Made by a program: the position numbers and the translations under genes
Shown: positions 1-64,000 of the stretch, in pieces
Layout of the letters: each line of letters starts with the position of its first letter
Position numbering within the stretch: the first letter of the stretch is position 1
Assembly: GCA_002082585.1 (NCBI GenBank)
Contig: CP020563.1
Coordinates: forward strand, 4,458,001 to 4,522,000
From: Kitasatospora albolonga
GTDB lineage: Bacteria; Actinomycetota; Actinomycetes; Streptomycetales; Streptomycetaceae
Direction of reading: 5' to 3'
DNA: 64,000 nt
The notes under the pieces: model-generated
The model's database searches: none
What the model saw: only the letters and a program-made list of their open reading frames with translations
Told to the model about the DNA's origin: nothing

Positions 1-1253
1 ATGGAGCGCATCAGGGCGTTGAAGCTGTTGGCGGAGGCGGTCTCGGACGGGGGGACCGCGCTCATGACGAGAGCGGGCATCGCCCCGTAGGCGAAGCCCA
101 CGCCGGAGTTGCAGACCAGGGTGACCAGCAGCAGGCTCCACGGCGAGCCGGAGCCGATCAGCGGGACGGAGAGACCGTAACCGGCGGCGATCAGGAGGCT
201 GCCGGTGGCCAGGGTGACCTTGGGGCCCTTGGCGGCGGAGAGCTTCGCGCCGAGCGGGGACATCGCCATCATCATCAGCCCGGCCGGGGCCATCCACAGG
301 CCCATCGCCAGCATCGACCGCCCCAGGCCGTACCCCGTCGCCTCGGGGAGCTGGAGCAGCTGGGGGACGACGAGGGACTGCGCGTACATCGCGAAGCCGA
401 CCAGGACCGAGGCGGTGTTCGTCATCAGGATCTGGGGGCGGGCGGTCACGCGGAGGTCGACCAGCGGGTCGCGCCGCCGCAGCTCCCACCGGGCCCACAC
501 GGGGAGGAGGACCAGCGCGGCGGCGAAGAGGGTGAGCGTCGTGGGGCTGGACCAGCCCCAGTCGGCGCCCTTGGAGACGGCGAGCAGCAGGGCGATCAGC
601 GCGGCCCCGAGGCCGATGGCCCCGACCAGGTCGAAGCGGCCCGCCGGGGCGGTGGCCGGGCGGTCGGCGGGGACCAGGGCGCGGATCAGCGCGCCGACCG
701 CGAGGGCCAGGGCGGCGACCACCCAGAACAGCACCCGCCAGCTCGTGTTCTCCGCGATGGCGGCGGCGAACGGCAGGCCCAGGGCGCCGCCCACGCCCAT
801 CGACGCGCTCATGACCGCGATGGACGGGCCGAGCCGCTCCGCCGGGACGACGTCCCGCAGCAGGCTGATGCCGAGCGGCACCACGCCCATGCCGAGGCCC
901 TGGAGGCCGCGTCCGGCGATCATCGGGATCACGGACGAGGACAGGGCGCAGACCACCGAGCCGAGGACGAGCGGTACGAGGGAGACGAGCAGCATCCGCC
1001 GCTTGCCGTACAGGTCGCCGAGCCGTCCGGCGACGGGGGTGGAGACGGCGGCGGCCAGCAGGGTGGCGGTGATGACCCAGGAGGCGTTGGACGCGGAGGT
1101 GGCGAACATCGCCGGGAGCCGCGCGATCAGCGGCACCACCAGGGTCTGCGTGAGCGCGGCCACGATACCGGCGAAGGCCAGGATGGCGACGATCCCGCCG
1201 GGGCGGGCCGTGGGTGCCCCCGGGGAGGCCGGTGCGGGTGGTGGAGTCTCCAC
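1..1253 (-). CDS. MFS drug-efflux transporter (partial, C-terminus outside window)
   Basis: Major facilitator superfamily exporter of the inner membrane, probably proton-driven. The frame read leftwards from GTG at 1253 starts VETPPPAPASPG, then a first helix (GIVAILAFAGIVAALTQTL) and the MFS motif A-like loop GRLGDLYGKRRM between helices 2 and 3, followed by repeated hydrophobic helices down to base 1. About 417 residues are present of an expected 450-500. A GGAG-like site lies just upstream of the GTG. It is divergent from the MarR gene at 1461, a usual arrangement for a regulated efflux pump. The substrate cannot be read from the sequence. Confidence 0.85.
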   Translation of the reverse strand, partial: METPPPAPASPGAPTARPGGIVAILAFAGIVAALTQTLVVPLIARLPAMFATSASNASWVITATLLAAAVSTPVAGRLGDLYGKRRMLLVSLVPLVLGSVVCALSSSVIPMIAGRGLQGLGMGVVPLGISLLRDVVPAERLGPSIAVMSASMGVGGALGLPFAAAIAENTSWRVLFWVVAALALAVGALIRALVPADRPATAPAGRFDLVGAIGLGAALIALLLAVSKGADWGWSSPTTLTLFAAALVLLPVWARWELRRRDPLVDLRVTARPQILMTNTASVLVGFAMYAQSLVVPQLLQLPEATGYGLGRSMLAMGLWMAPAGLMMMAMSPLGAKLSAAKGPKVTLATGSLLIAAGYGLSVPLIGSGSPWSLLLVTLVCNSGVGFAYGAMPALVMSAVPPSETASANSFNALMRS

Positions 1254-1277
1254 GGGGTGTCTCTCCGTTTCTCAGCC

Positions 1278-1331
1278 CTCGGACCTCGGACCTCAGTCCT
1301 TGGCTCTCGGACCTCGGCCCTCGGACCTCGG
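1278..1331. repeat. Degenerate CTCGGACC repeats in the MFS/MarR intergenic region
   Basis: At least five copies of a CTCGGACC/CTCGGCCC core occur within about 55 nt, in the 5' region of the MFS gene. They lie between the MFS start and the 18-bp repeats beside the MarR gene. Function unknown. Confidence 0.5.
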
Positions 1332-1358
1332 TGGGCTGTGTGGTGATGCGCGATGCAC

Positions 1359-1430
1359 GGAGTGTGCAAGGTACATGGAGTATGCAAGATACATGGAATG
1401 TGCATCATGCACGGCTTATGCATCATGCAT
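1359..1430. repeat. Four tandem 18-bp repeats upstream of the MarR gene
   Basis: Four contiguous 18-bp units at 1359, 1377, 1395 and 1413 read GGAGTGTGCAAGGTACAT, GGAGTATGCAAGATACAT, GGAATGTGCATCATGCAC and GGCTTATGCATCATGCAT. They sit between the divergent efflux gene and its likely regulator and are rich in TGCA/ATGCAT palindromes, so they may be operator units. If read in frame with the MarR gene they encode a six-residue repeat (HGVCKV, HGVCKI, HGMCIM, HGLCIM), which is more likely a by-product of the DNA repeat. Confidence 0.75.
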
Positions 1431-1460
1431 ATCCAGCGTGATATACCTGGATGCGTGGAC

Positions 1461-1901
1461 ATGCCCCTCGACCGGATCGAACGCGAGACCATGCTGCTCG
1501 GCCGGTACATGCATCTGCTCACCCCGCGCGAGGAGTGGCGGCTCGACCGCAGCGCCTACATCCTCCTCAGCCGGATCGAGGTGGAGGGCCCCATGTCCAT
1601 CAGCCAGCTCAGCGACGCCTTCGGGCTGGACGCCTCCACGCTCAACCGGCAGACCGCCGCGATGCTGCGCGCCGGGGTCGTCGAGCGCATCCCGGACCCC
1701 GACGGGGGCATCGCCCGCAAGTTCGCCATCACCGACGAGGGCGTACGCCGGCTCGACGGCGACCGCAGCCGGAACGTGGCGGGCCTGGCGAAGGTCATGG
1801 CCGACTGGACGCCCGAGGAGGCGGAGCAGCTCGCCGTCTCGCTCAGCCGTCTGAACCTCTCCATCGAGCGCCTCGACGGGCGGCCCTGGCCCCGCGACTG
1901 A
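1461..1901 (+). CDS. MarR-family transcriptional regulator
   Basis: A 146-residue winged-helix DNA-binding protein. The central part (AYILLSRIEVEGPMSISQLSDAFGLDASTLNRQTAAMLRAGVV) is a typical MarR helix-turn-helix and is followed by the wing (ERIPDPDGG.ARKFAITDEG). The start is taken at ATG 1461 (MPLDRIERE) because an upstream in-frame ATG at 1353 would translate the 18-bp repeat array. The gene is divergent from the MFS exporter and probably represses it. No strong ribosome binding site is visible, so the start is not certain. Confidence 0.85.
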   Translation: MPLDRIERETMLLGRYMHLLTPREEWRLDRSAYILLSRIEVEGPMSISQLSDAFGLDASTLNRQTAAMLRAGVVERIPDPDGGIARKFAITDEGVRRLDGDRSRNVAGLAKVMADWTPEEAEQLAVSLSRLNLSIERLDGRPWPRD

Positions 1902-1980
1902 CACCCGGCGGCCCCGACTGGGTCCTGGTGTACTGGTGTACGGAGAGGCAGTTCCCCGGACCGGGAGGGGGATGGAGCTC

Positions 1981-2619
1981 ATGAGCCGCCGTCGCCGCCG
2001 TCTTCGTACGCGTACGTCTCTCAGGGCCTCGGCCTGTGCCGGTGCCGCCGTCCTGCTGACGACCGCCTTCGTCTCCGCCGCCCCCGCCGACCGCACCGAA
2101 CCCCGCACCGAGACCGCCGTCCTGGAGATCCCCGCCATCGGTGTCGAGGACCTGGACGTGGTGCCGTACGAGGGGACGACCGACGACCGGCCCGGCAGCC
2201 GCATCCAGGACCGGGGCGTCGCCTCCAGTCCGTACGGGGAGGAGGGCGGCGTGGGGCCGGGCGATGTCGGCAACTACCTCGTCACCGCGCACCGGCTCAG
2301 CGCCGGGGGCGTGCTGCGGGATCTGCCGGATCTCGGCAAGGGCGATCCCGTGTACGTGACGGAGGACGGCACCCGGTACACGTACGAGATCACCGAGACC
2401 CGGAAGACCTCCTTCCGCAGCGAGCGCTCGCTCGCCGAGCAGCGGGCGGAGGTGCCGGGGCGGCCCGGTGAGGAGCCGGACCGGGCGATGATCACGATCT
2501 CCACCTGCGCCACCCCCGAGGACGACGCGGCCGGGAACTTCTGGCGCGACGGTCTCGGCAACCCCGAGCACCGGATCGACAAGGTGGGCGTGCTGGTGGC
2601 CGAGAGCCCCGCGCCGTAG
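1981..2619 (+). CDS. Class E-like sortase
   Basis: A membrane-anchored transpeptidase of 212 residues. An arginine-rich N-terminus and a hydrophobic segment (SACAGAAVLLTTAFVSAA) form a signal anchor. The extracytoplasmic sortase fold carries the catalytic His in YLVTAHRLSAGG, the Cys in ITISTCATPED and a candidate Arg in PEHRIDKVGV. Such enzymes join LAxTG-type proteins to the cell wall, but no substrate with a sorting signal is visible nearby. An alternative ATG at 1972 has a GGGAGGGG immediately before it; ATG 1981 is preferred on spacing. Confidence 0.82.
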   Translation: MSRRRRRLRTRTSLRASACAGAAVLLTTAFVSAAPADRTEPRTETAVLEIPAIGVEDLDVVPYEGTTDDRPGSRIQDRGVASSPYGEEGGVGPGDVGNYLVTAHRLSAGGVLRDLPDLGKGDPVYVTEDGTRYTYEITETRKTSFRSERSLAEQRAEVPGRPGEEPDRAMITISTCATPEDDAAGNFWRDGLGNPEHRIDKVGVLVAESPAP

Positions 2620-2625
2620 CCGGTC

Positions 2626-4035
2626 TCAGTGGCGGCCCGCGATGCGGTCCGCCGCCTTCGCGATCGGGTCGGTCCCGGGGCGCGGCGAGACCGTCTCGCG
2701 GCGGTCGGCGGCGCGGTAGGCCGCGTACAGGCCGTGGACGCCCAGCCAGCGGAAGGGTTCCGGCTCCCAGCGGCGGACCTTGTGGTTGACCCAGGGGAGG
2801 GTCGTCAGGTCGGTGGGGCCCGCCTGGCCGGAGTCCTGCTGGATCAGGTCGCGCAGGGTGCGGGCGGCGAGGTTGGCGGTGGCGACGCCGGAGCCGACGT
2901 ACCCGCCCGCCCAGCCGAGCCCCGTGGAGCGGTCCAGGGTGACGGTGGCGCACCAGTCGCGGGGGACGCCGAGGACGCCGGACCAGGCGTGGTCGATGCG
3001 GACGCCCGCCGTGGTGGGGAAGAGGCGGACCAGCAGATCGCGCAGGGCGGCGATGGTGGCGGGCCGGGTGCGGCCGTCGTGGTCGGTGGCGGAGCCGTAG
3101 CGGTAGGGGTAGCCGCGGCCGCCGATGGCGATGCGGTCGTCGGCGGTGCGCTGGGCGTAGAGGTAGGCGTGGGCCATGTCGCCGAGGGTCTCGCGGCCCT
3201 CCCAGCCGATGGTGTCCCAGACGCGGGCGGGGAGCGGTTCGGTGGCGATCATGGAGGAGTTCATCGGGAGCCAGGTCCGCCTGAGCCCCTTGAGGCCCGC
3301 CGTGAAGCCCTCGGTGCAGCGCAGGATGTAGGGCGCGCGGACCGTGCCGTACGGGGTGACGGCGTGCTTGGGCTTGATCTCGGTGACCGGTGTCGACTCG
3401 TGGATGGTGACCCCGAGCGCCTCCACGGCGTCCGCGAGCCCCTTGACCAGCTTGGCGGGGTGGAGCCGGGCGCCGTGCGGGGTCCAGGTCGAGCCGACGG
3501 CCCCGGTGACCCGGACGCGCTCGGCGGTCTCGCGGGCGCCGCGCAGGACCCGGTCGGTCTCCCCGAACGCGATCTCGACGCTGTGGAAGTCCTTGAGCCG
3601 GGCGAGCTGGGCCGGGGTGTGGGCGACCTCCAGGACGCCGCCCTGGTGGATGTCCGCCTCGATCTTCTCCTCGGCGGCGATCCGGACGACCTCGCCGACC
3701 GTCTCGTTCATCGCCTTCTGGAGCCGTACGGCGGCCTCGTGGCCGTGCAGCTTGGCGTACCGTTCGCGGCCCGCGATGCCGTTGTAGAGCCAGCCGCCGT
3801 TACGGCCGGAGGCCCCGTAACCGCAGAACTTGGCCTCCAGCACGGTGATGTTGAGGAAGGGGACGGCCTTCTTCAGGTAGTACGCCGTCCAGAGCCCCGT
3901 GTAGCCGCCGCCGACGATGCAGACGTCGGCGCTCGCGTCGCCGGGCAGGGGTTCGCGGGGGGTGGGGGTGCCCTCCTGCGCGTACCAGAACGATATGCCG
4001 CCGTTGACGGTACCGGCGTTGCTGACGGTGCTCAT
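2626..4035 (-). CDS. FAD-dependent oxidoreductase (DAO family)
   Basis: A 469-residue flavoprotein with an N-terminal Rossmann dinucleotide-binding motif (DVCIVGGGYTGLWTAYYLK, residues about 32-50) and the DAO-family layout (SGRNGGW, then a C-terminal SGVLGVPRD.C....LD and GYVGSGVATANLAARTL). Relatives include glycine/D-amino-acid oxidases and gamma-glutamylputrescine oxidase PuuB. The substrate is probably an amine, but that is inference. It is convergent with the sortase gene, with only a few bases between. Confidence 0.85.
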   Translation of the reverse strand: MSTVSNAGTVNGGISFWYAQEGTPTPREPLPGDASADVCIVGGGYTGLWTAYYLKKAVPFLNITVLEAKFCGYGASGRNGGWLYNGIAGRERYAKLHGHEAAVRLQKAMNETVGEVVRIAAEEKIEADIHQGGVLEVAHTPAQLARLKDFHSVEIAFGETDRVLRGARETAERVRVTGAVGSTWTPHGARLHPAKLVKGLADAVEALGVTIHESTPVTEIKPKHAVTPYGTVRAPYILRCTEGFTAGLKGLRRTWLPMNSSMIATEPLPARVWDTIGWEGRETLGDMAHAYLYAQRTADDRIAIGGRGYPYRYGSATDHDGRTRPATIAALRDLLVRLFPTTAGVRIDHAWSGVLGVPRDWCATVTLDRSTGLGWAGGYVGSGVATANLAARTLRDLIQQDSGQAGPTDLTTLPWVNHKVRRWEPEPFRWLGVHGLYAAYRAADRRETVSPRPGTDPIAKAADRIAGRH

Positions 4036-4104
4036 GATGCCCCTGGGGTCCCTGTCCGGTGTGATGCCGACCGGTGTGATGTCGAGCGTATGTGTGGCGG
4101 GACG

Positions 4105-4893
4105 TTACTGCGCGGCGGGGCGTTGCGTCTTCCGCGCCTTCCGGCGGGCGTGGGTGGTGAGGGGGTAGCAGGCGAGTCCGGTCAGTACGGCGGTGAAGTG
4201 GCCCAGGTCGGTGAAGGTGCGGCCGTCGGCGATCAGGGGGATGCCGTAGAGGACGAGGACGGCGAAGACGTAGACGTACCGCCAGAGGCGCGGCACCCGG
4301 TAGGCGAGGACGGCGACCACCCCGGCGAGGGCGTAACTCACCCCGACGTCCAGCGTGTTGACGGCGGACTGCGGCGCGTGCCCGTACCGGACGGCCCAGC
4401 CGAGGGCGCCCTCGCTGACCAGGGTGGCCACGACGTGCGCTGCGGCGGCGACCGCGAGCCAGCGCAGGGTGCCCAGCCAGTGTTCGGCGGTGGCGTGGAA
4501 GACGGTGAACAGGACGGCGTACGGGAGCCAGCGGGCGCCGTCGATCCACAGGGCGCTGGAGACCAGGACACGGACGGGGTTCTGCGAGAGCTCGTGGAGG
4601 TTGGTGGAGCGGTCCCTCAGGAACTCCTCCGCGAAGGCGGGCGACATCCGGTGCAGGACGACGGTGGTGACGAAGAGGATCGCCAGCCAGATGTACGTGC
4701 CGGGGGCGCCGGTGATCCAGCGGCGTACGGCGGTGATCCAGGTGTTCTTGGGGTGGTCGGGATGGCTGGGGTGGCGGCTGTGCCCGGTGCTGGGGCCGGG
4801 GCTGGGGTGGCGGTGGTTTCGGTCGGTGGTGGTGCGGCGGCCGGTGGATTTCCCGTTGCCGTCGGTGGCCCGGTGCGGCTGTTCTCGGGGCAT
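4105..4893 (-). CDS. Rhomboid-like integral membrane protein
   Basis: A 262-residue membrane protein. After a hydrophilic His/Pro-rich N-terminus there are about six hydrophobic helices, including TYIWLAILFVTTVVL, WLPYAVLFTVFHATAEHWLG and VSYALAGVVAVLAYRVP. The pattern matches actinobacterial rhomboid-like proteins, but I do not see a clear GxSG/H catalytic pair, so protease activity is doubtful. The start at ATG 4893 is chosen because the divergent gene's promoter (TAGGAT at 4915) lies just upstream. Confidence 0.6.
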   Translation of the reverse strand: MPREQPHRATDGNGKSTGRRTTTDRNHRHPSPGPSTGHSRHPSHPDHPKNTWITAVRRWITGAPGTYIWLAILFVTTVVLHRMSPAFAEEFLRDRSTNLHELSQNPVRVLVSSALWIDGARWLPYAVLFTVFHATAEHWLGTLRWLAVAAAAHVVATLVSEGALGWAVRYGHAPQSAVNTLDVGVSYALAGVVAVLAYRVPRLWRYVYVFAVLVLYGIPLIADGRTFTDLGHFTAVLTGLACYPLTTHARRKARKTQRPAAQ

Positions 4894-4914
4894 GGTCCGA
4901 TTGACGCACGCCCC

Positions 4915-4920
4915 TAGGAT
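4915..4920 (+). promoter_or_regulatory. TAGGAT -10 box of a leaderless transcript
   Basis: TAGGAT ends seven bases before GTG 4928, the spacing expected when transcription starts at the first base of the start codon. There is no ribosome binding site in between. Confidence 0.65.
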
Positions 4921-4927
4921 CGGTGGC

Positions 4928-6018
4928 GTGATCGACATCCCTGACGAGCTGATCGCCACTCAGTACGCATACAACGGGGCGGCCGGGCGAGCCTTCGTCG
5001 CCGCGCTGCCGGGCCTCGCCGGGCGGTTCCTGGAGGAGTGGGGGCTGCGGCGGGACGGGCCGTCGATGTACGGCATGTGCGCGCTGGTCCTGCCCGTGGT
5101 GCGGGAGGCGGACGGGGTGCCGGCCGTGCTGAAGCTCCAGCTGGTGGACGAGGAGACGGCGGGCGAGCCGGTCGCGCTGCGGGCCTGGGGTGCGGCGGGG
5201 GCCGGGGCGGTGGACGTGCTCGGCCATGACCCGGAGACCGGGGCGCTGCTGCTGGAACGGCTTGATGAGGGGCGGCCGTTGGCGGGGGGTGGCCCGGGGG
5301 GCTGGTGCGGTGGGGGGTGGCTGGTGCGGCTGGTGTGCTGGGGGTCGGTGTGGGTGGTGGTGTGGTTGATGTGGCTGGGATGCGGGAGACGGCCGGGGCG
5401 GTCGGGGCTGCCGGGGTGGCTGACGTAGCTGATGTACGGGGTGCCGTGGGGGTGCTCGGTGAGGTGCTGGCCCGGCTGGTGGCGGTGCCCGCGCCGGAGG
5501 GGCTGCGGACCTTGGGTGGCGCGGTGGAGCGGATGCTCGCGGCGGCCCCGGAGACGGTCGGGCGGCTGGCCGACGCCTCGGAGCGGCGGCTGCTCGCGGA
5601 CTGCGTGGCGGCGGTGCGGGAGGTGGCGGGCGAGCCGGGGGACCGGCTGCTCCACTGGGACCTGCACTACGACAACATCCTGGCGGGGCGGGCGGACACG
5701 GGGCGTGCGGGGCAGTGGGTGGCGCTCGACCCCAAGCCGCTGGCGGGGGACCCGGGGTTCGAGCTGTTCCCGGCGCTGGTCAACCTGTTCGACGCCGGGG
5801 AGGTGGTGTGGCGGTTCGACGCGTTGACGGAGGCGGTGGGCCTGGAGCGGGACCGGGGGAGGGCGCGGGCCTGGACGCTGGGGCGGGTGCTCCAGAACGC
5901 GGTGTGGGGGGCGGGGACCGGCGGGCACAGGATGGTCCCGGAGCATGCGGAGATCGCGCGGCAGCTGCTGGGGGGCGGAGTGACCGTCCGCGCCGGGGTG
6001 CGGTGGTGCGGGGGTTGA
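4928..6018 (+). pseudogene. Aminoglycoside/hydroxyurea phosphotransferase-like gene, frameshifted
   Basis: The first half from GTG 4928 reads as a small-molecule kinase N-lobe (VIDIPDELIATQYAYNG, ALVLPVVREADGVPAVLKLQ, EPVALRAWG, GALLLERLDEGRPL). The second half, in another frame and ending at 6018, carries the catalytic loop LLHWDLHYDNIL and the metal-binding LDPKPLAGDPGFELFPAL. Both halves belong to one APH-type enzyme. The frame is lost within an extremely G-rich stretch at about 5280-5420, which also seems to add low-complexity codons compared with the family. Either the gene is broken or the sequence has an indel error in the G-tract. As written, no single protein is made. Confidence 0.75.
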
Positions 6019-6151
6019 AGTCGGGGGGGCGGGCCCGAGGACCCGGCGCGGGTGGGGAAGGGGCCGGTAGGGCGGTCGCTCCGACTCCCGTACCTCAGGC
6101 GCGCGTGAGGTCCACCCCGGTGTTGTCAGTGGGGTGCGTCACGATGGGGTC

Positions 6152-6856
6152 ATGGCAGCGAGTGCGGGCAGGACGACGAGGACGACGACCGGGACCAAGA
6201 AGGGCACCGTCGCGGCGGCGCGGCGCCCGGAGGTGCGGCTGCCGCCGCTCGTTCCGTACGCGGGCGAGGGCCTGGAGCCGGACGGGGACTACGACGGGGT
6301 GCGGTTCGACGGGGTGGACCTGGCGGACGCGTCGGGGCGGGGCGCGCGGTTCATGGACTGCGCGCTGGACGGCTGCGCCCTCGACCGTACGGAGCTGGGG
6401 CGGGCCCGCTTCATCGACTCGGTGCTGACCGGCGTACGGGGCGTGGGCACCGACCTCGCGGAGGCGTCGCTGCGCGATGTGGAGGTGGTGGACGCGCGCC
6501 TGGGCGGGGTGCAGCTGCACGGGGCGGTGCTGGAGCGGGTGGTGGTGCGCGGCGGGAAGATCGATTACCTGAACCTGCGGAAGGCCCGGCTGAAGGACGT
6601 GGTCTTCGAGGGCTGTGTGCTCTCCGAGCCGGACTTCGGCGACGCGCACCTGGTGCGGGTGGAGTTCCGGGACTGTGTGCTGAAGCGGGCCGACTTCAGC
6701 GCGGTGCGGATGGAGTCGGTGGACCTGCGGACGGTGGCCGAGCTGGACATCGCCCGGGGCGTGGACCGGCTGGCGGGCGCGGTGATCAGCCCGGCGCAGC
6801 TGATGGAGCTGGCTCCGGCGTTCGCGGCGCAGATCGGGGTGCGGGTGGAGGCATGA
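6152..6856 (+). CDS. Pentapeptide-repeat protein
   Basis: A 234-residue protein with repeated A(D/N)Lxx-like pentapeptides from about residue 45 to 200 (VRFDGVDLADASGRGARFMD, LDRTELGRARFIDSVL, VELRDCVLKRADFSAVRMESVDL). Such proteins fold into a right-handed quadrilateral beta-helix; some mimic DNA and protect gyrase (Qnr/MfpA), but most have unknown roles. The basic N-terminus (GRTTRTTTGTKKGT) is poorly conserved in this type. ATG 6152 is preferred over the in-frame start 18 bases upstream. Confidence 0.85.
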   Translation: MAASAGRTTRTTTGTKKGTVAAARRPEVRLPPLVPYAGEGLEPDGDYDGVRFDGVDLADASGRGARFMDCALDGCALDRTELGRARFIDSVLTGVRGVGTDLAEASLRDVEVVDARLGGVQLHGAVLERVVVRGGKIDYLNLRKARLKDVVFEGCVLSEPDFGDAHLVRVEFRDCVLKRADFSAVRMESVDLRTVAELDIARGVDRLAGAVISPAQLMELAPAFAAQIGVRVEA

Positions 6857-6872
6857 GGCGGGCCTCGCGAGG

Positions 6873-7370
6873 TCACATACGGGGGAAACGGGCCTGGAGG
6901 TCCCAGATCACGGGGTTGTCGGCGAGGCCGTCGTGCATATCGGCGAGGTCGGCGATCAGGTCGTGCAGGAAGTCGCGGGCCTCGCGGCGCAGCAGGGAGT
7001 GGCCGAAGGTGAGAGGCGGCTCGTCGCCGGGCATCCAGTCCGCCTCGATGTCCACCCAGCCGAAGCGCCGCTCGAAGATCATGACGTCCGAGGACTCGGT
7101 GAAGTCCAGCTCCGCGTACTGCCGCCGGTGCGAGCGGTTGCCGCGCGGGTCCTGGTCGATCTGCTCGACGATGTCGCACAGCGCCCACGCGAAGTCGAGC
7201 ACCGGCACCCATCCCCAGGCTGTGGACACCTCACGGTCCGCCTTGGTGTCGGCGAGGTAGACGTCACCGGAGAACAGATCGTGCCGCAGCGCGCGGACGT
7301 CCGCGCGGCGGTAGTCGGTCTGCGGGGGGTCGGGGAAGCGGCGGGAGAGGGAGTAGCCGATGTCGAGCAC
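6873..7370 (-). CDS. Conserved hypothetical protein (165 aa)
   Basis: A soluble, acidic protein rich in aromatic residues (MLDIGYSLSRRFPDPPQTDYRRADVRALRHDLF, then ERRFGWVDIEADWMPGDEPPLTFGHSLLRREARDFLHDL). It resembles uncharacterised Streptomyces proteins with a single small alpha/beta domain. There is no membrane segment or known catalytic motif. It starts with GTG at 7370, divergent from the gene at 7473, and its end is 16 bases from the pentapeptide gene end. Confidence 0.7.
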   Translation of the reverse strand: MLDIGYSLSRRFPDPPQTDYRRADVRALRHDLFSGDVYLADTKADREVSTAWGWVPVLDFAWALCDIVEQIDQDPRGNRSHRRQYAELDFTESSDVMIFERRFGWVDIEADWMPGDEPPLTFGHSLLRREARDFLHDLIADLADMHDGLADNPVIWDLQARFPRM

Positions 7371-7459
7371 GGATCGATGGTGTCATGCCGGGGAGCCGAG
7401 ACCCACACGATCGGGTGAACGATTGAGCATATGCCTCACGAATGTGCCGAAACGGCCTC

Positions 7460-7465
7460 TAGCCT
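7460..7465 (+). promoter_or_regulatory. TAGCCT -10 box, leaderless start at 7473
   Basis: TAGCCT lies seven bases before ATG 7473. This favours that ATG over an in-frame ATG 42 bases upstream. Confidence 0.55.
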
Positions 7466-7472
7466 CCGGCAT

Positions 7473-8345
7473 ATGGTCAGTTCGCCTCATGAGGCTCATC
7501 ATCGGATCTTTCAGGAAAGCCCTGGCCTATTCGCCAGTGCTTTCCGCACCCTGGGCATCCCCTTTCCGGAGCCCGTCGCGGTGTCGCTCATGGACACGGA
7601 TCTCACGGAGATCAGGCCGGTCGAACGGCACGTGGACACGCTGCTGCGTATCGAGCTGGCCGGAGGCGACTGCCTCCTGCTGGCGATCGAGGCCCAGGGC
7701 AGAAAGGACCCGGACAAGCGGAGCAGCTGGGCCTACTACCTCGCCCACCTCTACGCGAAGTTCCGGTACCCGCCGGTGCTGCTGGTCGTCTGCCGGGACA
7801 AGGGGACGGCGGAATGGGCGGCCGAGCCCATCCGTATCGGCCTGGAGAAGCACCCGAGCCTCGCCGTGTACCCGCTGGTGCTCGGCCCGCACAACGTACC
7901 GATGGTCACGGACGCGGCACGGGCCGCCGAGGACCTGCCGATGGCCGTCTTCTCCGCGATCACCCATAGTAACGATCACGACATCGCTGCCATACTGGAC
8001 GCACTCGCCGAGGCCCTCCGGGCCACGGATGCCGACGCCGCAGCGGTCTTCGCCGAATTCACCGAAGCGGGCCTGGGTGCCACCCCGGCCCGTGAGCTCT
8101 GGAGGAACCTGATGGGCACTGGTCTCAGCCACTTCCGTGGCTTCGTCGCCGAATCCTTCCGTGACGAGGGGCGGCTGGAGAGCCGTGGCGAGGACATTCT
8201 GCGGATTCTCGCCGTGCGCGGTGTCGCTGTGCCGGACGAGGCGCGGCAGCGGATCACCGACTGCAAGGATCTCGCCGTGCTCGACGTGTGGTTCGAGCGG
8301 GCCGTCACCGCGCCCACCGCCGACGCGGTGTTCGACGGGAGCTGA
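7473..8345 (+). CDS. Rpn/PDDEXK-like putative nuclease family protein
   Basis: A 290-residue protein (MVSSPHEAHHRIFQESPGLF...). The segment RHVDTLLRIELAGGDCLLLAIEAQGRKDPDKRSSWAYYLAHLYAKF has the D...E.Q pattern of Rpn (recombination-promoting nuclease) and PDDEXK_4 transposase-like proteins, followed by the hydrophobic strand PPVLLVVC. The C-terminal half contains the usual helical tail with EGRLESRGEDILRIL. The family is widespread in Streptomyces as standalone genes. Nuclease activity here is inferred from the motif only. The start is set by the leaderless promoter box. Confidence 0.7.
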   Translation: MVSSPHEAHHRIFQESPGLFASAFRTLGIPFPEPVAVSLMDTDLTEIRPVERHVDTLLRIELAGGDCLLLAIEAQGRKDPDKRSSWAYYLAHLYAKFRYPPVLLVVCRDKGTAEWAAEPIRIGLEKHPSLAVYPLVLGPHNVPMVTDAARAAEDLPMAVFSAITHSNDHDIAAILDALAEALRATDADAAAVFAEFTEAGLGATPARELWRNLMGTGLSHFRGFVAESFRDEGRLESRGEDILRILAVRGVAVPDEARQRITDCKDLAVLDVWFERAVTAPTADAVFDGS

Positions 8346-8384
8346 GCGCCGCGTTCAGCCGTAGCCGTACCCCCTAGCCCGTGG

Positions 8385-9449
8385 TCAGTCGGCCACGGCT
8401 TCGATGAGGGCGAACGGCGCGGCCTCCGTGAGTGGTGTGACCGCCGTGAGGGCCAGGCCCGCGCGGCGGCACACGTTTGTGAAGTCCTTGTGGGTGCGCT
8501 CCCTGCCGCCCACGTTCACCAGCATGTTGAGGTCGCTCAAGTAGGTGATACCCCCGTCGGTGACGCCCGCCGCGCTGTCGACGACCTCGGGGAGCACGGG
8601 CTCCACGATCAGGACGAGGCCGCCGGGCGGCAGCACCTTGCGGCAGTTGCTCAGGATCGTGACCACCTGGTCATCCGTCCAGTCGTGCAGGACGCTCTTC
8701 ATCAGGTACAGCTCCGACCCTGCGGGGACGGAGCGGAAGAAGTCTCCGGCGACTAGTGAGTACCGCCCCTCCAGCCCCCGCCGCGCCATCGTGTCCGGCG
8801 CTCCGGCCAGCCCCTCCGCCGTGTCGAGGACCACGCCGATGAGGCCCGGATGCGCGGCGAGCACACCGGCCAGAAGGGTTCCGTTGCCTCCGCCCACGTC
8901 CGTGACCGAGGCGTACCGGCCGAAGTCGAAGGCGTGCGGCAGCGTGGCGGAGGTCTCCGAAGTGGCCTGGCTCATCGCCGCGTTGAAGTCCGCCGACAGC
9001 TCGGGGTGCTGGGCGAGATGGCTGAAGAAGTCGGTGCCGAAAGCGGTGTCGAACGCGATCTCGCCGGTACGGACACTGTCGTCCAGACGCTCCCAGGCCC
9101 GTACGATCGCAGGCTCGGTGAACATCCTGACGAACGAGGCGAGTGAGTCGGGGCGGCCGGGGTGGAGGAGCGCGCCCGCCGGGGTCACCGCGAAGGAGTC
9201 GGGGGCGTGTTCCCGCAGCAGGCCGAGCCCGGTCAGGGCACGCAGCAACCGTGTCATGGGCTGGTGCCCGGCCCCGGCGTCGGCGGCCACATCGGCGGCC
9301 CGGCGCGGCGCATCGCCGAGCAGCTCGACCACCCCCAACCGGACCGCCGCGCGCAGGGTCTGCGCGGCCATGCTGCCGAACGCGAGTCGGCCGATCAGAT
9401 CGCGGTCGGCCACGTCCGTCGCTGTGGTTCGGGCTTCGGTGTTCGTCAC
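8385..9449 (-). CDS. SAM-dependent O-methyltransferase
   Basis: A 354-residue methyltransferase of the plant-COMT/DnrK type. An N-terminal winged-helix dimerisation domain (GAVRLGVVELLGDAPRRAADVAADAGA) is followed by a Rossmann domain with the SAM site DVGGGNGTLLAGVLAAHP, the acidic GDFFRSVPAGSE and the catalytic-region KSVLHDWTDDQ, where the His is the usual general base. Family members methylate hydroxyl groups of polyketides and phenolics. It starts with GTG at 9449 behind GGAAAGG. The upstream region carries an array of AGAACC repeats and an AraC-type regulator gene read in the same direction. Confidence 0.85.
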   Translation of the reverse strand: MTNTEARTTATDVADRDLIGRLAFGSMAAQTLRAAVRLGVVELLGDAPRRAADVAADAGAGHQPMTRLLRALTGLGLLREHAPDSFAVTPAGALLHPGRPDSLASFVRMFTEPAIVRAWERLDDSVRTGEIAFDTAFGTDFFSHLAQHPELSADFNAAMSQATSETSATLPHAFDFGRYASVTDVGGGNGTLLAGVLAAHPGLIGVVLDTAEGLAGAPDTMARRGLEGRYSLVAGDFFRSVPAGSELYLMKSVLHDWTDDQVVTILSNCRKVLPPGGLVLIVEPVLPEVVDSAAGVTDGGITYLSDLNMLVNVGGRERTHKDFTNVCRRAGLALTAVTPLTEAAPFALIEAVAD

Positions 9450-9470
9450 GGGTGCTGCCTTTCCGGGCGG

Positions 9471-9533
9471 GGTTCTCGGGCGCGGTTCTGGTTCTTAGAG
9501 GAGGTTCTCTGCGGGGTTCTTCACGGAGGTTCT
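9471..9533. repeat. Six GGTTCT (AGAACC) repeats upstream of the methyltransferase
   Basis: GGTTCT occurs at 9471, 9484, 9490, 9503, 9515 and 9528, mostly 12-13 bp apart. On the coding strand of the methyltransferase these are AGAACC direct repeats in its 5' region. They may be binding sites of the neighbouring AraC-type protein. Confidence 0.65.
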
Positions 9534-9567
9534 TCATGGGGTCCGCCGCAGGGGTTCCCGCGTACGG

Positions 9568-10395
9568 TCAGCCTGCGGACGTGGCCCTGCCGGCCAGTGC
9601 GCCCGGCGTGCATCCGGCCAGTGCCCGTACGTCCCGGTGAAGGTGCGACTGGTCGGCGTACCCGCAGGCCAGAGCGGTGTCGGAGGCGGAACCGCCCGCG
9701 TGCAGTGCCCGTGCGGCGTGGTCGAAGCGGACGAGTACGGCGGCACGCTTGGGGGTGAGGCCGATCTGGTCGGTGAACCTGGACCACAGCCGCTTGCGGC
9801 TCCACCCGAAGGAGGCGGCGAGGTCGGCAACCCGTACCCGGCCCCGGTGGGCCACGATGGTGTCCCAGGCGGCGGCGACCTCGGGCGACATCGTCGGTGC
9901 CCCCGCGGCCCGCCTCGTGAGGAAGGCATCCGTCAGCACGAGGCGCTCCTGCCATGTGGTGGCGTCCGTCAGCCGCTCGCGGAGAAGGCGCGCGTGCCGT
10001 CCCCAGAGGTCCTCGAGCGCGGTGACGGAACCGTCCAGTTCGCGCGGGGGGACCCCCAGCAGCGTATGGGCGGCCTGTGGTGACAGGCACACCTCGACGC
10101 ATATGGCCCGCTCACCCCGGATGTGGGCCGGGCCGGGTGACAGCGGGGCGACGAAACTCCTCATCGGCCGATGCCCCGTGACGCTCTCCACCGTGAAGGG
10201 GGCGTCCCCGAGAGCGATGACGACCACCACGGCGGGCTGGGGGAGCACCTGCATGTCCAGCCCGACGGCCGCACGGTCACGGAAGCCGGCCAGGCGGACC
10301 CCGTCGAGCGAGGCGCCGCCGGGGAGGCGGGCAACCTCCCAGCCGTCCTCGGCGTCCCGGTCCCGGGGGACGGACCCCCTCTGCTGTCTGCGCAT
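9568..10395 (-). CDS. AraC-family transcriptional regulator
   Basis: About 275 residues. The N-terminal sensing domain (DMQVLPQPAVVVVIALGDAPFTVES) is followed by a C-terminal double helix-turn-helix (VRVADLAASFGWSRKRLWSRFTDQIGLTPKRAAVLVRFDHA...SDTALACGYADQSHLHRDVRALAGCTPG), the classic AraC signature. The gene lies upstream of, and is read in the same direction as, the O-methyltransferase, so it is a likely regulator of that gene. The start is uncertain: ATG 10395 is used, and an in-frame ATG lies 57 bases upstream. Confidence 0.8.
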   Translation of the reverse strand: MRRQQRGSVPRDRDAEDGWEVARLPGGASLDGVRLAGFRDRAAVGLDMQVLPQPAVVVVIALGDAPFTVESVTGHRPMRSFVAPLSPGPAHIRGERAICVEVCLSPQAAHTLLGVPPRELDGSVTALEDLWGRHARLLRERLTDATTWQERLVLTDAFLTRRAAGAPTMSPEVAAAWDTIVAHRGRVRVADLAASFGWSRKRLWSRFTDQIGLTPKRAAVLVRFDHAARALHAGGSASDTALACGYADQSHLHRDVRALAGCTPGALAGRATSAG

Positions 10396-10491
10396 GCCTC
10401 TACCGTCGCCCACTCCGGCGCGCCTGTCTTGGACGAATGTTCTGTGGCGCATGCTCTGCGACGGACGTTCCGTCAGCCCATCAGCCCGGCC

Positions 10492-11145
10492 CTACGGCAA
10501 AAGCCGTTGCTCCTTCGCCACCGATACCGCCCCCGCCCGCGTGTCGACGCCGAGCTTGTCGTAGATCCGGCCCAGGTGGGTCTTGACCGTGGCCTCGCTG
10601 ATGAACAGGGCGCGGGCGATGTCGCGGTTGCCGAGGCCCTGGGAGAGCTGGGCCAGGATGTCGCGTTCCCGGTCGGTGAGGGTGGGGCGGGGGCTGCGCA
10701 TGCGGGCCATGACCCGGCTGGCGACGGGGGCCGAGAGCGTGGTGCGGCCCTGGGCGGCGGAGCGGATGGCGGCGAACAGCTCCTCCGGGCGTTCCGCCTT
10801 CAGCAGGTAGCCGGTGGCCCCGGCCTCGATGGCCCGGGTGATGTCGGCGTCGGTGTCGTACGTGGTCAGCACCAGGACGTGGACCGTGCCGTCGGCCGCG
10901 ATGCGGCGGGTCGCCTCGACGCCGTCGATGCCCTCGCCGAGCTGGAGGTCCATGAGGACGACGTCCGGGGTGAGGCGGGCGGCGAGCACCACGGCCTCCT
11001 CGCCGCTGCCCGCCTCGCCGACGACCTCGATGTCCGGTTCGCTGCCGAGGAGGGCCAGCAGGCCGGCGCGGACGACCACGTGGTCGTCGCAGAGCAGGAT
11101 GCGTACGGGAGCGGGGGCGGGGGACGCGGTTGCCTCGCCGGTCAT
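10492..11145 (-). CDS. senR: NarL/LuxR-family response regulator, SenR-like
   Basis: A 217-residue response regulator: receiver domain (ILLCDDHVVVRAGL, phospho-acceptor Asp in VVLMDLQLG, LVLTTYDTD, GYLLKAE) and a C-terminal LuxR HTH (LTDRERDILAQLSQGLGNRDIARALFISEATVKTHLGRIYDKLGV). It starts at ATG 11145 behind GGAGG and follows the kinase gene by 13 bases, so the two are co-transcribed. The name SenR is inferred from the divergent HbpS-like gene, as in the heme- and redox-sensing HbpS-SenS-SenR system of S. reticuli. Confidence 0.8.
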   Translation of the reverse strand: MTGEATASPAPAPVRILLCDDHVVVRAGLLALLGSEPDIEVVGEAGSGEEAVVLAARLTPDVVLMDLQLGEGIDGVEATRRIAADGTVHVLVLTTYDTDADITRAIEAGATGYLLKAERPEELFAAIRSAAQGRTTLSAPVASRVMARMRSPRPTLTDRERDILAQLSQGLGNRDIARALFISEATVKTHLGRIYDKLGVDTRAGAVSVAKEQRLLP

Positions 11146-11158
11146 GTGCGGTCCTCCG

Positions 11159-12520
11159 TCATGTGGGGTCCTCCAGGGTGGTGAGCGGGACCTCGGCCGA
11201 GAGCACCGTGCCCTCGCCGGGCGCCGACTCGATCGTCAGCGTTCCGCCGAGCTGGCGCACGCGCGCCCGCATCGCGGGCAGCCCATGGCCCCGTATGGCA
11301 CCCGTCGCGCGCGGGGCACCGGGCTCCGGCGTGAAGCCCCGGCCGTTGTCGCCGATGTCCAGGACCACCCGGTCGCCCAGGTGGGTCAGGGTCAGCCCGG
11401 CGGCGGTGGCGTCGGCGTGTTCCCGTACGTTGGCGAGAGCCCCTTGCGCGATGCGCAGCAGCGCGGACTGCACCCGGTCCGGCAGCGGGGCGTGCGGCGT
11501 GCCCTCCACGTGGCAGCGGACGGTCAGGGCCCCCTGCGCCTGGGCGCTCTCGCGGGCCGCCAGTGCGTGCAGGGCCGCCTCCAGGCCGCCGCCCTCCGCC
11601 AGATCGGCCGGGGCCAGGTCGTGGACGAAGCGGCGGGCCTCGGCGAGGTTGCGTTCCGCGATGCCCGTGGCCGTACGGACATGGCGGCGGGCGGCGTCCG
11701 GGTCGGCGTCCCAGGTGCGGTCGGCCGCCTGGAGCAGCATCTGCTGGCTGGACAGGCCCTGCGCCAGGGTGTCGTGGATCTCCATGGAGAGCCGCTGGCG
11801 CTCCGCGAGGGTGCCTTCGCGCCGCTCGGTGGCGGCCAGTTCGCGCCGGGTGCGCAGCAGGTCGTCGATCAGCTCGCGCTGGCGGGCCGCCAGTTCCCGT
11901 TGGCGTACGGCCTGCCGCTGCATATGCACGAATACGGCGGTGGCGACGGCCGCCACGGCGGGCGGGGCGAGCACCAGGTTCGGGTCGAACTCGGTGGCCA
12001 GGCGCAGTTGGGCGGCCACCACGAACACGGTCAGCAGGGCGACCAGCGCGAGCGCCGCGCGCGGCGGCAGGATGCGCAGCCCGGTGTAGAACAGCGGCAC
12101 CGCGCACCACGCGAAGCTCGGGGCGAGCACGACCAGCACCGTCCAGACGGCTACCAGGACCCCGAGCCAGGCCACCCGGCGCGGGGTGGGGCGCGAGCCC
12201 AGGACCGGCCCCAGCAGATACAGCACCGACAGCGTGATCGACAGCGCGATGATCCACGGCGTACGGGCCTCGCCGGGGTGCCGCATCAGGAACCGGGTCA
12301 GCGAGGCGCTCAGCAGCAGGAAGAACGCGGCGTGCATGAGGAGCGCGAGCCAGCGGGCGTCGGGATCGGGGCCGGGACTCGGGGCGGGGCCGGGATCGAG
12401 GTCGGAGGCAGGGGCGGGACTGGTGGCGGGGGCGTGGACGGGGCGGCCCGTGGTCCTGGCGTCCGTCCTCGCGTCGCCCCCCGCCCCCGCGTCCTCCCGT
12501 CCACCGGTCCGGCGCTCCAC
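11159..12520 (-). CDS. senS: Sensor histidine kinase, SenS-like
   Basis: About 453 residues. After a low-complexity Pro/Asp N-terminus there are five to six membrane helices (ARWLALLMHAAFFLLLSASL, WIIALSITLSVLYLLGPVL, WLGVLVAVWTVLVVLAPSF and others), a coiled coil (QRQAVRQRELAARQRELIDDLL), the HisKA_3 phosphorylation site (MEIHDTLAQGLSSQ) and a HATPase domain (LANVREHADA, LDIGDNGRGF). GTG 12520 is chosen because GAGAGG precedes it. Together with the receiver gene and the divergent HbpS-like gene this matches the SenS arrangement, in which extracellular HbpS modulates the kinase. Confidence 0.78.
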   Translation of the reverse strand: MERRTGGREDAGAGGDARTDARTTGRPVHAPATSPAPASDLDPGPAPSPGPDPDARWLALLMHAAFFLLLSASLTRFLMRHPGEARTPWIIALSITLSVLYLLGPVLGSRPTPRRVAWLGVLVAVWTVLVVLAPSFAWCAVPLFYTGLRILPPRAALALVALLTVFVVAAQLRLATEFDPNLVLAPPAVAAVATAVFVHMQRQAVRQRELAARQRELIDDLLRTRRELAATERREGTLAERQRLSMEIHDTLAQGLSSQQMLLQAADRTWDADPDAARRHVRTATGIAERNLAEARRFVHDLAPADLAEGGGLEAALHALAARESAQAQGALTVRCHVEGTPHAPLPDRVQSALLRIAQGALANVREHADATAAGLTLTHLGDRVVLDIGDNGRGFTPEPGAPRATGAIRGHGLPAMRARVRQLGGTLTIESAPGEGTVLSAEVPLTTLEDPT

Positions 12521-12741
12521 CCTGCACCTCTCGTTCCCTCGTTGACCTGCGTAGATCCCTCCATGGTCACCCCGTCCGGCCACCCCCGCATCAACCGATC
12601 GGCCGACAGGGACATCAGCCGTCCCGCGCGCCGCTTCCAGCCGGTACGCCGACCGTACGGGGCCGGAACCGCCCGGAGGATCGATGGCAGAGCGAAAACG
12701 CCTCAGGAACCACCGAACAACCCACCCTTCAAGGAGTCACC

Positions 12742-13299
12742 ATGAAGAAGCTGTCGCTGCGTGCCCGCGTCCTCACCGGTACCGTCGCCGTCGCCGCCCT
12801 CGGGGCCGGGACCTTCGGCGCCGTCTCCGCGAACGCCTCCGCCCCGGCCGCCGCGCCCGCCGCCGCCGTCAAGGCGGACACGAACAACCGCAACCTCCAG
12901 CAGAGCACCCACCTCACCGTGGCCGCCGCCACCAAGGCCGCGCAGGCCACGCTGGACGCCGCGAAGAAGGAGAACCAGCGCGTCTCGGTCGCCGTCGTCG
13001 ACCGCAACGGCAACACCATCGTGACGCTGCGCGGCGACGGCGCGGGCCCGCAGTCGCCCGAGTCCGCCGTGAAGAAGGCGTTCACCGCCGTCTCCTGGAA
13101 CGCCCCCACCTCCGAGCTGGTCAAGCGCCTGGAGCAGGCCCCCAACCTGAAGGACATCCCGGGCACCCTGTTCCTCGGGGGCGGCGCCCCGGTCCAGGTC
13201 AAGGGCGCCCCGGTCGCGGGCATCGGCGTGGCGGGCGCGCCCAGCGGCGACCTGGACGAGAAGTTCGCCAAGGCGGGCGTCGCCGCCCTCACCCGGTAG
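12742..13299 (+). CDS. hbpS: Secreted HbpS-like heme-binding protein (GlcG/DUF336 family)
   Basis: A 185-residue exported protein. A signal peptide with KKLSLRAR, a hydrophobic core and ANASA-type cleavage is followed by a GlcG/HbpS domain (LTVAAATKAAQATLDAAKKENQRVSVAVVDRNGNTIVTLRGDGAGPQSPESAVKKAFTA, then GGGAPVQVKGAPVAGIGVAGAPSGDLDEKFAKAGVAAL). In S. reticuli HbpS is an octameric heme-binding protein that interacts with kinase SenS. Here it is divergent from a SenS/SenR-like pair, and an AAGGAG site precedes ATG 12742. The identification rests on family plus context. Confidence 0.8.
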   Translation: MKKLSLRARVLTGTVAVAALGAGTFGAVSANASAPAAAPAAAVKADTNNRNLQQSTHLTVAAATKAAQATLDAAKKENQRVSVAVVDRNGNTIVTLRGDGAGPQSPESAVKKAFTAVSWNAPTSELVKRLEQAPNLKDIPGTLFLGGGAPVQVKGAPVAGIGVAGAPSGDLDEKFAKAGVAALTR

Positions 13300-13336
13300 T
13301 CACGTCAGCACCGCACCGCCGAGAACGGAGAAGCCC

Positions 13337-13933
13337 ATGAACGCCCTCGATCACGCCCTGCTCACCGCCGCACGCACCGGCGACACCGATGGTGTGCGCA
13401 CCGCGATCGAGGGCGGAGCCCGCGTCGACGCCCGCGACGAGGAGCTGCGCACCCCGCTGCTCCTCGCCGCCCTCGGCGACCACGTGGAGGCGGCCCGGCT
13501 GCTGGTGGCCGCCGGGGCCGATCCGGACGCCCAGGACCGGCGCGAGGACAGCCCCTGGCTGGTCACCGGGGTCACCGGCAGCGTCGCGATGCTGCACGTG
13601 CTGCTGCCCGCCGGGCCCGACCTGACCCTGCGGAACCGGTTCGGCGGTATCGCGCTGATCCCCGCCGCCGAGCGCGGTCATGTCGCGTACGTACGGGAGG
13701 TGCTGCGCCGCACCGACATCGACGTGGACCACGTCAACCGGCTCGGCTGGACCGCCCTGCTGGAGGCGGTGATCCTCGGCGACGGCGGCCGGGCGCACCA
13801 GGAGGTCGTGGAGGCGCTGCTGGCCGCCGGTGCCACGCCCGGCCTGGCGGACGGGGACGGGGTCACGGCCCTGGCCCACGCAGAGCGGCGCGGGTTCACG
13901 GAGCTCGTCGCGCTGCTGCGGGCCGCCGCGTGA
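13337..13933 (+). CDS. Ankyrin-repeat protein
   Basis: 198 residues of about five ankyrin repeats (DHALLTAARTGDTDGVRTAIEGGARVDARDEELRTPLLLAALGDHVEAARLLVAAGADPDAQDR...). Cytoplasmic, with no signal peptide; ankyrin repeats mediate protein contacts. It lies 37 bases after hbpS and overlaps the next gene by the GTGA at 13930, so it probably belongs to the hbpS operon. Partner unknown. Confidence 0.85.
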   Translation: MNALDHALLTAARTGDTDGVRTAIEGGARVDARDEELRTPLLLAALGDHVEAARLLVAAGADPDAQDRREDSPWLVTGVTGSVAMLHVLLPAGPDLTLRNRFGGIALIPAAERGHVAYVREVLRRTDIDVDHVNRLGWTALLEAVILGDGGRAHQEVVEALLAAGATPGLADGDGVTALAHAERRGFTELVALLRAAA

Positions 13934-15267
13934 CCGGCGTACGCGGGGCGCACACCGACTCCGCCACCGCCCCTTCCCGTACGGGCCGTACTGCCTGCGC
14001 CGCCCGTATTGCCAGCATCGCCCGTACGGTCCGCACCTTCCGCACCTCCCGTACCGACCGCGCGCGCCGGTTCACGCCGGTGCTCACCGCGGCTGTCGTC
14101 CTCACCGCGACCGCCGTGCTCGCCGGATGCGCGTCCGGTACGGCGGAGGCTCCCCCGGAGGCGTCCGCCGCGCCCGGCACCGTACGCACCGCCGACCCCG
14201 CCCCCTCCGGCACCCTCGCCCCCGCCGGCCGCACCCCTCAAGGCACCCTCCTCGTGGCCGACTTCGGCGGCGACACCGTGACCTTCGTCGACCCCGGGAA
14301 GGACGGTTCGGGGAGGGGTGGGGGCCCCATCGCCTCCGTCGAGGTCGGCACCGCCCCCTACGGGCTCGTCGTCGGCGAGGACGGCCGCGCCTGGGTCGCC
14401 ACCGCCGAGGGGGTCGCCGTCGTGGACACGCGGCAGCGGACCCGGCTCGCGCTGATCCCGTACGAGACGGAGACCGGACCCGTCACGACCGGCGAGTACC
14501 GGGGCGGCGGTATGGGTATCGCCCTGGCCCCCGACGGCCGACACGTCTACGTCGGGGTCAACGTGCCCGGCGGCAACGGCACGGTGGAGGTCATCGACAC
14601 CGCGACCCGCGAGGTCACCGGGGTCGCACCGGTCGGCCGCCGCCCCTTCGACGTGGACGTCTCACCGGACGGCCGCGAGGTGTACGCCACCAACCACGAC
14701 TCCTTCGACGTGACGGCGGTGGACGCGGACACCTTGAGGACCCGGCGCATGGAAGTCGCCCCGTACGGCACCGAGGGCGGGCTCGGCTCCTGGCTGAAGC
14801 CGCACTACGCCGTCGTACGCCCCCAGGACGGCACGCTGCTGCTGCCGTTCGAGGGGGAGCGGCTGGCCGTGCTCGACCCGCGCAGCGGCAAGGTCACCAT
14901 CGAGCGGATGACCGCCGACACCCACCAGCACGGGGCGGCCCTCGCCCCCGACGGCACTCTCCTCGTCGTCGGCACCGGCCCGATCGGCTCGGCCGACGAG
15001 GGCCCCTCGCTCACCGTCCGCGCCCCGGGCGGCACGGAGCGGATCGTCCCCCTGGAAGGGCCGCACGAGGACGTGGCGGTGTCGGCGGACGGCCGGACGG
15101 CGTACGTCACCGGCGGGTTCACCCGCGACGGTTACTGGAACGGGATCACCGTCGTCGACCTCGACAACCTCGACAAGCTCGAAGACCTCGACAACCCCAA
15201 CAACGAGAAAAACAAGCCGATTCGCCTTTCCGCAGGCAACCGACCCCTCGGAATCGCCATCCTCTGA
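13930..15267 (+). CDS. YncE-like beta-propeller lipoprotein
   Basis: A 445-residue protein with a long N-terminus ending in a lipoprotein signal (TAAVVLTATAVLAGC, Cys near residue 67). The mature part is a beta-propeller of repeated blades (GTLLVADFGGDTVTFVD, MGIALAPDGRHVYVGVNVPGGNGTVEVIDTATREV, PFDVDVSPDGREVYATNHDSFDVTAVD, AALAPDGTLLVVG, AVSADGRTAYVTGGFTRDGYW). Such YVTN/YncE proteins are extracellular and mostly uncharacterised. Translation is coupled to the ankyrin gene through a four-base overlap. Confidence 0.8.
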   Translation: MTGVRGAHTDSATAPSRTGRTACAARIASIARTVRTFRTSRTDRARRFTPVLTAAVVLTATAVLAGCASGTAEAPPEASAAPGTVRTADPAPSGTLAPAGRTPQGTLLVADFGGDTVTFVDPGKDGSGRGGGPIASVEVGTAPYGLVVGEDGRAWVATAEGVAVVDTRQRTRLALIPYETETGPVTTGEYRGGGMGIALAPDGRHVYVGVNVPGGNGTVEVIDTATREVTGVAPVGRRPFDVDVSPDGREVYATNHDSFDVTAVDADTLRTRRMEVAPYGTEGGLGSWLKPHYAVVRPQDGTLLLPFEGERLAVLDPRSGKVTIERMTADTHQHGAALAPDGTLLVVGTGPIGSADEGPSLTVRAPGGTERIVPLEGPHEDVAVSADGRTAYVTGGFTRDGYWNGITVVDLDNLDKLEDLDNPNNEKNKPIRLSAGNRPLGIAIL

Positions 15268-15271
15268 GTCA

Positions 15272-15309
15272 GGAGCCGTCCGCCCATCCCCCGGGGCGGG
15301 CGGCTCCTT
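15272..15309 (+). terminator. Rho-independent-type hairpin after the beta-propeller gene
   Basis: GGAGCCGTCCGCCC (15272-15285) pairs with GGGCGGGCGGCTCC (15294-15307), a 14-bp stem with one G-T pair, five bases after the stop codon. It has only a short T tract. Confidence 0.75.
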
Positions 15310-15351
15310 CCCTTCCCGGGCCGCCCTTCCCGGGGTTCGCGCCCCGGCGCC

Positions 15352-15357
15352 TAGGAT
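15352..15357 (+). promoter_or_regulatory. TAGGAT -10 box, leaderless start at 15364
   Basis: TAGGAT lies six bases before GTG 15364, with no ribosome binding site between. Confidence 0.65.
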
Positions 15358-15363
15358 CGACCG

Positions 15364-16800
15364 GTGAACCGCCGCACCCCCGCCGTCCCCCTGCTCGCCC
15401 TGCTCCTCGCCCTCGCGCTCCTCGGCACGGGCTGCACCGGCGGGGTCGAGGGCACCCCGGGCGCGGCCGGGCTCCGCGACCCGTACTTCCCGGGGCTCGG
15501 CAACGGCGGCTACGACGTCACCCACTACGGCCTGAAGCTCGACATCGGCCCGGCCGCCGACGGGCCGCGCGCCCCTGCCGCCGACCGGCTGCGCGGCACG
15601 GCCACCATCACCGCCCGCGCCACCCAGGACCTGAGCGCCTTCCATCTCGACCTGGCCGGGCTCGACGTGGAGAGCGCCACCGTGGAGGGGCGTCCGGCGG
15701 CGGTGAACCGGGCGGGCAAGGAGCTGACGATCCGTCCGGCGGCCGCGGTCGAGGACCGGCTGCGCAAGGGGCGCACGTTTACCACCGTCGTGCGCTACTC
15801 CGGCTCCCCGCAGGCCATCACCGACGCGGACGGCGCCGAGGAGGGCTGGCTGCGGACGGCGGACGGGGCGGTCGCCCTCGGCGAGCCGACCGGGTCCATG
15901 GCCTGGTTCCCCGGCAACCACCACCCGAGCGACAAGGCCGCGTACGACATCGAGGTCACCGTCCCCGAGCCGCTGACGGCCGTCTCCAACGGGGAGCCGG
16001 TGTCACGGCGCACGGCGGACGGGCGTACCACCTACCACTGGCGGACCACCGAACCCATGGCGAGCTACCTGGCGACCGTGGCCGTCGGCCGGTTCACCAC
16101 CCGGCAGTCGCGCACACCCGACGGCATCCGGCTGTTCACCGCCGTGGACCCGGAGGCGGCGGCCAGGGGCGGGAGTGCGCTGACGGAGGTGCTGGACGAG
16201 ATCCCGGCCGTACTGAAGTGGTCGGCGGAGAAGTTCGGGCCCTACCCCTTCACCTCCGCCGGGGCGATCGTGGAGCGGACCGGCGACTCGTCGTACGCCC
16301 TGGAGACCCAGAACCGCCCCGTCTTCCCCGGCCCGCCCGACACCGCACTCCTCGTCCACGAGCTGGCCCACCAGTGGTTCGGGAACTCCGTCACCCCCCG
16401 GACCTGGCGGGACATGTGGCTCAACGAGGGCTTCGCCACGTACGCGGAGTGGCTCTGGGCCGCCGACCACGACGGCGTACCGATCGGTGAGAGCTTCGAC
16501 GAGGCGTACGCCGACGACGCCAACTGGGCCTTTCCGCCCGCCGATCCGCCCACCGCCGCCGATCTCTTCGACGCGCCGGTGTACGGGCGCGGCGCCATGG
16601 TCGTGCACCGCATCCGGCTCGCCCTGGACGACGACCGGGCGTTCTTCGCCCTGGTCAGGGGGTGGACGAAGGCGCACCGGCACAAGAACGCCGCCACCGA
16701 GGACTTCACCGCGTACGTCGAGAAGGCGACGGGCCGGGATCTGACGGAGCTGTGGGACGCCTGGCTGTACGGCGGAAGCCGGCCGCCCAAGGAGGGCTGA
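15364..16800 (+). CDS. M1-family zinc aminopeptidase-like lipoprotein
   Basis: A 478-residue exported metallopeptidase. A lipobox (ALALLGTGC) places it on the outer face of the membrane. The beta-rich N-domain (YDVTHYGLKLDIGP) precedes the gluzincin site HELAHQWFGNSVTPRTWRDMWLNEGFATYAEWLW, with zinc ligands His, His and the downstream Glu and the catalytic Glu of HEXXH. YALETQN takes the place of the GAMEN exopeptidase loop (Tyr-Ala-Leu-Glu), so aminopeptidase specificity may be altered. It is shorter than full PepN because it lacks the C-terminal helical domain. Confidence 0.85.
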   Translation: MNRRTPAVPLLALLLALALLGTGCTGGVEGTPGAAGLRDPYFPGLGNGGYDVTHYGLKLDIGPAADGPRAPAADRLRGTATITARATQDLSAFHLDLAGLDVESATVEGRPAAVNRAGKELTIRPAAAVEDRLRKGRTFTTVVRYSGSPQAITDADGAEEGWLRTADGAVALGEPTGSMAWFPGNHHPSDKAAYDIEVTVPEPLTAVSNGEPVSRRTADGRTTYHWRTTEPMASYLATVAVGRFTTRQSRTPDGIRLFTAVDPEAAARGGSALTEVLDEIPAVLKWSAEKFGPYPFTSAGAIVERTGDSSYALETQNRPVFPGPPDTALLVHELAHQWFGNSVTPRTWRDMWLNEGFATYAEWLWAADHDGVPIGESFDEAYADDANWAFPPADPPTAADLFDAPVYGRGAMVVHRIRLALDDDRAFFALVRGWTKAHRHKNAATEDFTAYVEKATGRDLTELWDAWLYGGSRPPKEG

Positions 16801-16896
16801 CCGGCTTCCGTGCACCTGGTCGCCCAGGCAGGGCTGGGCGGCTTCCGCACGCCCGGCCGCCCAGGACAGGGCTGACCGGCTTCCGTGCGCCCGGGC
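16794..16896. repeat. Three imperfect 37-38 bp repeats at the M1/M4 gene junction
   Basis: Copies begin GGGCTGACCGGCTTCCG at 16794, GGGCTGGGCGGCTTCCG at 16831 and GGGCTGACCGGCTTCCG at 16868, the first starting in the stop codon region of the M1 gene. A CGCCCAG/CTGGGCG stem (16821-16840) sits between copies, so the block may help terminate transcription from either side. Confidence 0.65.
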
Positions 16897-16904
16897 GTTC
16901 GACG

Positions 16905-18563
16905 CTACTTGACGTTCACCCCGGTCCAGGCGGCCGAGACCGCCGTCAGCTCCTCGCTGTCCGCGCCGAACAGGTCGGTCGCCGCCTTCTCGGTCGCGAC
17001 GCGTGCGCCCGCGTAGTCGGTGGTGGAGGTCATGTAGACGGAGAGCGCCTTGTACCAGATCTGGTACGCCTTCTCCCGGCCGATGCCCGTCAGCGTCGAG
17101 CCGTCGGCGGTCGGGGAGTCGTAGTCGACACCGTTGATCGTCTTCTTCCCGCTGCCCTCGGCGAGCAGGTAGAAGAAGTGGTTGGCGACGCCGGAGGAGT
17201 GGTGGACGTCCAGGTTGCCGAGGTTCTCGTCCCAGTAGTCCGCCGAGCTGCCGTCCTTGCTGGGCCGGTCCATGTACCGCAGCGGGGTGCCGTCGCCGTT
17301 GATGTCGATCTTCTCGCCGATGAGGTAGTCCCCGGCGTCCGATGCGTTGTCGGCGAAGAACTCCACCGAGGTGCCGAGGATGTCGCTGGTCGCCTCGTTG
17401 AGGCCGCCGGACTCACCGGCGTAGTTGAGGTCGGCGGTGGCGGAGGTGAGGCCGTGGGTCATCTCGTGGCCCGCGACGTCGAGTGAGGTGAGCGGCTTCT
17501 TGTCGCCCTCGCCGTCGCCGTACGTCATGCAGAAGCAGCTGTCGTCCCAGAAGGCGTTGACGTACGCCTTGCCGTAGTGGACCCGGGAGTACGCGGCCTG
17601 GCCGTCGCCCCGGATGCCGTCCCGGCCGAGCGCCGACTTGTAGAAGTCCCAGGTCTTCGCGGCGCCGTAGTGGGCGTCGACGGCGGCGGTCTGCCGGTCC
17701 CCGGCCGTGCCGTCGCCCCAGGTGTCGTCGTCGTCCGTGACGAGGGCGCCGGTGCCGGAGGAGCCCTGGTTGAGGTCGTACGTCTTGTGGCCGCCGCGCT
17801 CGCCGTCGGTCAGCTCGAAACCGGCGTCGGTTTTGGTGGTGGTGATCTCGACCTCGCCGCTGTACTGGCCGTGGCCCGCGCCGGTCTTGACCGCCTCGTA
17901 GCTGTACAGCTTCTCGCCGGTCGTGGCGTCGGTGAGGGTGTGGATGCGGCTGGGCGTGCCGTCCTTCCGCACCCCGGTCTTGACGGTCTCGAAGGCGAGG
18001 ACGGGCTGTCCGCCGTGGCCCGCCCAGATGACCTTACGGGCACCGGCCGCCGCGTTCTTGAGCTTCGGCGTGGTCGACGCCACGGCTATCCTCGCGTCGG
18101 TCGCCCTGTCGACGCCCTTGAGCGTGCCGTCGGCGGCGGTGTGGGTGACGAGGTCGCCGCCGAGGACGGGCAGGCCGTCGTAGGTGCGCTCGTAGCGGGT
18201 GTGGACCGTGCCCCGCGCGTCCGTGATCACGTCCCGGACGATCAGCTTCTCCTGGCCGCCCAGCTTCAGGGCCTTCGCCGCCGAAGTGGTGTCCGCCTGC
18301 GCCGACTTGATGGCGGTGGCGCGGTCGGCCGAGGAGTTGATGCCGAGCGCGGCGGCGGAGGAGAAGGGCGCGGAGGCCGTGGGGGTTTTGTCGGTTCCGC
18401 TGTCGCCGGGGGTGGCGACGGCCGATCCGGTCTGGACACCGGCGACCACCATCGCGGCGGCTGCCGCGAGCGCTGCGAGCCGACGGGTGGTGCGGGTGGT
18501 GCGGGCTCCCCGAGTGGCCCGGTCGGTGCGGGAGTTGTGGGGGGTGGTGGTGTGGAGGTTCAT
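16905..18563 (-). CDS. Secreted M4 (thermolysin/griselysin-type) metalloprotease
   Basis: A 552-residue zymogen. A signal peptide (RRLAALAAAAAMVVAGVQTGSAVA) is followed by an FTP/PepSY propeptide (GGDLVTHTAADGTLKGVDRAT) and the catalytic domain with HEMTHGLTSATADLNYAGESGGLNEATSDI, which supplies the zinc His ligands, the catalytic Glu and the third ligand Glu. A late His (NLDVHHSSGVANHFFYLLAEG) stabilises the transition state. ATG 18563 follows a GGAG site. It is an extracellular neutral protease for protein scavenging during growth. Confidence 0.92.
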   Translation of the reverse strand: MNLHTTTPHNSRTDRATRGARTTRTTRRLAALAAAAAMVVAGVQTGSAVATPGDSGTDKTPTASAPFSSAAALGINSSADRATAIKSAQADTTSAAKALKLGGQEKLIVRDVITDARGTVHTRYERTYDGLPVLGGDLVTHTAADGTLKGVDRATDARIAVASTTPKLKNAAAGARKVIWAGHGGQPVLAFETVKTGVRKDGTPSRIHTLTDATTGEKLYSYEAVKTGAGHGQYSGEVEITTTKTDAGFELTDGERGGHKTYDLNQGSSGTGALVTDDDDTWGDGTAGDRQTAAVDAHYGAAKTWDFYKSALGRDGIRGDGQAAYSRVHYGKAYVNAFWDDSCFCMTYGDGEGDKKPLTSLDVAGHEMTHGLTSATADLNYAGESGGLNEATSDILGTSVEFFADNASDAGDYLIGEKIDINGDGTPLRYMDRPSKDGSSADYWDENLGNLDVHHSSGVANHFFYLLAEGSGKKTINGVDYDSPTADGSTLTGIGREKAYQIWYKALSVYMTSTTDYAGARVATEKAATDLFGADSEELTAVSAAWTGVNVK

Positions 18564-18796
18564 GTGTGTTCTCCGTTGGTCGTCCTGTGGGGGGACTACG
18601 AGCGGAGAGCGTGCCACCGAATGAACGAAGTTGACGGTGTGCCGACAATTGCCTCACAAGTTTTTGACCAGTTCTTGTCCGACTGGGGTGCTGTGCTGTC
18701 CGGTATTCGGTGGAGTGGCGTGATTCTGCTGCGCAGGGCCGCACGGGCCCCGCGCGTGGCCCGCGCAGGCCGGCGTGTTGACGGCGCATCACGCGG

Positions 18797-18835
18797 GGGA
18801 GCCCCCGGCCGCGTGGATGGCGGCCGGGGGCTCCC
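18797..18835 (-). terminator. Strong hairpin terminator of terD
   Basis: GGGAGCCCCCGGCCGC (18797-18812) pairs perfectly with its complement at 18820-18835 around a 7-nt loop, 24 bases beyond the terD stop on the minus strand. Confidence 0.8.
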
Positions 18836-18859
18836 GGTGAAGCAGGGGTGTCGCTCGGG

Positions 18860-19435
18860 TCAGAGGTTGACGCCGAAGTCGCGGGCGATGCCGGTCAGGC
18901 CGGAGGCGTAACCCTGGCCGACCGCGCGGAACTTCCACTCGGCACCGTTGCGGTAGAGCTCGCCGAAGACCATGGCGGTCTCGGTGGCGGCGTCCTCGCT
19001 CAGGTCGTAGCGGGCGATCTCGGCGCCGCCGGCCTGGTTGAGGATGCGGATGAACGCGTTGCGGACCTGGCCGAAGTTCTGGCTGCGGCTCTCGGCGTCG
19101 TAGATGGAGACCGGGAAGACGATCTTGTCCACGTCGGCCGGCAGACCCGCCAGGTTGACGTTGATCTGCTCGTCGTCGCCCTCGCCCTCACCCGTGACGT
19201 TGTCACCGGTGTGCACGATGGTCTGGTCCGGCGTCGACTTGTTGTTGAAGAAGACGAAGTGGCCGTCGGAGACGACCTTGCCCGCCGCGTTGACCGCGAT
19301 CGCCGAGGCGTCGAGGTCGAAGTCGGTGCCGGTGGTGGTGCGGACGTCCCAGCCGAGGCCGACCGTGACGGCGGTCAGGCCCGGGGCCTCCTTCGTGAGC
19401 GAGACGTTGCCGCCCTTGGACAGGCTTACAGCCAT
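18860..19435 (-). CDS. terD: TerD-family tellurium-resistance/stress protein
   Basis: 191 residues, the exact size of TerD/TerE proteins ([49 protein letters not shown]...). Acidic calcium-binding loops ([21 protein letters not shown]) and the C-terminal [29 protein letters not shown] are typical. ATG 19435 follows GAGGAAAGGGAC. Streptomyces carry many TerD paralogues linked to stress and development. It matches SCO4277 by position, from memory. Confidence 0.92.
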
Positions 19436-19615
19436 GGGAAGTCCCTTTCCTCGTCGTGTGCGGGCATTCGTGCCATCACGAAAGCTACCGCCACCCGTCA
19501 TAACGCAACCAGCAGACCATGAGGTTCCTGCTCCCTTTACTTTCTTTGCCGAACTTCCTCCTGAAGGGGTCTCAGGGGCAAAAGAAGGTGACGGGACGGG
19601 CAGGGAGCGGGGAAC

Positions 19616-20050
19616 ATGGGTGACATGTCCGGGCCCTATGTCATCCGTGGTTCGGTCTCCCTGCCGGAGGCCGAGCTCATGTGGCGTTTCTCGCGCTCCT
19701 CCGGTCCCGGCGGCCAGCATGTCAACACCAGCGACTCCCAGGTGGAGCTGCGCTTCGACCTCGCGGCGACCGACGCGCTCCCCGAGGTGTGGAAGGCGCG
19801 GGCGCTGGAGCGGCTCGCGGGCAGACTGGTGGGCGGAGTCGTCTCCGTACGGGCGTCGGAGCACCGCTCGCAGTGGCGCAACCGTGAGACGGCCGCCGTC
19901 CGGCTCGCCGCGCTCCTGGCCGAGGCCACGGCGCCGCCGCCCAAGCCGAGGATCAAGCGCAAGATCCCGCGCGGGATCAACGAGCGCAGGCTGCGCGAGA
20001 AGAAGCAGCGCGGCGACACCAAGCGGGGCCGCTCGGGCCGGGACTGGTAG
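19616..20050 (+). CDS. arfB: ArfB/YaeJ-like peptidyl-tRNA hydrolase for ribosome rescue
   Basis: 144 residues with the release-factor catalytic motif GGQ in [24 protein letters not shown] and a basic C-terminal tail ([31 protein letters not shown]). In ArfB that tail enters the empty mRNA channel of stalled ribosomes while GGQ hydrolyses the peptidyl-tRNA. The codon-recognition domains of true release factors are absent. A GGAG lies before ATG 19616; ATG 19625 is a possible alternative. Confidence 0.88.
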
Positions 20051-20098
20051 ACCGGCCGCCGCATCGGTGACACCCCCCGGGCCGTTCCCGTGAACCCG

Positions 20099-20662
20099 TC
20101 ACCCCAGCTGCCGGTAGCGGCCCTTGAAGTACGTCAGCGGGTCCCCGTCCGGGCTCGGCAGTTCGGCCGTCAGCACCCGGCCGATCACCAGGGTGTGATC
20201 GCCCGCCACCACCCGCTGTTCGGTACGGCACTCCAGCGTCGCCAGCGCCCCGCCGATCAGGGGCGCCCGCGTCACCTCGCCCCGTATGTATGCCAGGTCC
20301 TGGAACAGCAGCCGGTCGCTGATCCGGCCCTTCATGGCGAACCGCCCCGCGATGTGCCGCTGGCTCGCCGCCAGGACGGAGACGGCCCACAGGGGCTGCT
20401 CGTCGAGCAGGTCGTCCATCCGGGAGCCGTTGCGCAGGCTCACCATCACCAGGGGCGGGTCCAGGGACACGGACATGAAGGCGGTGGCCGTCATCCCGAC
20501 GTCCTCGCCCCGGCCGTCCTCGTCGAGCGGCGGCTCCTGGGCGGTGACCAGCACCACTCCGGCGGCCAGCCGTGCGAGTGCTGCGCGGAACTCGTCGTTG
20601 CTCACCCCCTCAGCATGGGGGACGGGCTCGGGGCGCGGGGTGGCGGGAGTCGTCTGGAGCAC
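20099..20662 (-). CDS. Flavin reductase family protein (FMN-binding split barrel)
   Basis: 187 residues of the HpaC/flavin_Reduct type: FRAALARLAAGVVLVTAQEP, VGMTATAFMSVSLDPPLVMVSLRNGS, FAMKGRISDRLLF, HTLVIGRVLTAELPSPDGDPLTYFKGRYRQLG. It uses NAD(P)H to reduce FMN, either as partner of a monooxygenase or as a standalone reductase. No two-component monooxygenase is adjacent. It starts at GTG 20662 from a leaderless promoter. Confidence 0.85.
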   Translation of the reverse strand: MLQTTPATPRPEPVPHAEGVSNDEFRAALARLAAGVVLVTAQEPPLDEDGRGEDVGMTATAFMSVSLDPPLVMVSLRNGSRMDDLLDEQPLWAVSVLAASQRHIAGRFAMKGRISDRLLFQDLAYIRGEVTRAPLIGGALATLECRTEQRVVAGDHTLVIGRVLTAELPSPDGDPLTYFKGRYRQLG

Positions 20663-20668
20663 ACCGGA

Positions 20669-20674
20669 ACGCTA
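20669..20674 (-). promoter_or_regulatory. TAGCGT -10 box of the flavin reductase gene
   Basis: On the minus strand TAGCGT ends six bases before GTG 20662, the leaderless spacing. Confidence 0.6.
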
Positions 20675-20985
20675 ACCGTGCGCGAGGCCCCGCCGCATCG
20701 GGCCAGGGGACCAGGCCGGTCCTAGGACTCCGGCCCCACGGGCGGGCGCAAACAGCAGAGTGGCCGAAAACGCATGGCCGAATTTGCGTTCAGGAAAACG
20801 ACGGAACGCCGGAAGAGTCACCCTCGCCCCGGGGTTATCTGTTGTGACTTGGGTCACAGAGTCCATTTTCTGCTGACCCTGTGTACCGGGTGCACAGCTC
20901 ACTGTGATTCAGTGGCCGTGACACTGCAACAAGTACGCCGATATGAAACCTGGAGTTGCTGTCGAGGTCTCGGGGGGTGCGAGCG
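20675..20985. promoter_or_regulatory. Regulatory region between the flavin reductase gene and cdgB
   Basis: Non-coding. It contains a perfect palindrome TGTGACTTGGGTCACA at 20843-20858, which fits the CRP consensus TGTGA-N6-TCACA, and three alternating CACTG/CAGTG half-sites at 20900-20926 (CACTG-N5-CAGTG and CAGTG-N7-CACTG). The latter are closest to the cdgB start and resemble repressor operators; the known regulator of cdg genes is BldD. Confidence 0.65.
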
Positions 20986-22641
20986 ATGGAGGCCGAGTCG
21001 GAACCCTACGTCCGCCTTGCGACCATGCGGCAGCTGCACCAGGCCGTCGCTGATCTCAATACGGCGCGGAGTCTGGCGGACACGTTGCAGACCGTGGCGG
21101 ACGGCATCGTCACCGGTCTCGGCTACGAGCTGGGCTGCGTCAACCTGGTCCGGCCCGACGGCGACCTCGTCATCGCCGCCTTCGCGGGCAACGCCGCCGC
21201 CGAGGCCCTGATCACCGGCCGGGTCGGCTCCCGCGCCTCCTGGGAGCGGCGGCTCTCCATGGGTGAGGCGTGGGACCAGCTGCGGTTCATCCCGCACACC
21301 GAGGGCTGGGTCCTGCTCGACGACGACGTACCGCAGTGGCACACCGAGGGCCCCGAGCCCCGGTTCGAGGACGAGTGGCACCCGCTGGACCGGCTCTACG
21401 CCCCGATGTACGCCTCCGGGGGCGGACGGGACCTCCTCGGGGTCATATCCGTCGACCGTCCGCGCAACGGGCGCCGCCCCGGCGCATGGGGGCGCGAAGC
21501 GCTCCAGATGTACGCCTCCCAGGCCGCCATTGCGATCAGCAACGCTCGCTTGCGAGCAAACATGCAACGCGCACTGGTCAGGCTCGAACGGGAACAGCAG
21601 GCGTTGCGGGCCAGCGAGGAGTCCTTCCGGCAGGCGTTCGAGTACGCGCCCAGCGGGATGGCCATCGCCGAGATGGGCGGCGACCAGCACGGCCGGCTGC
21701 TGCGCACCAACGACGCCCTGTGCCGGCTGCTCGGCCGCCCCGCCTCCGTACTCCGCCGGTACTCCTTCGCCGACCTCGTCCACCCCGAGGACATCGGCAC
21801 CCTCCTGCGCACCTCCGCCGAGGGCGGCCGGGCCGAGCTGCGGCTCGGGCGGCGGGACGGGACGTACCTCTGGGTCTCCCTGCGCAACTCGGTCGTCGCC
21901 GACACCGCCGACGGGCCGCGCTTCCTCCTCACCCACGTCGAGGACATCGAGGAGCGCAAGCGCCATGAGCTGAACCTCGCCCACCGCGCCTCCCACGACG
22001 CGCTCACCGGCCTCCCCAACAGCGCCGAACTGAAGTCCCGCCTCAGCGCCCGGATCTGCGAGCGCCCCCACTCACCGGCGGCGACCGCGATCGAGGCGCT
22101 GGACGCGGCGTACGGGGACGTCGAGTCGTCCCTCACCCACGGCTACCAGGCCGACGGGTACGAGGGCGAGGCGGCGCCCGGCGGCGGCCCCTACGACCAC
22201 CATGTGCACACGGTCGCCCCCGACGCGGAGCACGACGACGGCACAAAGGGGCTCGCGGTCCTCTTCTGCGACCTCGACGGCTTCAAGTCCATCAACGACC
22301 GCTTCGGCCACCACACGGGTGACGCGGTGCTCATAGAGGTCGCGCGGCGGCTCTCCACCTGCGTCCGGGACGGCGACACGGTCGCCCGGCTCGGAGGTGA
22401 CGAATTCGTCGTTCTCGCGGACGGCCTCGGGGCGGCGGACGCCGCTGACCTGGCCGTACGTCTGAGAAATGCCATCATTCCGCCTATAAGGGTCGACGGG
22501 CGTGCCGTCCGGGTCGGAGCGAGCTTCGGCATCGGCTGGGCCGAGTGCGGGATGAGCGTGGAAGAGGTCCTGCGCTCCGCCGACCAGCGGATGTACGTCG
22601 AGAAGCGGTCCCGGTCGAAGGTCCACCGCAGGGCCGGATGA
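20986..22641 (+). CDS. cdgB: Diguanylate cyclase CdgB (GAF-PAS-GGDEF)
   Basis: About 551 residues making cyclic di-GMP from two GTP. Order: GAF domain (about 20-190), PAS/PAC (about 210-320, FRQAFEYAPSGMAIAEMGG...FADLVHPEDI), then a GGDEF domain with intact active site RLGGDEFVVL. An RxxD product-inhibition site (RDGD) sits five residues before GGDEF. A roughly 55-residue hydrophilic insertion splits the start of the GGDEF domain (HDALTGLPNS ... LAVLFCDLDGFKSIND). It corresponds to S. coelicolor CdgB (SCO4281), from memory, which affects development. ATG 20986 follows GGGGGG. Confidence 0.9.
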   Translation: MEAESEPYVRLATMRQLHQAVADLNTARSLADTLQTVADGIVTGLGYELGCVNLVRPDGDLVIAAFAGNAAAEALITGRVGSRASWERRLSMGEAWDQLRFIPHTEGWVLLDDDVPQWHTEGPEPRFEDEWHPLDRLYAPMYASGGGRDLLGVISVDRPRNGRRPGAWGREALQMYASQAAIAISNARLRANMQRALVRLEREQQALRASEESFRQAFEYAPSGMAIAEMGGDQHGRLLRTNDALCRLLGRPASVLRRYSFADLVHPEDIGTLLRTSAEGGRAELRLGRRDGTYLWVSLRNSVVADTADGPRFLLTHVEDIEERKRHELNLAHRASHDALTGLPNSAELKSRLSARICERPHSPAATAIEALDAAYGDVESSLTHGYQADGYEGEAAPGGGPYDHHVHTVAPDAEHDDGTKGLAVLFCDLDGFKSINDRFGHHTGDAVLIEVARRLSTCVRDGDTVARLGGDEFVVLADGLGAADAADLAVRLRNAIIPPIRVDGRAVRVGASFGIGWAECGMSVEEVLRSADQRMYVEKRSRSKVHRRAG

Positions 22642-22784
22642 TGTTCACGGCCGATGCGCACCCTTACCCCGTACACGCCCCTCCGAACCGGCCCGGTCCA
22701 TGATCGCCATTCGGACTGTGCTCCGTTCGAGGTAGGCTCGGCCGGTCGGCGACGGCTGGCGAGATGGTGAGGAGTGACCCAGGG

Positions 22785-23792
22785 ATGACGGCCGGAAACA
22801 ACGGCGCGAGCAAGCCCGAGGACGACGATCCGTTCGGCTATCTGTACGCGGACGGACAAGCGGCAGGCGCCCAGCCGCCCGGTCAGGGCGGCTACGGCTA
22901 CCCGGGTCCGGCCGCGCAGCCGGGCGTGCCCAGGACGTCGTACAACCAGGTGCGGACGGTCGGCGAGCGCCAGTACGGGCAGCACCAGCAGCACCAGATG
23001 CCGCCGCAGCAGGGCTACGGCTACCCGCCCCAGCAGCACGGCCAGCAGCCTCCGCAGCAGTACAACCGGCCGAACCCGCAGTACGCCGCACCCGAGACCT
23101 ACCCCGGCGGCGCGCCCGCCGCGCAGCACGGCTCGGTGCCGGGCGGCGGCGGTCCCGGCCGGGGCGGCCCGAACACCAGGGCGCTGCTCATCGGGGCGGT
23201 CGCCGTGGTCGCGGTCGTCCTCATCGGTATCGGCGTCGCGCTGCTCTCGAACAACGACGGCGACAAGGACAAGAAGAACAACGAGGCCGTGTCCACGCAG
23301 GGCCCCGCCGAGAAGACCGAGGAACCCGCGAAGCCGGAGAAGAAGCCGGAGGAGTCCGAGAAGCCGGTCGAGCTCCCGAAGCAGGACGCCGCGACGCTGT
23401 CGCTGGGCGGCCCGGCCGGGGTGGAGAGCTCGATCAAGGGGGCCCAGGGGGTCAACGGCTCGTACGTCACCGGGTTCAACAACGTCGGCTCCTCCGTGAC
23501 CTGGCGGGCCGACATGGAGGACGGCGGCTCCTACCGCCTCGCGGTGCGCTACGCGATCCCGGCCAAGGACGCCGACGCCACGCTGACCGTCAACGGCAAG
23601 GCGAACAGCCAGCCGATCGGTCTGAAGAACTTCATCAAGTCCTCCGACGAGGACTGGGAGAAGAACTGGCAGACCACCTGGGCGCCGGTCACCCTGAAGC
23701 CCGGGCAGAACGAGATCAAGATCTCGTGCGAGGACGGCAATCAGTGTGACGTGATCCTCGACTGGCTCGAGGTCACGCGCGCCACCTCCTGA
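22785..23792 (+). CDS. Membrane-anchored carbohydrate-binding (CBM6/35-like) protein
   Basis: 335 residues: a Gln/Pro/Gly/Tyr-rich cytoplasmic N-terminus (GYGYPPQQHGQQPPQQYNRP), one membrane helix (ALLIGAVAVVAVVLIGIGVALL), a Lys/Glu/Pro linker and a C-terminal beta-sandwich (GVESSIKGAQGVNGSYVTGF...WRADMEDGGSYRLAVRYA...NGKANSQPIGLKNF...DWLEV) typical of CBM35/CBM6. It probably binds cell-wall or extracellular glycans. A GAGGAG site precedes ATG 22785. It follows cdgB by about 140 bases and could be co-expressed. Confidence 0.75.
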   Translation: MTAGNNGASKPEDDDPFGYLYADGQAAGAQPPGQGGYGYPGPAAQPGVPRTSYNQVRTVGERQYGQHQQHQMPPQQGYGYPPQQHGQQPPQQYNRPNPQYAAPETYPGGAPAAQHGSVPGGGGPGRGGPNTRALLIGAVAVVAVVLIGIGVALLSNNDGDKDKKNNEAVSTQGPAEKTEEPAKPEKKPEESEKPVELPKQDAATLSLGGPAGVESSIKGAQGVNGSYVTGFNNVGSSVTWRADMEDGGSYRLAVRYAIPAKDADATLTVNGKANSQPIGLKNFIKSSDEDWEKNWQTTWAPVTLKPGQNEIKISCEDGNQCDVILDWLEVTRATS

Positions 23793-23817
23793 GGCCGAGA
23801 GCCGCGAGGACCTGTCG

Positions 23818-23861
23818 AAAAGCCGCTGCCCCCGGAGGAGCTTCCGGGGGCAGCGGCTTTT
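23818..23861. terminator. Bidirectional terminator between convergent genes
   Basis: A perfect 19-bp stem (23818-23836 with 23843-23861) around GGAGCT, flanked by A4 on the left and T4 on the right, so it can act in both directions between the CBM gene and the kinase gene. Confidence 0.92.
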
Positions 23862-23882
23862 CCGGCCTCAGGACATCCGGCC

Positions 23883-24809
23883 TCAGGGCGCCGGAACGTG
23901 CGGTTCCACCCGCACGCGCGGCAGCAGCTCCGCGTAGGCCGCCGCGTCGTACTCCCCGGCCGCCGGGGCCAGCACCGTCGCCGTCGACAGGGCCACCGCC
24001 CGCGCCAGCCGCTCCGGCCAGTTGAGCCCCTCGGCCAGCGCCGAGAGCAGCCCGGCCACCGCGGAGTCGCCCGCCCCGGTCGGGTTGCCGCGTACGGCGG
24101 TGGGCGGGGCGGCCCGCCAGGTGCCCTGCGGGGTGACGGCGAGGACGCCCTCGGGGCCCAGCGAGGCGACCACCGCGTGGGCCCCGCGCCGACGGGCGTC
24201 CCCGGCGGCGCGCAGCGGTTCGCGGAAGCCGGTCAGCCGGGCCAGCTCCTCCGCGTTCGGCTTGACCAGGTCGGGGCGGGCGGCGACACCCCGGCGCAGG
24301 GGTTCGCCGCTGGTGTCCAGCAGCACGGGTACGGAGGCGGCGCGGGCGGTCCGGATCAGCTCCGCGTACGCCCCGACATGGATGCCGGGCGGCAGCGAAC
24401 CGCAGAGGGCGACCGCGTCGGCGTCCGCGACGAGCTCCCCGTACGTACGCAGGAAGGCGGCCCATTCGGCGGGGCCGACCTGCGGTCCGGGCTCGTTGAG
24501 CTGGGTGGTGTCGCCGGTCGAGCGGTCGATGACGGCGAGGGTGCGGCGGGTGTTCCCGGCGACCGGGACGAGGGCGTCACGCGGCGGGAGCGGGGAGAGG
24601 AGGCCGCGCAGCACGTCTCCGGTGGCCCCGCCGACGAAGCCGGTGACCACGCTGTCGTGGCCCAGCGCACCCAGCACCCGGGCGACGTTCAGCCCCTTGC
24701 CGCCGGGGCGCTCGGTGACCTCGCCGACCCGGTGGCTGCTGTGCGGGACGAGCGCGTCGACGGTGTACGTCACATCGAGCGCGGCGTTCAGAGTGACGGT
24801 CAGGATCAC
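23883..24809 (-). CDS. PfkB-family hexose kinase (1-phosphofructokinase/tagatose-6-P kinase type)
   Basis: 308 residues with both PfkB signatures: GGKGLNVARVLGALGHDS near residue 37 and the ATP/anion-hole motif GNPTGAGDSAVAGLLSALAEG near residue 245 with catalytic Asp. The N-terminus ILTVTLNAALDVTY is typical of FruK/LacC. The position beside nagA/nagK suggests action on a sugar phosphate, but the substrate is not fixed by sequence. It starts with GTG behind a GGAGGGGG site. Confidence 0.85.
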   Translation of the reverse strand: MILTVTLNAALDVTYTVDALVPHSSHRVGEVTERPGGKGLNVARVLGALGHDSVVTGFVGGATGDVLRGLLSPLPPRDALVPVAGNTRRTLAVIDRSTGDTTQLNEPGPQVGPAEWAAFLRTYGELVADADAVALCGSLPPGIHVGAYAELIRTARAASVPVLLDTSGEPLRRGVAARPDLVKPNAEELARLTGFREPLRAAGDARRRGAHAVVASLGPEGVLAVTPQGTWRAAPPTAVRGNPTGAGDSAVAGLLSALAEGLNWPERLARAVALSTATVLAPAAGEYDAAAYAELLPRVRVEPHVPAP

Positions 24810-25014
24810 CTGGTCCGCCCCCTCCCTCGATTCCCCCGAACCCCTGACTCTCAGCGGCCCGCGTGACCTTCTTATGGTGACGCGTGCTCAATCAAGGTGA
24901 CGCGTGATGCTGGTGATCATGCCAAAGGGAGGGCGGCCGGGCCCAGTCCTGGGCTCCGACCGCCATCTCTTCGTTACGTGCCCAACGAGTACATACCCAG
25001 CAGGACGAAAGACT

Positions 25015-26172
25015 TCAGGCCGTCTTCGGCTCGATGATCCACTCGCCCTTGCGCATGACGCCCGCCAGGACGAAGTCCTGGTCGAGCACCACCAGGTCCG
25101 CGTCCTTGCCCGGCTCCAGCGAACCGACCCGGTCGTCGACGCCCAGGAGGCGGGCGGGGTTGGCCGAGATGGACCGTACGACGTCCTCCACCGGAATCCG
25201 GTCGATGGTGACGGCCCGGCGGAACGCGGTGTCCAGGGTGAGGGTGGAGCCCGCGATGGAGCCGCCCTCCACCAGCCGGGCGACGCCGTCCCTGACCTCG
25301 ACGGCGAGCGGGCCCAGGTCGTACAGCCCGTCACCGAACCCGGCCGCGTCCATCGCGTCGGTGATCAGCGCGACCCGGCCGGCGCCCTTGTGGCGGTAAG
25401 CCAGCTCCAGGACCGCCGGATGCAGATGCGTACCGTCGTTGATCAGCTCGACGGTGATCCGGTCGTCCTCCAGGAGGGCGGTGATCGGGCCGGGCTCGCG
25501 GTGGGCGATGGGCGGCATCGCGTTGAACAGGTGCGTCGCGACGGTGGCGCCCGCGTCGATCGCCTCGACGGTCTGCGCGTACGTGGCGTCGGTGTGGCCG
25601 ATCGCGGCGATCACCCCGAGGTCGGCGAGCAGCCGTACGGAGTCGAGTCCGCCGGGCAGCTCGGTGGCGAGGGTCACCATCCGGGCGGTACCGCGCCCGG
25701 CGTCCACCAGCTTGCGGACCTCGGCCGGGTCCGGGTAGCGCAGCAGCTGCTCGCTGTGGGCGCCCTTGCGGCAGGGCGAGATGAACGGGCCCTCGAAGTG
25801 GAGGCCCGCCAGGTCGCCCTGCTCGACCAGCTCGGAGAGGATGCCCGCGCGCCGGGCGAGGAAGTCCAGCTCGCCGGTGACCATGGAGGCCACCAGGGTG
25901 GTGGTGCCGTGCTCGCGGTGCGTACGGATGCCGTTGAGGACCTCGTCCACGGTGCCGGAGGTGAAGGAGGCCCCGCCGCCGCCGTGGTTGTGCATGTCCA
26001 CGAAGCCGGGGACCACCCAGTGGCCGGTGAGGTCGACGACCCGGGCGCCCTCCGGCTCGGAGCCGGAGATCCGGGCCGACTCGACGGTCACCCGGCCGTC
26101 CTCGACGGTCCCGGTGGGAAGGACCACCCGGGCACCCGCGAGGACCGTGCTGTCTGCTGCGCGTCCGGCCAT
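25015..26172 (-). CDS. nagA: N-acetylglucosamine-6-phosphate deacetylase
   Basis: 385 residues of the amidohydrolase superfamily: metal-binding VDMHNHGGGG, LHFEGPFISP, the metal-ligand His residues in AAIGHTDATYAQ and ATHLFNAM, and the catalytic Asp in ALITDAMDAAG. It deacetylates GlcNAc-6-P to GlcN-6-P in the cytoplasm, feeding glycolysis and cell-wall precursors. ATG 26172 overlaps the TGA of the upstream nagK-type gene (TGATG), so the two are translationally coupled. GGAGG precedes the start. Orthologue of SCO4284, from memory; likely under DasR control through the upstream site. Confidence 0.95.
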   Translation of the reverse strand: MAGRAADSTVLAGARVVLPTGTVEDGRVTVESARISGSEPEGARVVDLTGHWVVPGFVDMHNHGGGGASFTSGTVDEVLNGIRTHREHGTTTLVASMVTGELDFLARRAGILSELVEQGDLAGLHFEGPFISPCRKGAHSEQLLRYPDPAEVRKLVDAGRGTARMVTLATELPGGLDSVRLLADLGVIAAIGHTDATYAQTVEAIDAGATVATHLFNAMPPIAHREPGPITALLEDDRITVELINDGTHLHPAVLELAYRHKGAGRVALITDAMDAAGFGDGLYDLGPLAVEVRDGVARLVEGGSIAGSTLTLDTAFRRAVTIDRIPVEDVVRSISANPARLLGVDDRVGSLEPGKDADLVVLDQDFVLAGVMRKGEWIIEPKTA

Positions 26173-27104
26173 CAGGCGGATACCTCCGTGGCGAGTAGAT
26201 CCCAGGCGAGCAGCCCCGCGCCCAGGCATCCGGCGGTGTCCCCGAGGGCCGCCGGGACGATGTGGGGCAGCTTCTGGAACGTGACGCGTTCCTCGACGGC
26301 CGCACGCAGTGGTGTGAACAAGGTTTCCCCGGCCTCGGCGAGACCGCCACCGATGATGAGCGTGCGCGGGTCCAGCAGGGTCAGCGCGGTGACGAGGCCC
26401 GCGGCGAGCGCGTCGACCGCGTTCCGCCAGACCTCGATCGCCGCCGGGTCGCCCGACTCGACGGCCTTGGCGCAGTCGGCCGCGTCCGCCTCGGGGTCCC
26501 CGGAGGCGGCGGCCCAGGCCCGGGTCACCGCGGAGGCGGAGGCCAGGGTCTCCAGACAGCCGCGCTGGCCGCAGCTGCAGTCCAGGCCGTCCGGCCGGAC
26601 GACGATGTGGCCGATCTCGCCCGCGTACCCGTGGGCGCCCGCCTCGATCCGCCCGGCGATCCCGATGGCCCCGGCGATGCCGGTGCCCAGCGGCACGAAC
26701 AGGAAGCGGTCGGCGCCCCGGCCCGCCCCGATCCGGCCCTCGGCGAGCCCTCCGGTGCGTACGTCGTGGCCGAGCGCGACCGGAATCCTGCCGAGGCGCT
26801 CGCCCAGCAGGGCGCGCATCGGTACGTCGCGCCAGCCCAGGTTGGCGGAGTAGATCGCGATCCCGTTCTCGGCGTCGACGATGCCGGGCACGGCGACCCC
26901 GGCGGCCACGGCGCTCTCGCCGAAGTGCTCCTCGCCGTACGCGCGCAGTTCCGCGGCGAACGCGAGGACGGTCTCGACGACCGCGTCGGCGCCGCGCTTC
27001 CGGCCGGTGGCCCGCCGCGCCTCGTGGAGCAGCGTGCCGTCGGTCCCGACCAGCGCGGCCTTCATTCCGGTGCCGCCCACATCGAGGGCGATGACATGTC
27101 TCAC
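26172..27104 (-). CDS. nagK: ROK-family N-acetylglucosamine kinase
   Basis: 310 residues: phosphate-binding ALDVGGTGMKAALV at the N-terminus, GTGIAGAI, and the ROK zinc motif LDCSCGQRGCLETLAS. The conserved EIGH motif (GEIGHIVV) provides a sugar contact. It is the first gene of a nagK-nagA operon and probably phosphorylates GlcNAc. It starts with GTG at 27104. A DasR-like operator lies about 30 bases upstream, so expression should rise when GlcN-6-P accumulates. Confidence 0.9.
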   Translation of the reverse strand: MRHVIALDVGGTGMKAALVGTDGTLLHEARRATGRKRGADAVVETVLAFAAELRAYGEEHFGESAVAAGVAVPGIVDAENGIAIYSANLGWRDVPMRALLGERLGRIPVALGHDVRTGGLAEGRIGAGRGADRFLFVPLGTGIAGAIGIAGRIEAGAHGYAGEIGHIVVRPDGLDCSCGQRGCLETLASASAVTRAWAAASGDPEADAADCAKAVESGDPAAIEVWRNAVDALAAGLVTALTLLDPRTLIIGGGLAEAGETLFTPLRAAVEERVTFQKLPHIVPAALGDTAGCLGAGLLAWDLLATEVSA

Positions 27105-27132
27105 GGGAGACAGTTTCGCCCGCCGACCCCTA

Positions 27133-27148
27133 AAAGGTCTAGTCCACT
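27133..27148. promoter_or_regulatory. DasR-like operator (dre) for nagK-nagA
   Basis: AAAGGTCTAGTCCACT matches the DasR consensus ACTGGTCTAGACCACT at 13 of 16 positions by eye. It lies 29 bases upstream of the nagK GTG, where it would block the promoter. Confidence 0.75.
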
Positions 27149-27533
27149 AGCGTGGTTTGTTGCGCACCCATACAAAATGATGAACGAGTGAAGGTGGACC
27201 GTTTCCTTCCGGAAAGCCACGAAATGGGCACCCGGATCGGGCTCGGGGCAGGGGGCGGCCCGGCCAATGGTCTGGACCAACATACGGGTTCGGGGCCTCG
27301 ACTGCCATAGCCCGTAAGCCAGTTGTGGGCCGCAAAGCCCGCATACGTTGCCGAAGCGATACGCCTGTGGTGTAGACCTCCCCCTCGGCCGTGGGGGAAA
27401 ATCGCAGTTCATCCGGACGGTGGCAGGACGGGTGGTGCCGCCGTGGCCGACAGGAACTCCGACCGGGAAGTCCGCACGGCGACGCGACGCCCACCGTCCG
27501 TGAGACAGGTGATCGACGAGGATGGGCGAGGCT
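27149..27533. promoter_or_regulatory. Divergent promoter region of nagK and the sugar-binding lipoprotein gene
   Basis: About 385 bases without a gene. Apart from the two dre-like sites (27133 and 27366) I see no coding potential in the first half. It contains an AT-richer stretch near 27165-27185 that probably holds the nagK promoter. Confidence 0.6.
27366..27381. promoter_or_regulatory. DasR-like operator (dre) for the solute-binding lipoprotein gene
   Basis: TGTGGTGTAGACCTCC agrees closely with known dre variants such as AGTGGTGTAGACCACC. It lies about 150-170 bases before the lipoprotein gene. Confidence 0.75.
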
Positions 27534-28799
27534 GTGCAGCGGCGCTTTTCGGTTATGACCGCGGTGGTGGCCGCGCTGGGATTGACGGCAACGTTGTCGG
27601 GATGCGGCGGTGAGAGCGGCTCGGGCGATGTCACCCTGAAGCTGGTCGCCGCCGACTACGGCACCAGTTCGGCCAACAGCTCCGAGAAGTACTGGAGCGG
27701 TGTCGCGGCGGGCTTCGAGAAGCAGAACCCCGGCATCAAGGTCGAGGTCAACGTCCTCTCCTGGAAGGACGTCGACCGCAAGGTCGCCGAGATGGTGAAG
27801 GCGGGCAGGGCCCCCGACATCGCCCAGATCGGCGCCTACGCCGACTACGCCAAGGACGGCAAGCTCTACAGCGCCGACCAGATGATCTCCATCCCCACCC
27901 AGGCGAACTTCCTGCCCTCCCTCACCGACGCGGGCAAGGTCGACGGCACGCTGTACGGGCTCCCGTTCGTCGCCAGCACCCGGCTGCTCTTCTACAACGA
28001 GAAGCTCTTCGACCAGGCGGGCCTGGACGCCCCCGAGACCTGGGACGACATCCAGAAGGACGCCACCGCGCTCAAGGCGAAGGGCGTCACCACCCCGTTC
28101 GCCCTGCCGCTCGGCCCGGAGGAGTCCCAGGCCGAGACGCTGATGTGGCTGCTCAGCAACAGCGGCGGTTACGTCGACGACGTCGGCCTGTACGACATCG
28201 ACTCGGCCCAGAACATCGCCACGTTCAGCTGGCTGCGGGACAACCTCGTCGGCAAGGGCCTCACCGGCCCCGTCGCGCCGGGCAAGCTGGACCGCGAGAA
28301 GGCGTTCGAGGCGTTCACCAAGGGCGAGGTCGGCATGCTCAACGGCCACCCCACGCTGATGGAGGAGGCCGAGGCCAAGGGCATCAAGGTCGGCATGGTG
28401 CCGCTGCCCGGCGCCGAGGGGCCGACGAAGGGCTCGATGGGCGTCGCCGACTGGATGATGGGCTTCAAGCAGAACGGCAACCGCCAGGCGATCGGCAAGT
28501 TCTTCGACTACGCCTACTCCGACGAGAACGTGCTCGCCTTCGCCGACGAGTACGACCTGCTCCCGGTGACCGGCAGCGCGTCCGCCGAGATGGAGACCGA
28601 CGCCAAGCACGCGAAGCTGCGCGAGTTCCTGGCGGCGCTCCCCAACTCCCAGCTGCCCCCGTTCGGCAAGACGTCCTGGGCGACGGTGAGCGAGTCGATC
28701 AAGACGAACATCGGCGAGGCGGTCGCGCCCGGCGGGAGCCCGGAGCGGGTACTCGGGGCGATAGCCGCGGAGGCGACGAGGGCGGAGAACGCGGAGTAG
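27534..28799 (+). CDS. ABC-transporter sugar-binding lipoprotein
   Basis: About 421 residues of the MalE/SBP type-1 family. The signal peptide ends in the lipobox LTATLSGCGG; the mature protein (LKLVAADYG...YWSGVAAGFEKQNPGIKVEVNVLSWKDVDRKVAEMVKAGRAPDIAQIG, GTLYGLPFVASTRLLFYNEKLFDQAG) is a canonical extracellular sugar receptor. No permease genes are adjacent, so it must use transporter parts from elsewhere. GTG 27534 has a GGGCGAGG before it; ATG 27522 is the alternative. It corresponds by position to SCO4286 and probably takes up an amino sugar. Confidence 0.85.
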   Translation: MQRRFSVMTAVVAALGLTATLSGCGGESGSGDVTLKLVAADYGTSSANSSEKYWSGVAAGFEKQNPGIKVEVNVLSWKDVDRKVAEMVKAGRAPDIAQIGAYADYAKDGKLYSADQMISIPTQANFLPSLTDAGKVDGTLYGLPFVASTRLLFYNEKLFDQAGLDAPETWDDIQKDATALKAKGVTTPFALPLGPEESQAETLMWLLSNSGGYVDDVGLYDIDSAQNIATFSWLRDNLVGKGLTGPVAPGKLDREKAFEAFTKGEVGMLNGHPTLMEEAEAKGIKVGMVPLPGAEGPTKGSMGVADWMMGFKQNGNRQAIGKFFDYAYSDENVLAFADEYDLLPVTGSASAEMETDAKHAKLREFLAALPNSQLPPFGKTSWATVSESIKTNIGEAVAPGGSPERVLGAIAAEATRAENAE

Positions 28800-28840
28800 G
28801 GCGCCGTGGCGCGGGCGGGCGCGGTGTCGGAGGGCGCGGT

Positions 28841-28846
28841 TAGGTT
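28841..28846 (+). promoter_or_regulatory. TAGGTT -10 box, leaderless start at 28853
   Basis: TAGGTT lies six bases before ATG 28853 with no ribosome binding site. Confidence 0.6.
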
Positions 28847-28852
28847 GGTCGT

Positions 28853-29179
28853 ATGACCGCTTCCGCCCCCGACCCGGGCACTGCCCCCGACCCGGACGCC
28901 GATCGAGACGTCCCGGACACCGATCGCGACCCCGGTCCCGGCGCCTCCCCTCCGGTGGAGCTGTCCGCGCGGGCGCGGGCGGTGCTCGCGCTGGAGCGGC
29001 GGCCCTGGGCCGGGCCCGGGGCGAAGGAGCGGGCGATCCGGGAGGAGCTCGGCATCTCCCCGGTCCGCTACTTCCAGCTCCTCGACGCACTGATCGAGGA
29101 CGAGCGGGCGCTCCGCGAGGACCCGGTCACGGTGAACCGCCTGCGTCGGCTGAAGGAGGAGCGGCGGGGGAGACGCTGA
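28853..29179 (+). CDS. DUF3263 family protein
   Basis: 108 residues. The N-terminal 40 are Asp/Pro-rich and variable. The C-terminal part (ELSARARAVLALERRPWAGPGAKERAIREELGISPVRYFQLLDALIEDERALREDPVTVNRLRRL) is the DUF3263 domain, a small helical domain resembling a sigma-factor or HTH fold, conserved in actinobacteria and without assigned function. Probably a DNA-associated small protein, by inference. Confidence 0.8.
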   Translation: MTASAPDPGTAPDPDADRDVPDTDRDPGPGASPPVELSARARAVLALERRPWAGPGAKERAIREELGISPVRYFQLLDALIEDERALREDPVTVNRLRRLKEERRGRR

Positions 29180-29189
29180 GACGCGCGCC

Positions 29190-29573
29190 TCACGTCTGCC
29201 GTTGCCGTACGTGGCGTCCGCCATCGGCGTCGTCACCGGCCTCACGGCGCGTCCGCCACCGGCACGCGAACCCCACGGCCACCGAGAAGATCATGAGCGG
29301 TCCGGCGGCCCCGTGGATCAGGGTCACCGCCCAGCCCGCCTTCTCGCCGAACAGCTGGCCCACCGCCCTGGCAGCCAGAACGGTGCCCAGCAGCACATAG
29401 CTGAGGCCCCAGACGCGGGCCAGCCACACGGGTCCCGTGATCGGCTGCGGCGGCCGGTGCGGCCGGAGCACGGCCAGCCCTCCCCACCCCGCACAGCCCA
29501 GCGCCAGGACCAGCATGAACACGGCCCCGGCCGTGCCCAGGGCATCAGTCTGTATCTCCGGCATGCGCGTCAC
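29190..29573 (-). CDS. Small integral membrane protein, hypothetical
   Basis: 127 residues with about three hydrophobic segments (AGAVFMLVLALGCAGWGGLAVL, VWGLSYVLLGTVLAARAVG, AVTLIHGAAGPLMIFSVAVGFAC) and a charged C-terminal tail. I do not recognise a family. It starts at GTG 29573 with GAAG upstream, or ATG 29564. Convergent with the DUF3263 gene. Confidence 0.65.
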   Translation of the reverse strand: MTRMPEIQTDALGTAGAVFMLVLALGCAGWGGLAVLRPHRPPQPITGPVWLARVWGLSYVLLGTVLAARAVGQLFGEKAGWAVTLIHGAAGPLMIFSVAVGFACRWRTRREAGDDADGGRHVRQRQT

Positions 29574-29758
29574 GCTCTTCTCACATCACGCGGCCCCCGT
29601 GCCGGGGCCCGCCCCCGGCTCCGCATGATGGCAGTCCGGGCGCGGTACCTCACCCGCAGGGCACGGCAGACATCCGGAACGGCTGCCTTCCGGCTTCCGG
29701 CAAGGTGAGCGGCCGGGCCCGTTCGCCCGGACCTGGCCCCAGTGCCCGCGCCCTGGAT

Positions 29759-29764
29759 TAGGCT
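29759..29764 (+). promoter_or_regulatory. TAGGCT -10 box, leaderless start of otsB
   Basis: TAGGCT lies six bases before ATG 29771 with no ribosome binding site. Confidence 0.6.
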
Positions 29765-29770
29765 CACCCC

Positions 29771-30634
29771 ATGGGCAGCCACTCCGTACAGCCGCCGGTC
29801 CCGATCCCGACTCCGACCACCCCGGCCGGCCGCGAGGGCCTGGAGGCCGTCCTCGCCCGCCCCGGCCGCGCGGTCATCGCCCTCGACTTCGACGGCACGC
29901 TCGCCGACATCGTCCCCGACCCCGAGCACGCCCGCGCCCACCCCGGCGCCGTGGAAGCGCTCGCCGCGCTCGCCCCGAAGGTCGCCTCCGTCGCCGTGAT
30001 CACCGGCCGCCCCGCAGGTGTGGCCGTACGCTACGGCGGCTTCGCCGGTGTCCCCGGCCTCGATCACCTCGTCGTCCTCGGCCATTACGGCGCCGAGCGC
30101 TGGGACGCCGCGACCGGCACCGTCCAGGCCCCCGCACCGCACCCCGGCGTCGCCGAGGCGAGGGCCGAACTCCCCGGCGTACTGCACGAGTTCGACTTCT
30201 GGCGCGGCACCTGGATCGAGGAGAAGGGGCAGGCCGTCGCCGTCCACACCCGCCGCGCCCCGGACCCGCGGGCAGCCTTCGAGACCCTGCGCGGCCCCCT
30301 CGGCGAGCTGGCCGCCCGCCACGGGCTGATCCTCGAACCGGGCCGCCAGGTCCTGGAGTTGCGCCCGCCGGGCATGGACAAGGGCGTGGCTCTGGAGTCG
30401 TACGTCGCCGAGGTCGGCGCCGGGTCCGTCCTGTACGCGGGCGACGACCTCGGGGACCTCGCCGCCTTCGCCGCGGTGGAGAAGCTGCGCGGCGGCGGCC
30501 CGGACGGCATTCCGGGGCTGCTGGTGTGCAGCGGCAGCGCCGAGGTGCCCGAACTGGCGGAGCGCGCCGACCTGTTGGTCCCGGGCCCGGCCGCCGTGGT
30601 GGACTTCCTGGCGGCCCTGGCGGATCAGCTGTAG
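29771..30634 (+). CDS. otsB: Trehalose-6-phosphate phosphatase
   Basis: 287 residues of the HAD superfamily: motif I DFDGTLADIVPDP with nucleophile Asp, motif II (AVITGRPAG), motif III Lys (GMDKGVAL) and motif IV acidic residues (YAGDDLGDLAAF). It releases phosphate from trehalose-6-P made by the otsA product. The otsA gene is convergent and ends nine bases away, so the two share a 3' junction rather than an operon. Confidence 0.9.
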   Translation: MGSHSVQPPVPIPTPTTPAGREGLEAVLARPGRAVIALDFDGTLADIVPDPEHARAHPGAVEALAALAPKVASVAVITGRPAGVAVRYGGFAGVPGLDHLVVLGHYGAERWDAATGTVQAPAPHPGVAEARAELPGVLHEFDFWRGTWIEEKGQAVAVHTRRAPDPRAAFETLRGPLGELAARHGLILEPGRQVLELRPPGMDKGVALESYVAEVGAGSVLYAGDDLGDLAAFAAVEKLRGGGPDGIPGLLVCSGSAEVPELAERADLLVPGPAAVVDFLAALADQL

Positions 30635-30643
30635 GCGCCCCCC

Positions 30644-32044
30644 TCACTCCTGCCGCAGCGCCTCCAGCTGATCCAGGAACCACCGCTGCGGCGGGAGCGC
30701 GGTCGCCGCCTCCGCCAGCCGCTTCGTGCGGCCCGTCCGCTCCTCGGCGCCCATCGACAGGGCCTCGTGCAGCGCGTCGGCCGTGCCCACCACGTCGTAC
30801 GGGTTCACCACGATCGCGTCCTCGCCCAGCTCCTCGTACGCCCCCGCCTCCCGCGACAGCACCAGCGCGCAGCCCTGGTCGGAGACGACGGGGACCTCCT
30901 TGGCGACCAGGTTCATCCCGTCGCGGATCGGGTTGACCAGCGCCACGTCCGCCAGCCGGTACGCGGCGAGCGAGCGGGCGAAGTCGTCCTTCACATGGAG
31001 GACGACGGGTGTCCAACTCTCCGTGCCGTACGCCCCGTTGATCTCCGTGGCCAGGGTCTGCACCGCCGCCGTGTAGTCCCGGTAGACCGCGAGGTCCTGG
31101 CGGGAGGGGTAGGCGAAGGCCACGTGGACCACGCGCTCGCGCCACTCGGGGCGGGTCTCCAGCAGGGTCCGGTACGCGTGCAGGCCGCGCACGATGTTCT
31201 TCGACAGCTCGGTGCGGTCCACCCGCACGATCGTCTTCCGGCCCTCGCCCACCTGCTCCCGCAGCGCCGCCATCCGCTCGTCCACGTCCGCCTCGCGCGA
31301 GCGCCGCCGCAGGAAGTCCGCGTCCGCCCCCAGCCCGTGCACCCCGATCCGGGTCCGGCCGGTCCCGCCGAGGATCTCCGTACAGCAGCCGATGAACGCG
31401 TCCGCCCACCGCCGGGTCAGGAACGCGGCCCGGTCCGCGCCGAGGATGCCCCGCAGCAGCTGCTCGGCGATGTCGTCGGGCAGCAGCCGGAAGTAGTCCA
31501 CGGGCGCCCACGGGGTGTGCGAGAAGTGGCCGATCCGCAGGTCCGGGCGCAGCTCGCGGAGCATCCCGGGGACCAGGGCCAGGTGGTAGTCCTGGACCAG
31601 CACCGCCGCCTCCGGGCCCGCCTCCTCGGCGAGCGCCTGGGCGAAGGCCCGGTTGTACGCCTCGTACGCGGCCCACTGGCGCCGGAACTCCGCGTCGAAG
31701 ACCGGCTCCACGGGGGTCTGGTACAGCAGGTGGTGGACGAACCACAGCACGGAGTTGGCGATGCCGTTGTACGCGTCGGCGTGGACCCCGGCATCGATGT
31801 CGAGCATCCGTACGCCCGGCTCACCGACCCCCCGCCGCACCGCCTCGCGGTCGCCGTCCCCGAGGGCCGCGCAGACCCACAGCTTGTCGTCGACGGCGCT
31901 CAGCCCGGAGACGAGACCCCCGCCGCCGCGCTTGGCGTCGAGCGTTCCGTCCTCGCCGAGCGTGTACGTGATCGGGCCGCGGTTGGACGCGACGAGAACC
32001 TGGGCAGTGGACGGGGCGGTGGCTTCGGCATGCTCGGTGACCAT
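30644..32044 (-). CDS. otsA: Trehalose-6-phosphate synthase (GT20)
   Basis: 466 residues, the usual OtsA size. Motifs: VLVASNRGPITYTL, VLVQDYHLALVPGMLRELRPDLRIGHFSHTPWAPVDYFRLLP, the donor-site RVDRTELSKNI and NPIRDGMNLVAKEVPV with the acidic nucleotide-sugar contacts. It joins a glucose from a nucleotide-sugar to glucose-6-P. A plant-type phosphatase fusion is absent, consistent with a separate otsB. Start ATG 32044 is leaderless. Confidence 0.9.
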   Translation of the reverse strand: MVTEHAEATAPSTAQVLVASNRGPITYTLGEDGTLDAKRGGGGLVSGLSAVDDKLWVCAALGDGDREAVRRGVGEPGVRMLDIDAGVHADAYNGIANSVLWFVHHLLYQTPVEPVFDAEFRRQWAAYEAYNRAFAQALAEEAGPEAAVLVQDYHLALVPGMLRELRPDLRIGHFSHTPWAPVDYFRLLPDDIAEQLLRGILGADRAAFLTRRWADAFIGCCTEILGGTGRTRIGVHGLGADADFLRRRSREADVDERMAALREQVGEGRKTIVRVDRTELSKNIVRGLHAYRTLLETRPEWRERVVHVAFAYPSRQDLAVYRDYTAAVQTLATEINGAYGTESWTPVVLHVKDDFARSLAAYRLADVALVNPIRDGMNLVAKEVPVVSDQGCALVLSREAGAYEELGEDAIVVNPYDVVGTADALHEALSMGAEERTGRTKRLAEAATALPPQRWFLDQLEALRQE

Positions 32045-32051
32045 GTAGCGG

Positions 32052-32057
32052 AACCTA
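32052..32057 (-). promoter_or_regulatory. TAGGTT -10 box of otsA (leaderless)
   Basis: On the minus strand TAGGTT lies seven bases before ATG 32044. Confidence 0.6.
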
Positions 32058-32107
32058 GCCCGTAAGGGAAGCCGCCAAACGCGCGTCCGGAGGACGGGCC
32101 ACCACCA

Positions 32108-33085
32108 TCACGCCGCCCACCGCTGCGCGTACTCCTCGATCTCCCGCATCGGCGGCCGTTCCTCCGTGTCCACCGCGTGGGTGCGCGGCACGAACCCCTC
32201 CGCGCCCCGCTCGAACTGCGTCAGCGCGGGCCGCACCAGATGGCCCCGGGAGAGCCGCAGCTGAGCCGTGCGGTAGATCGCCGCCGCCATCCGGCCCAGC
32301 GCCTGCCCGTCCTGGTGGCGGTGGCGCCGTACGCCGACATCGACCTGGCCCAGCGCGTCCAGGCCCACGGTGTGCAGCGCGTCGACCAGGAGCCCCAGTT
32401 CCACTCCGTAACCGACCGGGAACGGCAGCCGCTCCAGCAGCGAGCGCCGCACCGCGTACTCGCCGCCCAACGGCTGCACGAAACCGGCCAGCTGCGGCCA
32501 GTGCAGATTGAGCAGCGGGCGGGCCACCAGCTCGGTGACACGACCGCCCTGACCTGCGGTGTCACCGAACGGACGGTCGTACATCGCCTTGACGAACTGC
32601 ACGGTCGGATCGGTGAGCAGCGGGCCGACCGTCCCCGAGACGAAGTCCGCGGAGAAGTCCTTGAGGTCGGCGTCGACAAAGCAGACGATCTCCCCGCTGG
32701 TCACCAGGAGCGACCGCCAGAGCACCTCGCCCTTGCCGGGCAGGGCCGGGACCCTCGGCAGGATCGCGTCCCGGTGGACCACCCGGGCCCCGGCCTCCGC
32801 CGCGACGGCGGCGGTGGCGTCGGTGGAACCGGAGTCGATCACCACCAGCTCGTCCACCAGCCGGACCTTCTCCATCAGCTCCCGCCGGACCGTGGCCACG
32901 ATCGCGCCGACCGTGGCCTCCTCGTTCAGCGCGGGCAGCACCACACTCACCGAGGTGCGGTGCGGTTCGGCGTTCCGGGCGTCGGTGAGCCGGTCCAGCG
33001 GGCGGTCGGCGGACGACCAGGAACGCCTGGTCAGCCAGCGTTCCACCTCTTCGAGCACGGTCGGCACCCCTCGTATGTGATCCAT
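32108..33085 (-). CDS. gpgS: Glucosyl-3-phosphoglycerate synthase
   Basis: 325 residues of GT81. Motifs: [39 protein letters not shown], the metal-binding FVDADLKDF (DxD-type), the loop [31 protein letters not shown], and [21 protein letters not shown]. It transfers glucose from a nucleotide-sugar to 3-phosphoglycerate, the first step to glucosylglycerate, a compatible solute or start unit of methylglucose polysaccharides. Its position next to otsA/otsB makes a solute-synthesis locus likely. No GpgP phosphatase is visible in the window. Confidence 0.88.
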
Positions 33086-33213
33086 CTCGCCGTTCGGACG
33101 ACTATCTCAACCGTCCACTCCTTCGGTTACAGTCTTGAACAACGCGGATGACCGTCGCATGTCGGGGTCCGTCCGCACACAAACGCCTGGATCGAAGATC
33201 CAGTGCCACAGAG

Positions 33214-33337
33214 CTCATCCAGAGGGACTGAGGGAACGGCCCGTTGAAGTCCCGGCAACCCTCCTACCGGCCGCGAGGTCACGGTGGGGAAGGTGCCAAT
33301 TCCGTCTTGCGGCGAAACGCGCCGCGAGGAAGATGAG
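33214..33337 (+). promoter_or_regulatory. SAM-I (S-box) riboswitch upstream of thrC
   Basis: The conserved core is readable in order: CTCATCCAGAGGGACTGAGG, AACGGCCC, TTGAAGTCCCGGCAACC, then GGTGCCAATTCC and a GC-rich hairpin (TTGCGGCG/CGCCGCGAG). Helix P1 is CTCATC (33214-33219) with GATGAG (33332-33337). The 3' strand of P1 runs directly into the purine-rich GAGGAGAAAGGG before the thrC start, and no terminator hairpin separates them, which favours translational over transcriptional control. SAM is the expected ligand from the family. Confidence 0.88.
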
Positions 33338-33357
33338 GAGAAAGGGCCTCCGCCATC

Positions 33358-34653
33358 ATGGCTGTTCAGACCGTCGCAGGTAATGCCACCACCGCTTCCG
33401 TGAACCTCGGTCCCGCCGTGGCGCTTTCCTGCCGCGAGTGCGGCGAGCGTTTCGAGCTCGGCCCGCTTTTCGCCTGTGCGTCCTGTTTCGGGCCACTGGA
33501 AGTGGCGTACGACCTGCCCGCCGGTGACCCGGAGGAGCTGCGCAAGCGCATCGAGGCCGGTCCCGACAACATCTGGCGCTACGCCCCGCTCCTGCCGGTC
33601 CCCGCGGACGTGGCGGAGAAGCCCAACCTGAACCCCGGCTTCACCAAGCTGGTCAAGGCCGACAACCTCGCCCGTGAGCTGGGCGTCACCGGCGGTCTGT
33701 ACGTCAAGGACGACTCCGGCAACCCGACGCACTCCTTCAAGGACCGCGTCGTCGCGATCGCCGTCGAGGCCGCCCGCGCCTTCGGTTTCACCACCCTCTC
33801 CTGCTCCTCCACGGGCAACCTGGCCGGTGCCGTCGGCGCCGCCGCCGCCCGCGCCGGACTGCGCTCCTGCGTCTTCATCCCGCACGACCTGGAGCAGGGC
33901 AAGGTCGTCATGGCCGCGGTGTACGGCGGTGAACTGGTCGGCATCGAGGGCAACTACGACGATGTGAACCGCTTCTGCTCCGAGCTGATCGGCGACCCGC
34001 TCGGCGAGGGCTGGGGCTTCGTCAACGTCAACCTGCGCCCGTACTACGGCGAGGGCTCCAAGACCCTGGCGTACGAGATCTGCGAGCAGCTCGGCTGGCG
34101 GCTGCCCGACCAGATCGTCATCCCGATCGCGTCCGGCTCCCAGCTGACGAAGATCGACAAGGGGTTCCAGGAGCTGATCAGGCTGGGTCTGGTCGAGGAC
34201 CGGCCGTACAAGATCTTCGGCGCCCAGGCCGAGGGCTGCTCCCCGGTCTCCGCCGCCTTCAAGGCCGGTCACGACGTCGTACGGCCCCAGAAGCCGAACA
34301 CCATCGCCAAGTCCCTGGCCATCGGCAACCCGGCGGACGGCCCGTACGTCCTGGACATCGCCCGCCGCACGGGCGGCGCGGTGGAGGACGTGAACGACGA
34401 GCAGGTCGTCGACGCGATCAAGCTGCTGGCGCGCACCGAGGGCATCTTCGGCGAGACGGCGGGCGGGGTGACGGTCGGCGTGACGAAGAAGCTGATCGAG
34501 GCCGGGGTGATCGACCCGGCGCTCACCACCGTCGTCCTGAACACCGGTGACGGGCTCAAGACGCTGGACGCGGTCTCCGCGACCTCGCAGGCGACGGCCA
34601 CCATCAAGCCGAGCCTGGACGCGTTCCGCGCCGCGGGCCTCGCCTCCGCCTGA
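33358..34653 (+). CDS. thrC: Threonine synthase
   Basis: 431 residues of the PLP fold-type II family. An N-terminal zinc-ribbon-like segment (LSCRECGERFELGPLFACASCFGPLEVAYD) is followed by the PLP-lysine motif DDSGNPTHSFKDRVV, the phosphate loop SCSSTGNLAGAV and C-terminal NTGDGLKTLD. It converts O-phosphohomoserine to threonine. ATG 33358 is downstream of the SAM-I riboswitch. The next gene, 35 bases on, encodes a sulfur carrier, so the leader may control both. Confidence 0.95.
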   Translation: MAVQTVAGNATTASVNLGPAVALSCRECGERFELGPLFACASCFGPLEVAYDLPAGDPEELRKRIEAGPDNIWRYAPLLPVPADVAEKPNLNPGFTKLVKADNLARELGVTGGLYVKDDSGNPTHSFKDRVVAIAVEAARAFGFTTLSCSSTGNLAGAVGAAAARAGLRSCVFIPHDLEQGKVVMAAVYGGELVGIEGNYDDVNRFCSELIGDPLGEGWGFVNVNLRPYYGEGSKTLAYEICEQLGWRLPDQIVIPIASGSQLTKIDKGFQELIRLGLVEDRPYKIFGAQAEGCSPVSAAFKAGHDVVRPQKPNTIAKSLAIGNPADGPYVLDIARRTGGAVEDVNDEQVVDAIKLLARTEGIFGETAGGVTVGVTKKLIEAGVIDPALTTVVLNTGDGLKTLDAVSATSQATATIKPSLDAFRAAGLASA

Positions 34654-34688
34654 CCACCCCGACCGCAGCAGCCAGAAAGGCGACCGCC

Positions 34689-34967
34689 ATGAGCGTCAAG
34701 GTCCGCATCCCCACCATCCTCCGCACGTACACGGGCGGCCAGGCCGAGGTCCCGGCCGAGGGCGCCACGCTCGCCGAGGTCATCGAGTCCCTGGAGAAGG
34801 ACCACCCGGGCATCGCCGCCCGCGTCCTGGACGACCAGGGCAAGCTGCGCCGCTTCGTGAACGTGTACGTCAACGACGACGACGTCCGCTTCGAGGGCGG
34901 CCTCGACGCGGCCACCCCGGACGGCGCCGGTATCTCGATCATCCCGGCCGTGGCCGGCGGCTGCTGA
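34689..34967 (+). CDS. cysO: CysO/MoaD-type sulfur-carrier protein with C-terminal Gly-Gly-Cys
   Basis: 92 residues of ubiquitin-like fold (VKVRIPTILRTYTGGQAEVPAEGATLAEVIESLEKDHPGIAARVLDD...FVNVYVNDDDVRFEGGL), very like M. tuberculosis CysO, which carries a thiocarboxylate for cysteine synthesis by CysM. Known CysO ends in AVAGG. Here the stop codon follows AVAGGC, so an extra cysteine hides the diglycine. It would have to be trimmed, for example by a Mec-type JAMM protease, before activation. It lies 35 bases after thrC and probably forms an operon with it. Confidence 0.85.
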   Translation: MSVKVRIPTILRTYTGGQAEVPAEGATLAEVIESLEKDHPGIAARVLDDQGKLRRFVNVYVNDDDVRFEGGLDAATPDGAGISIIPAVAGGC

Positions 34968-34983
34968 CGCCCGCTCACCCCTG

Positions 34984-35019
34984 ATTGCCCCCTCCGCAGC
35001 GCAAAGCGGAGGGGGCAAT
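34984..35019 (+). terminator. Terminator of the thrC-cysO operon
   Basis: ATTGCCCCCTCCGC (34984-34997) pairs perfectly with 35006-35019 around an 8-nt loop, followed by TCTG. It lies 16 bases after the cysO stop. Confidence 0.88.
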
Positions 35020-35377
35020 TCTGCATGGTTGAGCACGGTAGAGTTGGGGAAGCCCCCTTCGCTGCGTGTGCCGCCCGCATATGAGAATGCGCCCGGCCCC
35101 GATAAGAAGTAGCCAAAGTGCGTGAACCCCTTGAGGCATAAGTGGCCTTTGCCGGGCCCGACTTGCCCGTAAATTTCAGCAATCCCGCATATTCGGGCGT
35201 TCAGCCGTGCCCGGAATTCTCGTCCGATTGACCTGTTGCAGAGGGCAGTTGGGCGGATACATTCAGCCGCGGTCGACGCGCTACGGCGCCGCGCACCCTC
35301 TCCTGTCGGAGGGTGGGTTCCGACCCGGGGCCGCGAAGTGCGGTCCCGTGCAAGGGCCAGTAATAGGGGAGTTAGGC
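35020..35377 (+). promoter_or_regulatory. Long upstream region and probable 5' leader of the cold-shock gene
   Basis: About 360 bases with no convincing gene. The middle is AT-richer than its surroundings (35085-35215: AATGCG, GATAAGAAGTAG, GTAAATTTCAGC). Cold-shock genes usually carry long structured leaders, which would fit. CCTCTCCTGTCGGAGGGTGG near 35297-35317 (CTCTCC and GGAGGG) could form a weak stem. Confidence 0.5.
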
Positions 35378-35584
35378 ATGGCTCAGGGCACCGTCAAGTG
35401 GTTCAACGCGGAGAAGGGGTACGGCTTCATCGCGGTCGACGGTGGTGCGGATGTTTTCGTCCACTACAGCGCGATCCAGATGGACGGGTACCGCACCCTC
35501 GAAGAGGGTCAGCGAGTTGAATTCGAGATCTCGCAGGGCCAGAAGGGGCCCCAGGCCGACATGGTCAAGCTCGCCGTCGGCTGA
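35378..35584 (+). CDS. Cold-shock domain protein (CspA family)
   Basis: 68 residues, a single OB-fold cold-shock domain with RNP1-like KGYGFIAV and RNP2-like DVFVHYSAI ([23 protein letters not shown]...). It binds single-stranded RNA as a chaperone. GGGGAG precedes ATG 35378; longer in-frame extensions upstream look non-coding. From memory S. coelicolor SCO4295 (scoF4) occupies the same position beside groEL2. Confidence 0.93.
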
Positions 35585-35715
35585 GGCCGAGCCCGGCACG
35601 GCCGGCCGACGACAGCACTCACGACTCACGCACGCAGGGCCCGACCCCGGAGCGATCAGGGGATCGGGCCCTTCGTGCGCGCGGGGGCGCGTGGCCGGTG
35701 TTCGCCCCCGAGGCG

Positions 35716-35742
35716 CTTGCACTCTCGGGGGTCGAGTGCTAA
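35716..35742 (+). promoter_or_regulatory. CIRCE element 1 of groEL2
   Basis: CTTGCACTC, nine bases, then GAGTGCTAA. The right arm is perfect, and the left arm differs at two positions from TTAGCACTC. It is the HrcA repressor operator. Confidence 0.88.
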
Positions 35743-35751
35743 TCATTGGCA

Positions 35752-35778
35752 TTAGCACTCTCCAGGTGAGAGTGACAG
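35752..35778 (+). promoter_or_regulatory. CIRCE element 2 of groEL2
   Basis: TTAGCACTC, nine bases, then GAGTGACAG. Here the left arm is perfect and the right arm degenerate. It lies nine bases after element 1, with centres 36 bp apart. Confidence 0.82.
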
Positions 35779-35798
35779 AACTTGGACCGGGCCGGTGA

Positions 35799-37526
<1,728 letters not shown>

Positions 37527-37581
37527 TCGACCGCGGAGACCTCACTGTCTCCCGTTGGACGATCGATGTCCTGAGTACGTC

Positions 37582-37624
37582 CCACAGGGGCGGTACCTCC
37601 GTAACGGAGGTACCGCCCCTGTGG
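37582..37624 (+). terminator. Strong terminator of groEL2
   Basis: A 20-bp perfect stem (37582-37601 with 37605-37624) around TAA, about 55 bases after the groEL2 stop. There is no T tract, as is common in Streptomyces. Confidence 0.85.
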
Positions 37625-37731
37625 CGTGTCCTGGGACACTACGGGAACAGCCGTGCGGGAACGGAACGGCAGGCAACGGTGGTTACGCGCGCGGGGGACG
37701 CGGGCGGCACGCGGAACGGGGGCGGTGCGCC

Positions 37732-38403
37732 ATGACGGCTACGCAGGCAGGGGACGACGACAAGCAGGGGCGGGAGCCGGGGGCGGTACCGGGGCCGGGG
37801 ACGCGGCCGGAGCAGGGACAGGCGCCGGGACGGGTGCCGGAGACGCGGCCGGAGCAGGAGCGGGAACCAGGGCGGGTGCCGGGCCGGACGCCGGGGCCGC
37901 GGTGGGACCGGGGGCGCCTCAAGGGCGCTTGGCTCGTCCTCGTGGGGACGGTCCTGTTCGCGCTGGGGGCCTTCATCGTGGTGACCGGTACGGGGCTCTC
38001 CGGTGTGTTCGGGATGCGGGTGGAGACCTTCGGCCGGATCACCTGCCACGACACCCGCGCCGAGAAGGGGCAGACCGTCTGGCACTGCTTCGGCCAGAGC
38101 CCCGCCCAGCAGCGGGCCAACGACGCGGAGAAGGCCCGGGCCGCCCGCGAGGCGCTGCGCGTCCATGTCGACGGCATGCCGAAGCGGGCCGAGACCGGGC
38201 GTACGCGGATCACCTTCGCGGACCACGACGGCAAGAACGACCCCGAGACGATCACCGCGACCCAGGTGTTCGAGGGCGGCCGGTGGTACGCCCACTCGGG
38301 GACGCTCGTCGGCTACGGCATGGTCCCGCTGCTGCTGGGCGCCGGTACGGCGGCCTGGGGCGTGTACCGGGTGCGCGAGGCGGGCGGGTGGCGGGGCCGC
38401 TGA
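37732..38403 (+). CDS. Membrane protein with repetitive Pro/Arg/Glu N-terminus, hypothetical
   Basis: 223 residues. The N-terminus contains imperfect repeats (PGPGTRPEQGQAPGRVPE, TRPEQEREPGRVPGRTPGP). A membrane helix (GAWLVLVGTVLFALGAFIVVTG) is followed by an extracellular domain with two cysteines (ITCHDTRAEKGQTVWHCFGQSP) and a second helix near the C-terminus (LVGYGMVPLLLGAGTAAWGVYRV). No family recognised; the topology resembles actinobacterial DUF3592-like small membrane proteins. Confidence 0.7.
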   Translation: MTATQAGDDDKQGREPGAVPGPGTRPEQGQAPGRVPETRPEQEREPGRVPGRTPGPRWDRGRLKGAWLVLVGTVLFALGAFIVVTGTGLSGVFGMRVETFGRITCHDTRAEKGQTVWHCFGQSPAQQRANDAEKARAAREALRVHVDGMPKRAETGRTRITFADHDGKNDPETITATQVFEGGRWYAHSGTLVGYGMVPLLLGAGTAAWGVYRVREAGGWRGR

Positions 38404-38455
38404 GGGCCCGCTCATTGGGCCCGCTGAGGGACGGTTGAGGCGCGGAGCCGGGGCC

Positions 38456-38585
38456 CTGCCGGGCCGAAGCCGAAGTCTGCCGGGCCGAAACCGAGGCCCT
38501 GCCGGGCCGGAGCAGAGGCGTGTCCGGGCCGGAAACGAAGCCTGGCCGCACCGGAAACCAAGCCCGGCCGGGACGGAAAGGGCTT
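38456..38585. repeat. Six tandem 21-22 bp repeats downstream of the groEL2 region
   Basis: Degenerate units starting near 38456, 38477, 38499, 38521, 38542 and 38564, each with a core like CTGCCGGGCCGAAACCGAGG. The first three are the best conserved. No hairpin or reading frame explains them. Confidence 0.6.
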
Positions 38586-39010
38586 TTGGGAGCCCTGGGG
38601 CGGCCTTCGTGGGTGATCGTCTTGGCCGAATGGCTACTTGTAGCGCCCTTTACCGTACGGCAGGGCGTGTTCGCCTGATTACGCCGATGTCGGTGGCGCG
38701 ACCGCCGTCCCTGAGGTAAGGCGGCCCGAGAGGCGCCGAGGGCCGGGTTCCGGCTGGTTCCCCCGCCGCGCCGACGGCTCCCCGCTCTCTTGCCAGCTCA
38801 CTGCCCGGTCCGGCCGCCGCGACCGCTCATTGGTCCAGTCCACTGCCCCGCCAGGGTCTGGCGGTGTGCGACTGCACATGCCGACCGGTCGGTGCGGTGC
38901 GGGGCGGCGGACCGCCCCGCACCGGCGCTGTGGCGCTCACGCTATCCAGCCAACTTTGCGAGGTAAGTCGGAATCACGCGTACCGCTCCGCCAGCGGGAC
39001 ATGATGGCTC

Positions 39011-39033
39011 TGGTGTTCACCCGGTGAACACCA
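39011..39033. promoter_or_regulatory. Perfect 11-bp-arm palindrome upstream of the lasso cluster
   Basis: TGGTGTTCACC (39011-39021), one base, GGTGAACACCA (39023-39033). This is a typical operator for a dimeric regulator, 75 bases before the precursor start. Confidence 0.75.
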
Positions 39034-39042
39034 GTCGCATCA

Positions 39043-39056
39043 ATAACTCCAGTTAT
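39043..39056. promoter_or_regulatory. Second palindrome ATAACT-CC-AGTTAT before the lasso precursor
   Basis: A perfect inverted repeat of 6 + 2 + 6 bp, ten bases downstream of the first palindrome and in a locally AT-rich promoter-like stretch. Confidence 0.6.
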
Positions 39057-39108
39057 GCAGAAGCTATTTGGGCATAACGGTCGTCAACCGTACAGAGAGG
39101 TAGGTGTC

Positions 39109-39231
39109 ATGAAGCAGCAGAAGAAGGCTTACGTGAAGCCGTCGCTGTTCAAGCAGGGCGACTTTTCGAAGAAGACCGCCGGTTACTTCATCGGTTCGTA
39201 CAAGGAGTTCTGGAGCCGGCGCATCATCTGA
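39109..39231 (+). CDS. Lasso peptide precursor (class II, SRO15-2005-like)
   Basis: 40 residues. The leader is MKQQKKAYVKPSLFKQGDFS plus KKTA, with the RRE-recognition motif YVKPSL (YxxPxL) at residues 8-13 and Thr at the penultimate leader position. The predicted core is GYFIGSYKEFWSRRII (residues 25-40), with Gly1 cyclised to Glu9 to form a nine-residue ring and a seven-residue tail with bulky Phe/Trp/Arg plugs. No cysteines, hence class II. My hand calculation for the macrolactam is about 2003.04 Da. GAGAGGTAGG precedes ATG 39109. From memory the S. roseosporus peptide SRO15-2005 is GYFVGSYKEYWSRRII, so this is a V4I/Y10F variant. Confidence 0.93.
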   Translation: MKQQKKAYVKPSLFKQGDFSKKTAGYFIGSYKEFWSRRII

Positions 39232-39281
39232 TCCGCCGACCGGTTCCCTGTGCACGGTGTGAGAACTTCCGAAAGGTGAAG

Positions 39282-41255
39282 ATGCCCGGCCTGCTGCGTG
39301 ACTACTTCGTCGTCCTGCCGGACAGCGTGGCGGGCCACGCGGTCGCCGGGCGGCTTCCCGCATCGGAAGCGGCCACAGGGGTGGGTGACGTCCTGACCGT
39401 CGCCCACCCCTCGGGCCGCCCCTGGATCGTCGCCCGCCCGCTGGTCCGCAAGGTCAGCCACCTGGCCCGGGGCGACGACGCCCTCGTCCTCATCGGCCCG
39501 GACCGCGTCCCCGAGGCCGTACTCGCCGGGCTCCTGGAGGGCGCCCGCGACCGGGCCGCCCTGGAGCGCCGCCTCGCCCGGCTGCCCGGCCTCCACCACG
39601 TGGTCGCCCGGCTCTCCGGCGAGATCTGGATGCGCGGCACCGCCTCCGGGCTGCGCCGGATCTACCACGCCCGGCACCCCGAGGCCGGGACCATCGCCTC
39701 CGACCGCCCCGCCGTCCTCGCCCACCTGACCGGCGCCCCCCTGGACGACGGCGCGCTCGCCCTGCGCCTTCTCGACTTCCTGCCGCACCCCCTCAGCCGC
39801 CGCGCCCTCTGGCAGGGCGTGCACGAGGCCGGGGCCGGGTACGGAATCGCCCTGCCCGCCGCAGCACCGGGCACGGCCGCCGCCCCCGGCCCCCGTGAGC
39901 ACCGCTGGTGGGAGCCCCCGGCGCCGGAGCTCTCCCTCGAGGAGGGCGCCCGCAGGCTCGGGGACGCTGTCGCCGCCTCCGTACGCGCCCATGTCGGCGG
40001 CCTGGACCGGATCAGCTGCGAGCTCTCCGGCGGGATGGACTCCACCGCCCTCACCTTCGCCGCCCGGGAGACGGGCCCGGCGACGCTCTCCCTGCTGACC
40101 GTGGCCGCCCGGGACCGTTACAGCGAGGACGAGGGCTGGGCCCGCCGCGCGGTGGAGGAAGCGCGAAGGAACGCCCCCACCACCGGTACCGGCACCGGAA
40201 AGGGCGCAGGCGTCCCCGGACTGGACCATCACCTCATCCCCGCCGCCGACACCCCCTACTTCTACGCCGGTCTCGCCTCCTTCGCCGACGAGCTGAACGA
40301 CGAACCGCTCCCCGTCGCCCCCGGCCGCGCCCGCGCGCACCTCCTCCTGAGCCGCGCGCACGCCACCGGATCGCGCTACCACCTCACCGGCTACGGCGGC
40401 GACGAACTCTTCCTCGGCCTGCCCCACACCTACCAGGACCTCTTCCACGGCAACCCGCTCACCGCCTGGAACCGCCTCAGCGCCCTGCGCCACCAGCTCG
40501 GCTGGCCCCTCCTGCCCACGGTGAAGGCCCTGGCGGACCGCTCCCCGTTCCCGCGCTGGCTCGCGGGCGCGGTCACCACCGCCCCGCAGCCCGTCGCCCG
40601 CACCCCGCTGCTCTCCTGGGGTGTCCGGCAGTCCCTGCACCCCTGGCTGACCGAGCGCGCCCGCGCCCTGATCACCGAGGAGTTCCGGGCCGCCGCCGAG
40701 CACGCCGAGCCGATCGACCCGTGGCGGGGGCGGCACGTGGACATCGACGCGGTACGGATGGGAGCCCGGCACTTCCAGGCGATGGAGGACATCGGCATGA
40801 CGATCGGGCTGCCGGTCGCCGCGCCCTTCTACGACGACCGGGTCCTGGAGGCGACCCTCGCCGTACGCCTGTCGGAGCGGATCGCCCCCTGGCGCTACAA
40901 GCCGCTGCTCGCCGAAGCGATGCGCGGGGTGGTGCCGGATGCGCTGCTGGCCCGTACGACGAAGGACCACATGGCCTCCGACGAACACCAGGGCCTCAGC
41001 GAACACGCCGAGGAACTGGCGGAGTTGTGGACCGGCTCCCGGCTCGCCGAACACGGCCTGGTCGACGCCCGGCAGCTGCGCCGGCTCGCCGCCGAACCCT
41101 TCTCGCCGGTTCTTGTCGAGCACTCCGTCAGCTCGACCGTGGCCGGGGAGACCTGGCTCCGCACAGCGGAGAACGCCTGGAACAGCCCGCAGTTGACCCC
41201 CACGAACACGGCCGCAGCCACGGCCACGACCATGACCAGCGAGGCATCCCTGTGA
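39282..41255 (+). CDS. Lasso cyclase (asparagine-synthetase-like, C protein)
   Basis: 657 residues. The N-terminal glutaminase-like half (LLRDYFVVLPDSV...WMRGTASGLRRIYHARHPE) lacks the catalytic N-terminal Cys of true AsnB. The C-terminal synthetase domain has the PP-loop SCELSGGMDSTALTF near residue 250 and GYGGDELFLGLP. It adenylates the Glu9 side chain and closes the ring with the freed Gly1 amine. GAAAGG precedes ATG 39282, 50 bases after the precursor. Its stop overlaps the next start (GTGA). Confidence 0.93.
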   Translation: MPGLLRDYFVVLPDSVAGHAVAGRLPASEAATGVGDVLTVAHPSGRPWIVARPLVRKVSHLARGDDALVLIGPDRVPEAVLAGLLEGARDRAALERRLARLPGLHHVVARLSGEIWMRGTASGLRRIYHARHPEAGTIASDRPAVLAHLTGAPLDDGALALRLLDFLPHPLSRRALWQGVHEAGAGYGIALPAAAPGTAAAPGPREHRWWEPPAPELSLEEGARRLGDAVAASVRAHVGGLDRISCELSGGMDSTALTFAARETGPATLSLLTVAARDRYSEDEGWARRAVEEARRNAPTTGTGTGKGAGVPGLDHHLIPAADTPYFYAGLASFADELNDEPLPVAPGRARAHLLLSRAHATGSRYHLTGYGGDELFLGLPHTYQDLFHGNPLTAWNRLSALRHQLGWPLLPTVKALADRSPFPRWLAGAVTTAPQPVARTPLLSWGVRQSLHPWLTERARALITEEFRAAAEHAEPIDPWRGRHVDIDAVRMGARHFQAMEDIGMTIGLPVAAPFYDDRVLEATLAVRLSERIAPWRYKPLLAEAMRGVVPDALLARTTKDHMASDEHQGLSEHAEELAELWTGSRLAEHGLVDARQLRRLAAEPFSPVLVEHSVSSTVAGETWLRTAENAWNSPQLTPTNTAAATATTMTSEASL

Positions 41256-41503
41256 AGCTCAGAAAAGGCATCGCCGTCACGACGACCGAGTACGGCGGTG
41301 TCCTGCTCGATGAAAAGAGCGGCAGCTACTGGCAGTTGAACGACACCAGCGTCATCGTTGTCGAGACCCTGGCCGCCGGGCAGGCGCCCGAAGCCGCCAT
41401 CGAGCGGATCGTCGCCGAGTTCGACGTCGACCGTGCCGAGGCGGAGTCGGACGTCGCCGAACTGACCCGCCAGCTGGTCGAGGCGAAGATCCTGCGCCCA
41501 TGA
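41252..41503 (+). CDS. PqqD-like RRE protein of the lasso cluster (B1)
   Basis: 83 residues (MKLRKGIAVTTTEYGGVLLDEKSGSYWQLNDTSVIVVETLAAGQAPEAAIERIVAEFDVDRAEAESDVAELTRQLVEAKILRP), the PqqD winged-helix fold. It binds the YxxPxL leader motif and hands the precursor to the protease and cyclase. GTG 41252 overlaps the cyclase stop by four bases, and its own stop overlaps the next ATG. Confidence 0.92.
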   Translation: MKLRKGIAVTTTEYGGVLLDEKSGSYWQLNDTSVIVVETLAAGQAPEAAIERIVAEFDVDRAEAESDVAELTRQLVEAKILRP

Positions 41504-41961
41504 CCACCGAGATGACCATGCCCCGCCGGGGTGCGGGCCCGGGCGGTCTGCGGCTGCGCGCCGCGATCGCCGCCGCGTTCGTCCTGGCCCCGCTCAACCC
41601 GGGCCGCCTGCGTCGGGTGCTGACCCGGTGCAGCAGGGGCGCGCGCCCCGCCACGTACGACGAGACGCTGGAGGCGTACGAGGCCGTCATCGCCACCAGC
41701 CGCCGCTGCGCGGGCCGTTACGGCTGCCTGCCCCGCTCCGTCGCCATCGCCCTGGCCTGCCGGATGTCCGGCGTCTGGCCCGAGTGGTGCGCCGGGGTCC
41801 GGACAGCACCCCCGTTCGCGCCGCATGCTTGGGTACAGGCGGGGGGACGTACGGTCGGCGAGCAGGCGGAAGCGGCCGATCTGCGTCCTTTGATGGTGGT
41901 GAAGGTACGCGAAGGGGGTCCGGGTGGGCACGGTGGCGGGGACGACGGCGGAGCAGGATAA
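41500..41961 (+). CDS. Transglutaminase-like leader peptidase of the lasso cluster (B2)
   Basis: 153 residues. The cysteine-protease core is RYGCLPRSVAIALACRMSG (nucleophile Cys76), followed by PFAPHAWVQAGGRTVGE (His109) and a downstream acidic residue (Glu121 or Asp127). It cleaves the leader after Thr-Ala with help from B1. The first 50 residues are basic and hydrophobic. The last 40 bases overlap the ABC transporter gene, and the C-terminus is Gly/Asp-rich and probably unimportant. Confidence 0.9.
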   Translation: MTTEMTMPRRGAGPGGLRLRAAIAAAFVLAPLNPGRLRRVLTRCSRGARPATYDETLEAYEAVIATSRRCAGRYGCLPRSVAIALACRMSGVWPEWCAGVRTAPPFAPHAWVQAGGRTVGEQAEAADLRPLMVVKVREGGPGGHGGGDDGGAG

Positions 41962-43771
41962 GCGGCCCGAGGGGACGGAGCCCCCCGCCGAGCAGGCATC
42001 ACAGGCGCCACCAGGTCCGGAGACGCCCGGCCCCTCCCCCCTGCGCCTCCTCCTCACCCGGGTCCGCCCCCACCAGGGCGTCCTCCTCCGGGCGGGGCTC
42101 CTCTCCCTGACCGGTTCGGCGGCCGGGCTGGCGATGCCGCTGATGGCGAAGTACGCCGTCGACGCGTTCGCCGCCGACCGCTCGCCCGTGGCCCCGCTCG
42201 TCGCGCTGACCGCGCTCGTCCTCGCCGGGGCCTGCCTCTCCGCGTACGGGCGTTACCTCATGGCCCGTACGGGGGAGGGCGTCGTCCTCCGCGCCCGCGA
42301 CCAACTCGTGGGCCGCATCATGCGGTTGAAGGTCCCGGCGGTGGACCGCCTCACCCCCGGTGACCTCCAGTCCCGCGTCACCAGCGACACCACCCTCCTC
42401 CGGACGGTCCTCTCCAGCGGCCTGGTCGAGTCGTTCAACAGCGTGCTGATGCTGCTGGGGACGGTCGCGTTCATGGCGTACATGGACCTGACGCTGCTGG
42501 GCGTGACGCTGGTGGTGATCGTCGGCATCGGAGCTGTAACGGCCTTGCTCATGCCCCGTATTCAGCGCGCGCAGCTCCGCGCGCAGGAGTCCGTGGGGGC
42601 GATGGGCGCGGCGCTGGACCGGGTGCTCCAGGCGTTCCGTACGGTCAAGGCGAGCGGCGCGGAGGAGCGGGAGACGGCGGCGGTCGCGCGGGCGGCCCGG
42701 CACGCGCACGACCGGGGCGTGACGGTGGCGAAGTGGTCCTCGGTCTCCGACGTCACGATGATGATGTCGATCCAACTGGCCTTCCTGGCCGTGCTGGGCG
42801 TCGGCGGAGCGCGGGTGGCCTCGGGCTCCCTGGAGATCTCCTCGCTGATCGCGTTCCTGCTCTATCTCTTCTACCTGATGGGCCCGATCGGCGGCCTGGT
42901 CGAGGGCTGGACGGGCCTCCAGAGCGGCCTCGCCGCCGTACGGAGGATCGACGAGGTGGAGTCGCTGCCGGGCGAACCGGCGGGGGGCTTCAGCGGGTTG
43001 AAGGGGGGCGGCGGCCCGCTGCGGGTCACCTTCCAGGAGGTCACCTTCGGATACGGGGACGAGCGCGCCCCCGCCCACAAGGGCGTCACGTTCGACGTGC
43101 CGACGGGCGGGATGGTCGCGCTGGTGGGCCCGTCCGGGGCGGGCAAGTCGACGGTGTTCAGCCTGCTGGAACGGTTCTACGACCATGACGGCGGCACGAT
43201 CACCGTGGACGGCCGGGACATCCGGGACTGGCCGCTGGCCGAGCTGCGGGGTTCGATCGCGTACGTGGAACAGGACGCCCCGGTCCTGGCGGGCACCCTC
43301 CGCGAGAACCTGCTCTTCGCCGCCCCGGACGCCCCGGACGACCGGCTGGCGGACGCGGTCGCCCGGACCCGTCTGGACGCCCTGGTCGACCGGCTGCCGG
43401 AGGGCCTGGACACGCCGGTCGGCCACCGGGGCGTGACCCTCTCCGGCGGCGAACGCCAGCGCATCGCCATCGCCCGCGCCCTGCTGCGCCGCCCGCGTCT
43501 GCTCCTCCTCGATGAGGTGACCTCGCAGCTGGACGCGGTCAACGAGCAGGCGCTGCGCGATGTCATCCTTGAACTGGCCGAGCAGACCACGGTGTTGGTC
43601 ATCGCCCACCGCCTGTCCACCGTCCGCCACGCGGACCGCATCGTGGTCCTGGAGGAGGGCCGGGTCCGCACGGCCGGCACGCACGAGGAGCTGATCGACG
43701 GGGACGAGCTCTACCGCGAGCTGGCGACGACGCAGCTGGCGGCGGAGGGAGCGGAGGCGGGGGCGCGGTGA
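41924..43771 (+). CDS. ABC exporter of the lasso peptide (D protein)
   Basis: 615 residues, half-transporter type: a Pro/Glu-rich N-terminus, six membrane helices (about 50-320, e.g. LLSLTGSAAGLAMPLMAKYAVDAF), then the ATPase with Walker A GPSGAGKST, signature LSGGERQR, Walker B LLLLDEVTSQLD and H-loop IAHRLST. It works as a homodimer to export and confer immunity to the mature lasso peptide. GTG 41924 is preceded by GAAGGGGG inside the B2 gene. Last gene of the cluster; it ends four bases from the convergent Uma2 gene. Confidence 0.9.
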   Translation: MGTVAGTTAEQDKRPEGTEPPAEQASQAPPGPETPGPSPLRLLLTRVRPHQGVLLRAGLLSLTGSAAGLAMPLMAKYAVDAFAADRSPVAPLVALTALVLAGACLSAYGRYLMARTGEGVVLRARDQLVGRIMRLKVPAVDRLTPGDLQSRVTSDTTLLRTVLSSGLVESFNSVLMLLGTVAFMAYMDLTLLGVTLVVIVGIGAVTALLMPRIQRAQLRAQESVGAMGAALDRVLQAFRTVKASGAEERETAAVARAARHAHDRGVTVAKWSSVSDVTMMMSIQLAFLAVLGVGGARVASGSLEISSLIAFLLYLFYLMGPIGGLVEGWTGLQSGLAAVRRIDEVESLPGEPAGGFSGLKGGGGPLRVTFQEVTFGYGDERAPAHKGVTFDVPTGGMVALVGPSGAGKSTVFSLLERFYDHDGGTITVDGRDIRDWPLAELRGSIAYVEQDAPVLAGTLRENLLFAAPDAPDDRLADAVARTRLDALVDRLPEGLDTPVGHRGVTLSGGERQRIAIARALLRRPRLLLLDEVTSQLDAVNEQALRDVILELAEQTTVLVIAHRLSTVRHADRIVVLEEGRVRTAGTHEELIDGDELYRELATTQLAAEGAEAGAR

Positions 43772-43775
43772 GGGG

Positions 43776-44363
43776 TCAGCGGGCGTAGTCCTTGAGTTCC
43801 TCGGTGTCCAGGGTGATGGAGACGGGGTGGGGGAGGGCCACCGCGTCTCCGTAGTCGTAGGAGTGCTGCTGCCGGTAGCGGCCTTTGTCGGGCTCGCTGT
43901 GGACCACGAGTGTCCCGTGCTCCCGGTCGATCAAGAGGTATACCGGGATGCCTGCCGTCGCGTATCCGTGGGGCTTCTCTGCGCGGTCGCGGCGGTCGGT
44001 GTCGTGATCGTAGGACGTTACTTCCACGGCCATCAGGACGCCGTCGGCGGGCGCCCACTCTCCTTGCCCGGCGAAGTGCCGACGAGGCGCGAGCGCTCCG
44101 TCGGGGCGGGCGCGGCCCTGCCGGTACGCCTCCACCATCAGCCCCTGCTCCGGGTGCAGGTCGAGGTCGGGGCGGTGCTGCATGCACTGGCGCAGCAGCC
44201 ACATGAAGATGGTTCCGTGATCCCCGTCCGGCACGGGCTTGACCTCTAGCTTTCCGTTGATGAGCTCAAGCGTCACGGTCTCGGGGGCCGAGCGGGCGAG
44301 CTGCTCGAACTCCTCGACGGACATCTGGGCGTGCGGTGTGTGCCCGGCGGTGCTGGGGGTCAT
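43776..44363 (-). CDS. Uma2 family (DUF820) PD-(D/E)XK nuclease-like protein
   Basis: 195 residues. The fold is recognisable from MSVEEFEQLARSAPETVTLELINGKLEVKPVPDGDHG, ARPDGALAP and VLMAVEVTSYDHDTDRRDRAEKPHGYATAGIPVYLLID, giving the E...D...E-x-[S/T]-x(n)-D...K layout of Uma2 restriction-endonuclease-like proteins. Multiplied in Streptomyces and cyanobacteria, role unknown. ATG 44363 follows GGAGGGGAGGAGG. Confidence 0.85.
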   Translation of the reverse strand: MTPSTAGHTPHAQMSVEEFEQLARSAPETVTLELINGKLEVKPVPDGDHGTIFMWLLRQCMQHRPDLDLHPEQGLMVEAYRQGRARPDGALAPRRHFAGQGEWAPADGVLMAVEVTSYDHDTDRRDRAEKPHGYATAGIPVYLLIDREHGTLVVHSEPDKGRYRQQHSYDYGDAVALPHPVSITLDTEELKDYAR

Positions 44364-44419
44364 GGCGTCGCCTCCTCCCCTCCATCGTGCCCTGTCGGAT
44401 CTGCGGGTGAGCTGCACGG

Positions 44420-45301
44420 TCATCGGTATGTCCTTTCGGATCGAGGGATCAGCCCGGCCCGGACCGCGTTCATCCGTTCCCGTACGCCGGGCGGCTGCAC
44501 GGCCCCCGGCGGGCCGATCGGCGGCTCCGGGGACGGCCCCCGGCAGGGTCGGCACAGCCCGCCGAGGAGGGCCTCCGGCCTGCCCGGGGCTCCGCACTCG
44601 CCGCACTCCAGGGTGCGCAGGACGGTCCGGGGCCCCGGCAGGACCCGTTCCGGCGGCAGCTTGTCGAGCAGGCGCCGCTCGACGAGGCGGGCGGCGCAGT
44701 GGACGGGGGACGGCAGGCCGGTGGTGAGGGCGCTCAGCAGCTCCGCCTCGGTCGCACCCCGCGCGAACCATTCGCTGACCTGCGGTTCCAGGTGTACGCA
44801 GTCGGCGGCGGAGAGGGACAGCGCCGGGGCCGTACGCCCCAGGGCGGCCAGCAGGATGAACGCCCGGGACCGGGTGGGGCGTCGGGGCTCGTCCGGCGGG
44901 GCGTCGCCCCGGGTGTAGGCGTTCCACCAGGAGTCCTCGCGGGCGGTGCGCGAGAAGAACGTACGGGTCACCCAGAGCATCACGTCGTCGGCCACCACGC
45001 ACTCGCTGCCGCGCCGCAGATGCCCGGCGGCCTGGAGCCGGTTGAGGGTGGTGCTCAGCGCGCACTGGCCGTACGGGAGGTGCTTGGCCAGCGTCTTCAC
45101 GGAGATGTCCGAGCCGTCGGGCAGCCGGTCGATGTACGCGGCGACGGCGGCGTCACGGGGGAGGAGGTGAGCGAAGTCGCGCTCGGTGCGCGGTCGTTCG
45201 TTCGGTGCGGAGCGCTTGCCGTAGCCGGGTTTGGCCATGGGGTGCGCGGGCGGGGTCTCGTGCGAGGTGCTGTGGGCAGCACTAAGGTAGCTGTTAGCCA
45301 T
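44420..45301 (-). CDS. Helix-turn-helix protein with C-terminal zinc ribbon
   Basis: 293 residues. The N-terminal half has a winged helix (LPYGQCALSTTLNRLQAAGHLRRGSECV). The middle is helical, with RAFILLAALGRTAPALSLSAADCVHLEPQVSEWFARGATEAELLSALTTGLP. The C-terminus has a CxxC...CxxC ribbon (ECGECGAPGRPEALLGGLCRPCRG). This type is common in Streptomyces and presumably binds DNA; function unknown. Start ATG 45301 or ATG 45238; neither has a strong ribosome binding site. A long inverted repeat lies just upstream. Confidence 0.75.
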   Translation of the reverse strand: MANSYLSAAHSTSHETPPAHPMAKPGYGKRSAPNERPRTERDFAHLLPRDAAVAAYIDRLPDGSDISVKTLAKHLPYGQCALSTTLNRLQAAGHLRRGSECVVADDVMLWVTRTFFSRTAREDSWWNAYTRGDAPPDEPRRPTRSRAFILLAALGRTAPALSLSAADCVHLEPQVSEWFARGATEAELLSALTTGLPSPVHCAARLVERRLLDKLPPERVLPGPRTVLRTLECGECGAPGRPEALLGGLCRPCRGPSPEPPIGPPGAVQPPGVRERMNAVRAGLIPRSERTYR

Positions 45302-45614
45302 GGGGATCGTTCAGTCCGATCTTCGTTGGTCAGACCCCTGTTCGGTGTTCCATCACCGGCAGGGGTCGTCTTTGTTCTGCTCTCGTTCTCCGCACGCTAA
45401 AGCCATGCGACGGTGCGTCGCAAGTCGGTCACAAACGGTCAACTGCGGTCGCAGGGTGGGTGGGTGGGACAGCTGACCCATCCACCCCATCACTGTTAAG
45501 AGCGCTCGGATCTCGCCGCTTGAGCTCCGGGAGGAGCGAAGGACCGGCCGCAGGCGGAAGCAGCCCGCGCCGGATCGCTTGACCCAGAACGGGGGAGGGC
45601 CGTCCCCACACGCA
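45302..45614. promoter_or_regulatory. Intergenic region with a two-part inverted repeat
   Basis: About 310 bases without a gene. GACCCCTG (45333-45340) pairs with CAGGGGTC (45360-45367) and, inside it, CGGTG (45343-45347) pairs with CACCG (45354-45358). This extended hairpin lies 30 bases before the HTH/zinc-ribbon gene, in its leader or operator. Nothing else is recognised. Confidence 0.6.
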
Positions 45615-45653
45615 CGCAGGCCCCGGGAGCGAACGCGCTCCTCGGGGCCTGCG
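45615..45653 (-). terminator. Terminator downstream of the first DUF397 gene
   Basis: CGCAGGCCCCGGGAGCG (45615-45631) pairs with 45636-45653, with one bulged T and a 4-nt loop. It lies 15 bases beyond the minus-strand stop at 45669. Confidence 0.8.
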
Positions 45654-45668
45654 GGGTGGCGGCGGTGC

Positions 45669-45866
45669 TCAGCGGATGTCGTTGACGAACGCCGTCCAGG
45701 CGGAGGTGCCGAAGATGACGGGCGGTTCCTCTGGCTGCTTGGAGTCGCGCACGGGGACGAGGCCCGGGAAGTCGTCGGACACCTCGACGCAGTTACCGCC
45801 GTCGGAGTTGCTGTGCGAGGACGTGCGCCAGGTTGCGGAGGCCAGGTCGGCTCGGCGGGATTGCAT
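45669..45866 (-). CDS. DUF397 protein, copy 1
   Basis: 65 residues (MQSRRADLASATWRTSSHSNSDGGNCVEVSDDF...VPVRDSKQPEEPPVIFGTSAWTAFVNDIR), a complete DUF397 domain. Small DUF397 proteins are encoded beside XRE/DUF5753 regulators in Streptomyces, and the SCO4441/4442 (Scr1/Scr2) pair behaves as a toxin-antitoxin-like module. It is nearly identical to copy 2 and arose by tandem duplication. GGAGAT lies before ATG 45866. Confidence 0.88.
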   Translation of the reverse strand: MQSRRADLASATWRTSSHSNSDGGNCVEVSDDFPGLVPVRDSKQPEEPPVIFGTSAWTAFVNDIR

Positions 45867-45910
45867 GCTCGGATCTCCTTGATCAGCTGCGGGGCAGTGA
45901 CTGGATTCAG
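45867..45910 (-). pseudogene. Duplicated 3' end of the XRE regulator gene
   Basis: Read on the minus strand, this stretch encodes PQLIKEIRACNPAEP-like residues, matching the C-terminus QQLVKEIRSCLPAEPT of the XRE gene at 46165-47013. Only the tail is present. It marks the boundary of the segment duplicated together with the DUF397 gene. Confidence 0.7.
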
Positions 45911-45991
45911 GCGAACAGCGCGTGGACCCCGCCGGGGCGGGGCCCACTGGGACTCAGGCATGGCCGGGGAGCCGCAGGGCGCCGGAAGGGC

Positions 45992-46189
45992 TCAGTGCAT
46001 GTCGTTGACGAACGCCGACCAGGCGGAGGCGGCGAAGATGACGGCCGGTCCTTCCGGCCGCTTCGAGTCGCGGACCGGGACGACGCCCGGGAAGTCGTCG
46101 GACACCTCGACGCACTGACCGCCGTCGGAGTTGCTGTACGAGGACTTCCGCCAGGTCGCGGAAGTCAGGTCGGCTCGGCGGGAAGGCAT
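45992..46189 (-). CDS. DUF397 protein, copy 2
   Basis: 65 residues (MPSRRADLTSATWRKSSYSNSDGGQCVEVSDDF...VPVRDSKRPEGPAVIFAASAWSAFVNDMH). The start ATG 46189 lies inside the tail of the XRE gene (25-base overlap), so translation is coupled and this is the original partner. Most differences from copy 1 fall in the C-terminal third, so copy 1 may have diverged in specificity. Confidence 0.9.
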   Translation of the reverse strand: MPSRRADLTSATWRKSSYSNSDGGQCVEVSDDFPGVVPVRDSKRPEGPAVIFAASAWSAFVNDMH

Positions 46190-47013
46190 GATCGGATCTC
46201 CTTGACCAACTGCTGGATGAACTCGGTTGTCTGCTCCGGAGAGAGCGCCTTGTCTCGCTCCAGATCGTAGGACAACCGCAGCTCCTCGACGCGTCCTGAG
46301 TCCTCAACCAGTTCACCGGACTTGCTGCCCTCCAGATAGGCCACGGCCTTGCCGTTGGCCAGCCACAGGACCGTCAGTGAACCACCCATCAGATCATGCA
46401 GACCTGCGGAGAAGGGCAGTAACTGAAGCGTCACGTTCGGCCGCTTCTGCCACTCCAGCAGGGCTTCCAATTGTTCCAGCCAGACGGCGGGCTGCGAGGC
46501 CGCTCGGTGGAACACCGCTTCGTCGAGCATCGCCCGGAAGTACGGGGCATCCTCGCTCTCCAGGATGGACTGACGGCTCATACGGGCGTCGACATCCTCC
46601 TGCAGCGCCGCCGCGTCCCGGGGGCGCGCCTGCTCCAGCACCTCCGTCGCGTACGCCCTCGTCTGGAGCAGTCCCGGAATGGTGCTGCTCGCGTACTGAT
46701 ACTGGACCGTCGCCTCCCGCTCCAGCCTCATGAACCGCTGGTACCGGCTGCCGAAGGCGTCGTCCCGGGCCAGCTCCCAGAGCTGTTGCAGCTGATCACC
46801 CGTGCCGTAGACCTTGTCGAGCGCCGCCATGACCTCCAGCGAGCCCAGGCGGGCCCCCGTCTCCAGCTTGTGCAGGTACGACCGGTCGTACGTCGTCTCG
46901 TCGTGCAGCTCCTCCAGGCTCAGCCCGGACCGGTCCCGCAGCCGCTTCAGCGTCTCGTGCAGCATCTTGCGGGCGGACGCCTCCCCGCTTGAATCGGACG
47001 CGCGTTTGGGCAT
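46165..47013 (-). CDS. XRE-family regulator with DUF5753 domain
   Basis: 282 residues. N-terminal HTH (LKRLRDRSGLSLEELHDETTYDRSYLHKLETGARLGSLEVMAAL), then a DUF5753 domain with YQYASSTIPGLLQTRAYATEVL, RQSILESEDAPYFRAMLDEAVFHR and LPFSAGLHDLMGGSLTVL. These WhiJ-like regulators control development and antibiotic genes with a DUF397 partner and often an RsbW-like ATPase, all of which are present here. GGGGAG lies before ATG 47013. Confidence 0.9.
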   Translation of the reverse strand: MPKRASDSSGEASARKMLHETLKRLRDRSGLSLEELHDETTYDRSYLHKLETGARLGSLEVMAALDKVYGTGDQLQQLWELARDDAFGSRYQRFMRLEREATVQYQYASSTIPGLLQTRAYATEVLEQARPRDAAALQEDVDARMSRQSILESEDAPYFRAMLDEAVFHRAASQPAVWLEQLEALLEWQKRPNVTLQLLPFSAGLHDLMGGSLTVLWLANGKAVAYLEGSKSGELVEDSGRVEELRLSYDLERDKALSPEQTTEFIQQLVKEIRSCLPAEPT

Positions 47014-47128
47014 TCCAACTCCCCTGTGTCCTGGGGGGATAGGGCTACAGAAACCCCCTTCCGAGCGTAGCCAGCAACGCCGATGCTCGTGACAGAAAGA
47101 TCCGAAGTTCGCACGGAAGGTGAGAGCC

Positions 47129-47398
47129 ATGAGCGCACTGCCGAAGTACGACCCCGACTGCCCCCGGAGGGCCGAGCGCATCCCTGATCGACCCGTCATG
47201 CGCGTCATCGACGTACAGAGGCAGGACACGTACTTCGACCTGCCGCTGGTGATCACCTTCGACGGAAGCGTGCAGGGTCCGGCGTACCTCCGCATGGAAG
47301 TGGACGAGGTGATCGACCTCGTGGACGAGCTGAACCTCGCGCTGGACGTACGGGTGAGGGAACCCGTGGCGCAGCCGTGCACGCCGTCCGGCTCCTGA
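47129..47398 (+). CDS. Small conserved hypothetical protein (89 aa)
   Basis: 89 residues (MSALPKYDPDCPRRAERIPDRPVMRVIDVQ...YFDLPLVITFDGSVQGPAYLRMEVDEVIDLVDELNLALDVRV). No family I can name. The single alpha/beta domain and its place divergent from an XRE regulator suggest a partner of that regulatory group. GGAAGG before ATG 47129 supports the start. Confidence 0.7.
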   Translation: MSALPKYDPDCPRRAERIPDRPVMRVIDVQRQDTYFDLPLVITFDGSVQGPAYLRMEVDEVIDLVDELNLALDVRVREPVAQPCTPSGS

Positions 47399-47469
47399 CA
47401 CGAGTCATCCGGGGCCTGCGCGGCGTCGCCGCGCAGGCCCCGGACATCCACCTCGGAGAAAGTGACCTC

Positions 47470-47952
47470 ATGACCACCACCGTGTCTGCTCGTCAAGAGC
47501 AGCAGGTTCACGACGACGCCGGGAGAAGTGCGCCCATGATTCGGCGATGCCAGGTCAGCATCGTGCGGTCGACCCCCGCCGGACAGCCGATGGCGTCGGA
47601 AGACCGGCGCCGCCCCGGACAACTGCGGCGCATGAACGGTGCGCTGCTCACGCTGTGGGACCTGGGGCCCTGCATCGACGTGGCCGCGCTCGTCCTCACA
47701 GAGCTGGTGACGAACGCCTTCCAGCACGGAGGCGGAGAGGACATCACTGTCACCTGGTGCGCCGACGTCACGCATCTGACGATGCGGGTGGAGGACGGCT
47801 CTCCCGTGCGTCCTGTGCTCCGGGCTGTGGACGAGACCTCGGAGGGCGGTCGCGGACTGGGCATCGTGGAGGCGCTGGCCGACGCGTGGGGAGTCAGCGA
47901 GGACGGCCGTACCGTTCACTGCGCGCTCGCCTTTGCGGACCATACGGCTTGA
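47470..47952 (+). CDS. RsbW/SpoIIAB-like ATP-binding regulatory protein
   Basis: 160 residues with a GHKL ATPase fold: N-box LVLTELVTNAFQHGG, G1 box VEDGSPV and G2 box GRGLGIVEALADAWG. Such proteins act as anti-sigma or signalling kinases and accompany XRE/DUF397 pairs in Streptomyces. GGAGAAAG lies before ATG 47470. It follows the 89-residue gene by 71 bases. Confidence 0.85.
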   Translation: MTTTVSARQEQQVHDDAGRSAPMIRRCQVSIVRSTPAGQPMASEDRRRPGQLRRMNGALLTLWDLGPCIDVAALVLTELVTNAFQHGGGEDITVTWCADVTHLTMRVEDGSPVRPVLRAVDETSEGGRGLGIVEALADAWGVSEDGRTVHCALAFADHTA

Positions 47953-48000
47953 GCGTGAGCTCCGTAGCAACCTGATGCTCTGCGCGCTGGTTTCGGGAGG

Positions 48001-49515
48001 TCAGCAGTATCCGGGGCGGGCGTACACCGTGATCTGTGCGCGGGTGACCCTCCGGGTGTCGCACACCTCGAAGTGTGCGCGCAGAACGGCCGACTTGGTG
48101 GCCGCGCGGCCGGTGGAGTCGCCCGGTTCCCCGTACGCGTCCGCCACGGCGACGATGCGCGGGGCGGCCAGCATCCGGGCCCGGATCTCGGCCGGTGCGA
48201 CCTCGGTGCCGAAGAGCGTTCCGGAGGCGGCGGGGGAGGAGGCCAGCGCGAGATCGTCGAGGTGCGCGTACGCGCCGGGGTTCGCGAGGACCCAGGCGCG
48301 GCGGGCGGGTGTGAAGACCAGCCCGTCGCCGGGTGCGCTCATCTCCCGTACGGCTTCGGCCACGGCGTTCACGTTGTCCGACCGGCCCTCGGGGGTGCGG
48401 AGTTGGAGGCCGAACGGGAGCAGGGCCACCGTGGCGGCCACGAGTGACACGGTGGCGACCGTCGCGCGCGAGGGAAGCCGGTCCAGGGCCGCCCCGATGA
48501 GGAGGGCGAGGCCGATGGACCCGTAGAGGACGTACCGGTCGACGTACAGGGGGCGCAGGAGTGAGAGGGCCAGCAGGAGTCCGGCCGGGAGGATGAGGAG
48601 GGGGAGTGCGAGGGTGGGGAGGCTGACGGGTCGGCGGATGGTGGCGCGGCCGAGGCGGGCGCAGGCGGTGCCCAGTAGTGCGGTGGCGGCGAAGACGCCG
48701 AGGTCGGACGCGTCGGGGGCGCCGATCCAGGCGACCTGCCCGGACTGGGTGGCGCTGAAGAGCGCGAGCGGGGACAGCCCGGCGACCACGGCGGCGGCTG
48801 TCACGGCCCAGGGGCGGAGCGCCTTTCGCGAGAGGGCCACGGTGGTGCCGTGGGCGATCAGGCCCAGGACCGCGAACTCGTGGAGCAGGCAGGCGGCCAG
48901 CATCACCGCCCCGTACCCCGCCCACCGCTTCCGGCCGCCGCCGTCGAGCGCCTCCAGCAGCAGCCAGGTGCCCCAGGTGACCAGAGCGCAGACCAGGGCG
49001 TACGAGCGGCCCTCCTGGGCGTACCGCTGCATCGCGGGCAGGAGGGGCAGGGCGAGCCCGGCGAGGAGCCCGGCGCGCGGGCCCGCCAGCCGGTGGCCGA
49101 GCAGTCCGACCCCGGCGGCCGTCACGGCGACGGCGAGGACCGAGGGGAGACGGAGGGCGACCGGGCCGCCGTCCCAGAGGGCGAAGACCGCGTGCATGAG
49201 GAAGTAGTGGAGACCGTGCACGACATCGGCCTCCGCCAGCAGCCGCCAGATGTCCGACGTGCTCCGGTGGGCCACTTCGTAGGTGACGGCCTCGTCGCTC
49301 CAGAGGGAGTTCCGGCGCCGGATGCCCCAGAGGCCGACGACGAGTGCGGTGGCAGCGGGGGCGAGGGCGATCAGGGGCGCGCGGTGTGGGGGGCGGGTCG
49401 CTGCGGGAGGTTTTCTCCGCGTGACGGGTGCGGTGGTGATGGCCGGCTCCGGTGGTAGGTCGGGGGTTGTTCTCCGTACGCACCCGAGTCCAGCCGTCGG
49501 CGGATTGATGGTCAG
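48001..49515 (-). CDS. GT-C membrane glycosyltransferase (GT39/ArnT-like)
   Basis: About 504 residues with 9-11 membrane helices. After the first helix the conserved acidic loop RRNSLWSDEAVTYEVAHRSTSDIWRLL (Asp-Glu, catalytic/metal) and VHGLHYFLMHAVFALW mark polyprenyl-phosphate-dependent GT-C enzymes. The C-terminal domain (APGDGLVFTPARRAWVLANPGAY...FEVCDTRRVTRAQITVYAR) is soluble and extracytoplasmic. No ATG, GTG or TTG exists between the upstream coding-unlikely region and the second helix. CTG 49515 behind GGGAG is the best start I can offer. Confidence 0.7.
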   Translation of the reverse strand: MTINPPTAGLGCVRRTTPDLPPEPAITTAPVTRRKPPAATRPPHRAPLIALAPAATALVVGLWGIRRRNSLWSDEAVTYEVAHRSTSDIWRLLAEADVVHGLHYFLMHAVFALWDGGPVALRLPSVLAVAVTAAGVGLLGHRLAGPRAGLLAGLALPLLPAMQRYAQEGRSYALVCALVTWGTWLLLEALDGGGRKRWAGYGAVMLAACLLHEFAVLGLIAHGTTVALSRKALRPWAVTAAAVVAGLSPLALFSATQSGQVAWIGAPDASDLGVFAATALLGTACARLGRATIRRPVSLPTLALPLLILPAGLLLALSLLRPLYVDRYVLYGSIGLALLIGAALDRLPSRATVATVSLVAATVALLPFGLQLRTPEGRSDNVNAVAEAVREMSAPGDGLVFTPARRAWVLANPGAYAHLDDLALASSPAASGTLFGTEVAPAEIRARMLAAPRIVAVADAYGEPGDSTGRAATKSAVLRAHFEVCDTRRVTRAQITVYARPGYC

Positions 49516-49587
49516 CCCGCTCCCGCCGGACCAATCAATTACGCTCGCGGGTGCGTGGGGGCTGATGGGGGAAGCGGGGTGGGTTCG

Positions 49588-52500
49588 GTGGGGCGTTCGG
49601 AGAAGCCGGTGGACCCCGCAGCCGGTCCCGTGCAGCGATTCGCTTACGCGCTCCGGCTGTTGCGGCAGGAGGCGGGCAGTCCCACGTACCGGACGATGGC
49701 GCGGCAGGTGCCGTACGCGGCTCCGACGCTGTCGGCCGCCGCCTCGGGCGACCGGCTGCCCTCTCCGGCGGTCACCCGCGCCTACGTTCTGGCGTGCGGC
49801 GGGGACCCGGATGAGTGGGAGCGGCGGCGGGCGGAGGCGGCGGAGGAAGAGTTCCGGGGCCGGTCCGGGGAGGGCGACGGGGCCTCGGCTCCGTACCCGG
49901 GTCTCGGGCGTTTCGGACCCGAGGACCGGGAGAGGTTCTTCGGCCGGGACGCGGTGGTGCACGACTTGGTGGAGCTCGTGGGGCGGCACGGGTTCGTCGC
50001 GGTGGTGGGGGCTTCGGGGAGCGGCAAGTCGTCGTTGCTGCGAGCGGGGCTGGTACCGGCGCTGAGGGAGGGCCCCACTACGGGGAGCGCACCCTCGGCG
50101 ATCAGGGTTCTGACGCCGGGCGAGCATCCGGCGCGCATCGACCGGTCCCTGTTCGCGGACGACGCGGTCGTCCTGGTGGACCAGTTCGAGGAGGTCTTCA
50201 CACTCTGCCGGGACAGAAGGGAGCGCGCGGAGTTCATCGAGCTGCTGACCGGCGCGCGGGCACGCGTGGTGATCGCCGTACGGTCGGACTTCTACGGCCG
50301 GTGCGCCGAGCACGAGGCCCTCGCCGCCGCCCTGCGCCCGGCCACCACGCTTCTCCTCGGTCCGATGACACCCGAGCAGCTACGGCAGGCGATCGTCGGT
50401 CCTGCGGTCGCGGAACGCCTGATCGTGGAGCGGGAGTTGACCGCCCGTATCGTCGCGGATGTCGCGGACGAGCCGGGCGGCCTCCCGCTGATGTCCCACG
50501 CCCTGCTCGAAATCTGGCGGAGGCGGCGGGGCCGGACGATGACGGTGGCGGCGTACGAGGCGATCGGGGGCGTACGGGGAGCCATCGCCCACACGGCCGA
50601 GGAGCTGTTCACCGGATTCGACGACGTACGGGCGCGGACCGCGAGGGCCCTGCTGCTGCGGCTGGTCACACCGGGCGGCGGAACCGAGGACACGGGCCGC
50701 CCGGTCGCCAGGAGCGAGCTGGCGGACCTGGACGGGCTCGGCCACGCCGAGGACGTACTCGAACAGCTGGTACGGGCACGGCTGTTGACGGCCGACGACG
50801 GGACGGTGACCCTCGCCCACGAGGCGCTCATCGGGGCATGGCCGAGGCTGCGGTCCTGGATCGAGACCGACCGTGAACTCCTCCGGGTCCACCGGCGGCT
50901 GACCGAGGCGGCGGGGGTGTGGGCCGATCTGGGGCGGGACGCGGGGGCGCTGTACCGGGGGAGCCAACTGGAGGCGGCGAGGCAGGCGTTCGGTTCCGGG
51001 GCGGCGGTACAGGAGCTCACCCCCGCTGCCGCTGCCGCTGCCGCCGAGTCCGGATGTGCGCTCACCTCCACCGAGCGGGCGTTCCTGGAGGCGGGCATCG
51101 CCGCGTACGAGCGTGAGCGGCGTACGGCGGTACGCACGGCACGCACCCTGCGCGGGCTCGTCGCCGCCCTCTCCGTACTGCTCTGCCTGGCCGTCGTCGC
51201 CGGGCTGACCGCCTGGCAGCAGAGCCGTACCGCCGAGCGCCGGGCGACCGAGGCGGAGGCGCGCGGGATCGCGGCCGTCGCGGGCACCCTGCGCAGCTCG
51301 GACCCCCGGACGGCGTTGCGGCTGAGCGTGGCGGCCTGGCGGATCGCCGACGTTCCGGAGACCCGGGAAGCGTTGTACGGGGCTGCCGCCCAGCGCGATC
51401 AGGACCTTCTCGACATCGATACGGACGAGCCGTTCCGGGCCGAAGCCGAAGCCGACGCCGAAGCTGAAGCCGACGCCGACGCTGAGGTCGACGCCGGAGC
51501 CGAGGTCGACGCCGAGTCCGCTGGTTCCGGTGGGCCCTTCCCGGCCGATCCCGATCCCGATGATCCCGGTGGGGCATCCCCGGCCGGTGGCGACTCCGCC
51601 GAGCCCACCTCGGCCGACGACAACGGCACCTGGCGGCGCCTCAGCCGGGACGGCCGCACGCTCACCGTGGTGGGGCCGGAGGCGGTGCGCCGCTGGGACG
51701 TCGTGACAGGGAGGCAGCTGCCCGACCTGTTCGGCCTGGGTCGGTGGGCGGAGGGCATCGCGGCGGTCAACCCCGACACCGGGACGGTCGCCTTCCGGAC
51801 GCCGAAGGGGGTGCGGCTGTGGGACGTCGCCACCGAAAGGCCCACCGGTGCCCCGTTCGGGCCGCCGGGCGACGACGTCGACGTCTGGTTCGGCGGGGAC
51901 GAACGCACGGTCGCCGTACAAGGGCGTGGGGGACCGGTCGAGGTGTGGGACGTGCGCGCGGGGCGTTTCCTGTTCGACACGGGCCGGGGCCCCCGGGTGG
52001 GCGGCGCACCGGGCGGTACGGGCCGCGCCCCGGACCGTACCGCCCTGGGTACGGCGGCGGAGGAGGTCCGCACCCTGGAGATCGCGCCGGACGGACGCCT
52101 GGTCGCCTTCTGCCCGGACGGCGGCGCGCTCCAGGTGTGGGACGTACGCGAGGGGCGTCGGCTGCCGACGCCCTGGGCCGCGAAAGCGGATGTCTGCGGC
52201 CGGGAGCGGTTCCGGTTCACACCGGACGGGCGGGCGCTGGCGGTCGGTGTTCCGTCCGCGCTGCGGAGCTGGGAGGTGCGGTCGGGGCGGGAGCGCCCGC
52301 GGATCGACACGGGGGCTGCGGGGCCGACACCGTCACAGGCCGTTCCCGACGCGGCGTTCAGCGAGGACGGCTCGCACGTGGTGACGCTGTCCGCCGGCTC
52401 CTTGCTGCTCTGGCGCACCGCCGACCCGTCCGCCCCGCTGTTCCGGCACCGGGTCTCCGCATCGAGCACGAGTGAGCTGACCCTCGACCTGGAAGGCGGG

Positions 52501-53577
52501 GTGATCCGCTTCACGGAGGGCGACAACCTCGCCAGTGCCGTGAGCACCATCGCCCTGACCGGTGCGGAAGAGGGCGGTCGGCAGGGTGGGAGCCCCTTCG
52601 GCGCTGCCCGGTTCAACCAGGACGGCAGCCGCCTCGTCACCACGTACCCCGGGAGGATCGAACTCCGCGACGGGGCGACGGGCCGACTGCGCGACACGAT
52701 CGCGGTCCCACCCGCCTGCGACGGCTGCTCACCCCTGCCGCTGACGTCCTTCAGCCCGGACGGCAACACCCTCGCCTACCTGAGCGCGCCGGACACCGTC
52801 ACCCTGAGGACGTTCGGCCCGCACCGCGCGGTGACGTCCCTGCCCTCCCGTACCGGCGTCGACGGCATCGCGACCGGGGACCGGGACTCGGCGGAGAGCC
52901 AGGACGCGGCGGTCGTGACCCGGACATCGTTCGGGGTCGACTTCCTGGCCCGGGGCGAACCCCGGGGGACTCTTCCCCGTGAGCGGTACGGTTCGCTCCT
53001 CGCCCGGGGCACGGACGGCAGGCTCATCACGGATGAACGCCAACTGATCTACCCGGGCGGCGGGTTGACGCGTGTGGTCCGCGTCATGCGCGGCGAGGGC
53101 CCGGCGGCGGCAGCCGCGTTCAGCCCGCACGGCCGCTATCTGGCCATGAGCGACCACGACGGCCGGGTCACGCTGTGGGACGGCGACGGCAGGGCCCTGC
53201 TGGCGGTCCTCACGCCGGGTGCCTCCGGCGCGGAGGCGGGCGCCCGGAAGGGGAAGAGGCCCTCGGCGCTGGCCTTCTCCGCCGACGATGAAGTGCTGGC
53301 GGTGGGCGACGCGGACGGGGAACTGCGCTTCTGGTCCACGGACGCGCCCCGGTCGGCCGGGTCGCCGCTGCCGTCGGCGGACGGTCCGGTCCTCGCCGTG
53401 GCTTTCGACCAGGACGGCTCCCACCTGCGGGTGGCGACTCCGCATACGCCGGTCCGTACGTATCCGCTCGGCCCGGAGCGGACGGCCGGGGCGGTGTGCG
53501 CGAGGGCGGGAGGCGGGCTGACCCGGGAGGCGTGGGCGGCGTACCTGCCGACCGTTCCGTACCGCGAGACCTGTTGA
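49588..53577 (+). CDS. Giant HTH-nSTAND1 NTPase-WD40 signalling protein
   Basis: About 1,330 residues. Order: XRE-like HTH (FAYALRLLRQEAGSPTYRTMARQVPYAAPTLSAAASGDRLPS, residues about 15-60); nSTAND1 ATPase beginning PYPGLGRFGPEDRERFFGRD, with Walker A GASGSGKSSLL and Walker B VVLVDQFEEVFTLC; a winged-helix/helical region; a membrane helix (LRGLVAALSVLLCLAVVAGLTAW, near residue 535); an Asp/Glu/Ala-rich repetitive linker (51438-51520); then about a dozen WD40-like repeats to the end. These proteins sense a signal and oligomerise. The start is uncertain (GTG 49588 here, GTG 49555 possible). Confidence 0.82.
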   Translation: MGRSEKPVDPAAGPVQRFAYALRLLRQEAGSPTYRTMARQVPYAAPTLSAAASGDRLPSPAVTRAYVLACGGDPDEWERRRAEAAEEEFRGRSGEGDGASAPYPGLGRFGPEDRERFFGRDAVVHDLVELVGRHGFVAVVGASGSGKSSLLRAGLVPALREGPTTGSAPSAIRVLTPGEHPARIDRSLFADDAVVLVDQFEEVFTLCRDRRERAEFIELLTGARARVVIAVRSDFYGRCAEHEALAAALRPATTLLLGPMTPEQLRQAIVGPAVAERLIVERELTARIVADVADEPGGLPLMSHALLEIWRRRRGRTMTVAAYEAIGGVRGAIAHTAEELFTGFDDVRARTARALLLRLVTPGGGTEDTGRPVARSELADLDGLGHAEDVLEQLVRARLLTADDGTVTLAHEALIGAWPRLRSWIETDRELLRVHRRLTEAAGVWADLGRDAGALYRGSQLEAARQAFGSGAAVQELTPAAAAAAAESGCALTSTERAFLEAGIAAYERERRTAVRTARTLRGLVAALSVLLCLAVVAGLTAWQQSRTAERRATEAEARGIAAVAGTLRSSDPRTALRLSVAAWRIADVPETREALYGAAAQRDQDLLDIDTDEPFRAEAEADAEAEADADAEVDAGAEVDAESAGSGGPFPADPDPDDPGGASPAGGDSAEPTSADDNGTWRRLSRDGRTLTVVGPEAVRRWDVVTGRQLPDLFGLGRWAEGIAAVNPDTGTVAFRTPKGVRLWDVATERPTGAPFGPPGDDVDVWFGGDERTVAVQGRGGPVEVWDVRAGRFLFDTGRGPRVGGAPGGTGRAPDRTALGTAAEEVRTLEIAPDGRLVAFCPDGGALQVWDVREGRRLPTPWAAKADVCGRERFRFTPDGRALAVGVPSALRSWEVRSGRERPRIDTGAAGPTPSQAVPDAAFSEDGSHVVTLSAGSLLLWRTADPSAPLFRHRVSASSTSELTLDLEGGVIRFTEGDNLASAVSTIALTGAEEGGRQGGSPFGAARFNQDGSRLVTTYPGRIELRDGATGRLRDTIAVPPACDGCSPLPLTSFSPDGNTLAYLSAPDTVTLRTFGPHRAVTSLPSRTGVDGIATGDRDSAESQDAAVVTRTSFGVDFLARGEPRGTLPRERYGSLLARGTDGRLITDERQLIYPGGGLTRVVRVMRGEGPAAAAAFSPHGRYLAMSDHDGRVTLWDGDGRALLAVLTPGASGAEAGARKGKRPSALAFSADDEVLAVGDADGELRFWSTDAPRSAGSPLPSADGPVLAVAFDQDGSHLRVATPHTPVRTYPLGPERTAGAVCARAGGGLTREAWAAYLPTVPYRETC
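51438..51520 (+). repeat. Hexanucleotide-based repeat in the WD40 protein linker
   Basis: Tandem variants of GCCGAA/GCCGAC/GCTGAG encode an alternating Ala-Glu/Ala-Asp tract between the membrane helix and the WD40 domain. Such microsatellite-like DNA is prone to length change. Confidence 0.7.
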
Positions 53578-53579
53578 GG

Positions 53580-53585
53580 CAGGAT
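53580..53585 (+). promoter_or_regulatory. CAGGAT -10-like box, leaderless start at 53592
   Basis: CAGGAT lies six bases before ATG 53592, with no ribosome binding site. It is weaker than the TAnnnT boxes in this window. Confidence 0.45.
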
Positions 53586-53591
53586 CGCGGT

Positions 53592-54239
53592 ATGACGAAC
53601 ACTCCTTCCTCCGCGCAGCCCTCTTCCCCACCCTTGTTGTTCCGGCAGGCCGCGGAGTCGGGGGGCGACCTGACGGAGCTCGTACGCCTGCGGGACGCCG
53701 CCGCGCGGTGGCAGGCCGAGCAGGGCATCGACCAGTGGAAGCCCGGGGAGCTGGGCGAGGAGCACTTCCGCGCACGGCTGCGCGAGGGCGAGGTGTGGAT
53801 CGCCACGCTCGGCCCGTCCGGCCCGAGCGCCGGGGCGTGGGAGCTGTGGTGGGACGACGAACCGGCGTGGGGCGCCCAGCCGCCGGTCGCGGGGTACGTG
53901 CACCGCTTGATGACCGACCGCCGGACAGCCCCGCCGGGCACGGGCCGCGCACTGCTGGCGGAGGCCGAGCGCCGGATCGCCGCGTACGGGAGGGAGCTGT
54001 GCCGGCTCGACTGCCTGACCTCGAACACCCGGCTCCGGCGGTACTACGAGGAGGCGGGGTACGCGGTGGTCGGCGAGCAGGCCGGGAAGAACGGGGACGG
54101 GGGGCGGACGTACGGGGTGACGTTGCTGGAGAAGCGGGTGGGGGGCGGGGTAGGCGTCGGATTCTGGGCCGATGGTGAGGGTAAGGAGACTCGCGGCGGG
54201 TCGCGCGTGGCCGACAACCATGCGACACCACGGGGTTGA
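53592..54239 (+). CDS. GNAT-family N-acetyltransferase
   Basis: 215 residues. The GNAT core includes LTELVRLRDAAARWQAEQGIDQWKPGELGEEHFRARLREGEVWIATLG, YVHRLMTDRRTAPPGTGRALLAEAERRIAAYG (acetyl-CoA pyrophosphate loop, degenerate R/Q-x-x-G-x-G/A) and LDCLTSNTRLRRYYEEAGYAVVGEQ. The last 40 residues are extra and low in complexity. Substrate unknown. Confidence 0.8.
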   Translation: MTNTPSSAQPSSPPLLFRQAAESGGDLTELVRLRDAAARWQAEQGIDQWKPGELGEEHFRARLREGEVWIATLGPSGPSAGAWELWWDDEPAWGAQPPVAGYVHRLMTDRRTAPPGTGRALLAEAERRIAAYGRELCRLDCLTSNTRLRRYYEEAGYAVVGEQAGKNGDGGRTYGVTLLEKRVGGGVGVGFWADGEGKETRGGSRVADNHATPRG

Positions 54240-54340
54240 CCTCAGTGGCCGTATTCTCGGTCTGAGTTGAAGGGGGGGCGCCTACCGATTCTGATAATCG
54301 GGGGTGACGTCCTTCTGTTCGGGAAGAAGGGGGAAGCGCA

Positions 54341-54568
54341 TTGATACCCGTAGTCGCGGTTGCCATGATGGTGATGGGGGTGGCGCTCATAAAGAACTGG
54401 TGGGGAATGACTGACCAGATGTCCGGTAAGCACATCTCCCGTCGGCCGAGTCAGCATGAGGGGACTCTTCCTTGGAAGGCGGCCAGGGTATCCGGAGGTG
54501 TTTCCGCGGTATTCGGGTTCATAATGATGGCCCTATATCTGTACGCGGTATTTCGAGGGGTGGGCTGA
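54341..54568 (+). CDS. Small two-helix membrane protein, hypothetical
   Basis: 75 residues from TTG 54341, supported by AAGGGGGAAG just upstream. Two hydrophobic helices (IPVVAVAMMVMGVALIKNWWG and VSGGVSAVFGFIMMALYLYAVF) flank a short polar loop. It is relatively AT-rich for the window. No family recognised. Confidence 0.6.
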   Translation: MIPVVAVAMMVMGVALIKNWWGMTDQMSGKHISRRPSQHEGTLPWKAARVSGGVSAVFGFIMMALYLYAVFRGVG

Positions 54569-54800
54569 GGCGTTTCATCAGCACGCCTCACCTGTCAGGG
54601 CCCTGTCCTCCGGCGGACGGCTCCACGGACGGCCTCTGCGAACCGTGTCCGTGTCCTCACGCAGCAACACCCTCACCAGTTTCCCGAAGGCGCGAGCACT
54701 CAGCCCGGGGACGGGGCTGTCCGGGAAGGCTCTGACGCCGCGATCACACCAGCCGAACCAAGACCGTTCCGCAGGTGCGACCAGCGATTCGGCCCGCCTC

Positions 54801-55421
54801 TCAGCTGCCGCTCAGCGGAGATGCCCACATGGGGTCGTGTCGGGATCTCCTCCTGATGCGGGCCAGCAGATGTTCCGCCGCGATGGACGCGGAGTCCTGC
54901 GGCGCGCCGACTGCGGTCAGGGCGGCGACAAGCCTCGATATCGCTTCCGGCACGTCCGGTTCCGTGAGGAGGGGAAGCAGCAACAGGAGGCGGGCGGCTG
55001 AATCCTGGACGCCTTCGACCGCAGGGGACGGGCCCTCGGCGATCCGGATCAGCTCGACCCAGGTCAGCCCCGCGCCCGAGAAGTCGCCGTCCCGGCCGGC
55101 GATCCGCTCGACGTGGTTTCCGCCTGGACGGGTGAGACAGTAGTCGGTGCCGTAGTCGCCATCCAGATTGCGGTAGACCACCACCGCCCCGGGGCCGCCT
55201 TCCGACGGCATCCTGAACACCGGCCAGCGTTCAGGATCGAAGAGGACCTCGGACAGGGCATCGACATCGGCGCCGTCCTCACCGAACCACTCCGGAACCG
55301 GGCGTTCGGCACATCCCCCGTCGCCGCACATCGCCAAGAGGCAGTTCGACCAGAAGCCCGGGTGGACCAGCAATGACTCGCCCGGCACCAGTGGGCCGTC
55401 GTCGTATCCCTTGATCAGCAC
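54801..55421 (-). CDS. Conserved hypothetical protein (206 aa), immunity-protein-like
   Basis: 206 residues (MLIKGYDDGPLVPGESLLVHPGFWSNCLLAMCGDGGCAERPVPEWFGEDGADVDALSEVLFDPERWPVFRMPSEGGPGAVVVYRNLDGDYGTDYCLTRPG...). Aromatic and acidic pattern with WPVFRMP and VYRNLDGDYG-type strands resembles standalone Streptomyces proteins of the Imm/SMI1-like kind, but I cannot assign a family. No toxin gene is adjacent. Confidence 0.6.
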   Translation of the reverse strand: MLIKGYDDGPLVPGESLLVHPGFWSNCLLAMCGDGGCAERPVPEWFGEDGADVDALSEVLFDPERWPVFRMPSEGGPGAVVVYRNLDGDYGTDYCLTRPGGNHVERIAGRDGDFSGAGLTWVELIRIAEGPSPAVEGVQDSAARLLLLLPLLTEPDVPEAISRLVAALTAVGAPQDSASIAAEHLLARIRRRSRHDPMWASPLSGS

Positions 55422-55591
55422 CTCTCGATCCTGTCACCAGCCACTGACACGAGGCGGACCCGGGACCGGCAAGGGGACGCCGCGCGCTATGGGGCAACCC
55501 TGGGGCGAAGCCTTGCCTGACCCGTGACGACGATCACTCCGATTCCCTGCCGGCGCTGTAGACCGGATGCCCGGCGGCAGGCGTATACCCG

Positions 55592-56119
55592 GTGAAGCGA
55601 AAGATCCGGGAGCAACTTTTGACCGTCGAGGAGTTCGAAGAGTTCTACGCCCAGGCGGTCGCGCGCCTCACAGGCCAGCTGTACGTGATGACCGGCGACC
55701 TCCAGGAGGCGCAGGACGTCGTGCAGGAAGCGTTCGTCAAGGCGTGGGTCCGGCGTGGGCGGCTGGAGCGGGACGGGCAGCCCGAGGCGTGGATTCGTAC
55801 GGTCGCGTGGCGCCTGGCGGTGAGCCGTTGGCGGTTCCGGCGGCGTTCGGCGGACGCCTGGGGCCGGGGGAGCGGTGCGGCGGAGCACGTGGCGCCGCCG
55901 GAACCGGACCATGTGGTGCTGGTCGACGCGCTCCGGGAACTGCCCGCCCAGCAGCGGCGGACCCTGACCCTGCACTACCTGTGCGATCTCACGGTGGAGC
56001 AGATCGCCGGGGAGACCGGGCTTTCCGGCAGCACGATCAAGACGCATCTGGTTCGCGGACGGGCGGCGCTGGCGCACCGTCTGGAGGACCCCGGTACGGA
56101 GGAGGCTCCTGATGTCTGA
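55592..56119 (+). CDS. SigE-family ECF RNA polymerase sigma factor
   Basis: 175 residues. Region 2 (EFEEFYAQAVARLTGQLYVMTGDLQEAQDVVQEAFVKAWVRRGRLERDGQPEAWIRTVAWRLAVSRWR) and region 4 (LRELPAQQRRTLTLHYLCDLTVEQIAGETGLSGSTIKTHLVRGRAALAHRL) are both complete. SigE-family factors are abundant in Streptomyces. The following gene overlaps the last eight bases and probably encodes its membrane partner. Confidence 0.9.
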   Translation: MKRKIREQLLTVEEFEEFYAQAVARLTGQLYVMTGDLQEAQDVVQEAFVKAWVRRGRLERDGQPEAWIRTVAWRLAVSRWRFRRRSADAWGRGSGAAEHVAPPEPDHVVLVDALRELPAQQRRTLTLHYLCDLTVEQIAGETGLSGSTIKTHLVRGRAALAHRLEDPGTEEAPDV

Positions 56120-56726
56120 CCCACGGGACCCACGGGACCCACGGGGCTCTCGGGACGCACGGGACCCACGGGGCTCTCGGGACCGACGGGGCTCATGGAA
56201 GCCAGAGAGCCCGCGGGACCCACGGGACCCGCGGGGCTCTCTGGGCCCGGAAGGTCCGGAGGACGACGCGTTGCGTTCCCTCTTCCACCAGGCCGGGGAC
56301 TTCGGGCGGGGCCGCTCGGAGGCGGACCCCGCCGCCCGGATCACCGAACGCGGCATGCGGGCCCAGCGGCGGCGGATGGCCACGTTCGCGGTGGGGGTGT
56401 GCCTGGTCGTCGGCGGCGGCAGCGCGGCGGCGGTCGGTCTGCTTCCGGCCGGCCCGACGCCCGCGCCTCCGGCCACGAGCCCTTCGCCCAGCTACCCGTC
56501 CCCCGGACCGCCCCCGGCCGAGACGCCGACGGACCCTCCCGCGCCGCCTTCGCCCAGCACTACGGTGCCGGGGGCGCCGGATTCCACCACCACGGGGTCC
56601 GGCGATACGGGCGCGCTGCCGACGACGATGCCGCCGCCGACGTCGACGCCGACCTCGACTCCACCGCCGACTCCACCGCCGACTTCGACGACGGGGGCGG
56701 CGACGGGGGCGACGACGGTGCCGTGA
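56112..56726 (+). CDS. Putative membrane partner of the ECF sigma factor
   Basis: 204 residues. The N-terminus is a degenerate repeat (DPRDPRGSRDARDPRGSRD) encoded by tandem GGGACCCAC units, followed by a short conserved region (DDALRSLFHQAGDFGRGRSEADPAARITERGMRAQRRR), one membrane helix (MATFAVGVCLVVGGGSAAAVGLL) and a Pro/Thr/Ser-rich extracellular tail. Topology and overlap with the sigma gene suggest an anti-sigma or sensor role, though no zinc anti-sigma motif is seen. Confidence 0.65.
   Translation: MSDPRDPRDPRGSRDARDPRGSRDRRGSWKPESPRDPRDPRGSLGPEGPEDDALRSLFHQAGDFGRGRSEADPAARITERGMRAQRRRMATFAVGVCLVVGGGSAAAVGLLPAGPTPAPPATSPSPSYPSPGPPPAETPTDPPAPPSPSTTVPGAPDSTTTGSGDTGALPTTMPPPTSTPTSTPPPTPPPTSTTGAATGATTVP
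56117..56250 (+). repeat. Tandem 9-bp-based repeats at the start of the sigma-partner gene
   Basis: Runs of GGGACCCAC and GGGGCTCTC variants fill the first 130 bases of the coding region and set the Asp-Pro-Arg/Gly-Ser-Arg repeat of the protein. Confidence 0.7.
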
Positions 56727-56881
56727 GGCAGGGGTGGCTGACGGCTGGTGTCCACCACCGGCGAGGTCTTCGTACGCCCGCCCTTCCCCTCCGTCCATCG
56801 GCGCTTCCCTGACGTCCACTACCGTCGCCGGTGTATCCACCGGGCGGCCCCCACGCCTCGACGTGTCTGAAAGGTTTCCGA

Positions 56882-58144
56882 GTGTCCACGTTGTCCCCCG
56901 GGCTGCGGCCCGCACCGCCGGGGCCCGAGACCCCCGAGCGCGGGCCCGGCCCCGGTTCCGTACGGCGGGAGAGCCGGGCGGCCCGGTGGGGCAGGGCGGC
57001 GACGGCCTGGCTCACCCCCGCCGACCGCAGGGTGCTGTGGCTGTACCTCCTGACCCGAATATCCCTGTGGATCACGGCCCACGGCGCCCGGTGGCTCTTT
57101 CCGCAGGGCTCGGGTGCGCGGGAGGCGGGGGCGCTCTTCGCCCCGTTCCAGCAGTGGGACGCGAACCACTATCTGCACATAGCGCGCGACGGCTACTTCC
57201 CGGCGGACGAGGGCCCCTGGACGAGCGGCTGGGACAACCGGGAGGCGTTCTTCCCCGGCTTCCCGCTGCTGCTGCGGGCCGTGCACGTCATCGTCCCGAA
57301 CTGGACGGCGGCGGGCCTGCTGATCTCGCTGGTCGCGGGAGCGGTGGCCGTACTGGCCCTGTCCCGCATCGCCCGCTCCTACGTCCCCGAGGACGCCGAC
57401 GGCCGACGGACGGCCCTGTTCTTCCTGCTCTCCCCGTGCGCGGTGTTCCTGGCGGTCGGCTACACGGAGGCGCTGTTCCTGGCGTTCGCGCTCCCGGCCT
57501 GGCTGGCCGCCCAGCGCCACCGCTGGGCGTGGGCCGCCGTGCTGACGACCCTGGCGACGACGGTACGGGTCAGCGGCCTGTTCCTGGCGGCGGCGATAGC
57601 GGTGCTGTTCGTGCTCACGGCGCTCTCGGCCCGGTCGGGCAAGGGCTGGCGCGGGGCGGCCTGGCTGACGCTGCCCGCGCTGCCGCCGGTGGCGTACAGC
57701 TGGTACCTGCACGCGCACACGGGCGACTGGATGGCGTGGAAGCACGCGCAGGAGCGCGGCTGGTACCGGGGCTTCCACACCCCGTGGGAGGCGTGGACGA
57801 ACACGTGGAACGCGGCGTTCGACGGCGGACACACGACCGGCTACGCGATCATGTTCCAGGCCGAGTTGGCGGCGATGCTGGTGGGCCTGGTCCTGGCCGC
57901 CCTGCTGCTGTGCCACCGCCGCTGGCCGGAAGCGGTGTACGTGGCCCTGAGCCTGTGGGCGCTGGGAACGTCGTACTGGTACACGTCGATCCCCCGCGCC
58001 ACGCTGCTGTGGTGGCCGCTGTGGGTGGGCCTGGCGGCGCTGAGCCTGCGGCGGCCGTGGTTCAGGACGGCGTATTTGTGCGCGGCGGTTCCGGCGAGTG
58101 CGCTGGTGGCCCTGGCGTTCCTTACGGGGCGGTGGGCGGGGTGA
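56882..58144 (+). CDS. Membrane mannosyltransferase-like (PIG-V-type GT-C) protein
   Basis: About 420 residues with some nine membrane helices. The conserved loop FAPFQQWDANHYLHIARDGYF and AFFPGFPLLLRAVH are the signatures of PIG-V-like polyprenyl-phosphomannose-dependent transferases, with the Asp catalytic. GTG 56882 is preceded by AAAGG. It probably modifies a cell-surface glycolipid or protein. Unrelated in sequence to the GT-C enzyme at 48001. Confidence 0.8.
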   Translation: MSTLSPGLRPAPPGPETPERGPGPGSVRRESRAARWGRAATAWLTPADRRVLWLYLLTRISLWITAHGARWLFPQGSGAREAGALFAPFQQWDANHYLHIARDGYFPADEGPWTSGWDNREAFFPGFPLLLRAVHVIVPNWTAAGLLISLVAGAVAVLALSRIARSYVPEDADGRRTALFFLLSPCAVFLAVGYTEALFLAFALPAWLAAQRHRWAWAAVLTTLATTVRVSGLFLAAAIAVLFVLTALSARSGKGWRGAAWLTLPALPPVAYSWYLHAHTGDWMAWKHAQERGWYRGFHTPWEAWTNTWNAAFDGGHTTGYAIMFQAELAAMLVGLVLAALLLCHRRWPEAVYVALSLWALGTSYWYTSIPRATLLWWPLWVGLAALSLRRPWFRTAYLCAAVPASALVALAFLTGRWAG

Positions 58145-58358
58145 CGGAGTAGATCCCGGACACGTGGAGAGGCCGAACCATCACCAGGGGGATGGATACC
58201 GCCCGAGATGCGGCGAAGATCACACTACGCAATTTTGCGCACAATTCGCCCGCAGGGAAGTTGATCAAGCGCAATTTCACGCAACACCCTTCCGCTCACG
58301 CTCCGCTGTCGATCACGCTCTACGAGTCAGCACAACCCCTCGGCCCACGGAGGACTTT
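58145..58358 (+). promoter_or_regulatory. AT-richer promoter region with CGCAA-TT-TTGCG repeat
   Basis: The inverted repeat CGCAA-TT-TTGCG (58228-58239) and further GCGCAATTT-type half-sites at about 58269-58285 lie in a locally AT-rich stretch, 120 bases before the next gene. Candidate operator for the XRE regulator encoded downstream. Confidence 0.55.
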
Positions 58359-58583
58359 GTGGCCCTGCATCTCCTGTGCAAGGACCCGGAGAGCCCGAAC
58401 AACGGCTCGCCCACCTTGTATTACGACGATGAGTCGCGCAACTACCTGCTTCAGGGGTGGCGCGTGACGGACTCGGCGACCCGGTTGTCCGACATCGTGA
58501 TCCCCGAGCACGAGACGATAGTCGAGTTCCCCTCGCGTCTCCTGAGGCTGTTCCCGGCTGTCGGGGGCACGTCGCAAGACTGA
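58359..58583 (+). CDS. Small conserved protein encoded beside an XRE regulator
   Basis: 74 residues from GTG 58359, with GGAGG five bases upstream (MALHLLCKDPESPNNGSPTLYYDDESRNYLLQGWRVTDSATRLSDIVIPEHETIVEFPSRLLRLFPAVGGTSQD). The pattern SPTLYY....NYLLQGW.V.D......IPEHE..VE.P..LL matches small Streptomyces proteins that accompany XRE/DUF5753 genes. It is easily missed because a longer upstream frame extends through non-coding DNA. Function unknown. Confidence 0.75.
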   Translation: MALHLLCKDPESPNNGSPTLYYDDESRNYLLQGWRVTDSATRLSDIVIPEHETIVEFPSRLLRLFPAVGGTSQD

Positions 58584-58689
58584 GCACCCGGACGGGCGGA
58601 CGAAGCGATGGAATCCATCTGATTGCCCGTCAAACAGCCTGATCCCGTCGGTTGGTTCGGGCCGGAGGCCGCACGGCACACTGTCGCGC

Positions 58690-59535
58690 ATGGCTCACTC
58701 CGAAAGTGTTCAACGCGCCCGCCGCGATCTCGGCGCCAAGCTCAGCGCGATGCGCAAGAGCAAGGGTCTCACCGGTCGTGCCTTGGCCGACATCTGTGGT
58801 GGCTGGCACCCGTCCAAGGTCAGCCGTATCGAGAACGGCCGCGCTGCCGCCAGCGCGGCCGACATCACTGCCTGGACCCGTGCATGTAGGCAGCCGGAAG
58901 TCGCACCCGAGCTGATCGCCGCTGCCAACAACATCGCGTCCATGTACCTCGAATGGCGGGACATGGAACGCAGGGGACTGGCCAAAGCCCAGGAACACGT
59001 CATACCGCTGTGGGAGGAGACCAAGCGATTCAAGGCGTACGCCATCAGCTACGTCCCCGGTCCGTTGCAGACGGAGGACTACACCCGGGCCGTCCTCGCA
59101 GGCATCCGTGCCCGCCGAGGTCTGAGTGACAGCGACTTCGAGAACGCCGTCGCCACCCGTACGGCCAAGCAGAAGTACCTGAGAACCCGGCAGTTCCGGA
59201 TCGTCCTCGAAGAGGACGTCCTCTACACCCGCTACGCCGAACCGTCCGTGATGCTCAACCAGCTCACCCGGCTGATCCAGGTCGCGGACTACTCCAGCGT
59301 CAGCCTCGGCATCATCCCGCGAGACGCGAACAGGGGACCGGCCCACAAGGCGCAGGACTTCTGGGTCTACGACGACGAAACGGTCCAGGCCGAGATCGTC
59401 TCCGCGTTCCTCACCCTCAAACAGCAGAACGAGGTCAACCGGTACCTGGAGGACTTCCAGCGCCTCAGCGAACTCGCTGCCGTGAGTGGTGCGGCGGTCC
59501 CCATCATCGCGAAAGCCATCAGCGCCTACAGCTGA
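58690..59535 (+). CDS. XRE-family regulator with DUF5753 domain, second copy in window
   Basis: 281 residues. HTH (LGAKLSAMRKSKGLTGRALADICGGWHPSKVSRIENGRAAASAADITAWTRAC) plus a DUF5753 domain (LWEETKRFKAYAISYVPGPLQTEDYTRAVLAGI, RQFRIVLEEDVLYTRYAEPSVMLNQL, HKAQDFWVYDDETVQAEIV). It is only distantly related to the regulator at 46165 and has the small gene at 58359 upstream and a membrane-anchored protein downstream, with no DUF397 partner. Confidence 0.88.
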   Translation: MAHSESVQRARRDLGAKLSAMRKSKGLTGRALADICGGWHPSKVSRIENGRAAASAADITAWTRACRQPEVAPELIAAANNIASMYLEWRDMERRGLAKAQEHVIPLWEETKRFKAYAISYVPGPLQTEDYTRAVLAGIRARRGLSDSDFENAVATRTAKQKYLRTRQFRIVLEEDVLYTRYAEPSVMLNQLTRLIQVADYSSVSLGIIPRDANRGPAHKAQDFWVYDDETVQAEIVSAFLTLKQQNEVNRYLEDFQRLSELAAVSGAAVPIIAKAISAYS

Positions 59536-59606
59536 CCCCTCCGCAACCGGCGGACGGGGCTCGGCGAAGGCCGCGCCCCCTCAACGCCGAAACGGAGCAC
59601 TGCCCC

Positions 59607-60182
59607 ATGACCGCCGCACGACGCCGCCGGAGTGAGTACGGGAACGCGCCTTTGACCTGGCGTTCCTCGCCCACGTTCGACCGGCAGCCCGCGCCCCGGC
59701 CGGGCGCCCTCGTGACCGTGGCCCTCCTCGCCGCCGCTGTCGGCGTGTTCGCTCTCACGACCTGGAACGGGAACACGCCCAGCGACACCAAGGTCACCGA
59801 AGCGGCGATCGCCGAGGCCGTCCGCGAGGAGCTGCACGCGATGTTCCTCGCCGACATCACCTCCAGGGGGAGCGTGCTGCGCTCCAGCCTGCTCCAGGAG
59901 GACGCCGCTGCCCGCATCGACTACGCGAAGAACGCGGACACCCTGGCCTTACGCTGCTACGGCGCCGGCCGGGTCCGCGTCGCCCGGGTCCTGACCGACG
60001 GCACGAGAGAGCCGCACGCGGAGATCCGCTGCGGTGACACAACCACGACGTACATCGTCAACGACGGCACCCTCCGCACGATCGTGCTCGACCCCGGCGA
60101 AACGGGCAGCTGGGCCTCTTGGGCGCTGACCCGCCCCACGTCACCGATGCCGGGTGCGGACGCGGACGCCCGCGCGAGCTGA
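59607..60182 (+). CDS. Single-helix membrane protein with a TTA codon, hypothetical
   Basis: 191 residues. A basic N-terminus precedes a membrane helix (GALVTVALLAAAVGVFALTTW), then an extracellular domain (VTEAAIAEAVREELHAMFLADITSRGSVLRSS...RCYGAGRVRVARVLTDGTREPHAEIRCGDTTTTYIVNDGTLRTIVLDP) with two cysteines likely to form a disulfide. A TTA leucine codon at 59949-59951 makes translation dependent on the bldA tRNA. It is 71 bases downstream of the XRE gene and probably in the same unit. Confidence 0.7.
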   Translation: MTAARRRRSEYGNAPLTWRSSPTFDRQPAPRPGALVTVALLAAAVGVFALTTWNGNTPSDTKVTEAAIAEAVREELHAMFLADITSRGSVLRSSLLQEDAAARIDYAKNADTLALRCYGAGRVRVARVLTDGTREPHAEIRCGDTTTTYIVNDGTLRTIVLDPGETGSWASWALTRPTSPMPGADADARAS

Positions 60183-60438
60183 ACCAGGGACTGCCGCGAC
60201 GACGCCTGGGGGCCGCCCGGCGGTATCGCCACACAACAGGCCCGCGCTTGCGGCCTGCCCGGGGTGCGGAATCGGCTTTGTGCGGCCGGAGTTGGCTGTT
60301 GCCCGACGCGGAGGTCCTGATGGTGCGAGCCTGCGGCCGAGACCTTGATCCCAGCCCCCCCCCCGGGAGGTCGGCGGAGAGCCGAGGGCGGGTAGGGCAG
60401 CAGGGCCCGATGGGTTGCGGTCCCAGGGCGGCGGCGCG

Positions 60439-60657
60439 TCAGCTCTGTGCGGCCTCGTCGCCCGCCTGCCCGGCGCCGTCCTCAGCCGCGCCTGCCTTCT
60501 CGCGCATCTTGCGTACCAGCTCCGCCTTCTGGTCGGCCGCGCTCCGGCGGTCGAGGTTGCGGTGCGGACCGTTGTTCTGCCGCTCGGCGCGGGACAGCCT
60601 CTTGCGCTGACCGCCGCCCTGGCCCACGGGGTTGTTGATGTTCTTGCTCACGGTCAT
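60439..60657 (-). CDS. DUF6243 small basic protein
   Basis: 72 residues (MTVSKNINNPVGQGGGQRKRLSRAERQNNGPHRNLDRRSAADQKAELVRKMREKA...), a highly conserved basic Streptomyces small protein. No membrane segment; probably RNA- or ribosome-associated by charge, which is inference. GGGAGAGCCC precedes ATG 60657. Confidence 0.85.
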   Translation of the reverse strand: MTVSKNINNPVGQGGGQRKRLSRAERQNNGPHRNLDRRSAADQKAELVRKMREKAGAAEDGAGQAGDEAAQS

Positions 60658-61016
60658 GGGCTCTCCCGGTAATGATGCGTGAAGTGGTTGACGGATTCAT
60701 CGGTGGAGGACGGGCGGCGGCGACGTCGAAGGACGTCAGCAGGGGCCCATCACGCTCTCACTCGTAAATCGGCGCCCGGAAGAATACGACAAGACGTTAC
60801 CCGGTTCCGTCGGCCCCGCACACCAGCCTTCTCGCGGCCCCATTATCGGCCGGGCCTTCGGCGAGCACCCGGGGCAGCTGTCTCCTTCCGGGACTCATCA
60901 GCACCCGTCAGTACCCGGTGGCGGTCGCCGCCCGCCACCGGGCGATCAGTCGGGAGCACGACAGCTTGAGCTGCCGATGGCCCTCAGCGCCTCTGCGGTT
61001 CTCCTCGGCCAGCCGC
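60658..61016. other. Gene-free region left of the CRISPR array
   Basis: About 360 bases with no credible gene and no cas-like motif on either strand. I see nothing else in it apart from the promoter of the DUF6243 gene near the left end. Confidence 0.5.
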
Positions 61017-61595
61017 CGGGGGACCCCCGCACGCGCGGGGACCACTGGGCTCGACGTTCCCCTGTGAGGCCGGGCAGGGGACCACCCCCGCACGCGCGGG
61101 GACCACACCCGGCGAGTGACCCAGCGAGCGAACACACCGGGACCACCCCCGCACGCGCGGGGACCACTTGATGAAGCTGATCCGCGTGGCCAGGAACGCG
61201 GGACCACCCCCGCACGCGCGGGGACCACGCGATCCCCGGGTTCGTCCAGTACGACATGCGGGGACCACCCCCGCACGCGCGGGGACCACGTTGACACGAC
61301 GACCCGGAATGGTCAGCAGCTGGGACCACCCCCGCACGCGCGGGGACCACTCGTCGACGCAGGGTCGTCGACGCTCGCACTGGGGACCACCCCCGCACGC
61401 GCGGGGACCACCTCACCGGAGCCGTCTGACCAGTGCCTTTCGGGGGACCACCCCCGCACGCGCGGGGACCACCGGATCGGCCGTCCTGGCACCGGGGGGA
61501 CGGGGGGGACCACCCCCGCACGCGCGGGGACCACTCGAACTGGTCGAGGTCCGGGGCGACCGGGATGGGACCACCCCCGCACGCGCGGGGACCAC
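61017..61595 (-). CRISPR. CRISPR array, 10 repeats, type I-E-like, no adjacent cas genes
   Basis: Ten 29-bp repeats start at 61017, 61078, 61139, 61200, 61261, 61322, 61383, 61444, 61506 and 61567. Read on the plus strand each repeat begins GGGACCACCCCCGCAC and ends GCGCGGGGACCAC. Nine spacers: eight of 32 nt and one of 33 nt (61473-61505). The repeat is self-complementary and of the actinobacterial type I-E class. The copy at 61017 has four mismatches at its first six bases, marking it as the trailer end, so the leader lies at the right and transcription should run leftwards. Internal repeats are essentially identical. Confidence 0.97.
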
Positions 61596-61783
61596 AGTTC
61601 CTGACCTGCGCGTTTACGCGGCCAGGGTGCTGTTTTTCCTTACTTCTTGAGAAACGGACATATCGGCCTCACTTCATAGGGTGCCCGCGGCGCAAGCCGC
61701 CCAGCCCCATTCTTCAGCACAGCAAGGCAGGCCGGGGCCCGGTTACGGGCGCGAGCGCCGACCGCCCCGCCCCAGCCCCGCCC
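61596..61783. other. Putative CRISPR leader
   Basis: Non-coding and AT-richer just outside the first repeat (TGCTGTTTTTCCTTACTTCTTGAGAAAC region, 61629-61656), as expected for a leader with promoter and IHF-like site. A small GCGGC-GCAA-GCCGC hairpin (61687-61700) could end bglC transcription. Confidence 0.5.
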
Positions 61784-63187
61784 CTACCCCCGCTCCAGCC
61801 CACCCCGCGCGATAACCCCCGCGTACCACCGCGCGCTGTCCTTCACCGTCCGGCGCTGTGACGCGAAGTCCACGTGGACGATGCCGAAGCGCTTGCTGTA
61901 GCCGTACGACCACTCGAAGTTGTCCAGCAGCGACCACAGGAAGTAGCCGCGTACGTCCACCCCGTCCTCGATCGCCCGGTGTACGGCCGTGAGGTGCGCG
62001 TCCAGGTACGCCACCCTCTCCGGGTCGTGGACCTGGCCCTCCGGGTCCGCGTAGTCGTCGTACGCCGCCCCGTTCTCGGTCACCAGCAGCGGCAGGCCCG
62101 GGAGTTCGTCGCGGAGGCGGGTCAGGAGTTCGTACAGGCCGTTCGCGTCCACCGGCCAGTCCATCGCCGTGCGCGGGCCCTCCGCCGGGGTGAACGCCAC
62201 GTGCTCCTCGGCGCCCGCCCAGGGGGAGGGGGAATCGGAGCTGCCCGCCGAAACCACGCTCGGGGAGTAGTAGTTGATGCCCAGCGAGTCGATCGGGGTG
62301 GAGGTGACCTCCAGGTCGCCCGCCTTCACGAACGACCAGTCCGTCACCCCCGCCGTGTCCGCCACCAGGTCCTCCGGCAGCCGCCCGTGGAAGACCGGGT
62401 CCAGGAAGATCCGGTTCGCCACCGCGTCGATCCTCCGCACCGCGTCCCGGTCCGCCGCCGTGTCCGTCAGGGGGCGCAGGGCGTGGAGGTTGAGGGTGAG
62501 GGAGATCTCCGCCGTGTCGGGGAGGCGGTCGCGCAGGACCCGGGTCGCGCCGCCGTGCGCCAGGTTGAAGTGGTGGGCGGCGCGCAGTGCGGCGAGGTCG
62601 CTGGTGCGGCCGGGGGCGTGGACCCCGTTCCCGTACCCCAGAAACGCCCCGCACCAGGGCTCGTTGAGCGTCGTCCACGTCGTCACCCGGTCCCCCAGCG
62701 CCCCGGCCACCAGGCCCGCGTACTCCGCGAACCGGTGCGCCGTGTCCCGCTCCGGCCAGCCGCCCGCGTCCTCCAACTCCTGGGGCAGGTCCCAGTGGTA
62801 GAGCGTGGCGACCGGGCGGATGCCTGCTCCCAGCAGCTCGTCCACCAGGCGGCGGTAGAAGTCCAGGCCGCGTTCGACCGCCGGGCCCCGGCCCGTCGGC
62901 TGGACGCGGGGCCAGGAGACGGAGAACCGGTAGTCCGTGACGCCCAGGTCCTTCATCAGCCGGACGTCCTCGGGCATCCGGTGCAGATGGTCGGCGGCGA
63001 TGTCCCCGGTGTCGCCGTTGCGGACCTTGCCGGGGGTACGGCTGAACGTGTCCCAGATCGACGGCGTACGGCCGTCCTCGGTGGCCGCCCCCTCGATCTG
63101 GTAGGCGGCGGTGGCCGTGCCCCAGCGGAAGCCGGTGGGGAAGCGGAGCCCCGTCCCGGTCTCGGGGCGGGCGTCGACAGCGGTCAT
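61784..63187 (-). CDS. bglC: GH1 beta-glucosidase (BglC-like)
   Basis: 467 residues, complete TIM-barrel. [19 protein letters not shown] at the N-terminus, acid/base Glu in [11 protein letters not shown] and nucleophile Glu in [12 protein letters not shown], ending [28 protein letters not shown]. No signal peptide, so it works in the cytoplasm, splitting imported cellobiose to glucose. It follows a CebG-like permease, as in the cebEFG-bglC operon. ATG 63187. Confidence 0.95.
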
Positions 63188-63207
63188 GAGACGGACACTC
63201 CAGAAGT

Positions 63208-63251
63208 GAGGGGAGGAGAAGGAGGAGAAGGGGGAGAGGGAGGAGGGGAGG
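63208..63251. repeat. 44-nt uninterrupted purine run between cebG and bglC
   Basis: Only A and G occur from 63208 to 63251, with a GGAGGAGAAG-type pattern; the tract continues G-rich to 63270. On the transcribed strand it gives a pyrimidine-rich leader before bglC. Confidence 0.85.
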
Positions 63252-63275
63252 CGGAAGGGGGGCGGGCGGGCAGCC

Positions 63276-64000
63276 TCAGCCCTTCACCGCGCCCTGCATG
63301 ATTCCGCCCACGATCTGCCGGCCCAGCAGGCCGAACACCAGCAGCACCGGCAGCGTGCCGAGCAGCGTGCCCGCCATGATCACCGACTGGTCGTTGACAT
63401 AGCCGCCGCCCAGCTGCCGCAGCGCGACCTGCACGGTCGGCTCCTGCGAGGACAGCGCGATGATCGGCCAGAAGAAGTCGTTCCACGCCGTCATGAACGT
63501 CAGCATCCCCAGCACCGCCATTCCCGGCCGCGCGATCGGGATCACGATCGACCAGAAGATGCGCGCCGTGGATGCGCCGTCCACCCGGGCCGCCTCGATC
63601 AGTTCGTCCGGCAGCGACTGCACCAGGTACTGGCGCATGAAGAAGACCCCGAACGCCGAGACCAGGCCGGGCAGGATCACCGCCTGGAGCTGGTTCACCC
63701 ACTGGAGTTCGGCGATCAGCATGAAGAGGGGGATCACGCCGAGCTGCGGCGGGATCATCATCGTGCCGATCGTCAGCGTCAGCAGCGCGCCCCGGCCCTT
63801 GAACTTCAGCTTGGCGAAGGCGAATCCGGCCAGCGTGCAGCACAGGACCGTACCGAGCGTGATCGAGCTCGACACGATCAGCGAGTTCAGCAGCGCCTTG
63901 CCGATGTCCGCCTCTTCGAGGACCTGCTCGAAGTTCTTGATCAGGTTCGGGCCCGGCAGCAGGCTCGGCGGCACCTGCGCCATGTCCGCGTTGGACCGGC
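63276..64000 (-). CDS. cebG: Sugar ABC-transporter permease, CebG/MalG type (partial)
   Basis: About 240 residues in the window; the N-terminus lies beyond position 64000. Helices such as [25 protein letters not shown] and [54 protein letters not shown] include the EAA loop that contacts the ATPase. The C-terminus [15 protein letters not shown] is typical for MalG/CebG. It is the inner-membrane subunit for cellobiose/cello-oligosaccharide uptake with bglC downstream; the ATPase (MsiK) is encoded elsewhere in Streptomyces. Confidence 0.88.

Follow-up and report, generated by a model that had tools for sequence, protein, structure and literature searches.

SRO15-2005, a class II lasso peptide that we take to come from Streptomyces roseosporus and to have the core GYFVGSYKEYWSRRII, is the described peptide with which the locus reported here is best compared. 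To our knowledge, no activity is known for the SRO15-2005 lasso family. We analysed a stretch of 64,000 nucleotides, hereafter the window (G000:C1:4458001-4522000), from an 8.03-Mb single-contig genome of Kitasatospora albolonga. As in SRO15-2005, the predicted peptide has 16 residues and a ring between G1 and E9, with 14 of the 16 residues equal and the same leader motif, whereas the window has V4I and Y10F, and a processing-protein tree puts its operon with carriers of other cores (support 71). This two-residue distance from the 2005-Da core had been proposed in a sequence-only reading of the window and is borne out by the sequence comparison. A second relative, the core GYFYGSYKEYWVRRII of S. 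cyaneofuscatus and S. californicus, comes with the same genes, the same leader and groEL upstream, but has Y4, Y10 and V12 in place of I4, F10 and S12, and its calculated lasso mass is 2081.05 Da. For B1 alone, sequence relatives are also found in TfuB1 (6jx3), which presumably belongs to the fusilassin/fuscanodin system, and in TbiB1 (5v1u).

The operon and its predicted product

The features of the locus, with functions assigned from family matches and motifs, are the following.

35904..37526, plus strand: groEL, presumed from its sequence; upstream neighbour of the operon
39010..39034, no strand: palindrome, candidate operator or RNA hairpin; perfect over 25 bp, with 12-bp arms and a 1-bp centre
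39052..39078, no strand: inverted repeat GTTATGC-N13-GCATAAC with 7-bp halves; candidate promoter or second operator element
39109..39231, plus strand: lasso precursor A, 40 codons; PF19397 match and alignment with relatives
39276..41255, plus strand: C, asparagine-synthetase-like macrolactam cyclase, 659 aa from GTG; Pfam, NCBIfam, motifs
41252..41503, plus strand: B1, RRE/PqqD-like leader-binding protein; NF033530 above cut-off, PDB matches
41500..41961, plus strand: B2, transglutaminase-like leader protease; NF033537 above cut-off, motifs conserved in the alignment
41924..43771, plus strand: D, ABC exporter with fused membrane and ATPase domains; Pfam, GPSGAGKST and LSGGERQ motifs

The genes follow one another on the plus strand in the order A-C-B1-B2-D, spanning 39109 to 43771, and each reads as an open frame. 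C overlaps B1 by 4 bp, B1 overlaps B2 by 4 bp and B2 overlaps D by 38 bp, in agreement with the earlier description of four intact, overlapping processing and export genes. The precursor does not overlap C, from which it is separated by 44 bp, and the likelier start of C is the ATG at 39282, better placed behind a GAAAGG. The sequence-only reading had called this stretch a complete class II lasso cluster, and the open frames, the family matches and homologous clusters elsewhere confirm it. The comparison of precursors across Streptomyces that it recommended was run: homologous precursors recur with the same genes behind them, which excludes chance.

The precursor consists of a 24-residue leader, MKQQKKAYVKPSLFKQGDFSKKTA, and a 16-residue core, GYFIGSYKEFWSRRII. 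A YxxP motif in the leader and a Thr at position -2 are hallmarks of lasso precursors, and here the leader carries YVKP and a Thr at -2 of the cut site (KKTA-G), with Y8, P11 and T23 invariant across 10 aligned precursors. The core begins with G1, has an acidic residue, E9, within positions 7 to 9, lacks cysteine as expected of class II, and fits the SRO15-2005 family pattern GYFxGSYKExWxRRII. The precursor matches Pfam PF19397 (DUF5972) with 43.8 bits against a gathering cut-off of 22.6 (E = 1.8e-11). Three further precursors match PF19397, one carrying the 2005-Da core and two from distant relatives; DUF5972 therefore includes precursors of this lasso family. The suggestion that so short a gene would be missed by standard annotation is thus only partly fair, since PF19397 detects it, while the NCBIfam models, none of which matches at E 0.001, are indeed silent.

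Among the processing and export proteins, Pfam recognises Asn_synthase (1.1e-32) in C, PqqD (9.7e-15) in B1, Transglut_core3 (8.6e-25) in B2, and ABC_membrane and ABC_tran in D. NF033530 (B1) and NF033537 (B2) exceed their curated NCBIfam cut-offs, whereas C stays below those of macrolact_Ik_Al (210.7 versus 300 bits) and lass_lactam_cya (33 versus 525). The assignment of C accordingly rests on its Asn_synthase domain, its motifs and its setting. SGGMDST and YGGDELF are found in the window's C; of the four patterns used in the C motif scan, the other two matched 0 and 2 of 24 sequences and are uninformative. B1 matches TfuB1 at 1.9e-17 and TbiB1 at 3.6e-5, and a search of PDB chains at E 0.001 gave no match for C or B2. 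In B2, YGCLPR[ST], HAWV and a VGE/VGE-like block (the Cys/His region) are conserved among the aligned relatives. The three proteins by which a lasso cluster is recognised, namely C, an RRE-type B1 and a B2 protease, are thus all found, C through its Asn_synthase domain and motifs only.

The calculated lasso mass of the window's core is 2003.0418 Da ([M+H]+ 2004.0490; 2+ ion 1002.528), and that of GYFVGSYKEYWSRRII is 2005.0210 Da. Recomputation thus reproduces the earlier hand calculations of about 2003.04 Da for the cyclic peptide and 2005.02 Da for the remembered core, the latter fitting the name SRO15-2005. The linear form is calculated at 2021.052 Da, and the y ions of the tail at 132.10, 245.19, 401.29, 557.39, 644.42 and 830.50.

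Gene content and conservation are observed, whereas we infer the enzyme steps and the threading from the protein families. B1 would bind the leader at its YVKP motif, B2 would cleave after Thr-Ala with Thr at -2, and C would activate Glu9 and join it to the amine of Gly1. The tail, F10-I16, would pass through the resulting ring of nine residues, and D would export the product.

Variation, distribution and descent of the family

A scan of named contigs, with one genome per species, returned 25 loci, 16 close and 9 distant. The 2005-Da core is present in 5 of the 25, for example in S. parvus JCM 4069, GYFYGSYKEYWVRRII in four, and the window's core in none, an absence that is weak because the named set may omit the window's own or very near genome records. 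Precursor searches of four further genome draws, which overlap, matched 15/392, 8/296, 21/394 and 14/392 genomes, together 30 matching genomes with the window's own included. Four of these 30 carry the 2005-Da core and one, the window's own, carries GYFIGSYKEFWSRRII. As the 25-locus and 30-genome sets overlap in part, their counts are not additive; over both, 19 distinct cores were read, the window's and 18 others, so the core is less remarkable than the first reading had rated it. The lasso family is recurrent in Streptomyces.

Core variation was tabulated for 19 of 26 precursors, those caught by the leader pattern, the seven more distant ones (L033 to L039) being dropped. Positions 1 to 3, 5 to 9 and 13 to 15 are invariant in the tabulated cores, and positions 4, 10, 11, 12 and 16 vary. 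V predominates at position 4 (13 cores, against five with Y and one with I), as Y does at position 10 (17 cores, against two with F), so the window's I4 and F10 fall at variable positions. The distant named cores L033 to L039 vary additionally at positions 6, 8 (L038) and 15, and the window shares G1, E9, R13 and R14 with all 25 named cores. Tail length differs as well, one relative having a 17-residue core that ends in VRRIVY. A naive pN/pS, calculated over 17 close sequences, is 0.50 for the core and 0.23 for the leader; nonsynonymous change is rarer than synonymous change, and the peptide therefore looks constrained. Such values are in keeping with a constrained peptide that has undergone some drift or diversification rather than decay. 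As a separate observation, the distant relative L015 (G051) has the same leader family with a different core, GWFMSKKSENLTWRIGGS, which is without R13.

To place the operon, the C, B1, B2 and D protein sequences were concatenated and a tree was reconstructed under LG+G4, rooted on L034, with 17 taxa: the window and 16 of 20 named loci, those with all four genes (L036 to L039 omitted). The window falls with S. cyaneofuscatus, CB00316 and S. microflavus, all carriers of other cores, at the support of 71 given above, while the four 2005-Da-core loci in the tree form a separate group that also takes in two loci with other cores (support 99). The placement of the window is not firm, because the deeper nodes between the groups have support of 61 and 67.

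Upstream of the operon, a protein 99 to 100% identical to the window's groEL is encoded in 16 of the 25 named loci, which are all 16 of the close ones. It lies 0.8 to 1.4 kb from the operon in 15 loci, 4.7 kb in L024 and 1.6 kb in the window. No groEL is seen in the available flanks of the 9 distant loci, those of L036 and L037 reaching less than 0.9 kb upstream. Because groEL precedes the operon in every close named locus, the close branch has probably been inherited vertically at one place downstream of it.

The other flank begins with a Uma2 endonuclease-like gene directly downstream on the minus strand (43776-44363). A further minus-strand gene, 44420-45301, has a MarR_2 match barely over its cut-off (28.7 versus 27 bits). 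A homologue of it lies downstream in 6 of the 25 named loci, several of which have little downstream sequence, and no tie between it and the palindrome at 39010-39034 was seen. Five neighbouring ORFs were scanned for an E-type isopeptidase or a dedicated regulator, and neither was found. A plasmid origin found no support, as a plasmid collection gave zero matches.

Relatives with a cysteine pair

In two genomes a leader of this lasso family is followed by a different core, GMFYASCKEFWSRRLCI in G596 and GMFYASCKEYWSRRLCI in G724, at L055 (G596:C2:1705500-1722000) and L056 (G724:C13:71000-87500), respectively. Their cores, GMFYASCKE[F/Y]WSRRLCI, have one cysteine in the ring (Cys7) and one in the tail (Cys16). 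Each locus has C, B1, B2 and D, with 56 to 74% identity to the window's proteins, and both adjoin a leuA-like gene with HMGL-like and LeuA_dimer domains. No groEL was seen in either stretch, and no oxidoreductase among the ten flanking ORFs scanned. When further carriers were sought with a cysteine-pair precursor as query, 15 of 392 genomes matched; apart from one known carrier, these were 14 genomes whose cores had been read as cysteine-free, so this draw yielded no additional one. A ring-tail disulfide between Cys7 and Cys16, predicted from the two cores and like that of the class III lasso peptide BI-32169, could give a class III-like lasso peptide from a class II family. With this disulfide closed, the calculated masses are 2075.953 and 2091.948 Da, and reduction would add about 2 Da.

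An upstream palindrome and expression of the operon

Between groEL and the precursor lies the palindrome CTGGTGTTCACC-C-GGTGAACACCAG. Its pattern, GGTG[TA]TC[AG]C...GAACACC, is present in the window and all 16 close named loci and in none of the 9 distant ones. The arms are imperfect in some loci, for example with a mismatched position in L017 and L029. Both arms change jointly, from TTCAC/GTGAA to TTCG/CGAA, in L025, L027, L028, L031 and L040, changes that may be a single one through shared descent.

A search of the window's own genome with the 18 fixed arm bases gave seven places at up to three mismatches, one of them exact, against none for the reversed control; the exact copy is that of the lasso promoter only. 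With the inner half and one mismatch, one further place appears, at 633185, which is at chance level as the reversed control also gave one. The 8.5 kb around it contain no recognisable regulator among GC3-rich ORFs of 100 codons or more. GTTCACC resembles PhoP boxes, which are direct repeats, and a PhoP box reading was dropped because the arrangement here is inverted. At the RNA level, a 104-nt fold has a z score of -2.27, with 4 of 200 shuffles folding equally well or better, and Rfam at its gathering threshold gave no match across 38400-44400. The palindrome is compatible with either a regulator-binding operator or an RNA hairpin. Further downstream, the inverted repeat at 39052-39078 has an invariant left half and a mostly conserved right half in 14 aligned sequences. 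That the groEL-linked branch is under a putative trans-acting regulator binding the 25-bp palindrome is a tentative proposal, to which we give slightly less than even weight.

Our reading of the locus as an intact operon for a class II lasso peptide of this family (A-C-B1-B2-D), with a predicted product of 2003.0418 Da, is held with very high confidence. Points that count against it are the sub-cut-off NCBIfam scores of C, the negative PDB searches for C and B2, and the negative scans for an isopeptidase, a regulator (five neighbouring ORFs) and a sigma-70-type promoter. Decay of the cluster, or its assembly from chance ORFs, found no support and is contradicted by the family matches, the motifs and the homologous clusters elsewhere, so that we consider it practically negligible. 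The product might also carry an extra modification or be trimmed at its C terminus, and its mass would then differ from 2003.04 Da. The varying tail length of relatives, as in the 17-residue core, speaks for this, yet there is no extra gene between A and D, and the Uma2 gene lies on the other strand after D; we judge it improbable.

A different kind of alternative concerns production only and is compatible with the gene reading, namely that the operon is genetically intact yet silent in culture, with the peptide rarely made. Lasso-type clusters are often silent, the conserved upstream palindrome suggests control, and a search for sigma-70-type promoters in 38400-39300 gave zero matches, whereas all genes are open and the core looks constrained. 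We regard such silence as a possibility to be taken seriously, though we lean against it.

The intact operon thus encodes what looks like a new member of an apparently known lasso family, which is scarcely surprising, and it adds one natural analogue to the SRO15-2005 family, whose natural variation hints at which core positions tolerate change. As leads, the cysteine-pair relatives and the palindrome are more useful than the core itself. From L055 and L056 one could learn how a ring-tail disulfide arises on a class II scaffold. The conserved palindrome offers a handle on expression and, if the proposed regulation is true, the lasso-palindrome regulator, once found, would be a switch for a possibly silent family.
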